NCBI GenBank assembly: GCA_009787625.1
Contig: WQSX01000020.1
Coordinates: 1-45,922 of the forward strand
Reading direction: 5' to 3'
From: Oscillospiraceae bacterium
Lineage (GTDB): Bacteria > Bacillota > Clostridia > Oscillospirales > Oscillospiraceae
Length of the DNA stretch: 45,922 nucleotides
Shown: positions 1-45,922 of the stretch, piece by piece
Position numbering within the stretch: the first letter of the stretch is position 1
Layout of the letters: the number at the start of each line of letters is the position of its first letter
Notes under the pieces: generated by a model
What the model was told of the DNA's origin: nothing
Databases searched by the model: none
Seen by the model: only the letters and a program-made list of their open reading frames with translations
Made by a program: the position numbers and the translations under genes

Positions 1-158
1 TTTGTTGAATCGCTAATGCCCTTAACGGCACCGGTGTCATCTTTGCCAATAAAAAGCGTGCCACCATACGCATTTGCATAGCCGCATATCCATTTAAGAT
101 AGTCGTCATGCCACGACTCTTTCCATTCTATGTTTTGGTTTTCTTTTTTTGTTTCCAT
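1..158 (-). CDS. Schlafen/AlbA_2-domain protein, N-terminal part
   Basis: The gene runs off the left edge; only the first 52 codons are present. The start is the ATG at 158, preceded on the minus strand by AGGAG. The N-terminus reads NIEWKESWHDDYLKW then NAYGGTLFIGKDD, typical of the AlbA_2 (divergent AAA-4, Schlafen-like) domain, which binds nucleic acids or ATP and often sits in predicted transcriptional regulators or defence proteins. It is the last visible gene of the minus-strand block that begins near 5390. The family call is good; the function of this full-length protein cannot be judged. Confidence 0.8.
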   Translation of the reverse strand, partial: METKKENQNIEWKESWHDDYLKWICGYANAYGGTLFIGKDDTGAVKGISDST

Positions 159-186
159 GAAATTATGTCTCCTGACACTTTAGTTC

Positions 187-888
187 CTATTTTTTCAATT
201 TCGCCATCAACTCAGGTTGCGCTTGTATATAACGTAAATTCGCTTCTAAATCAATATATGCTTTGTGTCGATTATCGTTGAGACTAAAGACGAAAAAGTC
301 TATAGCAAGAAGAAACGCAAAAATTTGAATTATTGTACGAGCAGCTTTGATAATCACATCAGTCTCGCCAGACGAAAAAAACTGACCTAAAATAAAACCA
401 GTTGCGGGAAGTATGAACATAATAAAACGGTCTTTGGCCCACCTTCCGATTCGGATAAATTCGCTACGTTCTTTGTATGTTGCGCAATGATAGATGGCCC
501 ATTTCAGTCCCTCTTCACCAGCAAAATTAAGCTCATTGAGAGCGGCAATGAGTGGATCAATGTGTATTTCCCGATATTGCTCCCTAAGTTCACTGACGAA
601 CTTCTTATCCTTTATCTTACGTCTGTACAACTCAACAGCAAATCCACAAATAACAAGCACAATTGAACAAACCACAAAAAATGTTGAGGTCAAATTTATA
701 TTAGGTTTCAGATATAGAATATAAAATACAATAGCGCCAACTAGTGCTAAAAGCATAAAAATTAAAAGACTCCACTCTATTCTATTATTTTTTTCGTGGT
801 CTGCTTTGTCCTTATTAGCTTTCTTCGCTATTTTGTTAATAGCTTGCTTCACTTTGCCTTTGTATATCTTTAAAAAATATTCAAACAT
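187..888 (-). CDS. Hypothetical four-helix membrane protein
   Basis: I do not recognise a named family. The protein starts with a lysine-rich, probably helical segment, then has two membrane helices at about residues 40-60 and 67-88, a soluble stretch of about 70 residues, and two more hydrophobic helices near 158-175 and 183-205. I start it at the ATG at 888 because AGAGGG lies 7 nt upstream; a longer frame to 909 would put that site inside the gene. It lies between Schlafen-like and AbiJ-like genes on the same strand, so a membrane effector or sensor role in a defence block is possible, but this is inference from context only. Confidence 0.75.
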   Translation of the reverse strand: MFEYFLKIYKGKVKQAINKIAKKANKDKADHEKNNRIEWSLLIFMLLALVGAIVFYILYLKPNINLTSTFFVVCSIVLVICGFAVELYRRKIKDKKFVSELREQYREIHIDPLIAALNELNFAGEEGLKWAIYHCATYKERSEFIRIGRWAKDRFIMFILPATGFILGQFFSSGETDVIIKAARTIIQIFAFLLAIDFFVFSLNDNRHKAYIDLEANLRYIQAQPELMAKLKK

Positions 889-964
889 TGCAAGTCCCTC
901 TTTCTGCAAATATTTAAGATACTATCATTCACACGCACTGCGAGTGCTATTTTACTAAAGTTTT

Positions 965-1933
965 TCAAAAGGGCAAATCATCCGCATCCCATTCATTCAG
1001 ATTAAGTGCCGTATCGCTGTCTGTTGGCGTTGTTTCACTTTCATTCTGTTGTTGCTGCAAGTATAGGCCAGAAAGATACTTATTGAAAACAGCAGTAAGG
1101 TTTAAGATTAACTCGACTTCATTAGAGTCAATCTCTACAACTTGACTTCCTTGCCCATGCGCACCGCCAGGCTGACTTCTTCCGGCATTTACAGTGCCAA
1201 TGAGTTTAAAGAAATTATCTGCGAAACTAGCATATTGCCCGGGCAAAATATTTGATGTTCGCAATTTTTTGACGAGTTCACTTGTATTTGCAGGGCGGTT
1301 GTCGTTAACAACGGTTTTTATTGCACTTTCCAAAGACTTTTGCGATTCCTGTATGGAAGTCTTGTAATTTCCCATCTGAAACGCATTTCGAGCCTCACGA
1401 AACTCAGCAATAACACCACTCGCACCAAGATTTTCCAGTTGTTCAATTTGAACAGCAACTACCTCTTCTGCTATATAGAACGAATCAATCAACATAGCAG
1501 TTGCCTCAACGAATCGCCAATGTGAGCCATGAATTTTAAAAATATTATTTACTTGATTTTGCAGATTTTGCAAGAGTGTTTTGTTGTCATTCTCAACACA
1601 ATAAAGATATGCCTCTATACTATCCAGTACATCAGACGGAAAGCCGCGTTTTATTAAATCAAGCAATCTCATATCTGCGTACCTTGCTTTTGTAAATACA
1701 TCTTCTCTATCGAATGATTCTATACCCATAACTGTTTTCATATGGTCAAGCCCTAAATCATCATAGCCAATATAACCACCATACTCGCTTTCCCAAGCGT
1801 GGCTTCTTGCATGTTCAGCGAGCAAGAATGAGATTGACGTGCGTAATCTCCCCTCAAATGATAGATTATTTTTCCTTGTTTTATCAGAACTGAAAATCCA
1901 CGCCTTATGACGTTGCGAGAACAGTGGTTTCAT
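965..1933 (-). CDS. AbiJ-like abortive infection protein
   Basis: The N-terminus (FSQRH at residues 5-9, then a compact domain of about 110 residues) resembles AbiJ N-terminal domain 4. The C-terminal half has the helical Abi_C-like region ending in GGAHGQG at about residues 256-262, a signature of RiPP-free abortive-infection proteins that limit phage spread by harming the host. The extreme C-terminus is acidic and low complexity. The start at 1933 is chosen because GGAGG lies 5 nt upstream; a longer frame to 1963 lacks a site. It sits among membrane proteins and nucleases on a mobile element, consistent with defence cargo. The domain call rests on remembered family patterns, not on a search. 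Confidence 0.65.
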   Translation of the reverse strand: MKPLFSQRHKAWIFSSDKTRKNNLSFEGRLRTSISFLLAEHARSHAWESEYGGYIGYDDLGLDHMKTVMGIESFDREDVFTKARYADMRLLDLIKRGFPSDVLDSIEAYLYCVENDNKTLLQNLQNQVNNIFKIHGSHWRFVEATAMLIDSFYIAEEVVAVQIEQLENLGASGVIAEFREARNAFQMGNYKTSIQESQKSLESAIKTVVNDNRPANTSELVKKLRTSNILPGQYASFADNFFKLIGTVNAGRSQPGGAHGQGSQVVEIDSNEVELILNLTAVFNKYLSGLYLQQQQNESETTPTDSDTALNLNEWDADDLPF

Positions 1934-2014
1934 ACATACCTCCACCAGTGGCGAACATACCAAGCCTTTTTTGCTACCTTACTTGGAAAGCCTTAATTGT
2001 CATCAAATTATTCA

Positions 2015-2716
2015 TCATTGTATAACTCTGTTAATAAATCCTGAAACTATTGAAGTAAACTCGTCCCAACCAACAACAATCGTTATAACCGCAGAAAGGG
2101 AACCTGCAAGGGATATGATGCCGACAACGATCTTCACAATAAAACTGTTTTGCACATTTCGCAGCATCCTTTTTGACATTATTCCAAACTCAGAGATAAT
2201 CATAAGTGGAAAAGAGAGTATGAACCTCGCACCAGCCACAAGACATTTCACGGGATTAAGCATTTTTTTTCGCACTGCGCCTCGCCCTGAATGCAATCTA
2301 CCAAGATGCCTCATAAGCATATCTGCACAAGCACTCGCTTCATTCATTATATTCTTAACGTAAAACTCGTTTGCATAACCTGATGTTTCGGATAAGAACG
2401 CCTTCAACTTAGGTAAAAAATTCGGAAGTAATTGATAATTATTAATTGCTATTCCTCTAAGTGGATCGTGCATATATATAACACCATCATCGCCCAGTTC
2501 TGTTTGTATTTGTATTATGTCACGAGTAAGACTAGCATATGCCTCATTGTCGAAATCGCGTTGATCAAAAAGGGTATTGATAAATTTAACCAAGCTATCG
2601 CTATAACTGCCAGTAAATTCAATGCGCTTATTTAACTCATAATACCTTTTAGCGTTGACTATAAAACCAATGACTACAACACCAATGATAGCAAAAACTG
2701 CAATTAATCTATCCAT
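2015..2716 (-). CDS. Hypothetical protein with N- and C-terminal membrane helices
   Basis: No family recognised. There is one membrane helix at residues 1-20, a long soluble middle of about 130 residues rich in helix, and two hydrophobic stretches near residues 160-178 and 193-220. The start overlaps the end of the upstream 66-codon gene by 13 bases, so the two are translationally linked. The topology (anchored soluble domain with paired C-terminal helices) resembles many uncharacterised membrane partners in defence cassettes. It precedes the AbiJ-like gene in the direction of transcription. Confidence 0.7.
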   Translation of the reverse strand: MDRLIAVFAIIGVVVIGFIVNAKRYYELNKRIEFTGSYSDSLVKFINTLFDQRDFDNEAYASLTRDIIQIQTELGDDGVIYMHDPLRGIAINNYQLLPNFLPKLKAFLSETSGYANEFYVKNIMNEASACADMLMRHLGRLHSGRGAVRKKMLNPVKCLVAGARFILSFPLMIISEFGIMSKRMLRNVQNSFIVKIVVGIISLAGSLSAVITIVVGWDEFTSIVSGFINRVIQ

Positions 2717-2904
2717 ATAGTTAAAACCTTCACTCCTCCACCAACCCCCCGATACATCTCCATCAAAGCCGCAACACAGTCCGCTTCAGTAAAGTCTGCC
2801 GTCACGAGAAATCCGCATAACTTCCATAATCCATCCTGCGCCTTAATCGTCTCACCAAACAGTCCAGCAACATATGCAATGTAGCCAACGCCATCAATCA
2901 GCAT
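2704..2904 (-). CDS. Small hypothetical protein
   Basis: A 66-residue acidic and hydrophobic protein with no recognised domain. I use the ATG at 2904, which has AGGTG 9 nt upstream; the GTG at 2916 lies within that same ribosome-binding sequence and is less likely. The 3' end overlaps the next gene by 13 bases. A promoter-like sequence at 2972-3000 points into it, so it may be the first gene of the 187-2904 transcript. Confidence 0.5.
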   Translation of the reverse strand: MLIDGVGYIAYVAGLFGETIKAQDGLWKLCGFLVTADFTEADCVAALMEMYRGVGGGVKVLTIWID

Positions 2905-2971
2905 AACTTTATTCACCTAAATGCGAAGTCATGACATCTTGATTCTTGACAACACGACCAATAGTGTATCT

Positions 2972-3000
2972 ATAGTAATATAGACACAATGATACCACAA
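2972..3000 (-). promoter_or_regulatory. Candidate promoter for the 187-2904 gene block
   Basis: On the minus strand TTGTGG (2995-3000) is followed after 17 bases by TACTAT (2972-2977). The region also contains an imperfect dyad of the form TCTATA-GTAA-TATAGA overlapping the -10, which could be an operator. It lies in the 159-bp gap between 2916 and 3076. Confidence 0.35.
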
Positions 3001-3075
3001 TATCATGGGAATTAAAAGACTAAATTTGCTGATTGATGCTCAGTCGGAGAGAGTTTTGTAATGCCGATATACTAT

Positions 3076-4365
3076 TTAAAAATCAAAAGGCACACCGTCT
3101 TTATGCAATTCCGCCTTATCCGAGTATTCAAAAAAAGCATCAGGCTTTAAAGTGTGAATAGGTACAATTTTTTTCGGATCTAATCCGTCAATCAGGCGGC
3201 GAATATCTGAAATCTTAGCGTGACCGCTTGTGTGTTTATGAGTAATCCGAAAACCGCGCTCAACAAGCCATTTTTCAAAATCTTGCTGATAATGCTTTTC
3301 CCTATAACCTTCCCACATTGAATAAATAAAAGTTCCATTATTAAGATTGCACTTACTTAAATCAATTTTCATAGAGGGTCTAACAAGCATAACGATTTCA
3401 TTTTGCATGGATTCAACCTTTTCTTTGGGAATATGAAACGCTGAAAAGCGTTTTGCATATTCCGCTCCAATTTTATCAAAAATCTTTTGCGTGAGAAAAT
3501 ATGGATAAAAGACTTTTAGTTTATCATATGACGGGTAGGGGATTTTGTTGCCAAGAGCGTGAAGTTCATGCAAGATATTTGCGGTATATACGTCAACTAC
3601 AAATGTTTTGCCCAACTGTAGTGTGGCACGGTAAAAACTGACTATTCTGTCAATGTTCTGACTCGATGACTGAAAAAGCGTGATTCCGCTCTGATTTTTT
3701 ATTTGCTCAACAATTTGACCTTCAAGCTCATCTTCAGATATAGTGAGTTCGTCACTTCTCGAAACCATTGAACCTTCTGTAAACAACACATCTGCTTGTT
3801 TTGTCGCTTGTCTTATAAAGCTATCAAGACACTTTGCTTTTCGTCCATGTCCTCTAAAATCGCCGGAGTAGATTGCTGTTTTCCCCTCCGCATGAATTTC
3901 AAAAGCTGCGGCATCAAAAGCAGAGTGATCCATTAGGTATGGCTTGATAGTAAACTTGCCAATTTCAAAAGCCTCATACATTTTGAAAATCCGAGAATTC
4001 ATCGGGTACTCATCAACTATTTTAAAAGTTTGTGATACTTCAATTAGTGTTTTAGTTCCCAAAGACATATAAATAGGAATATCAGAATGGACGTACTTCA
4101 ACAGTCCATAATGGTCAAGGTGGGCGTGGGAAATTATTATGCCGCCAAAAGCAGGGTTATCCCACTGATACAGTCCCTCGACAGTCGGCAATACTCCGAG
4201 GCTCAATAGTTCATCATGTGGTAGCTTTGACACTTTTTCATCAATTGGGTCTCCGTTCAGGAATAAAGGAAACCCCGCATCAAGTAAGATGCGAGATTTT
4301 CCGCTCGATAATTCAATCAGCGTGCCTCCGATTTCTTTCGTACCTCTATAGATTACAGCATTCAT
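3076..4365 (-). CDS. MBL-fold (RNase J/beta-CASP-like) hydrolase
   Basis: This 429-residue protein carries metallo-beta-lactamase motifs: HAHLDH at 80-85, His147 in MDHSAFD, and the SGDFRGHG segment at 167-174 that supplies the bridging Asp. The C-terminal HTSGHA (378-383) and PIHT (around 404) match the late motifs of RNase J-type nucleases. The family cleaves RNA or DNA phosphodiesters with two zinc ions. It is shorter than RNase J (about 550 residues) and lacks its C-terminal domain. It begins 2 bases after the PD-(D/E)XK-like gene, so the two surely share a transcript and probably act together. The metal-hydrolase call is firm; nuclease activity is inferred. Confidence 0.85.
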   Translation of the reverse strand: MNAVIYRGTKEIGGTLIELSSGKSRILLDAGFPLFLNGDPIDEKVSKLPHDELLSLGVLPTVEGLYQWDNPAFGGIIISHAHLDHYGLLKYVHSDIPIYMSLGTKTLIEVSQTFKIVDEYPMNSRIFKMYEAFEIGKFTIKPYLMDHSAFDAAAFEIHAEGKTAIYSGDFRGHGRKAKCLDSFIRQATKQADVLFTEGSMVSRSDELTISEDELEGQIVEQIKNQSGITLFQSSSQNIDRIVSFYRATLQLGKTFVVDVYTANILHELHALGNKIPYPSYDKLKVFYPYFLTQKIFDKIGAEYAKRFSAFHIPKEKVESMQNEIVMLVRPSMKIDLSKCNLNNGTFIYSMWEGYREKHYQQDFEKWLVERGFRITHKHTSGHAKISDIRRLIDGLDPKKIVPIHTLKPDAFFEYSDKAELHKDGVPFDF

Positions 4366-4367
4366 AT

Positions 4368-5390
4368 TTATTCATTAACCTCTTCAAATAATGGATACCT
4401 AATTGCTTTTGCAAACTCAATCCCTTTTATATCACAATTTTGCAACTCTGCAAAAGCGTCATCTAACTTGCCGTGCTTTTTTTCTGTAAGAATATATGCC
4501 ACGACAGAATCGATCTTGGCTTGAGTCAACTGCGTATAACCTCTATAAAACTCGCCATCTTTTTTGTATCGTAATAGCTCAGCGGATTCCTTCGTTTCCA
4601 AACGTCTACCACAGAGCATATCATTTATAAAACAGGCGTAAAAAAATACTTCTGATAAAACTCCAAGATCTGTATTACTCTTAACTTTCAACTCAATTAA
4701 GTGAAATACACTACCACTAAGACCCCAAATGTCAATGGCAGCTTTATCACTCGGGAAAATGGCATTGTCAGTTTTTACTCCTCCCTCAAACAATCCAACA
4801 GGAAGTTGTTGATAAAACTTGCCAATATCCGTACCAAGCATTAAGTTCAATCTGCTATTGTTTTTATCTTTTGTTAGCCGCATTTCCATGACTGCTTCAT
4901 GACTTTTTTCGTCTGGTTCCTTTGGCTCGGACAGAGGGGCGTTTATAAATAATTCTTTCGTGAGTTCCGTTTTCTCAAAGGCTTTTATTTTATCTTGCAG
5001 TTCAGCAGAAATGTCGAACCATTCAAAACCTTTGTTAAAACACAGAACCCGATACAGAAAACGGTTGTAATGGCGTTTTTCATTTTTATCCATTTTGTAT
5101 TTATGTTCTTTTTCTGCTAATATAACTCGTGCATATCCCGCCGATTTTACTACTAAAGACCATGCTTCAAATGCTGCAAAATTATGCTGCATGTTTTTAG
5201 TTGCGGCACTTTGACTTATAGTGATTTTAAAGGTATTGCTATCTTCCTCAAATTGGATTTCCTCTTTATCGCTTGGTAACTCACTTGGTTTAATTTTCGT
5301 TAAGTCTGACACAATGGAAACCTCCGATTTCACTTGCAATCGCGGAACAATTTTGTCTATTTTATCATTTTGTAAGTCAAATTGCAACAA
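4368..5390 (-). CDS. PD-(D/E)XK-like protein paired with the MBL hydrolase
   Basis: The C-terminal half contains AAIDIWG, then a short beta-turn and HLIELKVKSN: Asp220, Glu233 and Lys235 in the D-x(n)-E-x-K arrangement of PD-(D/E)XK nucleases. The N-terminal 160 residues match nothing I recognise. The start is TTG at 5390, supported by AAGGT 5 nt upstream. It is the first gene of a two-gene transcript with the MBL-fold hydrolase. The nuclease fold is inferred from the motif and the predicted strand pattern around it. A role in cutting or sensing foreign DNA would fit the surrounding cargo. Confidence 0.7.
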   Translation of the reverse strand: MLQFDLQNDKIDKIVPRLQVKSEVSIVSDLTKIKPSELPSDKEEIQFEEDSNTFKITISQSAATKNMQHNFAAFEAWSLVVKSAGYARVILAEKEHKYKMDKNEKRHYNRFLYRVLCFNKGFEWFDISAELQDKIKAFEKTELTKELFINAPLSEPKEPDEKSHEAVMEMRLTKDKNNSRLNLMLGTDIGKFYQQLPVGLFEGGVKTDNAIFPSDKAAIDIWGLSGSVFHLIELKVKSNTDLGVLSEVFFYACFINDMLCGRRLETKESAELLRYKKDGEFYRGYTQLTQAKIDSVVAYILTEKKHGKLDDAFAELQNCDIKGIEFAKAIRYPLFEEVNE

Positions 5391-5527
5391 GTGTTACCTT
5401 ACGATTGCATATGCAGTGAAGCTATTGTGCAATATGTCAAAAGAGACACTATAGCTCCACAAGTCAAATATGGCTTTTAGCTGTTACACCTACAGAATAT
5501 GTCATGGCGCAATTTGATGCAAGAGAA

Positions 5528-6979
5528 TCATCTTTCAAAATGCTTTGCTCTGCGCATAATTTTTTGCTTTTGCAAAATCGGCACAACTTCCCGCACAAGC
5601 TTCTCCGCACTGCGCCGCAAATTTTCCACAACCTTAATTTCATCCTTCAAACCATAAAACTTCTCCCCAAGCACAACCCTCTCAGCACCCAAAGCTTTCA
5701 TCTCAGCCCGCCAAGCCTTAATAGGAATTTTAGTTCTGCCATTTACGACACCTGCAAAATAATCAAAAGCTTTCCTGTAAGCATTGATTTCAGTTTTATA
5801 CTTCGCAACATAAGCGTCATACTGCTTACCCTTAAAACTATTCAATTTCAACGCAACAGCCTTATACTGTTGCATAATATCATAATTGGCAATATGCGAC
5901 CCCAAAGTCTCCAACCGCTTGTCAATTCTTTTCACATCACCAGCAAGTTGCCGCGATTCATCAAACATCTGCTCTGCTTTTTCAGTAAGCTCCGAAAAAT
6001 CCCGTATATTATTCTCTCTCAAAAACTCAAAACTACTCGCCATAGCTTGCAAGTTAGCAAGTTTTTGACTATAAATAAGAAAGTTACGCCAATCAGCCTG
6101 ACTATTCGCAACATCAATCATAGACGGCACACCCTCAAGTGGCTGTGAATACAAATAATTCTTCTCTTTGCGGATACGTGCTGTAAGCTGTCGAATTTCA
6201 CTATTGAGCGAATGTATTTTCCGATTCCTATCTCCAAACTCTGCGCGGATTCCACGTCTCTCCATTCTATAAGCCTCTTGCCCCAAATGAATTGTAGGAA
6301 TTTGCTCTTTACCTTGCCGCTCATAACTTCGATGGTCTACTCGCTCCGCTAAACTATTTTCCTCCAAATACTTATTAACAGACTTCGCCCAAGACTTACG
6401 CCAAATTTCCGCATTATCTCGATTGTTCCAATCAGTGGATTCCACAGAGCGGCATTTGTATGTCTCTTTCTTCGGATCATAAATTTTATTACCATTACTA
6501 TCAAAAATATACTCTTTCCTCTGCTTGCTACCCCAAGTACCATTTTCATTTATAGGTCTGACTGTGCAGAGAACATGCGCATGAGGATTCCCAGAGCCTG
6601 TGTCATGAATACAGACATCAGCACACATACCTTTGTCAACAAAGTTTTCCCTTACATATTCTCGCACTAATTCAATGTTTTGCTCTCTGCTAAGTTCCAC
6701 AGGCAGGGCAATTTCAATCTCACGGGCAAGTACAGAATTTTTTGCTTTCTCGACAGTTTCAACGGCGTTCCACAAAGTAGACCTGTCAAAGTATTCTCTT
6801 GGTGCATGGCTTGGCAACATTATTTCAGTATGCACAATACCACGTTTATGCGAGTAATCATGGGTCAGTCCATCATATTCATTTGTAATACAAGTACCCG
6901 CTCTATAAGCTGCGGCGGCTACTGCTGATTTTCCTTTTCCACGACTTACAATTTTTAAGCTCATATGAAATATCGCCAC
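5528..6979 (-). CDS. MobA/MobL-family relaxase (MOBQ type)
   Basis: Residues 9-26 read KIVSRGKGKSAVAAAAY, the hallmark start of MobA/MobL relaxases; Tyr25 is the conserved catalytic-region tyrosine. His125 with NPHAHVL (His133, His135) forms the metal-binding histidine motif. The protein would nick oriT and lead conjugative mobilisation of the element. The C-terminal 250 residues are charged coiled coil, normal for the family. At 483 residues it is near the lower end of usual length. No type IV secretion genes are in the window, so the element would be mobilisable rather than self-transmissible. A DUF3847 gene that usually neighbours such relaxases is on the same strand but 16 kb away. Confidence 0.93.
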   Translation of the reverse strand: MAIFHMSLKIVSRGKGKSAVAAAAYRAGTCITNEYDGLTHDYSHKRGIVHTEIMLPSHAPREYFDRSTLWNAVETVEKAKNSVLAREIEIALPVELSREQNIELVREYVRENFVDKGMCADVCIHDTGSGNPHAHVLCTVRPINENGTWGSKQRKEYIFDSNGNKIYDPKKETYKCRSVESTDWNNRDNAEIWRKSWAKSVNKYLEENSLAERVDHRSYERQGKEQIPTIHLGQEAYRMERRGIRAEFGDRNRKIHSLNSEIRQLTARIRKEKNYLYSQPLEGVPSMIDVANSQADWRNFLIYSQKLANLQAMASSFEFLRENNIRDFSELTEKAEQMFDESRQLAGDVKRIDKRLETLGSHIANYDIMQQYKAVALKLNSFKGKQYDAYVAKYKTEINAYRKAFDYFAGVVNGRTKIPIKAWRAEMKALGAERVVLGEKFYGLKDEIKVVENLRRSAEKLVREVVPILQKQKIMRRAKHFER

Positions 6980-7062
6980 TCAGTAGCACCACCTTTCTCA
7001 TTTCATAAATTTTCGACCGACAGGTTATAATCAAACTATAAACCCCAATTTGCAGAAAACGA

Positions 7063-7101
7063 AAAATCGCCTAAAATCAAGTATTTAGACGATTTTCTTT
7101 T
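7063..7101. terminator. Bidirectional rho-independent terminator
   Basis: AAAATCGCCTAAA (7063-7075) pairs with TTTAGACGATTTT (7084-7096) with one mismatch. T-rich tracts follow on both strands, so it can end the integrase transcript (minus) and any rightward read-through. It marks the left boundary of the nested element. Confidence 0.7.
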
Positions 7102-7167
7102 CATATTGTTTCATGCTTATTGAAAACTTTAGTGTTAATTAATGTGTTAAAGTTGCAATGACATGTG

Positions 7168-8301
7168 TTAATTGAAATATGCAGATAGTTTCTCCACCGC
7201 ACTCTTTTTCTCGTGATCAGATACGTGACTGTAAATTTGAGCTGTTATGTTTATGTTGGTATGCCCCATGAGCCTTGATGCGTCCAAAATTGATACACCC
7301 TGCCTTGCGAGGATTGTACAGAAAGTGTGTCTCAAACTATGCACCGTACAACCTTGCGTTATGTCCAATCTTTCACACAGTCGCTTAAATGCTCTCAAAA
7401 ACTCAGCACAGTAGCGGTATTCGTCAGTGTCGGATGGAAACAGTATAAAATCTCCATTCATAGTTACAATTTTAGTTCTGTCGCCTAGGTATGCAATGTA
7501 TTTATTGAGCAAGCCACGTATTTCAGCAAGCAACGGAACCCGTCTTATGCTTCCTACTGTTTTTGTGTCTGATACAACAGGCTGATATTCGCCATTCACC
7601 TTCAGGCGCTTGACAGTTTTGTTTACCGTCACCATTGCGTCTTTAAAATCAATATCTTTGTAGGTCAATGCCAATAGCTCACCGCTTCTCAGCCCGGTAA
7701 AAGCACAAAAGACAAATGGAAAAATTTTTATATCTTCTTGTGCAGCAGCAATTAACTTTTGCACGTCTGCATCCGACAGTGCAGTGTTGACCTCGACTTT
7801 CTCAGGCACTTTCGGGAGTTCGACGGATAGAAGAGGATTTTTTACTAAAATATCCGCTTTTAAGCAATACCTGAAAAATATACGCATAATCTTATATACT
7901 CGACGCACATTCGATGCCGAAATTCTCTCAAGCATGGCGTTGAAACAGGCCTGTATGTTGGCTCCTCTGATTTCTGCCAAACGCATACCAGCAAGCTCGC
8001 AACTTGCTATGTGTAGACGGTGGAATGCTTTGTACCCAGTATATGTAGAAATGCTCACCGATGAGCGATGTACATGCTCAAGCCAATGTTCGAAAGCATT
8101 TGCAAATGTTGCCTTGTCATAATCGATCGCCAGACCTTGTTTTAATCCGCTCAAGTATTCGTCTCGCTTGTTCTCAGCATCTTTCTTTGAGACTCCGTAG
8201 AACTGCTTGCGAATAGGCTTGCCGTCCGGCTTTTTGCCGATGGTGGCAGTAACTCTGAAATATTCGCTTCCGTTTACGCTAAAATTCGTTTTTCTTGGCA
8301 T
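7168..8301 (-). CDS. int: Tyrosine recombinase / integrase of the nested element
   Basis: An N-terminal Arm-type DNA-binding region is followed by a SAM-like core-binding domain and the catalytic domain. Catalytic residues are visible: Arg205 in FTGLRSGE, His321 and Arg324 in HSLRHTFCT, His347 in LMGHTN and the nucleophile Tyr357 in QIYSH. I start it at ATG 8301 because AGAGGTG lies 7 nt upstream; a TTG at 8307 is less well placed. Typical of integrative elements and phages of Firmicutes. It is the leftmost gene of the 7.1-21.1 kb element and is transcribed outward. Confidence 0.93.
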   Translation of the reverse strand: MPRKTNFSVNGSEYFRVTATIGKKPDGKPIRKQFYGVSKKDAENKRDEYLSGLKQGLAIDYDKATFANAFEHWLEHVHRSSVSISTYTGYKAFHRLHIASCELAGMRLAEIRGANIQACFNAMLERISASNVRRVYKIMRIFFRYCLKADILVKNPLLSVELPKVPEKVEVNTALSDADVQKLIAAAQEDIKIFPFVFCAFTGLRSGELLALTYKDIDFKDAMVTVNKTVKRLKVNGEYQPVVSDTKTVGSIRRVPLLAEIRGLLNKYIAYLGDRTKIVTMNGDFILFPSDTDEYRYCAEFLRAFKRLCERLDITQGCTVHSLRHTFCTILARQGVSILDASRLMGHTNINITAQIYSHVSDHEKKSAVEKLSAYFN

Positions 8302-8368
8302 GAGCAATCACCTCTTTTAATCTCGATATTGACAGATAGGCATATATGCAAAAATGGGGCATATGCCG

Positions 8369-8680
8369 TTATTCGTAATGTGTCCACATCCTCAAAACAT
8401 GCACGATGCCTTTGTATGGCGCGCCTGTTTCGTCCAACAAATTATCCGCATTTGGCTGAACATCGTAAATATAACGGTGTTGTTCGTTTATGCGGCGAGA
8501 ATAGCATCCAAGTAAGTCGCCTACCAGCTTTTCATACGGCGGCGGATTTTGGTATGGGTTACTACGGCATATAGCGGTAAACTCCCATGCTTTCCGCGCA
8601 TACGATGCCCCGGCACGTTTTAATTTGCTCAAGTCCTTGGTTGCTTGCCTTGAAAGTATGACCTTATACACCAAAATCAA
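8369..8680 (-). CDS. yoeB: YoeB/Txe-family mRNA-cleaving toxin
   Basis: A RelE-superfamily toxin of YoeB type, which cleaves mRNA on the ribosome. It has the conserved core EKLVGDLLGCYSRRIN, EQHRYIYDV, and a C-terminal His-Tyr pair (WTHYE). At 103 residues it is longer than YoeB (84), mainly because of an insertion before the last strand. Its start lies inside the 3' end of the antitoxin gene (17-base overlap), the usual operon order of antitoxin then toxin. Confidence 0.88.
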   Translation of the reverse strand: MILVYKVILSRQATKDLSKLKRAGASYARKAWEFTAICRSNPYQNPPPYEKLVGDLLGCYSRRINEQHRYIYDVQPNADNLLDETGAPYKGIVHVLRMWTHYE

Positions 8681-8921
8681 CCTCCGATGCGTCTATGCCG
8701 TCCGCTAACAGTTCAGCCGATGCGTCTTTTATAGATTGCACCATGCCGGGGATTGAATGCAAGTAAAGCGTTTCCTGTATGCCACTCCAGTTCTCCATGC
8801 TCAGCAGTACAGCAACCTTGCTATCGTCTGTAACAATTGTGACAGGTTCATCGAAGCGTATCACGCTGTCAATTACATCGTTGAAATCCTTTTGCGCCGT
8901 GTTGGCTGTTATGTGTCTCAT
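8664..8921 (-). CDS. yefM: YefM/Phd-family antitoxin
   Basis: This 85-residue protein has the YefM/Phd N-terminal fold (MRHITANTAQKDFNDVID, then VTIVTDDSKVAVLLSMENW). It binds YoeB and represses their shared promoter. A GAGGT ribosome site sits 7 nt before the ATG at 8921. It lies between the integrase and the type I toxin locus; such modules stabilise integrated elements. Confidence 0.9.
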   Translation of the reverse strand: MRHITANTAQKDFNDVIDSVIRFDEPVTIVTDDSKVAVLLSMENWSGIQETLYLHSIPGMVQSIKDASAELLADGIDASEVDFGV

Positions 8922-8967
8922 GCTCTTTACCTCATCTTTCGCTTGTATCTCCTAAAAGAATTCATCA

Positions 8968-8996
8968 TTGACAATTTCAGTTGCCGGGGTTATAAT
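8968..8996 (+). promoter_or_regulatory. Promoter of the antisense RNA
   Basis: TTGACA (8968-8973), a 17-base spacer and TATAAT (8991-8996): a perfect sigma-A consensus. No plus-strand ORF follows it. Transcription would start near 9003 and run into the 3' part of the convergent toxin gene. Confidence 0.8.
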
Positions 8997-9002
8997 TAGG
9001 GT

Positions 9003-9105
9003 ACAAAAAGGCGTTGCCGATAAACGGTTAGCCTAATGATTGACTACGAAAGTAGCCGCACACTTGGCTAGAGAGGGTGGCTATTTTCGTATGTCTTTAT
9101 AAATC
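9003..9105 (+). ncRNA. Predicted antisense RNA antitoxin of a type I module
   Basis: A consensus promoter at 8968-8996 points here, and the RNA has no ORF. It begins with a sequence (9010-9032) that is nearly repeated, inverted, at 9228-9252. It ends in a hairpin in which ACGAAAGTAGCC pairs with GGCTATTTTCGT through an A-T rich stem with one G-U pair. That stem is intact on this strand but has an A-C mismatch on the other, which suggests it evolved for this RNA. The RNA overlaps the last codons of the toxin gene. Its 3' end is estimated. Confidence 0.6.
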
Positions 9106-9197
9106 TTCCACGCTACGAAAGCAGACAATACAGCACATAATGCTGATATGAAAGTCAGTGCAAGCATGAGAATATCATATAAACCTACGAGCCTCAC
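9081..9197 (-). CDS. Small holin-like type I toxin
   Basis: A 38-residue peptide with one membrane helix (core YDILMLALTFISAL then CAVLSAF) and a charged tail (KIYKDIRK). This is the layout of the holin-like/Fst-type toxins that damage the membrane and are held off by antisense RNA. The GTG at 9197 directly follows a GGGG run, so the exact start is uncertain; the ATG at 9167 would give 28 residues. A consensus promoter lies at 9261-9289 and a convergent antisense RNA promoter at 8968-8996. The 5' and 3' ends of the mRNA are complementary (9228-9252 with 9010-9032), typical of type I toxin messages with long-range folding. Confidence 0.6.
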   Translation of the reverse strand: MRLVGLYDILMLALTFISALCAVLSAFVAWKIYKDIRK

Positions 9198-9260
9198 CCC
9201 CTTTGCTATAGCATTCGAGGGTTACAGCTAACCGCCTATCCGTTGGCAACGCCGATAGTC

Positions 9261-9289
9261 ATTCTACAACCGTTACCGCTTCATGTCAA
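9261..9289 (-). promoter_or_regulatory. Promoter of the holin-like toxin mRNA
   Basis: On the minus strand TTGACA (9284-9289), 17-base spacer, TAGAAT (9261-9266). The predicted start near 9254 places the inverted-repeat arm 9228-9252 at the very 5' end of the message. Confidence 0.75.
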
Positions 9290-9299
9290 TTTATTTTTC

Positions 9300-9333
9300 G
9301 CCGCCGATGGGTTACACTGTCGGTGGCTTTTTT
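9300..9333 (+). terminator. Rho-independent terminator
   Basis: GCCGCCGA (9300-9307) pairs with TCGGTGGC (9320-9327), followed by six T and a further T-rich run. It would stop rightward transcription that reads through the type I module. Confidence 0.65.
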
Positions 9334-9340
9334 GCGTTTT

Positions 9341-9574
9341 TTAGCTTTCCCAGTCGATATCGCTGTGTGAGATTGTTTCACCACGCTCATAATCTGCTTG
9401 TGATTCTGCTATGGCAGCAAGGTCAGCAGGTGTTGCGATATCCTCCGGCAAAAGACGATTCATGTATTTTGCTGCCTGTTTCGAGTATTCAGGCTCTTTT
9501 GTACTTTTTTGGTGTGGACTCACGCACACATCCCTCGTTTCGTTCAAATATGCACTTTTCTGCAGTGGACTCAC
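9341..9574 (-). CDS. Antitoxin-like small protein, start uncertain
   Basis: The C-terminal 40 residues (from MNRLLPEDIATP to the end, with QADYERGETISHSDIDW) resemble the acidic toxin-binding tail of Phd/RelB-type antitoxins. The N-terminal part looks unlike a protein domain: two GTGAGTCCAC direct repeats, 51 bp apart, create it. No good ribosome site precedes the GTG at 9574, so translation may start at the ATG at 9463. No toxin gene follows. It may be an orphan or truncated antitoxin. Confidence 0.35.
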   Translation of the reverse strand: MSPLQKSAYLNETRDVCVSPHQKSTKEPEYSKQAAKYMNRLLPEDIATPADLAAIAESQADYERGETISHSDIDWES

Positions 9575-9628
9575 TTTTTAACCTGTAGGTTTTGTTTAGG
9601 TTATGCTTTGGGTTTTATCCAGGTTATT

Positions 9629-9679
9629 TTTTGCTAACCCTTTTGCTTGATTTTTGCTTGCCGTTTTGCTATAGCAAAA
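9629..9679. repeat. Helically phased TTTTGCT repeats with a palindrome
   Basis: TTTTGCT occurs at 9629, 9641, 9652 and 9664, spaced 12, 11 and 12 bases. The last copy is half of the perfect 16-bp palindrome TTTTGCTATAGCAAAA (9664-9679). AGGTT-type repeats precede it between 9585 and 9626. The roughly one-turn spacing suggests a protein-binding array on one face of the DNA. It lies in the 250-bp gap downstream of the XRE gene. Role unknown. Confidence 0.55.
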
Positions 9680-9824
9680 TTATTTAGCATTTTGGGTTTC
9701 TGGAAAACCGACTGTTTTTCTCGCTTTTGGAACAGGTGAATTATGACTACCAGAATGTCACCAAATGTCTACCAAAAAGTTACCATATGCGCTACAAAAC
9801 AGATTGTCAGGTTATTTTCGTCTG

Positions 9825-10406
9825 CTACGAATCCTCACCACTGTCTGTGTCAGAACTTTCTGGACTATTTATTTCAAACTCAGATATATCGTTGTCAGTG
9901 GTAGCGGCTGTATTTTCTTTGTGTCCGAGATATTTAATGAACTCTAATGCAGTTTTTAGAGAGTCTGGAGATAACTCATCTATTTTTTCGCCAAGCGTGT
10001 TTTTCAAATCATTCAATGCATGGTCGTATACTCTTTGCACTACTTCTCTAGGCGTTACTACTTGCTGTTCAGGAATCATATTATCGCTATCGCTTGGGTC
10101 TACAGGAGTTTCAGAATCAAACACTCTTTTTATTGCCTCAAGGTCATAAAGCGCAACTTTCTCACCTTTATAAAAAGTATACTCCCGAGGAACTTGGAGT
10201 TCCAAAGAAAAATCTCCCGGGTAAAGCTCCAATACACCAACACCTAACGCATTTGCAATTTTTTGGAGGGTTTCAAATTTGGGGTTGCGCTTGCCACTCT
10301 CGTATTGGGCTACTGAAGCTTCCGAGATATTCATACGCTTTCCTAGCTCTTTTTGTGTTAATTTTGTTGCTTTCCGAATCGCTTTTATTTTTTCCGCAGT
10401 CGTCAA
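9825..10406 (-). CDS. XRE-family repressor with C-terminal extension
   Basis: The N-terminal 60 residues form a Cro/CI helix-turn-helix (KLTQKELGKRM, ISEASVAQYESGKR). The remaining 130 residues are acidic with no recognised domain. The start is taken as TTG at 10406 because GGGGTGAT lies just upstream and because the protein then begins MTTAEKIK as in related regulators. It is divergent from a second small XRE gene (10548) across an intergenic region containing repeated CTTTAGA sites. This is the arrangement of a lysogeny-type switch, and it probably controls the element's rightward operon. Confidence 0.87.
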   Translation of the reverse strand: MTTAEKIKAIRKATKLTQKELGKRMNISEASVAQYESGKRNPKFETLQKIANALGVGVLELYPGDFSLELQVPREYTFYKGEKVALYDLEAIKRVFDSETPVDPSDSDNMIPEQQVVTPREVVQRVYDHALNDLKNTLGEKIDELSPDSLKTALEFIKYLGHKENTAATTDNDISEFEINSPESSDTDSGEDS

Positions 10407-10486
10407 GAAAATCACCCCATTGCTCACTATAGCACACTTTGAAAATAATGTAAACAATAAACTTTAGAAAAACATAAAGAAAAGCC

Positions 10487-10540
10487 TTGACTTTAGAAAA
10501 CGATTAAGTTATACTTTAGAGTATTCTAAACTTTAGGAGG
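10487..10540 (+). promoter_or_regulatory. Rightward promoter with operator dyad and RBS
   Basis: TTGACT (10487-10492), 17-base spacer, TATACT (10510-10515). CTTTAGA-type half sites recur at 10462, 10491, 10514 and 10531, and TTTAGA-GTAT-TCTAAA (10515-10530) is a clean dyad over the start point. AGGAGG (10535-10540) serves the gene at 10548. A repressor, probably the XRE protein encoded at 9825-10406, is likely to bind here. Confidence 0.75.
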
Positions 10541-10547
10541 CGTTAAA

Positions 10548-10772
10548 ATGATAAGCAGTACAAGAGGAATTCGCATAGACAGGGTGAGATTTGTAAGTGA
10601 ATTAAAGCGGCGCAACATGACCCAGAACCGCTTGACTGAACTCTCAGGAGTATCTCGTGCAACTTTGAGTTCAGTATCGGGAGGGAAATCGGTATCGAGC
10701 GATACAGCGCAAAAGATAGCAGACGCGTTGCAGTTGCCGCTTGAGAAATTGCTTGAAAGGAGTGATTTTTGA
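10548..10772 (+). CDS. Small XRE-family regulator (Cro-like)
   Basis: A 74-residue single-domain helix-turn-helix protein (NMTQNRLTELSGVSRATLSS, then ALQLPLEKLLE). AGGAGG lies 7 nt upstream. It is the first gene of the long rightward operon and divergent from the larger XRE repressor, the position of a Cro-type switch partner. Its stop codon overlaps the start of the next gene (TGATG). Confidence 0.88.
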   Translation: MISSTRGIRIDRVRFVSELKRRNMTQNRLTELSGVSRATLSSVSGGKSVSSDTAQKIADALQLPLEKLLERSDF

Positions 10773-11035
10773 TGTTACAGGCATTGCAAGAACTCATCGA
10801 GGTCGCCGAGGAAATGGCGAAAAGGAAAGAATCCGAAATCAACACATTGTATACACAGCTCATTGATGTAAAAATGGATGTGTCACTGAAAGACAAGGCA
10901 CATGAACTGGGCATTTGCGGACTTAAGATTTACGCTGATTATCGTTTTGAAACAGGGAAAATACAGGCGTATAGCGAAGCAAAAGCTCATTTTCATCAAA
11001 CGCTGAACGTTTTGTCTGAAGGTGGAGGGTACTAA
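10772..11035 (+). CDS. Hypothetical helical protein
   Basis: An 87-residue charged, mainly helical protein with no family I recognise. It starts at the ATG that overlaps the previous stop by one base, with AGGAG 9 nt upstream. Translational coupling to the Cro-like gene makes a small regulatory or replication accessory role plausible. Confidence 0.65.
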   Translation: MLQALQELIEVAEEMAKRKESEINTLYTQLIDVKMDVSLKDKAHELGICGLKIYADYRFETGKIQAYSEAKAHFHQTLNVLSEGGGY

Positions 11036-11095
11036 TGTGTAAAAAGTCCAACTACCGCAACGATGGAAGCACTTGAATCGAAAGTGGGTGAAAGA

Positions 11096-11350
11096 ATGAA
11101 ACTCGGTAGATTATTTTACGACTCCTCTGAGCAGCGACTAAATATCCGGTTCGAAGACGGAACATATTCTGGCGGTCTTCGCTGCGGCGACGGTTTGGAG
11201 TTTCGGACTGTTGATTTTACAAAAAGCCGTCTCGGTGATGAAGCGTGGGTGCATACTAGCATTGAATATTGCCACACGGAGCAGGAATGGTATCTTGTCG
11301 GACTGTACAGCCCTGGCGAAATCCCAGTTCATAATCTTGTCAGGAAGTAG
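11096..11350 (+). CDS. DUF5348-family protein
   Basis: An 84-residue beta-rich protein. The pattern LFYDSSEQRLNIRFEDGT then GLRCGDGLEFR and the closing YSPGEIPVHNLVRK is that of DUF5348, common in clostridial integrative elements and of unknown function. The ATG at 11096 is preferred because GGGTG precedes it; the upstream ATG at 11063 has no ribosome site. Confidence 0.7.
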   Translation: MKLGRLFYDSSEQRLNIRFEDGTYSGGLRCGDGLEFRTVDFTKSRLGDEAWVHTSIEYCHTEQEWYLVGLYSPGEIPVHNLVRK

Positions 11351-11412
11351 TGTAGGCGCATAAACGCCATTATATATTGTCAAAATTAAGCACAAAAAGG
11401 GGTGTGACGCAA

Positions 11413-11673
11413 ATGTCAGAGAAAGTTATTGGAAAACGAAAAAGATACGTTCCCATCAGCGAGTATTGTAAACAATCGGGGCTGAGCTACGCAACTGTCA
11501 AACACATGATCAAGAGTGGGCAGCTTCCGCATATCCTCACTGAAGGTGGACACGAAAAAATCGACACTCAGAGCGGAATCGATGCGTTCACAGTGTTGCG
11601 ACGGTTTGATGAGCTTGAAAAACGCTTGGAGTCGATCGATAAGTTGTGTAAACATCTTGGTGTTGCTACATGA
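11413..11673 (+). CDS. Excisionase-like DNA-binding protein
   Basis: An 86-residue protein with a MerR/excisionase-type winged helix (YVPISEYCKQSGLSYATVKH, then KSGQLPHILT) followed by a helical tail. Such proteins bend att-site DNA for excision or bind small operators. GGGGTG lies upstream of the ATG at 11413. Its stop overlaps the next start (TGATG). Confidence 0.7.
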   Translation: MSEKVIGKRKRYVPISEYCKQSGLSYATVKHMIKSGQLPHILTEGGHEKIDTQSGIDAFTVLRRFDELEKRLESIDKLCKHLGVAT

Positions 11674-11831
11674 TGCCTCGGATTGCGTCGGAAATCGAGC
11701 AGACACTTTTTTCTATGGGCGTTGTCGGTATAGTGACTTTCAGATGTCACCGCAACTTAACGGCCGGAGTGTTTGTCAATGGTGAATTTTTCGGGCTGTG
11801 GTGTGTTTGTAAAAAAGTATTCTTGAAGTAG
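11673..11831 (+). CDS. Small hypothetical protein
   Basis: A 52-residue ORF. It begins one base inside the previous stop codon (TGATG) and ends 8 bases before the next start, so it fills the gap exactly. The segment AGVFVNGEFFGLWC resembles short proteins seen beside replication genes of clostridial elements, with the motif VNGEYFG. Function unknown. Confidence 0.6.
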   Translation: MPRIASEIEQTLFSMGVVGIVTFRCHRNLTAGVFVNGEFFGLWCVCKKVFLK

Positions 11832-11839
11832 GTGGGAAC

Positions 11840-12175
11840 TTGAAACATGATAATGTCTATTTTTTGCAATTGTCCCGAATCATTTTCAATGATGATAATT
11901 ATAAATCATTGTCAACGCACGCTCGCTGGCTGTACGTGGTACTTAACGAGTTAGAGCACAGGTTCACAGGAGAAAACACTGATTTCTTTTACAGAACTAA
12001 CAGGGACTTAGCAACAGATGCCCAAATGTCAGAGTCTACACTCAAAAGGGCGAAAAAAGAACTCGAGGATACTGATTTGATTGAAACATGGCAATCTCAT
12101 TTTGTCAGCGATAAAGGAACTAAGAAAGAAAAACTATCCGCTATGCACTTCACTTGTTATCGTATTAGGAAGTGA
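11840..12175 (+). CDS. Winged-helix replication-type protein
   Basis: A 111-residue protein with the pattern SLSTHARWLYVVLNELEHR, NRDLATDAQMSESTLKRAK and a basic end. This is the N-terminal winged-helix of RepA/DnaD-like replication initiators, shorter than full initiators. The start is TTG at 11840, with GTAGGTGGG just upstream. It is followed immediately by five iterons and an AT-rich stretch, so it may bind its own origin. Confidence 0.65.
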   Translation: MKHDNVYFLQLSRIIFNDDNYKSLSTHARWLYVVLNELEHRFTGENTDFFYRTNRDLATDAQMSESTLKRAKKELEDTDLIETWQSHFVSDKGTKKEKLSAMHFTCYRIRK

Positions 12176-12365
12176 GCAAAAGTTCATATTGGACTTTTGC
12201 TATATAGGCAAAGGTTCATATTGACACCAAGGGCAAAGGTTCATATTGGACTGGGGCAAAAGTTCATATTGACCCAAGGCAAAGGTTCATATTGGACCAC
12301 TAATATAATAATATAATTAATCTAAGAATAGATATATTTAAGAATTGGATATATTTAATTTAATA
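12176..12365. repeat. Iteron array and AT-rich region, candidate replication origin
   Basis: Five direct repeats of GCAAARGTTCATATTG(G)AC start at 12176, 12208, 12233, 12256 and 12279. The last three are spaced 25 and 23 and 23 bases apart. The first copy is extended into a hairpin (GCAAAAGT pairs with ACTTTTGC at 12193-12200). From 12300 to 12365 the sequence is almost purely A/T. Iterons beside an AT-rich unwinding region just after a winged-helix replication-type gene match plasmid, phage and satellite origins. Confidence 0.7.
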
Positions 12366-12453
12366 TTATCGCAAGTAGCATAGTTTTCGCATTTGACGAA
12401 GCGAAAACGCCATGTGAGAAACGAAAAAACTAATCGAAGAAGGAGAATCGAAT

Positions 12454-12651
12454 ATGATCGAAAAACTAAAAACCAAAGACAGAGACAAAACCGCTGAATT
12501 ACTGGAAGCATTCAATCGGATTTCCCCGGAGCACCAAGAATATCTGTTGGTTGTTGCCAAGGGGTTGACTGGAGATGACAGAGCTGTCGATGAAACGGTA
12601 ATCGAGGAAGCGGAAAACAACAAAGAAAAGGCTCCCCCACCTAGCAAGTAG
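12454..12651 (+). CDS. Small hypothetical protein
   Basis: A 65-residue acidic protein with AAGGAG 7 nt before its ATG. The middle reads LEAFNRISPEHQEYLLVVAKGL, a pattern seen in small phage and element proteins next to regulators. The C-terminus is charged and ends in a short proline run. Function unknown. A GGGGCGG/CCGCCCC hairpin (12669-12693) follows it. Confidence 0.6.
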   Translation: MIEKLKTKDRDKTAELLEAFNRISPEHQEYLLVVAKGLTGDDRAVDETVIEEAENNKEKAPPPSK

Positions 12652-12737
12652 AAAGAGCCGAAACCTACGGGGCGGATAACCTGCCACCGCCCCTAGGATA
12701 ACACAATAGGCAGGAGAAATCAATAGGAGATTTTAGA

Positions 12738-13181
12738 ATGAATGATATTACAAACAACAGCACAGTGACACACCTAGAGCAAACAAGAATAATTGATGAA
12801 AGTGGTTATAGAGGTTATCGTAGCGAATTTGACCGGGACAATAGCTATTATGAAAAATTTGATGGTATGGAAACATCACAGGTTCAGGAAATAATTAAGT
12901 TCAAAGATAAAAATACCGCCCTCTTTGACAAGCGTTGGCAATCAGCTTGTGAAGTAATTGACACAATAGCAGAAAAAATCGAAATTGACCCTAAAACATG
13001 CGGACATCACATTTACGGTATTAAATGGAATCACGAAACAGCAACAGCAAGCAGTGATTTGGCAGACGAACTTGACAAATATTTTAACAAAAGCGGCGAA
13101 AAAGTGAAACTAAAAAAGCGCATTAGCGAACTTGAAAAGGAAAACGAAATATTACGCACGCTTGCAAGACAAGCGGTATAG
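12738..13181 (+). CDS. Hypothetical protein with C-terminal coiled coil
   Basis: A 147-residue protein, acidic at the N-terminus, ending in a heptad-patterned segment (KLKKRISELEKENEILRTLA). TAGGAG precedes the ATG. No family recognised. It is part of the rightward operon of short genes. Confidence 0.65.
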   Translation: MNDITNNSTVTHLEQTRIIDESGYRGYRSEFDRDNSYYEKFDGMETSQVQEIIKFKDKNTALFDKRWQSACEVIDTIAEKIEIDPKTCGHHIYGIKWNHETATASSDLADELDKYFNKSGEKVKLKKRISELEKENEILRTLARQAV

Positions 13182-13234
13182 CAAATAAGCAGAGCCGAGC
13201 TGGGGCGGTTCTCCCCGGCAGAAATGGAGAAAAA

Positions 13235-13459
13235 ATGAGTACAATCAGAGCCATGAAAATGAAAAACAATAACGTAGCTGAAAAAACAAAATCACCCACG
13301 TCAAATCGTAGCGAGGCAGTCAGGTACACGGATGGCGATATATGCCGTCGGTGCTGTGCAAGTGTTCTTGCATCCGAACATTGCCATCGTTTCGGCCAGC
13401 GTTATCAAAGTTCAAGCAAAATGCAACGAAAGGAGAATTTTTACAATGCAACACAATGA
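13235..13459 (+). CDS. Small basic cysteine-containing protein
   Basis: A 74-residue protein with GGAG 5 nt before the ATG. It has a short cluster DICRRCCASV. The 3' end overlaps the next gene by 14 bases. No family recognised; coding status is supported mainly by the ribosome site and position. Confidence 0.4.
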   Translation: MSTIRAMKMKNNNVAEKTKSPTSNRSEAVRYTDGDICRRCCASVLASEHCHRFGQRYQSSSKMQRKENFYNATQ

Positions 13460-13643
13460 ACCATCTGCAAGGTCATTCAGCGAAATGAGCGAGAAGAATC
13501 TTAATGACAGAGTGCTTGAAATGTTCAGTTGTTTGTTACCGCAAGAACAATGTTTTGTTATTGCCCTTCTTCGAACTGTTGTGAAGAATAATCAGGCGGA
13601 AGAAAGCGAAAAAACCCTTGCACAACCTACCGACCAAAGTTGA
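13446..13643 (+). CDS. Small hypothetical protein
   Basis: A 65-residue protein starting at the ATG at 13446, which has AAGGAG 8 nt upstream. The frame continues further upstream but without a ribosome site. The core NDRVLEMFSCLLPQEQC is amphipathic helix. Function unknown. Confidence 0.55.
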   Translation: MQHNEPSARSFSEMSEKNLNDRVLEMFSCLLPQEQCFVIALLRTVVKNNQAEESEKTLAQPTDQS

Positions 13644-13760
13644 CCGTGCAAGAGCACCTACAAAAGCAGGATGGGGATATTCTAACCCTATTCGTCTGAA
13701 AAATCAAGGAAAAATAAAAATGAAAGGTTGCCACACAAAGGTGTTGCACAGAATGGAAAT

Positions 13761-13907
13761 ATGGATATTACAGAGATCTTAAAAAGTTTGTTCGCAAGAA
13801 TCATGCTTATGGATGAACGTGAAGTCGCTGAATTTGCTGAGTTGGTGCGCCAGCTAAAGAATCAACTCCCAGCACAACAATTATGTGAAAGTGAGGTAGA
13901 TGTGTAA
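13761..13907 (+). CDS. Small helical protein
   Basis: A 48-residue ORF too short for most gene finders. Its TAA overlaps the start of the next gene (TAATG at 13905-13909), and its composition is regular: DITEILKSLF, then DEREVAEFAELVRQLKNQL. The similarity of the VLEMFSCLL/EILKSLFAR patterns to the preceding gene hints that the two are related. The ribosome site is weak. Confidence 0.5.
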   Translation: MDITEILKSLFARIMLMDEREVAEFAELVRQLKNQLPAQQLCESEVDV

Positions 13908-14254
13908 TGGCAAATTATAACGAAAGCTTAGCTGAAAAATTATTTTTTGGAGTTTATGACGATATTTCACACAATCCGGAGGAAGAGTTTTATCATGATC
14001 GGCTTATCGAGAGTATACACTCAATTGCGGGAACTAAGTACATTGAATTTTCCATAACAAGCCACTTTGAAAATATTGTGGAACCAATGTCTCGCGCCAT
14101 ACGGATGCAGGGGTTCAAACTTGGTTTTAGTCTTGCATTCAAGCTTATGCTTGAGACGAACGGAGCACATGAAAAAGAAATATCTCAAGTAGAGGATGAG
14201 TACAGAAGGTATTCCACACCGCTAAAGAAAAAGCAGTCAGGCGGTACATTATGA
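13907..14254 (+). CDS. Hypothetical protein (DUF6809-like)
   Basis: A 115-residue protein. The segment AIRMQGFKLGFSLAFKLMLE near residue 65-85 resembles the glycine-containing helix (EKGFRDGARLMME) of DUF6809 proteins common in clostridial elements. It is translationally coupled to both neighbours: TAATG at its start and ATGA at its end. Function unknown. Confidence 0.6.
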   Translation: MANYNESLAEKLFFGVYDDISHNPEEEFYHDRLIESIHSIAGTKYIEFSITSHFENIVEPMSRAIRMQGFKLGFSLAFKLMLETNGAHEKEISQVEDEYRRYSTPLKKKQSGGTL

Positions 14255-14424
14255 CTGACGTGACCAAAGTGAAGATATCATCACGGAATCTAAAAGATAT
14301 CGAAAATCTGATTGAATTGTTCAAACCAAACATTGTAAAAGAGAAAATTATCGTAAAAGAGAAGGTCGAGCCATGCAAAACTCAATATTTCAACGCTTAT
14401 CTCGAACTTAAAAAGAATGCTTGA
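14251..14424 (+). CDS. Small hypothetical protein
   Basis: A 57-residue ORF starting in the ATGA overlap with the preceding stop. It contains a lysine-rich repeat (IVKEKIIVKEKVE). Coupling to the upstream gene is the main support. It ends the first run of small genes before a 190-bp structured gap. Confidence 0.5.
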   Translation: MTDVTKVKISSRNLKDIENLIELFKPNIVKEKIIVKEKVEPCKTQYFNAYLELKKNA

Positions 14425-14471
14425 CTTTTCACTTCTTGGGTGTTATTATCGGGACGTTAGTACCCTCCGCA

Positions 14472-14567
14472 GGCGTGCGGGGACGCCGAATTTTCAGGCA
14501 TGGGAAGACAGTTTTGCTGTTTCCTGTGCCTTTTTTTGCGTTTTTCTACATTTTTTTCGCAAAAAAA
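14472..14567. repeat. Two inverted repeats in the gap before the phage-like genes
   Basis: GGCGT (14472-14476) pairs with ACGCC (14483-14487) in a GC-rich hairpin. TTTTTTTGCG (14531-14540) is the exact inverse of CGCAAAAAAA (14558-14567). The 189-bp gap 14425-14613 has no convincing gene. A boundary between the replication-type and structural-type genes, with termination on either strand, would fit. Confidence 0.45.
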
Positions 14568-14613
14568 GTCCGGGGAACGGCAGGCAAATATTAAAAATGG
14601 GGGGTAAATTTTT

Positions 14614-15144
14614 ATGGTAGTACCAATGGAACTTTTTTGCGCGGTGTGTGATTTTCTCGAAAAAGAAATTGCACCTAAGTTCAAACTCAAAACCGTAGAC
14701 ATCCATGGCAGCGAAACTAAGAGACACCCACAAATAATCCGTTCAGGGTGGGCATTGCCAAAAAGTATTGACAGCAACGACAGCGAGGATGAAATTTATC
14801 CTTGCATAATTCCACGTGTCAGGAAGTTATCAAATATTGCTAACGCCCGTGAGAGCGTTGTGGTGCTCCGAATCATGGTTGGAGTTTATGACCCTGGCGC
14901 GTATACGAAGGATGGAAAGTTTATTGATGATGGCAGTGGATTTAGAGATTTTTGGAATCTTGTAGAAACCACGCGCCAAGAGCTCTTTACACGCCACACA
15001 CTCGACAACAAATTCAGGATTCATGACGATTTCTTTGAAGCGGAGATTATCGACGAGCAGGTTTATCCGTACTGGGAAGGCTACTGTGATACAAAGTGGG
15101 ATGTTATATATCCTTTACCACATTTAGATGAAAAAATGTTCTGA
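14614..15144 (+). CDS. Phage tail-terminator-like protein
   Basis: A 176-residue protein with a run of GGGGGG as a ribosome site. The pattern of a central beta strand (VVVLRIMVGVYDPG) followed by GSGFRDFWNLVETTRQ and a closing YPYWEGYCDTKWDV strand matches small head-tail or tail-terminator proteins of siphophages. The nearby GpZ-like gene supports a tail role. I place the family only tentatively. Confidence 0.5.
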   Translation: MVVPMELFCAVCDFLEKEIAPKFKLKTVDIHGSETKRHPQIIRSGWALPKSIDSNDSEDEIYPCIIPRVRKLSNIANARESVVVLRIMVGVYDPGAYTKDGKFIDDGSGFRDFWNLVETTRQELFTRHTLDNKFRIHDDFFEAEIIDEQVYPYWEGYCDTKWDVIYPLPHLDEKMF

Positions 15145-15208
15145 TGAACTACACAAGAAAAGAAAGCTTTACAGCTTTAATTGATAAAAATTATTAGGAG
15201 GATGAAAA

Positions 15209-15763
15209 ATGTCGCGAGCAGGAACCCGATTAAATGGATACGTATCTAACGCATCGAAAACTGAAGAGCTGGAGGAAGCTCTCAGTACTTTAGCGAAGTT
15301 CGAGGGCGAATACTACAAACAATCACGAAAAGAAGAGCAAAAGTCTCTCGCAGCGGAAAGAGGGGGTGCGTTGAACCCCAGCAACTCAACGACTACAAAA
15401 CAGAGCTACAAAACAGCATTTTCATCTGCTCAAAGTGATGACGTGCTGGCTGAAGAGTATTTATTGGAGCATATGGCAAAATTGGCTCGTGGAGAATTTA
15501 TTAGCGAACAGGAAGAGAACTTGGTAGAACTTTTGATTGAGAATCCAGCGTCCCACGATGACGAAAGTCTTACAGTTGAAGAAAAGGAGCTACTTGCGTA
15601 TGCAGCAAAGTCGGCAACGGATGGATCCCATTTCAACTATCAGAAAGCCACGGCCGGATCAGGTGCAACTTCCAATTTACCAAGTTCAGGCAATGGTGAA
15701 GTTCTTTCAGCCGAAGAACAAGAACTCTTAGCATATGCTAAGACACTGAATAGGGGGATATAA
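15209..15763 (+). CDS. Hypothetical protein with internal repeats
   Basis: A 184-residue protein with AGGAGG 7 nt before the start. The C-terminal half repeats the unit (L)T/SxEE(K/Q)ELLAYA at about residues 121-132 and 166-177, separated by a Ser/Gly-rich linker; a related ISEQEENLVELL lies before them. The short repeats look like binding modules. No family recognised. It ends 1 base before the next start. Confidence 0.65.
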   Translation: MSRAGTRLNGYVSNASKTEELEEALSTLAKFEGEYYKQSRKEEQKSLAAERGGALNPSNSTTTKQSYKTAFSSAQSDDVLAEEYLLEHMAKLARGEFISEQEENLVELLIENPASHDDESLTVEEKELLAYAAKSATDGSHFNYQKATAGSGATSNLPSSGNGEVLSAEEQELLAYAKTLNRGI

Positions 15764-15764
15764 A

Positions 15765-16604
15765 ATGCCTTTAAATATTAAGAGAAAAACTGAAAGTCAG
15801 CCTAATCCTGATAGTTCAAAAAGTGCTATACTCGATCAAGTGGATTTTGTGGCATTTTGGGAAGAATATAAAACGCAGGCAGATCCCGGTAGGTTGAGAA
15901 GTGCTATAGATAGGGAAATTAATTTTTGCAAGTCACTTGCTGACAAGGCTCGTGAAGCTGAAGCAGCTTATTTTGATGATGTAAAAAGGAAGCAGGCCGC
16001 CGTGAACACCAGTGTTGAAACGCTTGAAAGTCAATTATCGAATATTCAAACAAAACTCAGTGAACTCACTCAGCCGTTAATTGAGGCCACAACTAACGGT
16101 GAAACAGAGAAACTCACTTCTATCCGTGCAGAAATTAAAGGTATTGAACTTGAGCGTGCACAGATACAAAGTGAATTAGAAATGCTCAAAAGCACAACGG
16201 TCAAAGGGTGTGAAAAACTTTTCAACACTACATTTGAGCTAAATGATGAGTTTGAAGCGGCAAAAGGGACGTTATCTATCCATGCATGTAAGGTTCTTGA
16301 TGCTAATCTTGTTAATAGTTTGAAAAGTATTGAGCACATGTGCGATTTATTGAAAGTTGTATCACATATGGGTCATACTGCCGGCAGAGGTGCAGATATA
16401 GAAAAGCTTGATAAATATCATAATGCGGAAAAATATAAAGCAAAGGCCGCTGCTGAACATGCTGCTCACCTCGCACGACTTGAAGATCAGGAGCGTCGAA
16501 ACAGAAGCCTTTCCTCATCACGCCCTGCTAGTGCATATGACCGCCCTGCACCGGGCTTTGACTATGATGTTGTATTCTCGACAGGCACACGAGGGGACGA
16601 ATAG
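15765..16604 (+). CDS. Hypothetical coiled-coil protein
   Basis: A 279-residue protein starting 1 base after the previous stop. Residues 45-140 are predicted coiled coil (long stretches of E/Q/K with leucine heptads), and the C-terminus from about 225 is alanine-rich then low-complexity Ser/Arg/Pro. It could be a scaffold or structural partner of the neighbouring tail-like proteins. No family recognised. Confidence 0.65.
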   Translation: MPLNIKRKTESQPNPDSSKSAILDQVDFVAFWEEYKTQADPGRLRSAIDREINFCKSLADKAREAEAAYFDDVKRKQAAVNTSVETLESQLSNIQTKLSELTQPLIEATTNGETEKLTSIRAEIKGIELERAQIQSELEMLKSTTVKGCEKLFNTTFELNDEFEAAKGTLSIHACKVLDANLVNSLKSIEHMCDLLKVVSHMGHTAGRGADIEKLDKYHNAEKYKAKAAAEHAAHLARLEDQERRNRSLSSSRPASAYDRPAPGFDYDVVFSTGTRGDE

Positions 16605-16619
16605 TTTATTCTCAGGCAC

Positions 16620-16801
16620 GGGTGCTTACGCATTGGCGGATTGTTGTTTTTTTCGTCATAATCTTTGCAGCGAGTAGTGAAACATAGCGTGATTCCAGTC
16701 TGTCGTATCTCTAGTACAAGTAATCTGTCCTCCTTGCATTTAGAGTCACGATGTCACAAAATGTACCCCTCATTCACTATACCGCCAATGCGTAAGCACC
16801 C
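16620..16801. repeat. Perfect 20-bp inverted repeat around a 142-bp segment
   Basis: GGGTGCTTACGCATTGGCGG (16620-16639) recurs exactly inverted at 16782-16801. The match stops abruptly at both edges. The segment between has no ORF and lies directly upstream of the GpZ-like gene. It could be an invertible DNA switch, a small MITE-like insertion or the stem of a structured RNA. Confidence 0.8.
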
Positions 16802-16835
16802 TCACTTGAAAAACAGATTAATCAGGAGGAAAACC

Positions 16836-17501
16836 ATGTCGGTAATCGAAGTTAGTATTGACACATCAGGTGTAGATGACGCACTTAAGTCTTTGAAAGG
16901 CATCGAAAAAGCGATTCCAAAAGTTCTTGAGAGCAGTATGAACACAACTCTAAAAGCGATGAAACCTGCAACAATTGAAATCGTGAGGCAAACTTACACA
17001 ATCCAAAAATCAGAGGTGGCAAAGCATCTTAATATCCGTGATAGGGCGACATTATCAAAACCATCGGTTTCGTTAGTATCAACAGGGCGTCCACGCTCTG
17101 CGCTGAAGTTTCATCACAGGAAAAACACTCAACCCGGCCGGAAAGGCGGTCGCCCGGCTTTCCTGATGGTGAAAAGAGGCGAAGGCGGGCATCTCAGTGG
17201 AGACGGCAGCCATAGCACTGCTTTTGTGGCGACAATGGGTAGCGGTCGCAAGAGTTTATTTCAACGGACAGGCAAGATTGCAGGCTCAGAAGTAAAGGCG
17301 TATGCAGCGAGCCGTAAGAACGTTTCAAGGTATAATTCTAGGCAAAAACGTGAGGTTATAAGCCAAGTGTGGTCTCCGGGGGTAACGCAAATGCTCCGAA
17401 ATCGAGTAACAAAAGAAGAAGTTCAAAATCACTTTTCAAAACTGTTTATGAAAAATTTTGATGAAGAGGTTAGCAAAATTCTCAAAGAACACGGTGGATA
17501 A
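16836..17501 (+). CDS. Phage minor tail protein (GpZ-like)
   Basis: A 221-residue protein. It opens with a beta strand and a helical segment (VDDALKSLKGIEKAIPKVLE), then has the basic mid region with RPAFLMVKRG and FVATMGSGRKSLFQR that matches prophage minor tail protein Z. This family completes or connects the tail. The true start is the ATG at 16836 with AGGAGG 5 nt upstream; the frame is open further 5' but crosses the inverted repeat. No tape-measure, tube or baseplate gene accompanies it. Confidence 0.7.
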   Translation: MSVIEVSIDTSGVDDALKSLKGIEKAIPKVLESSMNTTLKAMKPATIEIVRQTYTIQKSEVAKHLNIRDRATLSKPSVSLVSTGRPRSALKFHHRKNTQPGRKGGRPAFLMVKRGEGGHLSGDGSHSTAFVATMGSGRKSLFQRTGKIAGSEVKAYAASRKNVSRYNSRQKREVISQVWSPGVTQMLRNRVTKEEVQNHFSKLFMKNFDEEVSKILKEHGG

Positions 17502-17629
17502 CAATACTTATTAGCTCCTCAAGAATTACGCAAAGCCGCCGACTGTTCCAACAATCAGCGGCTAAGGACAACACTCTATGTATGATTTTAGCTATCACAT
17601 CATACTATATCTAGGAGGGCGTTGTCAAT

Positions 17630-18043
17630 ATGAAAAAAAAGACTATGACAAGAGAGAGGCTTGAAAAGTTCTACGACCGTCGGGTTGAAATTTCCGAACT
17701 GATTGAGCGTATAGCGGACGAGCCTGATACTAATAGAACGTGGGATGTTATCCTCGATGGCTCAAACGGTTCACCACGACCGAGAACGATTGTCGGAGAT
17801 GTTGAAAACGCCATTAAAAAGCGTTTGAAAAGTCGCCTTGAAAAGCTCGAGCAGCAAATGGTTGATGAGATAGATGATGTTATGGACTTTATAGAATCAC
17901 TCGGGGATAGCAGAGACAGACAAGTTCTCACAATCAGATACATTGATGGCGCATCTATAAAAGAAACAGCAAAAAAAGTAAGGTTCAGCGAGAGCACGGT
18001 CAAGCAACTTTTGCGCAATATTCTTAAACAACTGGAGAAATAA
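17630..18043 (+). CDS. Sigma-70 region 4-like phage regulator
   Basis: A 137-residue protein. The N-terminal half is charged and helical; the C-terminal half (DRQVLTIRYIDGASIKETAK, then FSESTVKQLLRNILK) is a region-4-type helix-turn-helix as in ArpU-like late regulators and short sigma factors. GGAGGG precedes the start. It likely controls late genes of the element. Confidence 0.75.
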   Translation: MKKKTMTRERLEKFYDRRVEISELIERIADEPDTNRTWDVILDGSNGSPRPRTIVGDVENAIKKRLKSRLEKLEQQMVDEIDDVMDFIESLGDSRDRQVLTIRYIDGASIKETAKKVRFSESTVKQLLRNILKQLEK

Positions 18044-18069
18044 AAAACTTATAGCGATAAATCCAATAC

Positions 18070-18199
18070 GACAGTGCTGTCTGTTTGGGTTCGACTTTCA
18101 CGAAAGTAACGATACTGCAACTTTCGTGAATGGCAAGGAAGACATCGTTAAAGAACTAGGTTTTACAGAAAGTCAAAAAATCCAACAGACAACGCTGTC
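18070..18199. repeat. Nested inverted repeats upstream of the ORF6N gene
   Basis: The outer arms (18070-18088 and 18182-18199) are inverse copies with two or three differences. Inside, ACTTTCACGAAAGT (18094-18107) folds on itself and can alternatively pair with ACTTTCGTGAA (18120-18130). The mutually exclusive hairpins resemble an attenuator. No convincing gene lies here, although one frame is open from 18126 to 18266. Confidence 0.5.
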
Positions 18200-18243
18200 C
18201 AGTTGCAAGAACAAAAAACAATACAGAAACGAGGTAAAAGCGA

Positions 18244-18683
18244 ATGAACGGATTAACACCAATTGAGTACAACAATCAGCGCATACTAACCACACGCCAA
18301 CTTGCAGAAGGCTATGAGTCCGATCCAAAAAGAAAGAATTTCTGAAAATTTCAATCGCCATAAATATAGGTTCAAAGAAGGCGAACATTTTTATTGTTTG
18401 GAGGGCGATGAATTAAAGAGATTTCGGGCGACTCATCAAATTGATGATTTGCACGAGAACGTCAACAAAATCTATCTCTGGACGGAAAAAGGCGCATTAC
18501 TTCATGCTAAATCGCTAAATACCGATAGAGCGTGAAGTATACAGCGAACTTGTTGAAAACTATTTCAAACCTAAACAAGACTTAGAACCTACAGACAGCG
18601 GTGTCGCAAGGTTCGGCACAGTCGTCGAAAATCTAAAACCCAAGACTGAAAGAAATATATTAAGGAGCAAGTATAATGAATGA
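18244..18683 (+). pseudogene. ORF6N-domain protein, frameshifted
   Basis: Three consecutive reading frames together make one ORF6N protein. The first (from ATG 18244, GAGGT upstream) gives PIEYNNQRILTTRQLAEGYE. The second, shifted by one near 18325-18340, gives ISENFNRHKYRFKEGEHFY and WTEKGALLHAKSLN. The third, shifted near 18533, gives EVYSELVENYFKPK to a TGA at 18683. ORF6N domains occur in phage antirepressors. Two shifts mean that no functional product is expected, unless the assembly is wrong here. Confidence 0.8.
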
Positions 18684-18966
18684 CATAACTAACATTTCCG
18701 AGGCAATCGGAACAGAAATCAACACAATAACTATAGACGCAAGCGAGGCTCCATTTAACCCGCTATCATACTTTGACCTTGAGGGAGCTGAAAATTTAAC
18801 AGAGAGTGAAAAGGACAGCTTTATAGACGGGTTTGAAAAAGCTTGTGTTTTATATGAACCTGAAAAGGTGGAAGCGAGGCTGTTCGCAAAGGGGTTTAAT
18901 GCGGCTATAGATTTTATTGAGCACGGCATAATGAAAACAGACCTGTTCAGAGAAACGATTGACTAA
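18676..18966 (+). CDS. Small acidic hypothetical protein
   Basis: A 96-residue acidic protein; AAGGAG 7 nt before the ATG, which lies inside the last codons of the ORF6N pseudogene. It starts MNDITN like the protein encoded at 12738, perhaps a shared translation-start region. No family recognised. Confidence 0.6.
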   Translation: MNDITNISEAIGTEINTITIDASEAPFNPLSYFDLEGAENLTESEKDSFIDGFEKACVLYEPEKVEARLFAKGFNAAIDFIEHGIMKTDLFRETID

Positions 18967-18983
18967 AAAGTAGGTGGGATAAT

Positions 18984-19976
18984 ATGCCACAGAAACGCAA
19001 TCCGTTAAGTATTGAAGCAGAGACACGGTTCCGTGCAGGTGAAAGGCTTATAGACATAGCAATTTCACTAGGCAAACCTGCGGGAACCGTGCGTCGTTGG
19101 AAATCGGATCAAAACTGGGAAGGTAGCAAAAAGCAAACCGAATGTTCGGATTTAAAACCGAATGGTAAAGCAGAGCATTCGCTTTCAAATTCGAGCGTTG
19201 TAAAAAGACCGAGATTAAGCACGACTGATAGAACATTTGATAACTCAGAAGATATGCCGCTCAATAACGGCAATGCACGTAATGCACAAATCACTAAAAC
19301 CATTTCCGAAAATTTCGATACAGAAAAATCGAAAACTAACTCGAATAGATTAAGAGGTGGACAGCCTGGTAATAAAAACGGCTTAAACAATAAAGGCGGC
19401 ATAGGAGCACCGCTAAAGAACAAATATGCCTTAAGAACGGGCGAATATGAGACCATAAATTTTGACGAGCTCCTCGACGCAGGCGAACGCGCTCTAATCA
19501 ATGCCGATTATAACAAATACACACTGCAATTCTTTCTCATTGATGTGCTTTCCATACGAGAACGGCGCATCATGCAAGACATAAGGTCGCTACGTGATAG
19601 CTTGGATGACATGGCACTCACTGGCGAAACAGAAAACGAAAGCAGCACTGCCATCACCGAGACGAAGCACAACAAGAGAGGTGAACGGTGGGCGGGCCCA
19701 TCGACACTCACGAAATCCAAATCCACAAGCAAGACGAATCAAACAACACTCAAGCGCATTGTAGAGCTTGAGGATGTGCTTACAAGGATACAAGCACGCA
19801 AACAAAGAGCTATAGAGATTCTGCACCGCATCGAGCTTGATGATATCAAGACTGCTATCGACTTATCTAAGCTAGAGCTTGCCAAGCAGCGCCTCTCTGG
19901 TGCTATAGCGGTAGAGGACATACTTGATGGAGAGGTCACAACACTACTCGACGAGTCCGCGCCCGACCCTTCGTAG
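18984..19976 (+). CDS. Phage terminase small subunit-like protein
   Basis: A 330-residue protein. The N-terminus is a helix-turn-helix (EAETRFRAGERLIDIAISLG, GTVRRWKSDQNW). The middle has the low-complexity signature RGGQPGNKNGLNNKGGIG then APLKNKYALRTGEYE, as in PBSX-type small terminase proteins (XtmA-like). The C-terminus is helical. Small terminases recognise the packaging site and hand DNA to the large subunit. No large terminase gene follows, which is what satellites that hijack a helper phage show. Confidence 0.75.
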   Translation: MPQKRNPLSIEAETRFRAGERLIDIAISLGKPAGTVRRWKSDQNWEGSKKQTECSDLKPNGKAEHSLSNSSVVKRPRLSTTDRTFDNSEDMPLNNGNARNAQITKTISENFDTEKSKTNSNRLRGGQPGNKNGLNNKGGIGAPLKNKYALRTGEYETINFDELLDAGERALINADYNKYTLQFFLIDVLSIRERRIMQDIRSLRDSLDDMALTGETENESSTAITETKHNKRGERWAGPSTLTKSKSTSKTNQTTLKRIVELEDVLTRIQARKQRAIEILHRIELDDIKTAIDLSKLELAKQRLSGAIAVEDILDGEVTTLLDESAPDPS

Positions 19977-20078
19977 GTACTTCCGGGCGAAATTCCAACA
20001 TGCGGGTACGATGAGTGCAAAATATTTCTAGTTTTGAAAAATTTTTACCATTTCTCATTTTTTTGTGGAGGTTTTGGA

Positions 20079-20585
20079 ATGAACGAAAAAGGCAATATTT
20101 CCTCTTGCAAAGTCGTGGCTCAGGTATTGGACATCACAGAGCGGCGTGTAATGCAATTGACACAGGACGGAATAATCGAAGAGCACTGCGCAGGTGGGTA
20201 CCGGCTTTTGCCGACGCTTCAGCGTTATATTCGTTACTTGCGTGCAGGGCAGGATAACGTAGAATTTGCGAAAATCAAGCGTGAGAGCGCGGCGCTAGAT
20301 CTTGCGCTGAAAAAGGGGGAAATGCACAAGACCGCCGACGTGGAGTTCGTGGTGACGAACATGCTCGTCGCGTTCAAATCGAAGCTCGAAACGCTGCCGC
20401 ACAAAACGCTACCGGCAATCATCGGTGTGCCTGACGGCGACGACCGTGTGGAGAGCGTGACGGCAATCCTGAAATCCGCATTCGATGAAGCTCTTGCGGA
20501 ACTTTCGCCATACGACCCCGCCATGTTCAATGTGGACACGTATGTCGCAGGGTTGGACGATACGGTTTTTGATGAAATGGCGTGA
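20079..20585 (+). CDS. Nu1-like DNA packaging protein (second small terminase)
   Basis: A 168-residue protein. A winged helix at the N-terminus (VVAQVLDITERRVMQLTQDG then GYRLLPTLQRYIRYL) is followed by a helical oligomerisation region (KKGEMHKTADVEFVVTNML). This is the Nu1/terminase small subunit pattern. GGAGG precedes the ATG at 20079; the longer frame from 20034 has no ribosome site. It lies shortly after a different small-terminase-like gene, so the element carries two packaging-specificity candidates. Local GC content is clearly higher than in neighbours. Confidence 0.72.
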   Translation: MNEKGNISSCKVVAQVLDITERRVMQLTQDGIIEEHCAGGYRLLPTLQRYIRYLRAGQDNVEFAKIKRESAALDLALKKGEMHKTADVEFVVTNMLVAFKSKLETLPHKTLPAIIGVPDGDDRVESVTAILKSAFDEALAELSPYDPAMFNVDTYVAGLDDTVFDEMA

Positions 20586-20651
20586 TTCTGTTGTTAAGCG
20601 ATGTTAGTATATCTCTGACGGCTTTTGCCGAATAATTTGGAGGTTACTGAA

Positions 20652-21014
20652 ATGTCGAACAAAAATAAAAAAGGACTCACGCCAAGCCTTAACCCGGAGA
20701 GTCGAAAGTATCAATGGTATGCAAGTCGCACGAATCCGAGCAAGACTTTTATGCTGGTGTACTTTGAAAATGGCAAAATGCCTGACGACGTCGTTGTCAT
20801 GCATGGGGAAGAATACGAGAAAAGTGATGAATGCAGTTTTGATTTTGACTCAATGCCCGATTCTGCAAAACAAGAGTTTGTCGCATCTTCTTCAAAAACA
20901 TTCATGCGCTTCATGCAACGGCCGGATGCTCATCAAATTCTCGATGCTGAACGAGAACGGCTCGTTATCGAGGGAAGCACGCTGCTAGCCCCGACTAAAC
21001 GCTCTCAGAGGTGA
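20652..21014 (+). CDS. Hypothetical protein after the packaging genes
   Basis: A 120-residue protein of no family I recognise. GGAGG lies upstream of the ATG at 20652. Its acidic middle (YEKSDECSFDFDSMPDSAK) and position just before a strong terminator make it the last gene of the rightward operon. Confidence 0.6.
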   Translation: MSNKNKKGLTPSLNPESRKYQWYASRTNPSKTFMLVYFENGKMPDDVVVMHGEEYEKSDECSFDFDSMPDSAKQEFVASSSKTFMRFMQRPDAHQILDAERERLVIEGSTLLAPTKRSQR

Positions 21015-21087
21015 ATTGAGAGTTGCGGCGGATAGTGTCCCTGCTCCTGACAAAGTGCGCACATGGCACTGTAATTCGCTCAAACAC

Positions 21088-21126
21088 AAAATCCCACACA
21101 AGGCTTTGCCTCAAGGTGGGATTTTT
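21088..21126 (+). terminator. Strong rho-independent terminator
   Basis: AAAATCCCAC (21088-21097) pairs with GTGGGATTTT (21116-21125), with an inner AGGC/GCCT stem, followed by T. It ends the 10.5-21.0 kb operon and marks the right side of the nested element. Confidence 0.85.
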
Positions 21127-21216
21127 GCTGTAGTCCATTTTTGTATAGGATATGAGGAAGCCACTATAAATGGCGACCCCACAGAGTATAATAAACTTCG
21201 GCTGTTAACTTATTGA

Positions 21217-21417
21217 CTAACTCGCACAGCTCGCAACCACGAGAAGTATAACAATAATCAATACCCCAAATGCAATAATGTTAGTTATAAAGTCGGTTGC
21301 CTTGCTTACTGCTTTGCTGACGAACTTGCTGGCGACTTCACAAGCGAATTCATCAGTGATTTCAGTAGCAACTACGACAACGATTTCATCGTCAATGGTA
21401 TGTAAATCATTCCTCAC
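21217..21417 (-). CDS. Small membrane protein
   Basis: A 66-residue protein whose last 22 residues are a membrane helix ending in Cys-Ala-Ser. I start it at the GTG at 21417, which has AAGGG 9 nt upstream; the ATG at 21450 lacks a site. No family recognised. Confidence 0.45.
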   Translation of the reverse strand: MRNDLHTIDDEIVVVVATEITDEFACEVASKFVSKAVSKATDFITNIIAFGVLIIVILLVVASCAS

Positions 21418-21551
21418 TGTGTTATCCCTTCTTTCTCTTATCGTTATCATAACTCATGTACAACTTGCAAGCAGCATACTATTAGATCCAATCTACAAAC
21501 CCTGAAAGTTAAAAGATAGTATTGGTTATCACGTGCGTATGTCATGGCTGC

Positions 21552-22163
21552 TCATCGTCTTTTTATTAGGCGTAACATTTGAATCAAATAATCACCACTT
21601 AGGTAAGGAGTTTCATCTAAATCTAAGTAGCGACGATCAAATTCAATGAATCCATTCTCTTTGTAAAACTCAACTAGCGCAGGAATATCTTCGCATTCGA
21701 GATATGCATACCTTCCGCCTAGGTCTAGTTGAATGTTTGAGACTTTATCACACGCAATTTCCAGTAATTCGCTTCCGTCAATCAGCTTATTATAACCGTT
21801 CGTAAAATTCTTTCCTATTTGAGCTATGAGCGGCACTGAAAGGCAGTGCGCAGAAATCGTGCTGTCATACGTTGAAAAGTGAGCAATCCGCCTCCTGACT
21901 GTTTTAGACACATTCTTCAACGGAACTGTAATCACTTTTGAGGCAAGAGTAAAATATCCTACAAGCACAGGTTCACCTTTGTATGAAGTGAATACAAGGT
22001 GTGTTTGACTCCATCCCTGCTTTGCAAAGTCGATGGCTTTTGTTTGTATAAACATCTCAACATCGGGAGCAAGAGGGCAAGAAAAATCGGAGAGCATGGC
22101 CGTAGTCTTGACATCTCCGATATCATCTATCAGTGTTAGCAAATGAACAACCGTATATCTCAT
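21552..22163 (-). CDS. GNAT acetyltransferase, probable toxin
   Basis: A 203-residue protein. The middle has a GNAT-like strand and helix order, and the C-terminus reads YLECEDIPALVEFYKENGFIEF, the acetyl-CoA fold ending typical of GNATs. Its start overlaps by four bases (ATGA) with a small lysine-rich gene upstream. TacT-type GNAT toxins acetylate charged tRNA and are encoded exactly this way. The toxin role is inferred from the pairing. Confidence 0.75.
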   Translation of the reverse strand: MRYTVVHLLTLIDDIGDVKTTAMLSDFSCPLAPDVEMFIQTKAIDFAKQGWSQTHLVFTSYKGEPVLVGYFTLASKVITVPLKNVSKTVRRRIAHFSTYDSTISAHCLSVPLIAQIGKNFTNGYNKLIDGSELLEIACDKVSNIQLDLGGRYAYLECEDIPALVEFYKENGFIEFDRRYLDLDETPYLSGDYLIQMLRLIKRR

Positions 22164-22339
22164 TTAACTTTACTTCCAAACAGTTTATGCACATCTTCTT
22201 TGCTTGCATACGAATAAGAAACAGGCTTTTGACGTGTTGGGCTTTTTTTGTTCCCTGCTTGCTCAAGGGCTTTAGCCAGTTTAAGTCCTGCTTTTTTGTC
22301 TTTTATCACGACATTCTTCAATATGCTCTTTGTCGCCAT
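22160..22339 (-). CDS. Antitoxin partner of the GNAT protein
   Basis: A 59-residue basic protein beginning MATKSILKNVVIKDKKAGLK, a start seen in small proteins that precede GNAT toxins. AGGAGG lies 8 nt before the ATG at 22339. The 3' end overlaps the acetyltransferase start by four bases. Confidence 0.7.
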   Translation of the reverse strand: MATKSILKNVVIKDKKAGLKLAKALEQAGNKKSPTRQKPVSYSYASKEDVHKLFGSKVK

Positions 22340-22395
22340 CGGAGACACCTCCTAAAATCGGCAATACTTCAATCCCACGGAGAAGTAAAATCAAA

Positions 22396-22626
22396 TTATA
22401 TCACAAAGCATCTATATTGTTCAACCTCATATATACAAATTTTCAGATAGTGCTGACACACTATGTTGTGTAGAGGCAAGTTTGAGTTTTTACGATTTAG
22501 CCTTTTGCACGTTCTTTTGTTGTTACTTTGTTGTTCTTTTGATGTTACGAAATTCTTCCAACTCTGATATTCTTCCCATTTTGCAACGGTTACAACTCTG
22601 TATTTGTTGTTCGTTTTGATGTTCAA
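22396..22626 (-). pseudogene. Remnant of a phage replisome-organiser gene
   Basis: The segment VVTVAKWEEYQSWKN followed by KEQQSNNKRTC matches the linker of DnaD/replisome-organiser proteins, where a WExYQ motif precedes an NKRTT/EQQ-rich stretch. The flanking parts of such a protein are absent, and only a TTG could start it. It is best read as a fragment left by an older insertion. Confidence 0.4.
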
Positions 22627-23009
22627 CGATGTTGCTCAGCAGATATTTGAATAGAAATTACAGGATAGAGATGCCTGGATGGGCTTTGTGCAATGTTTAG
22701 AACGGTGCTATTATAATAAAAAATCTATGATCCAATTAAAGTGCAAATTTTCACAAATCGATGGTCAAAAAGGCACACATGAAACCTGTAAATTTTGAAG
22801 TTATCCTCTTTCGCAATTTTCGCAACAAGGGCATAACTCGTACCACGCATATCTCAAAGCGAAGGCACAGAGACCGCTCTAAACTTTCCCAAACCGAAAC
22901 CCAAAGTGTTAAAATAGTGTTAATGTTTAAAACATCAGCATAGAAGCATCAAGATTTACATCAGTGATTGCAAGCATTCGACAAGGCTTAACACATTGTG
23001 TTGATTATT

Positions 23010-23145
23010 CCGACAGGGAGAAAACGCCGTCGGCTAGACCTGCCTTGTTTCAAAGGCAAAAGCACTGTGCCATGTGTAACATGGTACTTAAGTGCGCACT
23101 CATTAAAATGAGTGTTGGGGGCGCAAGCTGTTAGACCTGCGCCCC
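23010..23145. repeat. Five tandem hairpins, candidate oriT or structured RNA
   Basis: Five separate stems lie in 136 bp: 23010-23033, 23041-23058 (TGCCTT/AAGGCA), 23067-23087 (9 bp), 23097-23114 (CACTCATT/AATGAGTG) and 23117-23145 (GGGGCGCA/TGCGCCCC). No gene is visible in 22627-23154. On the minus strand it directly follows the DUF3847 gene, the place where oriT would lie if the relaxase once came next. Confidence 0.55.
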
Positions 23146-23154
23146 GTTGGCTGT

Positions 23155-23556
23155 TTAATCCTGCTCGTCGTCATCGTCGAAGCTATCATCTTCGATGTGC
23201 GGTGACGGTTGAAGCTTCATGGGCGACTCAGTTTTCGCCTGTGTCGGCTGAGTGGCATCGCTTTTGGTATCGCTATGTTCCTGCTCGGCTAAGAGCTTAC
23301 GAAGTGCGGAAGTCCCAAACTTGCTTGCTATATGTTCTTTTACAAATTTCTCAAAGCGGTCATCACTGAGTGTGATTGTGTCCGGCAAAATGCTCTCTAA
23401 AAATCCCGCACGCTTGCAGAGTCGCCTTGTCCTTGCCTTGCGCTGGAACTCCTTTTCTTCGTTTACAAGGCGCTTAACCTCGTTTTCCATTTGCTTGATT
23501 TGCTCACGTCTTGCGTCGATTCTTTCAGCTCTGGTTCTCTTTGTTGTAGTTGTCAT
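23155..23556 (-). CDS. DUF3847-family mobilisation accessory protein
   Basis: A 133-residue protein: basic coiled coil (QIKQMENEVKRLVNEEKE), then RKARTRRLCKRAGFLESILP, the signature of DUF3847. The acidic tail ends in a run of Asp. The family sits next to MobA/MobL relaxases and may help at oriT. Here the relaxase lies 16 kb away on the same strand, separated by the nested element. Confidence 0.85.
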   Translation of the reverse strand: MTTTTKRTRAERIDARREQIKQMENEVKRLVNEEKEFQRKARTRRLCKRAGFLESILPDTITLSDDRFEKFVKEHIASKFGTSALRKLLAEQEHSDTKSDATQPTQAKTESPMKLQPSPHIEDDSFDDDDEQD

Positions 23557-23610
23557 AATGGTAATAGTCCTTTCTGTTTTGCATAATAAGTGGCTGTGCT
23601 CAAGTGATTT

Positions 23611-23826
23611 CTAATGCTTAACGCTGGGAGTTTCAAAGCTATTTGGTTCGCCCGATAATACATCAAGCAGACCATCATAATTTACAAGATACTTCTTCCC
23701 GCACTTCACATACGGAACATTTCCCGACAATACCATTTGCCTCAGTGCGTGCCTTGTCAAACAAGTGTCGGGGTCATCTTGCTTGAGCTGAATTATACAT
23801 GCATCAAGCGTCCTCATTCTTTTCAT
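23611..23826 (-). CDS. Excisionase-like DNA-binding protein
   Basis: A 71-residue helix-turn-helix protein (CLTRHALRQMVLSGNVPYVKCGKKYLVNY), the pattern of small excisionase-type proteins. AGGT precedes the start. It has its own consensus promoter at 23896-23923 and probably shares a transcript with the DUF3847 gene. Confidence 0.75.
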   Translation of the reverse strand: MKRMRTLDACIIQLKQDDPDTCLTRHALRQMVLSGNVPYVKCGKKYLVNYDGLLDVLSGEPNSFETPSVKH

Positions 23827-23895
23827 CTTTCTTTACCTGCCTTTGCTATGGATTTGCATTTTACTAAACTTTTTAGCTTAGTTAGCGCATTTCTC

Positions 23896-24007
23896 ATTAT
23901 ACTAAACATTTTTGCTATGTCAATATATGCGACATAGAATTCACAGGATTTTAATAAACAAAATTGTTATATAATTATTGACTGGACGACATGATTCATG
24001 GTATAAT
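23896..24007. promoter_or_regulatory. Divergent promoters with an operator dyad
   Basis: Leftward: TTGACA (23918-23923) and TATAAT (23896-23901), spacer 16. Rightward: TTGACT (23978-23983) and TATAAT (24002-24007), spacer 18. CTATGTC (23915-23921) is the exact inverse of GACATAG (23931-23937) and overlaps the leftward -35. ACTAAAC repeats occur at 23863 and 23901. This is the switch region between the excisionase and the XRE-integrase genes. Confidence 0.8.
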
Positions 24008-24039
24008 AAAGCATAAATGATTATAAAGGGGGATTTATC

Positions 24040-24606
24040 ATGGCTGTTGGAGAACGCATTAGGCGGGTGCGCAACTTGAGAAAACTCACGCAAAAAGAGT
24101 TAGGTCTTGCTGTTGGTTTTGATGATAAAACTGCTGATGTGCGCATTGCGCAGTATGAAACAGGCACAAGAACACCAAAAGAGGACTTGCTCCGAAAAAT
24201 CGCAGAAGTCCTTGATGTTAATTTTCGCTCATTATATGAGCCGACACTTTATGCGGCAGAAGATGTTATGTTCACGCTCTTTGAACTTGACGAGCATTAT
24301 AATATGCGCATCTTTTCCACAGTTGAGGAGGATGGCTATTCTAAAGTTGTAAGGTCGATAAATTTTGACAGCAACTTGCTTGATGAATTTATTTCCGAAT
24401 GGCACAGGCGCAAACGCGAGCTCGCTGACGGCACAATCAGCAAAGCAGAGTATCTTGAATGGAAACTCAATTGGCCTTACACCAGTGAGGGCGTAGATGG
24501 GAAATTTGAAGCTAAAAAGCAATGGCGGTCATCGGAAACTCCGCCGATAATAACAAAAAGCAGGAAAGCAAAAAGCAAACAGGCGGACAACCAGAAGGGA
24601 AAATAA
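24040..24606 (+). CDS. XRE-family regulator of the outer element
   Basis: A 188-residue protein with an N-terminal helix-turn-helix (RKLTQKELGLAVGF, DVRIAQYETGTRTP) and a longer C-terminal domain (about 120 residues) with no family I recognise. GGGGG precedes its ATG. It is followed 4 bases later by the integrase and is divergent from the excisionase-like gene, so it probably sets integration versus excision. Confidence 0.88.
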   Translation: MAVGERIRRVRNLRKLTQKELGLAVGFDDKTADVRIAQYETGTRTPKEDLLRKIAEVLDVNFRSLYEPTLYAAEDVMFTLFELDEHYNMRIFSTVEEDGYSKVVRSINFDSNLLDEFISEWHRRKRELADGTISKAEYLEWKLNWPYTSEGVDGKFEAKKQWRSSETPPIITKSRKAKSKQADNQKGK

Positions 24607-24610
24607 TATC

Positions 24611-26008
24611 ATGGCAAATATCGAAAAACGTGGCGAGAACACCTATAGATTAACAGCTTATGCAGGTTATGATTCAAGTGGAAAACAGCTTAAAAAAAGA
24701 AAAACAGTCAAACTCAAAGTCGGTCTAACTGACAAGCAACGAGACAAAGAATTGAATCGTCTAGCTACTTTGTTTGATGATGAAGTTGAAAAAGGGCTAT
24801 ATCTCGACGGCGATAAAATTACTTTTCGCGAAGTCGCTCAAATGTGGTTAGAGCACGTACAAAAGCGGCACGCTCCTAAGACTTTGGCAACATACAAATC
24901 AAGATTGACTGACAGAATAATTCCCGCACTAGGTCATATAAAACTGAGCAAAATCCAACCTCACCACCTTGAGGGGTTTTATGATAGCCTTGAAAAGGAA
25001 GGCGTCAGACTTGATGCAAAATATTCACCCACCGTTAAATTGGGAGATGTGCTCAATCAATTTACTGCAATCGCACTTGCAGAGAAAACCTCTATAAATG
25101 AGCGGACAATCCGAAAAATAAAAAACAAACACAGTACCAACTATAAGACTGCCGAGAAACTTTGTGTTTCTTTGAATCTGAAATTTAAGGATATGTTTAA
25201 ACCGTGCGGGAAAACTAAGTTATCTGAAAAATCTATCCGCCATCATCACGATGTTGTGAGAACGGTTTTGTCCTTCGCTGTAAAAAGAAATCTAATCACG
25301 ACAAACCCTGCACAGCGTGTTGACTTTGAAAAAATGCCTGAATATGAAGCAAGCTACTATGACGAAACAGACATTACAACATTGTGTGAAGCCCTCCGCA
25401 GTGAACCCATTATGTACCGCACACTTATCTATTTAGCAATTGATTCAGGAATGAGAACGGGAGAAATCACAGGGCTGTTGTGGTCGGATATTGACTTTGA
25501 AACAGGCTATGTTACGGTCACAAAGCAACGCCAATATGTAAATGGCTATGGCATAATTATAAAAGAACCTAAAACAAAAAGCGGCAAGCGAATTTTAACG
25601 CTTTCAGCGACAGTTACGTCAATGCTTAAAGAATATTATGAAGAGCAAAAAAGAAATTTAGAAAAAATCGATGCCCAATGGTCTGAATCGCTCGAGGTAT
25701 TTACTCATGCAGATGGAGTTCCGATATATCCCGGACGTCCCCACCAATGGTTCACAGGTTTTCTTAAACGCCATAATCTCAAGAAAATAACCTTTCATCA
25801 ACTCAGGCACACTAATGCGTCCTTGATGATTGCCGCAGGTGTTGACATGGTAACACTCGCGAATAGGCTCGGTCACGCCGACAGTAATATAACTCAATCA
25901 ACCTATGCCCATATAATCCGTTCAAAAGAAAAACAAGCTGCAAATGTGATGGATATGTTCTATACCAAAACCACTGCAACTGCAAAGAAAATCGAGAGAA
26001 TTGGATAA
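24611..26008 (+). CDS. int: Tyrosine integrase with an inserted helix-turn-helix
   Basis: Arm-binding and core-binding domains are followed by the catalytic domain with Arg282 (SGMRTGE), His396 and Arg399 (HQLRHTN), His422 (LGHAD) and Tyr432 (TYAHI). Residues about 138-198 form an XRE-like helix-turn-helix inserted between core-binding and catalytic domains, which also lengthens it to 465 residues against about 380-400 for related enzymes. It ends 115 bases from the 3' end of tRNA-Sec, so the tRNA is the likely attachment site. Confidence 0.93.
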   Translation: MANIEKRGENTYRLTAYAGYDSSGKQLKKRKTVKLKVGLTDKQRDKELNRLATLFDDEVEKGLYLDGDKITFREVAQMWLEHVQKRHAPKTLATYKSRLTDRIIPALGHIKLSKIQPHHLEGFYDSLEKEGVRLDAKYSPTVKLGDVLNQFTAIALAEKTSINERTIRKIKNKHSTNYKTAEKLCVSLNLKFKDMFKPCGKTKLSEKSIRHHHDVVRTVLSFAVKRNLITTNPAQRVDFEKMPEYEASYYDETDITTLCEALRSEPIMYRTLIYLAIDSGMRTGEITGLLWSDIDFETGYVTVTKQRQYVNGYGIIIKEPKTKSGKRILTLSATVTSMLKEYYEEQKRNLEKIDAQWSESLEVFTHADGVPIYPGRPHQWFTGFLKRHNLKKITFHQLRHTNASLMIAAGVDMVTLANRLGHADSNITQSTYAHIIRSKEKQAANVMDMFYTKTTATAKKIERIG

Positions 26009-26062
26009 TTAACAAACATAAAAATAAGCCCCAAATAAGCCCCAAGCAGTGCGTGAAAACAA

Positions 26063-26112
26063 AAATAACCTTGACGGAGCAAGCTGTAATGCCTGTAAAA
26101 TCAAGGTTATTT
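26063..26112. terminator. Bidirectional terminator between integrase and tRNA-Sec
   Basis: AAATAACCTTGA (26063-26074) is the exact inverse of TCAAGGTTATTT (26101-26112). A T-rich stretch follows on the plus strand; A/T runs flank it on the other. It separates convergent integrase and tRNA transcription. Confidence 0.7.
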
Positions 26113-26122
26113 CTATACCATA

Positions 26123-26217
26123 TGGCGGAGGCAAATGGGAATCGAACCCATCTTCGAGTTTTGGCTCGAACAACGGTGTTGAAGACCGCGAGGCACACCA
26201 GTTACCTTATTACCTCC
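26123..26217 (-). tRNA. selC: tRNA-Sec (anticodon TCA)
   Basis: A 95-nt tRNA with encoded CCA (26123-26125). The acceptor stem has 8 pairs (GGAGGTAA with TTGCCTCC, one G-U), the anticodon loop CTTCAAC at 26178-26184 has UCA at the centre, and the long variable arm forms TTCGAG/CTCGAA. An 8-bp acceptor stem plus UCA is specific to selenocysteine. It shows that the host decodes UGA as Sec. Its 3' end faces the integrase at 24611, the standard layout of an element integrated at selC. Confidence 0.96.
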
Positions 26218-26244
26218 ATGTATTGTGGCTTTCTCTGCCTGCTA

Positions 26245-26272
26245 ATTTTAACATAACCGCTACAAATGTCAA
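26245..26272 (-). promoter_or_regulatory. Promoter of tRNA-Sec
   Basis: On the minus strand TTGACA (26267-26272), 16-base spacer, TAAAAT (26245-26250). It would start the RNA about 20 bases before the mature tRNA. Confidence 0.75.
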
Positions 26273-26330
26273 TATCTGTCGAATGTGAAAATCTTTTTAT
26301 GTAATCGATTGCGAAACGCTAAATTAAGCT

Positions 26331-26397
26331 TTGCTATCAGAATTATTGCAAAACACTTGTTTTATGGGCCATTCCAGTATATAATTTTTAATACATC
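26331..26397 (+). promoter_or_regulatory. Promoter copy 1 of a 67-bp duplicated element
   Basis: Contains TTGTTT (26357-26362), 17-base spacer, TATAAT (26380-26385). The whole 67 bp recurs with few changes at 30070-30136, where it precedes the SH3-cas3 genes. Here it precedes the Smr and deformylase genes by about 200 bp. Confidence 0.75.
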
Positions 26398-26603
26398 GTG
26401 ATTGTACAAAAAAGTAGCGCAGATACATTTGAGCAATTTGCCATCGAATGCGGAAATGGCACTAACATTTTTTCAAAGTCACTTTCAAAAGAGTTGAAGT
26501 AGAATCTTCTAGCGGTAGCCAATCGGCTACCAATCGGCTACGACAGCCGATAGCGGCATCGTATACAAGAATTAACACAACGCAAAACGAGGAATCAAGC
26601 ATA

Positions 26604-26855
26604 ATGACAGTAACAAGAAATGGAAACACGCTAACAGCAGACCTGCACGGGATGCAAGAGGCTGATGCGAAAAAAGCTCTTGAGCGGCTTATATCATCAG
26701 CCGACAAGAGTATAACAGAAATTGAGGTTGTCCACGGTCATTTAGGCGGGCAGGTTTTGATGAACATGGTGCAGAAAAAATTGAAACACAAGAGGATTGA
26801 ACGCAAAATTTTGTCGTTGAACCGAGGAATGACTTCGCTACTTATTAAGGAGTAA
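26604..26855 (+). CDS. Smr-domain protein
   Basis: An 83-residue stand-alone Smr (MutS2 C-terminal) domain: DLHGMQEADAKKAL then VVHGHLGGQVL, the pattern of Smr nuclease-like domains, with a glycine-rich loop slightly changed from HGxGxG. Larger Smr proteins nick branched DNA or rescue stalled ribosomes; this one is domain only. It begins a small operon with a duplicated promoter upstream. Confidence 0.82.
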   Translation: MTVTRNGNTLTADLHGMQEADAKKALERLISSADKSITEIEVVHGHLGGQVLMNMVQKKLKHKRIERKILSLNRGMTSLLIKE

Positions 26856-26860
26856 TACAT

Positions 26861-27073
26861 ATGAATTGTAAAAGTTTTTGCACCTGCACGGTAGCCGATT
26901 GCCCTTCACACCCTGAAAAGCACGACTGGCAGTGTGGACCGTGCATTCAAAAAAATCTTGATCACCATGAGATCCCATATTGTTTTTGGGAGAAGATTGG
27001 AGACACTGCAAATGCGAAAAGCCCGTACACATTCTTGGAGTTTGCAAAAGCGGTTATTAAAGCGGAAGGGTGA
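26861..27073 (+). CDS. Cysteine-rich DUF6485-like protein
   Basis: A 70-residue protein with paired cysteines (FCTCTVADC, QCGPCIQKN) followed by IPYCFW, which resembles DUF6485 proteins of anaerobes (CxCxxxxC then CxxC then IPACFF). A metal-binding site is likely. AAGGAG lies upstream; it starts 5 bases after the Smr stop. Confidence 0.7.
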   Translation: MNCKSFCTCTVADCPSHPEKHDWQCGPCIQKNLDHHEIPYCFWEKIGDTANAKSPYTFLEFAKAVIKAEG

Positions 27074-27251
27074 CAGGTTTGTAGGTACATCTGTTTCAAT
27101 CGGGCATAAATCGGTTGCTACGACCGATAATAGTTATGAGTTCGGATAAAAGTTCGGATAAGAGTTCGGATAAAGCTCGTGTATATACAGGCGAATCACT
27201 AATACTATGCGTGTTGGTTCGGAAAGTCGGGTATATGTGTGATTGTAAAAT

Positions 27252-27297
27252 AGGCACTAAGACTAAGCGACACGCTGTGCCGCTCAGCCTTTTTCTA
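27252..27297 (+). terminator. Rho-independent terminator
   Basis: CTAAGCG (27263-27269) pairs imperfectly with CGCTCAG (27281-27287) inside an outer AGGC/GCCT, followed by five T. A three-fold AGTTCGGATAA repeat lies upstream (27137-27170). Nothing else is coded in 27074-27354. Confidence 0.55.
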
Positions 27298-27354
27298 TTA
27301 TGTTAGAGGGTGTAGGGTGCGTCGGCAAGAGTCGATATGAATGCAGAGGTATAA

Positions 27355-27798
27355 ATGGCTATAAGAAACCTAACAAATTGGAACGACCCGCTTTTTCGCA
27401 AGAAAAGCCGCGAGATTGACAAATTTGATGAGCGGCTCCGGGTATTGCTTGACGATATGAGAGATACGCTTATTAAGGTAAATGGCCATGGCTGTGCGGC
27501 TGTTCATGTCGGGATTTTGCGCAGGGCGGTTGTCATTATTGATAATGATGATGTAATAGAAATGATTAACCCTATTATCACGGAATCAAGCACAGAAACA
27601 CAAAAAGTGCAGGAGGGCTCAATCGCTCCCGGTGCACCAAGTGGATATGTTATCAGACCCAAATGGGTAGTTGTTTCAGCAGTTGACAGAAATGGAGAAT
27701 CAATAACCGTAAGTGGAGAGGACTTTTTAGCGGCTACGATTTGCCATGAAGTAGACCATTTAGACGGCATTTTGTTTGTGGATAAGTTAGCGGATTAA
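27355..27798 (+). CDS. Peptide deformylase-like protein lacking key residues
   Basis: A 147-residue protein clearly related to peptide deformylase by its overall pattern and the intact HEVDH at 131-135 (His131, Glu132, His135). Motif 1 reads GHGCAAVH at 44-51, with His in place of the catalytic Gln. Motif 2 reads EGSIA at 87-91, where Ser89 replaces the metal-ligand Cys. Such changes should weaken or alter N-formyl removal; a defensive, regulatory or altered-substrate role is possible. It lies apart from fmt. The end of this gene is copied at 30136-30176. Confidence 0.85.
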   Translation: MAIRNLTNWNDPLFRKKSREIDKFDERLRVLLDDMRDTLIKVNGHGCAAVHVGILRRAVVIIDNDDVIEMINPIITESSTETQKVQEGSIAPGAPSGYVIRPKWVVVSAVDRNGESITVSGEDFLAATICHEVDHLDGILFVDKLAD

Positions 27799-27919
27799 CA
27801 ATTGATTGGCATTTAGGGGTTGCCGGTAAATTGGGCATGAACTATAGTGCACAAGAGGTTTTGATTAATAACGATGGAAATCTACATACAAAATAGTTTA
27901 TAGGGGGGGTAAACATACT

Positions 27920-28681
27920 GTGCTTATGCTATATTTTTCCGGAACAGGAAATTCTAAATATGTGGCAGAGTTATTTGCAAGCGAAATGAACTGTTCGTGT
28001 CATTCTATAGAAGAATTCATAACTTTTGATACTTTGATTGCCGAGAGTGATACAATTGCATTTTGCTATCCTGTCTACATGTCTCGTGTGCCACGGATAA
28101 TGCGAGAATTTGTTTCACGGCATTTGAATTTATTTAAAGGCAAAAAGATTATAATTTTTTGCACTCAGCTACTCCTGTCTGGCGACGGCGCGAGAGCGTT
28201 TGCGGTAATGTTTCCGAAAAACCATGTTGATATGAGTTATGCCGAGCATTTTTTTATGCCAAACAATGTCAATAATGTATCGTTTTTACCCATACCAAGT
28301 GAAAAGATGATTCAGAAATGTATGGATTGTGCAAAGCAAAAAATGGCGATAGTTTGCGGCAACATAAAGGCGGGGAAAGTTAAAAAGCGCGGATTTAACG
28401 TGTTATCGCGCGCACTTGGATTACTGCAAGGCGTATTCATGTCGAAAACAGAGCAGCTTGCTAATAACTCAGTCAGATTTGATGCCGACTGTACAACATG
28501 TGGGCTTTGTGTAAATATTTGTCCAACGAAAAACCTCGCTCTTGCAGAGGGTGGAATCAAACATAATCACAACTGCACAATGTGTTACCGATGTATCAAC
28601 AGATGCCCACAAAAAGCAATAGCTGTAGTTTTTCGCGGTAAGGTGAAAAAGCAGTACCGAGGAATTAAAAGCATGGTATAA
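27920..28681 (+). CDS. EFR1-family flavodoxin-ferredoxin fusion
   Basis: A 253-residue protein. The N-terminus is a flavodoxin (YFSGTGNSKYVAELF, with a phosphate loop), and the C-terminus has two 4Fe-4S motifs (CTTCGLCVNICP and CTMCYRCINRCP). EFR1 proteins of clostridia carry electrons between flavin and iron-sulfur carriers. It starts at GTG 27920, with a GGGGGGT site about 10 nt upstream. Confidence 0.93.
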   Translation: MLMLYFSGTGNSKYVAELFASEMNCSCHSIEEFITFDTLIAESDTIAFCYPVYMSRVPRIMREFVSRHLNLFKGKKIIIFCTQLLLSGDGARAFAVMFPKNHVDMSYAEHFFMPNNVNNVSFLPIPSEKMIQKCMDCAKQKMAIVCGNIKAGKVKKRGFNVLSRALGLLQGVFMSKTEQLANNSVRFDADCTTCGLCVNICPTKNLALAEGGIKHNHNCTMCYRCINRCPQKAIAVVFRGKVKKQYRGIKSMV

Positions 28682-28701
28682 AAAATATAAGGAGTTATGA
28701 A

Positions 28702-28962
28702 ATGAACATTTTAGTAAGAAAAGCAACCGAGGAAGATATCAACAAGCTGAAAAACAACCCGACGTGGGGTTGTGAAGTTTCTGAATTCGACTGGCACTAT
28801 GACAGTGAGGAAATTTGCTGGCTAACCGAAGGTGAAGTAACCGTAACTTATGATGGTGACAGTGTGTCTTTTGGAGCGGGTGATTATGTAGAATTTCCCA
28901 AAGGACTGTCCTGCGTATGGAAAGTAACCAAACCTGTTAATAAACATTATGAGTTCAGATAA
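28702..28962 (+). CDS. Small cupin-domain protein
   Basis: An 86-residue single cupin (DUF861/EutQ-like): WHYDSEEICWLTEGEVTVTYD, then FGAGDYVEFPKGLSCVW. Expected to bind a metal and a small ligand; the usual metal histidines are mostly replaced. AAGGAG precedes it. Confidence 0.85.
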   Translation: MNILVRKATEEDINKLKNNPTWGCEVSEFDWHYDSEEICWLTEGEVTVTYDGDSVSFGAGDYVEFPKGLSCVWKVTKPVNKHYEFR

Positions 28963-29039
28963 ACAAGAGCTGATTGAGACTGTCTCCTGATATTTCTGCT
29001 TGTGGTATGTACAAGTTAATCTAATTGCTTTGCATCTGG

Positions 29040-29963
29040 TCAAGCCTGTTTTTCGCTACTTTTTTGGCAGCTTTCTCCTTTGACTGATAGAAAACGCTTG
29101 ATTAGAAGTGGGTATATAGCGGTTATCCAAAGCGTCGTCAATCCATATCTGATCGCGTCTGCAACAAGTCCCGACCCCAGTATCCTTGCGCCTTCCATAA
29201 TGCCGATAGTGCCGGCAAGACCCAATATGAGCTTGAGAATCTGCATAAAGACATTTTTGGACTTGACCGAAAAATTGATATATTTTTTCTCTATGAACAT
29301 CCCAACCGCAAATCCTGCGGCAGCTCCCCCTGCAAGTACGCTGTCTCTTAGTTTTGCGGGTTCGGTAACTTCAGCGAAATTCATAATTATGACCATAGCA
29401 AATATAGCGATTGTTGCGGCGCATATAATCAGAGGGAATAACGCCTCGGTTTTGTTGTTTTCTGGAGCGTTGTAATAAAACTTAATGGCAAGCCACAAGA
29501 TAACTGCCACTATAATTAGAGAGACTAAAACATCTGACAAGTAATGTACACCAAGGTACATCCTTGAAAATGCGACAAGTAATGCAAGACCGAACATAAT
29601 AATCCGCACTATTTTATTATTGAGCATTACACCTAGCGGCATTAAGTATGCAGCAGCATTCTGCGTATGTCCACTTGGAAATGCATAACCTGTAGCTGCA
29701 CCAACAGCTCCCGGAACAGTTGTAAATGACGGATCGTAAACCCAGGGGCGGTCAACCCTGAATATAATTTTCATGCCCTGCACTAAAATCGCCGACATGA
29801 AAAACACAATGCCTAAAACATATGCCATTCGTTTATTAATACACCAGAAGATAGCGCAAAAAACAGCAATTATTATCATTTGCTCTTCCATTCGGGTGAT
29901 TAATAATATCAGTTCATCGAAAAAAGGATTCCGAATGTTCTCAAGTGCTCTTAATATTTCCAT
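29040..29963 (-). CDS. PAP2-family membrane phosphatase
   Basis: A 307-residue protein with multiple membrane helices and all three PAP2 motifs: KIIFRVDRPW, then GYAFPSGHTQNAA, then SRMYLGVHYLSDV with the catalytic His. The family removes phosphate from lipid phosphates such as undecaprenyl pyrophosphate or phosphatidate. AGGAG lies 7 nt before the ATG at 29963. It extends well beyond the core domain with additional C-terminal helices. Confidence 0.92.
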   Translation of the reverse strand: MEILRALENIRNPFFDELILLITRMEEQMIIIAVFCAIFWCINKRMAYVLGIVFFMSAILVQGMKIIFRVDRPWVYDPSFTTVPGAVGAATGYAFPSGHTQNAAAYLMPLGVMLNNKIVRIIMFGLALLVAFSRMYLGVHYLSDVLVSLIIVAVILWLAIKFYYNAPENNKTEALFPLIICAATIAIFAMVIIMNFAEVTEPAKLRDSVLAGGAAAGFAVGMFIEKKYINFSVKSKNVFMQILKLILGLAGTIGIMEGARILGSGLVADAIRYGLTTLWITAIYPLLIKRFLSVKGESCQKSSEKQA

Positions 29964-30069
29964 TTTAATCTCCTGCTTTGGGTTTAATTAATAATTATTT
30001 TATGTGATGCCATTTTAGCATATGCGAAAACGAAAAGCAAATTCACTTGTTGCTGAGTTAAATTTAATA

Positions 30070-30176
30070 TTGCTATCAGAATTACTGCAAAACACTTGTT
30101 TTATGAATCATTCCAGTATATAATCTTGAATGCATCATTTAGACGGTATTTTGTTTGCGTATAAGTTGGCGGATTA
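30070..30176 (+). repeat. Duplicated promoter fused to a copy of the deformylase gene's 3' end
   Basis: 30070-30136 repeats 26331-26397, including TTGTTT (30096-30101) and TATAAT (30119-30124). 30136-30176 repeats 27757-27797, the last codons of the deformylase-like gene, at 37 of 41 positions. The two parts meet at one base. It is a scar of duplication with internal deletion of about 1.36 kb, and it probably supplies the promoter for 30215 and cas3. Confidence 0.85.
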
Positions 30177-30214
30177 GCGAAATGCAGTAGTTGAAAAAGA
30201 AAGGATTTTCTAGT

Positions 30215-30571
30215 TTGAAAGTTAAAGTTATCCAAAACCACGATGGTGAAGGGCAATTTCCCACATTTGATAAGGGAGCGAAAGTAAAAATTATCGGTGA
30301 TGAATGTGTTGAATTCTCACACTGGTTTCCATGCGAGATAGAGGGGTATCAGACATATGTGCCCGAATCTTTTATAGCAGAGGGGCTTTTGGCGCGGAAA
30401 TATAATCCTACAGAACTTGTGCAGAGCGTTGGAGATTTACTTGTGGTGAATGAAATAGTAAACGCATGGTTAATCGCTACTAATGAAAGCGGACACATGG
30501 GGTGGATTCCGGCGGAAGCGGTTGAATCTCTTTGCAGTACCGGAATTGGGTTTAAGGCAGATGACACATAG
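30215..30571 (+). CDS. SH3-like domain protein upstream of cas3
   Basis: A 118-residue protein with two SH3-like halves: FPTFDKGAKVKIIGDE and WFPCEIEGYQTYVPESFI, then a second strand set (VNEIVNAWLIATNESGHMGW). The start is TTG at 30215, preceded by AAAGGA. No membrane or signal region. It lies between a duplicated promoter and cas3. Whether it takes part in CRISPR function is unknown. Confidence 0.65.
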   Translation: MKVKVIQNHDGEGQFPTFDKGAKVKIIGDECVEFSHWFPCEIEGYQTYVPESFIAEGLLARKYNPTELVQSVGDLLVVNEIVNAWLIATNESGHMGWIPAEAVESLCSTGIGFKADDT

Positions 30572-30655
30572 ATGAAAGTGGCGGCTGATAATGGCGTAAT
30601 AAGAGCTGAGGAAAACATACTATGCTTATGATAAGTGGATTAGGGGTGTGGCGTT

Positions 30656-33301
30656 ATGTTGGGAAACTTTAAGCCAAAGGTTTTGTGGGCGAAAAAACCA
30701 AAAGAAGATGAACCGGACGACATAGTATATTTAGAAACCCATCTCGAAGAAACCGCTGGAGTTGCAAGAAAATTATGGAAAAATTGGATACCTGAGGGAT
30801 TAAGAAAGCAGCTTGACGAAAGTCTGCTTATTTTTTTAGCCTATGCGCATGATTTAGGAAAGGCGAGCCCGGCATTTCAGCTCAAGACAGGCTATAATAC
30901 TTGCGACGTTGACGAAAAAATTTATGATGGTCTTGTGCGCGCAGGTTTTGATTTAGGTAAAGATTATACGCCAAGCAAAACACCTCATGCCTTGGTTTCG
31001 TTTGGAATATTAAGGCGACATGGATTCAGTGACGCTGTCAGTGTGGTAGTGGGAGGTCATCACGGAAAACCGCCGACCAGAGATCAGGTAAACAAAGACC
31101 TTGATGCATATGAGGAAAGCTGTGGTTTTGATAAAGTTTCGTGGATACAAGCTCAAGACTTATTGCTAAAAAAAGGGTTAGAAATATCCGGAATTGCAGT
31201 GGAGAGTATAGAAAATATAACGATTACGCGCCCACAACAAGTGCTTTATAGCGGGTTAGTGATACTTGCGGATTGGATTGCAAGTAGTGAGTGGGACGGG
31301 GAAATGCCCACAATGTGGAATCCGCATATTTCGGAAAATATTTATAGTCATCGTTTCGGGATAGAAAATCCTCGCCCGGTACAATCAAATTTAATTCAAG
31401 CTGCAAAGTCATCATGTTCACCGGGTATTTATGTTGTTGAAGCACCAATGGGAGAGGGAAAAACGGAGGCGGCACTTGCCGCCGCAGAAGTTCTTGCAAG
31501 TAAATTTGGCTGTCGCGGTGTGTATTTTGCACTGCCATCACAAGCGACATCTAATGCGATGCTTGCGAGAGTTAAAAACTGGATAGAGCATTTTGGAGGG
31601 CAAGACGGTGCACTCAGTATACGCCTTGCTCACGGCAAAGCTGAACTGAACGAAGAGTACGAAGGAATTAAAATTTCCGGATACAATAGCGACGACAAGG
31701 ATGGTGATAGTGTTGTAATGGTACACGATTGGCTTGTCGGACGAAAAAAGGGAATACTGGCGGATTTTACAGTAGGCACAATAGATCACATCCTAATGGC
31801 GGGGCTAAAGCAAAAACACCTGGCACTTAGGCATTTAGGTCTTGCAAACAAAGTTCTGATTATTGATGAATGTCACGCATATGACGTTTATATGGAGAGT
31901 TATTTGTTAAAAGTAGTAAGGTGGCTTGGAGCGTATGGTGTGCCAATTATTATTTTATCTGCAACACTGCCGGTTGATAGACGCAATTCGTTAATTGAGG
32001 CGTATATGGCAAAGAGAGTGGGTAGTTTAAATCGTGAAGAATACAATCGAGAAAAATCTTTAGCATACCCACTTATTACATACACAGACGGACAATGTGT
32101 TAAATCTGTGCCGGTTGAAGAAAAAATCGCTGATAGGAACAAGGTGGTAGAGGTTGAAAGGCTTGGCGAAGATAAGTTGATAGATGCTTTGCAGACCGTT
32201 TTAGCAGGTGGCGGCTGTGTGGGGCTCATCTTTAATACTGTAAAAAAGGCACAAGAGTTTTATGAAAAAGTAGCTGCCGAGTTTGGGGAAGAAATAGTAG
32301 AGTTACTACATGCCGGATTTATTGGTCTTGATAGAGCGAAACGTGAAAGAAAACTACTTGTTAAGCTCGGCAAAGATTCTACAGAGCGACCAAAGAAAAG
32401 AATTGTTATTGGTACACAAGTTTTTGAGCAGTCGCTGGATATTGATTTTGATGTTATGTTTACGCAGTTATGTCCGATTGATTTGTTGTTACAACGAATG
32501 GGCCGGTTGCACAGGCATTTTAGAGAATCACGCCCCGGTGGTGTGCTGAAGCCGAAGTTCTACGTTGTGGGTGCAGATTGGGGAGATTTTGACAATGGCT
32601 CAAAAGCTGTATATGGCGAGTATTTATTAATGCGAACTTGTAGTGTTTTAGAAAATTGGTCGCCAAGTGTTGAGTTGCCGACTGATATTCCACATTTGGT
32701 TGCACAGGTGTACAATGATGACTCTGAGATTTCCCCACCTGTGGAGTTTGTTGAGGATTACGAAAAAGTTCAATCTGAACATAAAATGCGAAATGAAGAT
32801 AGAAAAAGCAGAGCAAAAGGTTATCAGATAAGTGGTAATATTACAGATCGCAACATACTCGGTTGGCTTGATAATTCTCGCAAAGAAAGTGAGGGAGAAG
32901 CGTCAATCAGAGATGGTGCTGATGCAATTGAGGTATTAGTGGTGCAACGGAGGGGTGGCGAAATATGTCTGATCCCGTGGATAAATGAAGGCGAGCCGGT
33001 TGTAGACCGCACACCAAGCGACAGACTTGCGAAAACTATTGCCGGCTGCTCAGTGCGTTTACCATTGGCTTTTAGTAGATATAAGAAACTGGAAAGTACA
33101 ATTGAGATTCTTGAAGAACAAATGGTAGATGCAAACATCAAAAATGGTTGGTATGAGTCTTATTGGCTTGAAGGTTCGTTAATATTAATTTTGGATGAAG
33201 ATTTAAATGCAGTCATCGGAGAACATCGCTTACATTATTGCGAGCATTTAGGATTGCGAGTCAGTGACGATTCAAAAGCAAACAAGAGTTCTGAGTGTTG
33301 A
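30656..33301 (+). CDS. cas3: Cas3 helicase-nuclease (type I-E)
   Basis: An 881-residue protein. The HD nuclease has His29, AYAHDLGKASPAFQ at about 62-75 and HHGKPP near 140. The helicase has Walker A APMGEGKTEA (about 262-271), DECH (about 404-407), SATLP (about 434) and the motif VI QRMGRLHRH (about 613). A Cas3 C-terminal domain follows. Recruited by Cascade, it unwinds and degrades the target. It is 246 bp ahead of the Cascade genes, in the gap that holds the minus-strand mini-CRISPR. It probably shares a transcript with the SH3 gene. Confidence 0.97.
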   Translation: MLGNFKPKVLWAKKPKEDEPDDIVYLETHLEETAGVARKLWKNWIPEGLRKQLDESLLIFLAYAHDLGKASPAFQLKTGYNTCDVDEKIYDGLVRAGFDLGKDYTPSKTPHALVSFGILRRHGFSDAVSVVVGGHHGKPPTRDQVNKDLDAYEESCGFDKVSWIQAQDLLLKKGLEISGIAVESIENITITRPQQVLYSGLVILADWIASSEWDGEMPTMWNPHISENIYSHRFGIENPRPVQSNLIQAAKSSCSPGIYVVEAPMGEGKTEAALAAAEVLASKFGCRGVYFALPSQATSNAMLARVKNWIEHFGGQDGALSIRLAHGKAELNEEYEGIKISGYNSDDKDGDSVVMVHDWLVGRKKGILADFTVGTIDHILMAGLKQKHLALRHLGLANKVLIIDECHAYDVYMESYLLKVVRWLGAYGVPIIILSATLPVDRRNSLIEAYMAKRVGSLNREEYNREKSLAYPLITYTDGQCVKSVPVEEKIADRNKVVEVERLGEDKLIDALQTVLAGGGCVGLIFNTVKKAQEFYEKVAAEFGEEIVELLHAGFIGLDRAKRERKLLVKLGKDSTERPKKRIVIGTQVFEQSLDIDFDVMFTQLCPIDLLLQRMGRLHRHFRESRPGGVLKPKFYVVGADWGDFDNGSKAVYGEYLLMRTCSVLENWSPSVELPTDIPHLVAQVYNDDSEISPPVEFVEDYEKVQSEHKMRNEDRKSRAKGYQISGNITDRNILGWLDNSRKESEGEASIRDGADAIEVLVVQRRGGEICLIPWINEGEPVVDRTPSDRLAKTIAGCSVRLPLAFSRYKKLESTIEILEEQMVDANIKNGWYESYWLEGSLILILDEDLNAVIGEHRLHYCEHLGLRVSDDSKANKSSEC

Positions 33302-33312
33302 TGCAGAACTCT

Positions 33313-33404
33313 TGTCGTGTCCCCGCATATGCAGGGCAGGTGTTTAATCATAAACGTCCATTTATAAACAACTAAGGGTCACCCCCGCGAGTAGCAGGGC
33401 GTTT
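33313..33404 (-). ncRNA. Degenerate mini-CRISPR: predicted cas-regulating guide RNA
   Basis: On the minus strand, repeat A (33375-33404) ends GCGGGGGTGACCCT and repeat B (33313-33341) has TGCCCTGCATATGCGGGG. Both keep the hairpin of the main array, with the same C-to-T change in the stem (a G-U pair), and both lie at the array period (62 against 61 bp). The single 33-nt spacer (33342-33374) starts TAGTTGTTTATAAAT. Its first 15 nt match 33465-33451 at all but position 6, next to AAC. An extended -10 (TGCTAAAAT, 33414-33422) could start the RNA near 33407. This is the layout of Cascade-guided regulators (CreR or CreTA type). Confidence 0.75.
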
Positions 33405-33450
33405 TCGGAAAACATTTTAGCACAGATTGATAAAATAAGCTAGCATCAAT

Positions 33451-33506
33451 ATTTATAAATAACTAGTTGAGTTTTTCTTGACATATCCTTTTTCGTATGT
33501 TATTAT
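33451..33506 (+). promoter_or_regulatory. cas8e operon promoter with predicted Cascade target site
   Basis: TTGACA (33478-33483), 17-base spacer, TATTAT (33501-33506), then AGGAGG before cas8e. The target 33451-33465 with PAM complement GTT at 33466-33468 ends 9 bases upstream of the -35. Cascade bound here would lie at about -45 to -62 and cover the promoter edge. Confidence 0.8.
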
Positions 33507-33547
33507 ATCAGTAATAGGGGTTTATTTTTATGTGATAGGAGGATAAT

Positions 33548-35164
33548 ATGACAGAGCCAATATATAATTTGCTAGATGAGCCTTGGGTAAAGGTTACAAA
33601 CCTCCAAGGTGAAGAGGAAATGTTGTCAATCACAAGCACACTTGTGAAAAGTCACGAGTTGAGAAGTCTGTCTGGAGAGATGCCGTCACAAGATTTGGCG
33701 ATATTGCGCCTATTGTTAGGTGTCCTTTATTCGATATATACTCGTACTGAAGAATATGAAAATGCACGAGATGATGAAAGTAAAGATGCGTGCATGGATA
33801 TGTGGGAAAGACTGTGGAAACGCAGTCATTTTCTTGAAAACGAAATTGTTGACTATTTACAGAAATACCGTGATAGGTTTTGGCTTAGACACCCGGAACT
33901 GCCCTTTTACCAACTAGCTGAAATTAAGAAAGGCAGTGATTTCGTCACTTCAAAAATGATTGGAAGCATGGTAGAAAGTAGCAACAAAACCATGTTATTT
34001 CAAAGCAGAACAGGAAAAAGCAAGCAGTATTTGGACTACCCCGAAGCAACACGCTGGCTGCTTTACTTAAATAGTTTTGATGATGCGTCGGCAAAGCCTA
34101 GCCAAAAAGGCTTAGAGTCCATGAGTGTAGCTTGGCTCGGGCAACTTGGTCTAGTTTACGTTGCAGGTGCAAATTTGTTTGAAACACTGATGTTAAATTT
34201 TTCTCTTGTAAATTTTAACATTGGTGAAGGCGAACCGTGGGGGAAAGGTGATGCGACGTGGGAGTTAGAAAAGCCGCGAACAGCTGAAAGAACAGTTATC
34301 ACGGTGCCAAGTAGCGCAGAAGAATTGTTTACTTTGCAATCACGCCGTATTCAGTTAAAATATCAGGGAGATAAAGTGACAGGCTTTACCCTTCTTGGGG
34401 GAGATAAGTTTGATAGCGAGGATGCCTTTGCAGAGCCTATGACCACATGGAAGCTTAGCAAATCTAAAACGGGTTCTGGAGAAGTGTTTATACCGCCGAG
34501 TAATGCTGCACGAAATCCGTCAAAGCAACTTTGGCGCGATTTTGCACCACTATTGTTGGAGGCTGAGAGCGATTCAGAAAAACACCGTAAACCCGGAGTG
34601 CTAAAATGGATTTCGGAGCTGGATGGTATTATTTCTTCTAAACAAGTTCAAATCTGCACGATGTCAATAAAATATGGAAATATGCAAAGTGGTATAGATG
34701 AGGTCTGGGATGACACACTTTCTGTAAATACATTTATATTATCGAAAGTAGGTGAAAAGTGGATCGGGCGCATAACCAATATAGTGAAAACAACAGAGGA
34801 TTTAGTCAAAACATTGGGAAACCTTGCTTCAAATATTGCAAAGGCGAGTGGCTCTGTTGATGGGCTGAATCAACGCAATTACGCCATGGAAAGAGCTTAT
34901 GCCGCACTGGATATACCGTTTAGAACTTGGCTTGCGTCCATTGATGACACATCAAATATCAATGAAAAATGCAACAAGTGGATTGATAAAGCTAAAAGAG
35001 TTATTTTAGACCATGGAGAAAATCTTGTTTCGCAAGCAGGGACTCAAGCCTTTGTTGGAAGAACTGTTATTGTAGGTAACAAAGAGTCACATTATAGCAC
35101 TCCTAGAGTTTACGGCTGGTTTAAGGGTGGCATATCAAAAATATTAAGTAATAAAATTCAATAA
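33548..35164 (+). CDS. cas8e: Cas8e (Cse1/CasA), large Cascade subunit
   Basis: A 538-residue protein: NLLDEPWVKVTNLQGEEEMLSI at the N-terminus is the family signature. It recognises the PAM, holds the crRNA 5' end and recruits Cas3. The C-terminal third is the four-helix bundle. AGGAGG lies 5 nt upstream. It starts an operon of six closely spaced or overlapping genes down to cas2. Confidence 0.97.
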   Translation: MTEPIYNLLDEPWVKVTNLQGEEEMLSITSTLVKSHELRSLSGEMPSQDLAILRLLLGVLYSIYTRTEEYENARDDESKDACMDMWERLWKRSHFLENEIVDYLQKYRDRFWLRHPELPFYQLAEIKKGSDFVTSKMIGSMVESSNKTMLFQSRTGKSKQYLDYPEATRWLLYLNSFDDASAKPSQKGLESMSVAWLGQLGLVYVAGANLFETLMLNFSLVNFNIGEGEPWGKGDATWELEKPRTAERTVITVPSSAEELFTLQSRRIQLKYQGDKVTGFTLLGGDKFDSEDAFAEPMTTWKLSKSKTGSGEVFIPPSNAARNPSKQLWRDFAPLLLEAESDSEKHRKPGVLKWISELDGIISSKQVQICTMSIKYGNMQSGIDEVWDDTLSVNTFILSKVGEKWIGRITNIVKTTEDLVKTLGNLASNIAKASGSVDGLNQRNYAMERAYAALDIPFRTWLASIDDTSNINEKCNKWIDKAKRVILDHGENLVSQAGTQAFVGRTVIVGNKESHYSTPRVYGWFKGGISKILSNKIQ

Positions 35165-35182
35165 AATTGTGAGGTGAATAAA

Positions 35183-35746
35183 TTGTCAAAAGGATTAGAA
35201 GTAAAGGATTTTGTCCATCGGAAGATAATAATGCTGGATAAAGAAGAACCCTACAGTAAGGCGGCATGTGCAAAACTGAGACGTGCTTTAGGGAAGTCTC
35301 CGGGTGAAGCTCCTGATGTTTGGGAGATAACTTTGTATGGTGCGCCTGAAGGTGAAAAATCCGAGAGTGCTATCCATACATGCTTGACATTATATGCACT
35401 GCATCGTCAAGGGAAAAGCGAGAGCATGAGTGAAGAGAAAATCGGATTTGGGACTGCAATCGCCAAGCTGGTTGCGATAAAGCCTGACAGTGAAGATGCC
35501 ATTAGGCGACGATTTAACGCAGTTGCTACCTCTGTGGAGTTTGCTGAACTTGCACATCATGCGAAAGGGCTGGTGCAGTTGCTTAAATCAAATGACATAA
35601 AAATGGATTATCCTCACTTTGCAAATGAATTATTTTATTTCCACCTCCCCGACCAAAGAGATAAAACCCGCCTAGAGTGGGGCAAGCAGTTTTATCGTAT
35701 AATTGAAAGTGAAAATAATAAGAATGAAAGGATAAATGAGAAATGA
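35183..35746 (+). CDS. cse2: Cse2 (CasB), small Cascade subunit
   Basis: A 187-residue protein; two copies line the belly of Cascade and hold the displaced strand. Recognised by length, position and the pattern AACKLRRALGKSPGEAP-like segment near the start (AKLRRALGKSPGEAPDVW) and FNAVATSVEFAELAHHAKGL. I start at TTG 35183, with GAGGTG 6 nt upstream; a GTG at 35174 lies inside that ribosome site. Overlaps cas7e by four bases. Confidence 0.92.
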   Translation: MSKGLEVKDFVHRKIIMLDKEEPYSKAACAKLRRALGKSPGEAPDVWEITLYGAPEGEKSESAIHTCLTLYALHRQGKSESMSEEKIGFGTAIAKLVAIKPDSEDAIRRRFNAVATSVEFAELAHHAKGLVQLLKSNDIKMDYPHFANELFYFHLPDQRDKTRLEWGKQFYRIIESENNKNERINEK

Positions 35747-36822
35747 AACCAAAACTATTTATGGATATTCACGTTATTCAGACAGTGCCTCCAAGTTGTC
35801 TCAACAGAGATGACACGGGAAGCCCTAAAACAGCCGTTTACGGAGGAGCGCGTCGCGCAAGAGTATCTTCGCAATCGTGGAAGCGGGCAATGCGCTTAAT
35901 GTTTAATGAGCATTTAGATGTAAGTGAATTAAGTTATCGTACATTGAAGATTTTTGACTTGGTGGCAGATAAAATTTTGGAGAAATCTTCCGAGTATACC
36001 CGTGAAGATGCCCTTGTAATGGCAAAAGAAATGCTGAAGAAAGCAAAAGTCGAGCCATCAAAAAAGGATGCAGATAAATCAGAGGCACTTTTCTTTTTAT
36101 CAGATAAGCAAGCCGAAAATCTTGCGAGTTTAGCTCTCGAAGGTCTTGATGACAAGGAAACCACGAAAGCAGTAGTTCAAACGCTTAAAGCTAACAATGG
36201 TGTCGACTTGGCTCTTTTTGGGCGAATGGTTGCATCAAATCCGGATATAAACTGCGATGCGTCTGCGCAAGTTGCCCATGCAATATCCACACACAGAATA
36301 GAAAATGAGTATGACTATTTTACCGCTGTGGACGATTTATCTACAGAAGAACATGCAGGTGCGGGTATGATAGGTACGGTTGAATATAATTCCGCAACAC
36401 TGTACCGTTATGCAACAGTTGCTGTACATGAGCTGTTTGTACAATTATCGAAAGATTCATCAGCTTTAGAGAGAGCCTTGAGAGAATTTATTCGTGCTTT
36501 TGTTTTATCCATGCCAAGCGGTAAGCAAAATACTTTTGCCGCACACACTTTGCCTTATGCAGTAATGGTTAGCTTGCGCTCAGATCGCCCGTTAAATTTG
36601 GTTGATGCGTTTGAAAAACCTATAAAATCAACTGAAGGCTTCACGTTGCCATCTGCTGAAGAGTTTGCCAAGCATGCAATGAAATCATATAGTGAGTTTT
36701 GTACAAAACCTGTGTCAAGTTATACTGTCGGTGAATTTTTACCTGAACTTGGCAAAAAACTGAACTTGGATGAACTGTTGATTGAAGCTGTTAAGGATAC
36801 TGTGGAGAGGATTATGTCATGA
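35743..36822 (+). CDS. cas7e: Cas7e (Cse4/CasC), backbone subunit
   Basis: A 359-residue RRM-fold protein. MDIHVIQTVPPSCLNRDDTG, then GARRARVSSQSWKRAMR is the family signature; six copies form the crRNA-bound backbone. The thumb and glycine-rich segment GAGMIGTVEYNSATLYRY is present. Overlaps both neighbours by four bases. Confidence 0.97.
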   Translation: MKPKLFMDIHVIQTVPPSCLNRDDTGSPKTAVYGGARRARVSSQSWKRAMRLMFNEHLDVSELSYRTLKIFDLVADKILEKSSEYTREDALVMAKEMLKKAKVEPSKKDADKSEALFFLSDKQAENLASLALEGLDDKETTKAVVQTLKANNGVDLALFGRMVASNPDINCDASAQVAHAISTHRIENEYDYFTAVDDLSTEEHAGAGMIGTVEYNSATLYRYATVAVHELFVQLSKDSSALERALREFIRAFVLSMPSGKQNTFAAHTLPYAVMVSLRSDRPLNLVDAFEKPIKSTEGFTLPSAEEFAKHAMKSYSEFCTKPVSSYTVGEFLPELGKKLNLDELLIEAVKDTVERIMS

Positions 36823-37469
36823 GTACCTTATTGCTTAGGTTAGTAGCACCACTTCAATCATGGGGAACTGATAGCAAGTTTGAACGGCGGGCAACCGGAC
36901 GTGAACCCAGTAAAAGTGGAGTAATTGGACTCTTGGCGGCCGCACTTGGGCGTAGACGAGATGAATCGCTTGATGATTTGGCAGCTCTGAAGTTTGGCGT
37001 GCGTGTGGTCAAGCCGGGGCATGTGATGATGGATTTTCATACAGCAAAAAGCACGAAACAGACTTATGTAACCAAACGCTATTATCTTGAAGACGCAGCA
37101 TTCTTGGTTGGTCTTGAAGGTGATGTTGAACTTTTGCAAGCTCTTGAATCAGCCGTAAAAGTACCATATTTTCCACTATTTTTAGGGCGGAAAGCTTGTC
37201 CGCCAACAGGGAGAATAAGTTTAGGTATACGCAATTTATCGCTAAAAGAGGCATTATTAGGTGAAGCCTTTGACGGCGAATCAAACTCTGATGCGCCCGC
37301 GAGATGTATTATACATATGGACGTTGACGAACCTGGTGCATATAGACAACATGACATGCCAATTAGTTTCGATCAAAAGCATAGGAAATTTGCTTATAGG
37401 TATATCAAGACCGATATAGAGTTTATGAGTTGCAAAACAGAGCATGATGCATTTGAAGGGATGGATTAG
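36819..37469 (+). CDS. cas5e: Cas5e (CasD)
   Basis: A 216-residue protein. LLLRLVAPLQSWGTDSKFERR and EPSKSGVIGLLAAALGR are typical of Cas5e, which grips the 5' handle of crRNA at the foot of Cascade. Overlaps cas7e by four bases (ATGA). Confidence 0.96.
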   Translation: MSTLLLRLVAPLQSWGTDSKFERRATGREPSKSGVIGLLAAALGRRRDESLDDLAALKFGVRVVKPGHVMMDFHTAKSTKQTYVTKRYYLEDAAFLVGLEGDVELLQALESAVKVPYFPLFLGRKACPPTGRISLGIRNLSLKEALLGEAFDGESNSDAPARCIIHMDVDEPGAYRQHDMPISFDQKHRKFAYRYIKTDIEFMSCKTEHDAFEGMD

Positions 37470-37471
37470 AG

Positions 37472-40043
<2,572 letters not shown>

Positions 40044-40071
40044 GGTCTGATTAAAACGGGATTTTTTAAGT

Positions 40072-41931
40072 ATATGCCCCGCACATGCGGGGGTGATCCC
40101 TATTCATATTCTGCACAAGCTTCGCATTAATAATATGCCCCGCACATGCGGGGGTGATCCCAGCTCTTCCGCTATAACGTAGAGCATTACATAATATGCC
40201 CCGCACATGCGGGGGTGATCCCAATAGTGCTCGACTTTGAGCTGTTCGAGCCGTATATGCCCCGCACATGCGGGGGTGATCCCATCTACATGATGACCGA
40301 TTACAACAACGGCTTATATGCCCCGCACATGCGGGGGTGATCCCTGAGAAAGATTGCCCATATTTTGACGAATGTAATATGCCCCGCACATGCGGGGGTG
40401 ATCCCTCTACTAACTTTGCGAATGTCAACAGCAACGGATATGCCCCGCACATGCGGGGGTGATCCCATTACCTAGACCTCCGGGTGCACCAACTTTAGAT
40501 ATGCCCCGCACATGCGGGGGTGATCCCGATGACCGCAGAAAGTTGACGGAAATCTGCATATATGCCCCGCACATGCGGGGGTGATCCCCTAAGCTCACCA
40601 TTCACATATTGATTGAATGTATATGCCCCGCACATGCGGGGGTGATCCCGATATGAGCGTGGTAGTCAGCAGCCTACGTTGATATGCCCCGCACATGCGG
40701 GGGTGATCCCAAAAGTGGGCATACGTACCCTAAAAACGGAGAATATGCCCCGCACATGCGGGGGTGATCCCAGAAAAACCCGCCACCGATAAAGGTGACG
40801 GGCATATGCCCCGCACATGCGGGGGTGATCCCGTTACTCCTTTCATAGATTTCTCCGTGTCCGTATATGCCCCGCACATGCGGGGGTGATCCCGTATAGG
40901 CGGTCTTGTTTTTCGGCGGCGAACTATATGCCCCGCACATGCGGGGGTGATCCCGCGATATATACTACATATATATCAAAAAACTTATATGCCCCGCACA
41001 TGCGGGGGTGATCCCGTGTGATAATGCGCTCTACATTGACACTATTAATATGCCCCGCACATGCGGGGGTGATCCCAGCCGTTGAGCGCCATCTAATAGT
41101 CCACTGGCATATGCCCCGCACATGCGGGGGTGATCCCGTCGCCGTCAAGAATAATTTGCAAACTTTCGTATATGCCCCGCACATGCGGGGGTGATCCCTT
41201 TAAATCAATTTATTAGATTTTGCTTCTTTTATATGCCCCGCACATGCGGGGGTGATCCCGTAGAGCATTACATATTCATGTTCAAGGTAGAATATGCCCC
41301 GCACATGCGGGGGTGATCCCTGCAAACGACCATTTGAAGGAACATGCGATATATATGCCCCGCACATGCGGGGGTGATCCCGGTTCTTTTTGTTCGGGGC
41401 GGGCGAGTCGATTATATGCCCCGCACATGCGGGGGTGATCCCGCGCCATGTCAAGAGGTCAGCGTGAACCTCTTAATATGCCCCGCACATGCGGGGGTGA
41501 TCCCGAGCCTCACTACTTCGGAGAATTCGTAAACGCATATGCCCCGCACATGCGGGGGTGATCCCACACTTACAGGAGTTTGCCACTCTGCGAAGTCATA
41601 TGCCCCGCACATGCGGGGGTGATCCCCTGAGTGGGATTGTTGAGCAAGCTAAGTTGACATATGCCCCGCACATGCGGGGGTGATCCCTCGCCCCGTCAAC
41701 GCTCTTACGGCTCGTTTCGATATGCCCCGCACATGCGGGGGTGATCCCGTACACAAAATTGCATTTGCCGGCATACCTTTATATGCCCCGCACATGCGGG
41801 GGTGATCCCCTATGAGCTTGAAGGTCCTATGCCTCGGCAACATATGCCCCGCACATGCGGGGGTGATCCCTCATCAGCATCTATTTTTGGTGTTACATCT
41901 AGATATGCCCCGCACATGCGGGGGTGATCCC
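40072..41931 (+). CRISPR. Type I-E CRISPR array, 31 repeats and 30 spacers
   Basis: A 29-bp repeat (consensus at 40072-40100, with stem CCCCGC/GCGGGG and 3' end GGGTGATCCC) occurs 31 times with a period of 61. I see no variant repeats, including the last. Spacers are 32 nt; the one at about 41443-41475 is 33. The 3' end GTGATCCC gives the expected 8-nt handle, so transcription is rightward from the cas side. Spacers 2 and 20 overlap by 15 nt, which yields AAC as the inferred PAM. Confidence 0.98.
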
Positions 41932-41966
41932 TTAGATAAATACATCAGCGGGCGATAGCTGTCAAC

Positions 41967-41992
41967 GCAAAAGCCGCTCTTTCGGACGGCTT
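41967..41992 (-). terminator. Terminator of a leftward transcript (hicB remnant)
   Basis: AAGCCG (41971-41976) pairs with CGGCTT (41987-41992); on the minus strand the stem is followed by TTTT. It is placed to end the hicB-like fragment and lies 36 bp after the last repeat. Confidence 0.5.
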
Positions 41993-42008
41993 AGTGGTTA
42001 GATTACGG

Positions 42009-42105
42009 TTAATGAAGTCTTTTAGATAAAGCGTCTTGCAATACACGGGATAAACTTAAACCTGTTTCTGCAACTTTTTCATCCATCCACTTAGGAATAA
42101 TATAA
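42009..42105 (-). pseudogene. 3' remnant of a HicB-type antitoxin gene
   Basis: On the minus strand, after an in-frame stop, the last 32 codons read YIIPKWMDEKVAETGLSL then SRVLQDALSKRLH. This is the C-terminal part of HicB-like antitoxins (IPxWLDxxA then FSQVLQxALxxxL). The 5' part and hicA are absent. It shows that the array was placed beside, or replaced, an older toxin-antitoxin module. Confidence 0.55.
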
Positions 42106-42244
42106 AATAATTACTTAAAGTTGACATATGCATAACCACGTAGTACAGTGAATTCGCCACTGCTCACAAAAAATCGTTCCTGCTTTTGCGAAAAACTCCT
42201 AAAAATGGTTACACTTTTTGTGAAAGCACTTGAAATGCTGTGTG

Positions 42245-42273
42245 TTGGCACTTAGAATACGTTTAGTTATAAT
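42245..42273 (+). promoter_or_regulatory. Promoter of the flavodoxin gene
   Basis: TTGGCA (42245-42250), 17-base spacer, TATAAT (42268-42273), then GTGAGG before the ATG at 42301. A second TTGACA occurs at 42122 without a good -10. Confidence 0.7.
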
Positions 42274-42300
42274 ATTACAAAAACCGAAAGTGAGGAAAAA

Positions 42301-42768
42301 ATGAAAAAATTAATCCTATACGCCACAAAATACGGTGCGACCGCAGAAATCGCACGACGCATCGCTGAAAAACTCGGTGATGCAAATACTCACGATTTGA
42401 AAAACCCAATTCCTGATTTAGCAGAATATGATTGCATTATCATTGGTAGCTCAATTTATGCAGGAGCGTTTCGCAAAGAGGTCAAGAGCTTCTTTGCACA
42501 AAACGAAGGGGAGCTACTTCAAAAGAAGTTGGGCTTGTTTGCGAGTGGCATGAGCAGGGGTGATGGGGACAAAGTCTTCGCTGAAAATGTTCCTGATAAA
42601 ATCAAGCAAACGATAAAAGCCACAGCACTGCTCGGCGGAATCTTTGACCCGACCAAGGCAAATTTTATGGAGCGGTTCATCATGAAAATCGTCACGAAAC
42701 AGTCAGGGCATGTTGAACGGATTGACGACAGTAAAATCGAGAACTTTGTGAGGGAGATGCAAGGATAA
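42301..42768 (+). CDS. Flavodoxin-domain protein (HemG-like)
   Basis: A 155-residue flavodoxin-like protein: LILYATKYGATAEIARRIAE gives the phosphate loop, and YDCIIIGSSIYAGAF binds FMN. Its length and pattern are close to HemG-type (menaquinone-dependent protoporphyrinogen oxidase family), but clostridia without haem use such proteins for other redox work. TAATG links it to the next gene. Confidence 0.88.
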   Translation: MKKLILYATKYGATAEIARRIAEKLGDANTHDLKNPIPDLAEYDCIIIGSSIYAGAFRKEVKSFFAQNEGELLQKKLGLFASGMSRGDGDKVFAENVPDKIKQTIKATALLGGIFDPTKANFMERFIMKIVTKQSGHVERIDDSKIENFVREMQG

Positions 42769-43658
42769 TGAATGTAAAAACGTATAACATTTCAGCAGAA
42801 AATTTTGTATTTGCAATGAGTAAGGAAAATCCACCCGTGCTGACGATTCCATCCGGCAGCTCTTTAATATTTGAAACAAATGATGCCCTTGACGGGCAAA
42901 TTAGAAGTGCGGGTCAAAGTATTGAGTCTCTTGACTGGGAGCGGGTAAATCCTGCGACAGGACCTGTGGCAATAGAAGGGGCGATGCCGGGAGATTCAAT
43001 CAAGGTCACTATTAAGCGCATAGACATTACAGGAACCGGCATTATGGCAGCAATTCCGGGGTTTGGCGTTTTCGGAGACGAAACCACCTCGGCAAGCCTT
43101 GAAATTATGCCCATATACGACGACTATATTGATTTCGGTCACGGAATCAAGCTACCTTATCGCCCTATGCTGGGCGTAATCGGAGTTGCGCCCGCAGGAG
43201 ACCCGATACCCTGCGGAACTCCGGGCAGCCACGGCGGGAATATGGACTGCAAGAAAATTGCGCCGCGAAGTGAGCTATACTTACCTGTATTCTGTCCGGG
43301 GGCTCTGCTCGCGATGGGTGATGCTCACGCATGCATGGGAGATGGGGAAATTATGGGAACGGGAGTAGAAGCGCCTGCAACCATTGAAGTCGAAGTTGAG
43401 CTACTCAAAAAGTTTACAATCACCGACCCACTGCTTGAAGCGGATGGACTTATTTATTCACTGGTATCGGCTGACACTCTGGAGAATGCGACAAAGCGGG
43501 CAGTTGCCAATATACGTGATATGGTGGCCAAAAAAATGAACCTTGACAATAACACAGCAGGAATGTTACTCAGCGCGATAGGAGAATTAGAGATTTGCCA
43601 AGTTGTAGACCCATTGGTAACAGTAAGGTTCGGAATTGCAAAGGAATATGTACTATAG
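42768..43658 (+). CDS. Acetamidase/formamidase-family protein
   Basis: A 296-residue protein with the FmdA/AmdA pattern: GPVAIEGAMPGDSIKVTI, NMDCKKIAPRSELYLPVF, GDAHACMGDGEIMGTGVE. Predicted to hydrolyse small amides to ammonia and the acid, in the cytoplasm, with zinc held by the conserved His and Asp residues. It begins in the stop of the flavodoxin gene. Confidence 0.92.
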   Translation: MNVKTYNISAENFVFAMSKENPPVLTIPSGSSLIFETNDALDGQIRSAGQSIESLDWERVNPATGPVAIEGAMPGDSIKVTIKRIDITGTGIMAAIPGFGVFGDETTSASLEIMPIYDDYIDFGHGIKLPYRPMLGVIGVAPAGDPIPCGTPGSHGGNMDCKKIAPRSELYLPVFCPGALLAMGDAHACMGDGEIMGTGVEAPATIEVEVELLKKFTITDPLLEADGLIYSLVSADTLENATKRAVANIRDMVAKKMNLDNNTAGMLLSAIGELEICQVVDPLVTVRFGIAKEYVL

Positions 43659-43823
43659 TGGCAGCAGAGACAGTTTATTAAAATGTTTTTCAAACGATAC
43701 CGGCAAACGATACCACCTTGGGTACTTGACATGTACCTTCGGCTGTGCTAAATTTAAGTGCTTAATACCATCAAATTTTAGGATTATGTACTGCATAAAA
43801 ATTTTGGAGGAAAATCATAGATT

Positions 43824-45605
43824 ATGAAGAACTTGAAAGTATCGACAAAACTTATCGTCAGTTTTCTCATAGTTATTGTACTGACCGCCATTGTCGGAGG
43901 AGCGGGAATTATCGGTATGATGCAAATGGGTCAGGGAGCCGACGAATTGTACGACAGGCAACTTTTGCCTATTATCTACCTTGCGGACGCGCGCCAGACT
44001 TTCCAACGCAATCAAACAGTCATGCGTGAAGTTGCGCTTGCCCGCGGCAGCGATGAGCGGCTGGATGTTCACAGGGCGGCTGCTGAACAAAACGCGGCAT
44101 TGTTTCACTCGTTTATGCACGAGTTCGGCATAACCATCATAGACCCTGAAGTCAGAAATCAGTTTGACAATGTTATGCGGACTTTCGACGAATGGCAGGC
44201 TGTGCTGCTTCATCTTGTGGACGTATCCAGGGTTGCGGCGTCTTCGTCCGAGATTGTCCCGATTATGGAAGACAGTGCGGTTCCGCTTGCAGCTAATTTG
44301 ATGGCTGCAATGGATAGCATCGTAGAGGCAAGGGTTGCGCAAGCAGAGGCTGTTGATCAGGAAATCGACGATACATACACCACCATGCTTGTCATTATTA
44401 TCATCGCGCTTGCAGCCGCAGTAATTATAGCTATCTCACTCGCTTTCTATATATCCGGTCTTATCAGCAAGCCAATCGTAAACCTGTCAAGATGGATGGA
44501 ACATGCAGGCACAACCGGCGATATAACAATGTCCGAATCTGATAGTCGCGACATCGAGGAAATGGGTAAAGTCAAAGATGAAATAGGTGGATTATTTAGA
44601 TACACCGGCGGGTTAATCGCACACATCGGATATATAGCGAAAGAAGTCGAAGTACTCGCAAGCGGTGACCTAACGCATGAGTTAAAGTTGCTTTCGAATG
44701 ATGATACAGTCGGTAAATCACTCTTGAAAATGACCGACAGTCTGAACAATATGTTCAGCGAAATAAATACCGCAACCACACAAGTAGCCAGCGGCTCTAA
44801 GCAAATTTCGGATGGCGCACAGACGTTGGCGCAGGGCAGCACGGAGCAGGCGGCATCGGTGCAGGAGTTGTCGTCATCAATTCATGACATTGCGTCAAAG
44901 ACGAAAGAGAATGCGGATATGGCAAACCGCGCCGCGACGCTGGCGAACAGTATCAAGAGCTCTGCGGAAAAAGGCAGTCACCAGATGGACGAAATGATGA
45001 CCGCCGTCCGCGACATCAACGCTTCCAGCCAGAATATCGGCAAAGTCATAAAATCCATCGACGACATTGCGTTTCAGACGAACATTCTTGCGCTGAACGC
45101 CGCTGTTGAAGCTGCGCGCGCCGGACAGCACGGTAAGGGATTCGCCGTCGTCGCTGAGGAAGTCAGAAACCTTGCGGCAAAGTCTGCTGAAGCGGCAAAA
45201 GATACTGAGAGTTTGATCGCAGATTCGATTGAAAAAGCGGAACTTGGTTCGCGCATCGCCGACGACACGGCGGCAAGTTTGACGGAAATCGTGTCCGGCA
45301 TCGGCGAGAGCAGTAAGCTCGTGGGCGAGATTGCAAGATCCTCAGAGGATCAATCCGTGGGTATCGAGCAGATTAACAGGGGCATCGATCAAGTCGCGCA
45401 AGTCACACAGCAGAACTCCGCGACCGCTGAGCAATCGGCAGCGGCATCACAAGAAATGAGCGGTCAGTCCATGATGTTGGAAGAGCTAATCTCGCGCTTT
45501 AAGCTGAAGGGTTCCGGAGCAGGGCTTAACAAGATTGACGCGCCAAAACAAAGTTTGTCCGCCTCCCAAAATGATGAATTTGATGATTCGTTTGGCAAAT
45601 ATTAA
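43824..45605 (+). CDS. Methyl-accepting chemotaxis protein
   Basis: A 593-residue receptor. TM1 is at about 10-32, a 4-helix-bundle sensor lies outside (about 33-188), TM2 is at about 190-212, then HAMP, a methylation-helix region, and the tip hairpin [20 protein letters not shown] (about 412-431). It relays a signal to CheA/CheW. GGAGG precedes its ATG by 13 nt. The sensor type is the short 4HB family; the ligand is unknown. Confidence 0.96.
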
Positions 45606-45666
45606 GTGCCCCATTTTTATGTGTTGAAATGTTGCAATTTTGCGGCTTTCAAGTTTTTCAGATAGG

Positions 45667-45698
45667 GACTCGGGCTGCAAAAAGTCCGAGTCTTTCTC
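45667..45698 (+). terminator. Terminator of the chemotaxis receptor gene
   Basis: GACTCGG (45667-45673) pairs with CCGAGTC (45686-45692), followed by TTTCTC. About 60 bases after the stop codon. Confidence 0.75.
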
Positions 45699-45844
45699 TG
45701 CCCACACCTCCAAACCATGCCCTCGTCCTGTGGCGCTCCGATATCAAGCTCCGATTCAGACCATGGCTATGTGCCTGCAACGGGCGACACAGAAAATGAG
45801 TTCATAGAGTAGCCTATAGGATCATAGTGTAAAATAAAAATGGG

Positions 45845-45877
45845 TAAAAAGAGGGAAATGGGCGTGGCCCACTTCCC
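45845..45877 (-). terminator. Terminator of a leftward gene beyond the window
   Basis: GGGAAATGGGC (45853-45863) pairs with GCCCACTTCCC (45867-45877). On the minus strand the stem is followed by TCTTTTTA. No gene is visible in 45699-45922. Confidence 0.6.
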
Positions 45878-45922
45878 AAGCATACAAAAATTCAGTAAAA
45901 TGTAATTGCTTAGAAAACATTG

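Follow-up and report, generated by a model that had tools for sequence, protein, structure and literature searches.

The gap between cas3 and cas8e in the DNA analysed here holds, on the minus strand, a mini-CRISPR which we read, with a probability of roughly 0.9, as a creR gene, in which two degenerate repeats would give a single crRNA-like guide that lets Cascade repress cas8e. The window, by which we mean the whole of the stretch analysed, is one entire contig of 45,922 bases from a 3.0-Mb assembly, and holds a complete type I-E CRISPR-Cas system comprising cas3, cas8e, cse2, cas7, cas5, cas6e, cas1, cas2 and an array. Judged by its architecture, the element is best filed as a new example of CreR. 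The relevant features are, by position:

30656..33301, plus strand: cas3, with HD and helicase domains (profile matches)
33313..33341, minus strand: psiR2, the second pseudo-repeat, stem CCCTGC-ATAT-GCGGGG, last 8 nt degenerate
33342..33374, minus strand: guide (spacer), 33 nt, first 15 nt TAGTTGTTTATAAAT
33375..33404, minus strand: psiR1, the first pseudo-repeat, stem CCCTGC-TACTC-GCGGGG (33399-33383), then 5' handle GTGACCCT (33382-33375)
33414..33422, minus strand: presumed guide promoter, extended -10 TGCTAAAAT, read by eye, predicted start near 33407
33451..33465, minus strand: candidate target (non-target strand) TAGTTATTTATAAAT, agreeing with the guide in 14/15, sole mismatch at position 6
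33466..33468, minus strand: AAC adjoining the target, in the PAM position (one of the type I-E PAMs given by PMC8482600)
33478..33506, plus strand: predicted cas8e promoter TTGACA-17-TATTAT, with TG before the -10 (consensus scan)
33548..35164, plus strand: cas8e (cse1/casA), TIGR02547
35174..38092, plus strand: cse2, cas7, cas5e and cas6e, the remaining Cascade genes, TIGR02548, TIGR01869, TIGR01868 and TIGR01907
38089..40043, plus strand: cas1e and a Cas2e-DnaQ exonuclease fusion, TIGR03638, TIGR01873 and DnaQ-type hits
40072..41931, plus strand: CRISPR array, 31 identical repeats ATATGCCCCGCACATGCGGGGGTGATCCC and 30 spacers

Of the array spacers 29 are 32 nt in length and one is 33 nt. The Cas2e moiety is fused to a DnaQ-type exonuclease (39066-40043), and the array starts only 28 bp beyond it. 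On the other side of the system lies a 78-nt direct repeat, promoter-like by eye (TTGTTT-17-TATAAT), whose copies at 26320-26397 and 30059-30136 are 86% identical, the second being found upstream of a small SH3-like ORF (30191-30571) and cas3. A phage-type integrase is located beside a selenocysteine tRNA gene (26123-26217, minus), both within 24611-26217, and this pair possibly marks the edge of an integrated element.

The mini-CRISPR in the gap (33301 to 33548) consists of a 33-nt spacer between two degenerate repeats. An earlier note on this DNA had described two diverged minus-strand repeats which keep their stem with one shared G-U change, and both the coordinates and the letters were confirmed: the 6-bp stem CCCUGC/GCGGGG is present in both pseudo-repeats, with one U-G pair common to the two, and a predicted fold forms both stems, the z-score being only -1.64. 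The 8-nt handle of psiR1 is still recognisable (GTGACCCT against GTGATCCC in the array) and that of psiR2 is lost. The repeats had further been placed one array period apart, which is near the mark but not exact, as the stem-to-stem spacing is 63 nt in the mini-array and 61 nt in the array. When compared ungapped with the array repeat, the window's best minus-strand 29-mer outside the array is the one at 33313 (18/29); the 29-mer at 33375 scores 17/29, equal to an unrelated one at 35302, and one plus-strand 29-mer of the window also reaches 18/29. The ungapped score understates psiR1 because its loop carries one extra base. As chance 29-mers score as high, similarity to the repeat is not decisive by itself; the deciding features are the two paired repeats, the two 6-bp stems and the handle. 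A scan of 33200-33600 against Rfam returned a single microRNA-family match, far under the family threshold, and this was dismissed as chance.

The first 15 nt of the guide, TAGTTGTTTATAAAT, agree with the minus strand at 33465-33451, TAGTTATTTATAAAT, in 14 of 15 positions, with position 6 as the sole mismatch and AAC preceding the site; a letter-by-letter check bore out this claim of the earlier note, as well as its statement that complementarity ends after position 15, since only 5/17 bases match between guide positions 16-32 and the sequence beyond the site. The site with its flank (pattern AANTAGTTNTTTAT) is present once in the 3.0-Mb assembly, and the same pattern read backwards, which served as a control, was found four times on the two strands of the assembly. 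When the target side was dinucleotide-shuffled 20,000 times, and only matches which share the first three bases were counted, 14/15 was reached in 2 shuffles and beside AAN in 0, and the 15-mers behind the 31 array repeats attain a maximum of 11/15 in the cas3-cas8e gap. With positions 6 and 12 left free and one mismatch allowed, the word occurs twice in the window, as guide and as site; by this looser whole-window control two copies were also seen in 2/100 window shuffles. AAC, AAT, AAG and AAN are all among the type I-E PAMs listed in PMC8482600, and a search of viral_contigs for a PAM with 2 of the 30 array spacers gave 0 matches each.

The target had been placed just upstream of the cas8e -35, and this too holds: nine bases part AAC from the predicted -35 (33478), and the target covers approximately -62 to -48 relative to the predicted cas8e start. 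TTGACA-17-TATTAT was the only promoter-like site found in 33250-33600, where shuffles average 1.2. The guide's presumed promoter is without a good -35 and is absent from the consensus scan, which requires one. Lying between what would be two divergent promoters, the site might also let the guide restrain its own production.

For comparison, loci that carry a cas8e homologue were drawn from genome samples of the order (16/394 genomes matching), the class (11/391) and the phylum (27/398), the source genome being included in each, and from genome_contigs, of which 80 loci were kept of at least 405 confirmed; 20 of the 28 places of the phylum sample were taken, and some order and class matches were omitted or were near-copies. 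Removal of near-copies left 111 distinct loci, referred to below by number, in 101 of which the sequence extends 2.8 kb or more upstream of cas8e. The scan sought repeat-like hairpin pairs with CC at handle positions 6-7, scored all 15 guide positions alike and considered sites within 300 nt. It returned 65 candidate first repeats in 14 of the 111 loci: 10 belong to isolated mini-arrays of two repeats upstream of cas genes, and the other 55 to ordinary arrays, which account for 4 of the loci. The best scores of the mini-arrays, out of 15, were 14 in the window, L034 and L073, 13 in L035, L051 and L032, 12 in L063 and L112, 11 in L048 and 9 in L049, and the best among the 55 ordinary-array guides was 11. 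A score of at least 12/15 within 300 nt was therefore reached by 8/10 mini-arrays against 0/55 ordinary-array guides (Fisher p = 9e-9), and the best site adjoins AAN in 9/10 mini-arrays (L049 is the exception) against 6/55 array guides. The 11/15 of L048, with mismatches at positions 9 and 10, is equalled by one array guide, itself beside AAG, and L048 alone is thus unconvincing. L049 has the repeats of a mini-array without a matching site within 300 nt (best 9/15), and in L032 the second-best match is 12/15 beside TCG. Across the eight loci with at least 12/15, 12 of the 15 mismatches occur at just two positions, 6 in seven loci and 12 in five, which is the pattern that Cascade recognition predicts. 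Past position 15 matching drops to 3-8/17 in nine loci, L048 being the highest, a fall-off that fits binding without cutting.

When guides were compared with other loci, ignoring positions 6 and 12, 83 hits were obtained in 11,031 comparisons, 9 of them with AAN; the 64 own-locus tests would thus be expected to give 0.48 hits, 0.05 with AAN, and 15 and 11 were seen. These own-locus hits stem from 8 distinct mini-array guides, and the 15 include multiple sites per guide (L034, L048), hits due to a duplication in L034, which supplies one of the 11 AAN hits, and four without AAN. The matches in the window, L035, L063 and L012/L032 were noticed before any scan and those in L034, L048, L051, L073 and L112 came from scans, the thresholds having been chosen after the first cases. 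For L034 a candidate picked earlier by eye, with 7 matching bases, was replaced by the stronger match from the scan. The cas8e tree, in which L033, L174 and L175 form very long branches, needs 7 changes for the nine loci, and 12/500 shuffles are equally low. Given these changes, and the fact that the window, L034 and L035 belong to one clade, the nine loci should not be counted as separate origins; the binomial and Fisher values are therefore only indicative. No candidate first repeat was found by the scan in the cas3-cas8e gaps of L018/L033 (75-bp gap), L037, L064, L072, L096 and L113, and cas3 runs up to or into cas8e in the majority of the 80 genome_contigs loci. Among close relatives cas8e occurs in 2/60 genomes, the source genome included, and the other one lacks a comparable gap because cas3 overlaps cas8e there. 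Scans for related loci with a single protein found no relative.

Independent variation of spacer and promoter site in related loci was looked for, and the two instead co-vary. The window, L034 (a Lachnospiraceae MAG) and L035 (a Eubacteriaceae MAG) make up one supported cas8e clade, the latter two being the closest relatives, with cas8e identities to the window of 69% and 68%, respectively. Their guides read TAGTTGTTTATAAAT, AATTAGTTTGTTTAA and AAGTAGATTATTTTA, and each matches its own promoter region beside AAN, at 14/15 in the window, 14/15 in L034 and 13/15 in L035. In both relatives guide and site are altered alike with their mutual match kept, and the best cross-matches among the three reach 9-12/15, none of these beside AAN. 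The co-variation, an argument which single loci could not have provided, is drawn from a single clade of three loci whose cas8e identity is 68-69%; six further loci across the cas8e tree present a like pattern, one of them weakly. The proposal of a CreR-like guide for Cascade autorepression thus gains support from the match, from the survey of mini-arrays and from the co-variation in L034 and L035.

The promoters of the relatives were read by eye, and the candidate sites are found at varied places around them, that of L035 between the -35 and the -10. In L063 and L032 the mini-array is on the plus strand behind the regulated promoter, and the guide would therefore be cut from the cas leader, and L048, L051, L073 and L112 have it upstream of cas3, in divergent orientation in L051; seven T follow the second repeat in L112, resembling a terminator. 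The stem-to-stem distance is 60-63 nt in the window, L048, L063 and L073, 49-51 nt in L034, L035, L112 and L032, and 67 nt in L051. The 49-51-nt class is presumably about two six-base Cas7 steps shorter, going by the structure of Cascade. The first stem reads CCCTGC in 7/9 loci, and the arrays, with sequence for 7/9, read CCCCGC, which makes the change a recurrent weakening of one stem pair. In L048 (Paenibacillus ginsengihumi DSM 21568, 5971-6000) the weak candidate target forms an inverted repeat whose arms both adjoin AAT, and in L051 (a Coriobacteriales MAG, 5989-6393) an ORF of 134 residues, without a protein-family match, is situated between the CreR-like target and cas3.

Two of the relatives carry further genes around the switch. 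The promoter region of L034 is present in two copies (L034:7931-9960), which are 77% identical across 218 alignment columns including 36 gaps. Copy 1 has an intact mini-array and faces an ORF (8191-9093) which matches Abi_2 (1.1e-19) and AbiD (1.8e-21) and has no NCBIfam match; in copy 2, which precedes cas8e, the first repeat is gone and all 15 target bases are kept, and the target is flanked by AAC in one copy and by AAT in the other. Between guide and cas8e L032 carries an ORF similar to RelE3 (3bpq, E = 2.8e-4), for which Pfam and PADLOC gave no match and NCBIfam only one below threshold (E 0.068). This ORF shares the interval between mini-array and cas8e (L032:13903-14347, minus) with a small ORF, which might, by position only, be its antitoxin.

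That the element is merely what is left of an old array, functionless, with a spacer which resembles the promoter region or was once captured from it, would agree with the degeneracy of the repeats and with the existence in L049 of a mini-array that has no matching site. However, a captured spacer would match over its full length, whereas the nine loci retain only 3-8/17 past position 15, and decay would neither keep guide and site matched nor place the mismatches at positions 6 and 12; we regard such a remnant as very improbable. Still less credible is that the shared 15 bases are two operator copies for a DNA-binding protein rather than a guide and its target. The shared word is indeed AT-rich and contains an 8-bp palindrome, TTTATAAA, and the L048 target is an inverted repeat, but in each of nine loci, whose words all differ, one copy begins at the guide start, directly behind the stem and the 8-nt handle, and the mismatches lie at bases which Cascade flips out.

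The guide might also belong to an addiction module of the CreTA/CrePA type and repress a toxin instead of cas8e, as the type I-E creA layout of Citrobacter rodentium with its 96-bp toxin ORF (PMC12055562), and the AbiD-like or RelE-like genes behind the regulated promoter in two relatives, would suggest. In the window, however, the predicted promoter reads directly into cas8e, and we give this explanation as little credence as the array remnant. The earlier note saw no room for a CreT toxin in the cas8e leader; this stands insofar as the leader (predicted length about 35 nt) has no ORF of more than 4 codons, but a toxin RNA of about 35 nt without an ORF would still be compatible with it.

Taking the element as a creR gene, we infer a cycle of expression, processing, binding, repression and release. 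The minus-strand RNA from the mini-array would have the predicted 5' handle GUGACCCU and end in the 33313-33341 hairpin, Cas6e would cut within the mini-array repeats, and Cascade would take up the guide. Cascade would then bind the minus strand at 33465-33451, with AAC as PAM, through guide positions 1-5, 7-11 and 13-15; pairing would stop at position 15, too short for recruitment of Cas3, so that Cascade would stay in place as a repressor. The genes repressed would be cas8e-cse2-cas7-cas5-cas6e and those downstream, amounting to negative feedback on the effector, and repression would be released when Cascade is scarce, blocked or occupied by ordinary crRNAs. PMC5904413 reports that in E. coli AAG together with a seed match of only 5 bases can suffice for Cascade to bind, that the guide base at every sixth position is flipped out, and that interference requires an extended R-loop. 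The earlier statement that type I-E Cascade skips position 6 agrees with the flipping out of every sixth base, but E. coli off-target sites match position 6 above chance (PMC5904413), and freedom at this position is therefore not absolute.

If this reading is right, Cascade autorepression by a built-in guide would be recognisable from sequence, by a seed match with mismatches at the flipped bases 6 and 12, and there would be nine candidate type I-E loci (one weak) over several cas8e lineages. In the relatives the switch apparently also faces a toxin gene, a possible route from cas regulator to anti-CRISPR alarm. More tentatively, and at somewhat less than even odds, the CreR-controlled promoter may be an evolving switch and not a fixed cas regulator, with guide and site rewritten together and toxin genes captured behind it. 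Were this so, one L034 guide would repress both cas8e and the AbiD-like toxin, the RelE-like gene between guide and cas8e in L032 would be another such capture, and CreR and CrePA-like guards would interconvert. The duplicated switch in L034 is the most interesting lead.

A literature search, which did not extend to the primary CreR study, found no description of these loci. The layout is nearly that of the Citrobacter rodentium type I-E system, where, according to PMC12055562, the cas3-casA interval contains a putative creA, encoded on the opposite strand, whose target is at the UP element, and a toxin ORF of 96 bp is present. As outlined there, it shares with the window the cas3-casA gap, the opposite-strand guide, the UP-element target and an adjoining PAM, in the window a putative one; however, its promoter is followed by the toxin ORF and that of the window by cas8e (PMC12055562). 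Haloarchaeal CreTA, in the accounts given by PMC9458426 and PMC8501985, likewise has two degenerate repeats, the first keeping its handle and the second largely without, and the kept psiR1 handle and lost psiR2 handle follow the CreTA repeats described in PMC9458426. The haloarchaeal modules differ in having an RNA toxin and in their Cas6 and repeats. These are of type I-B. Autorepression by Cas9 in type II-A is mentioned in PMC13131331. There also the effector represses its own promoter and anti-CRISPRs relieve the repression, although the system is of type II and the guide takes another form. Type II-A Cas9 autorepression acts via tracr-L. The nearest counterparts are the cas-regulating RNAs, which the review PMC13131331 presents as autorepressing types I-B, I-E and V-A through partial promoter complementarity; CreR and CrePA are described in PMC12737573, which cites Liu et al. 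(2023, Cell Host Microbe). With CreR as depicted in these two sources the window has in common a crRNA-like guide, partial complementarity to a cas promoter, a position beside the cas genes and the absence of a toxin (PMC13131331, PMC12737573), and against such review descriptions we found no difference in kind.
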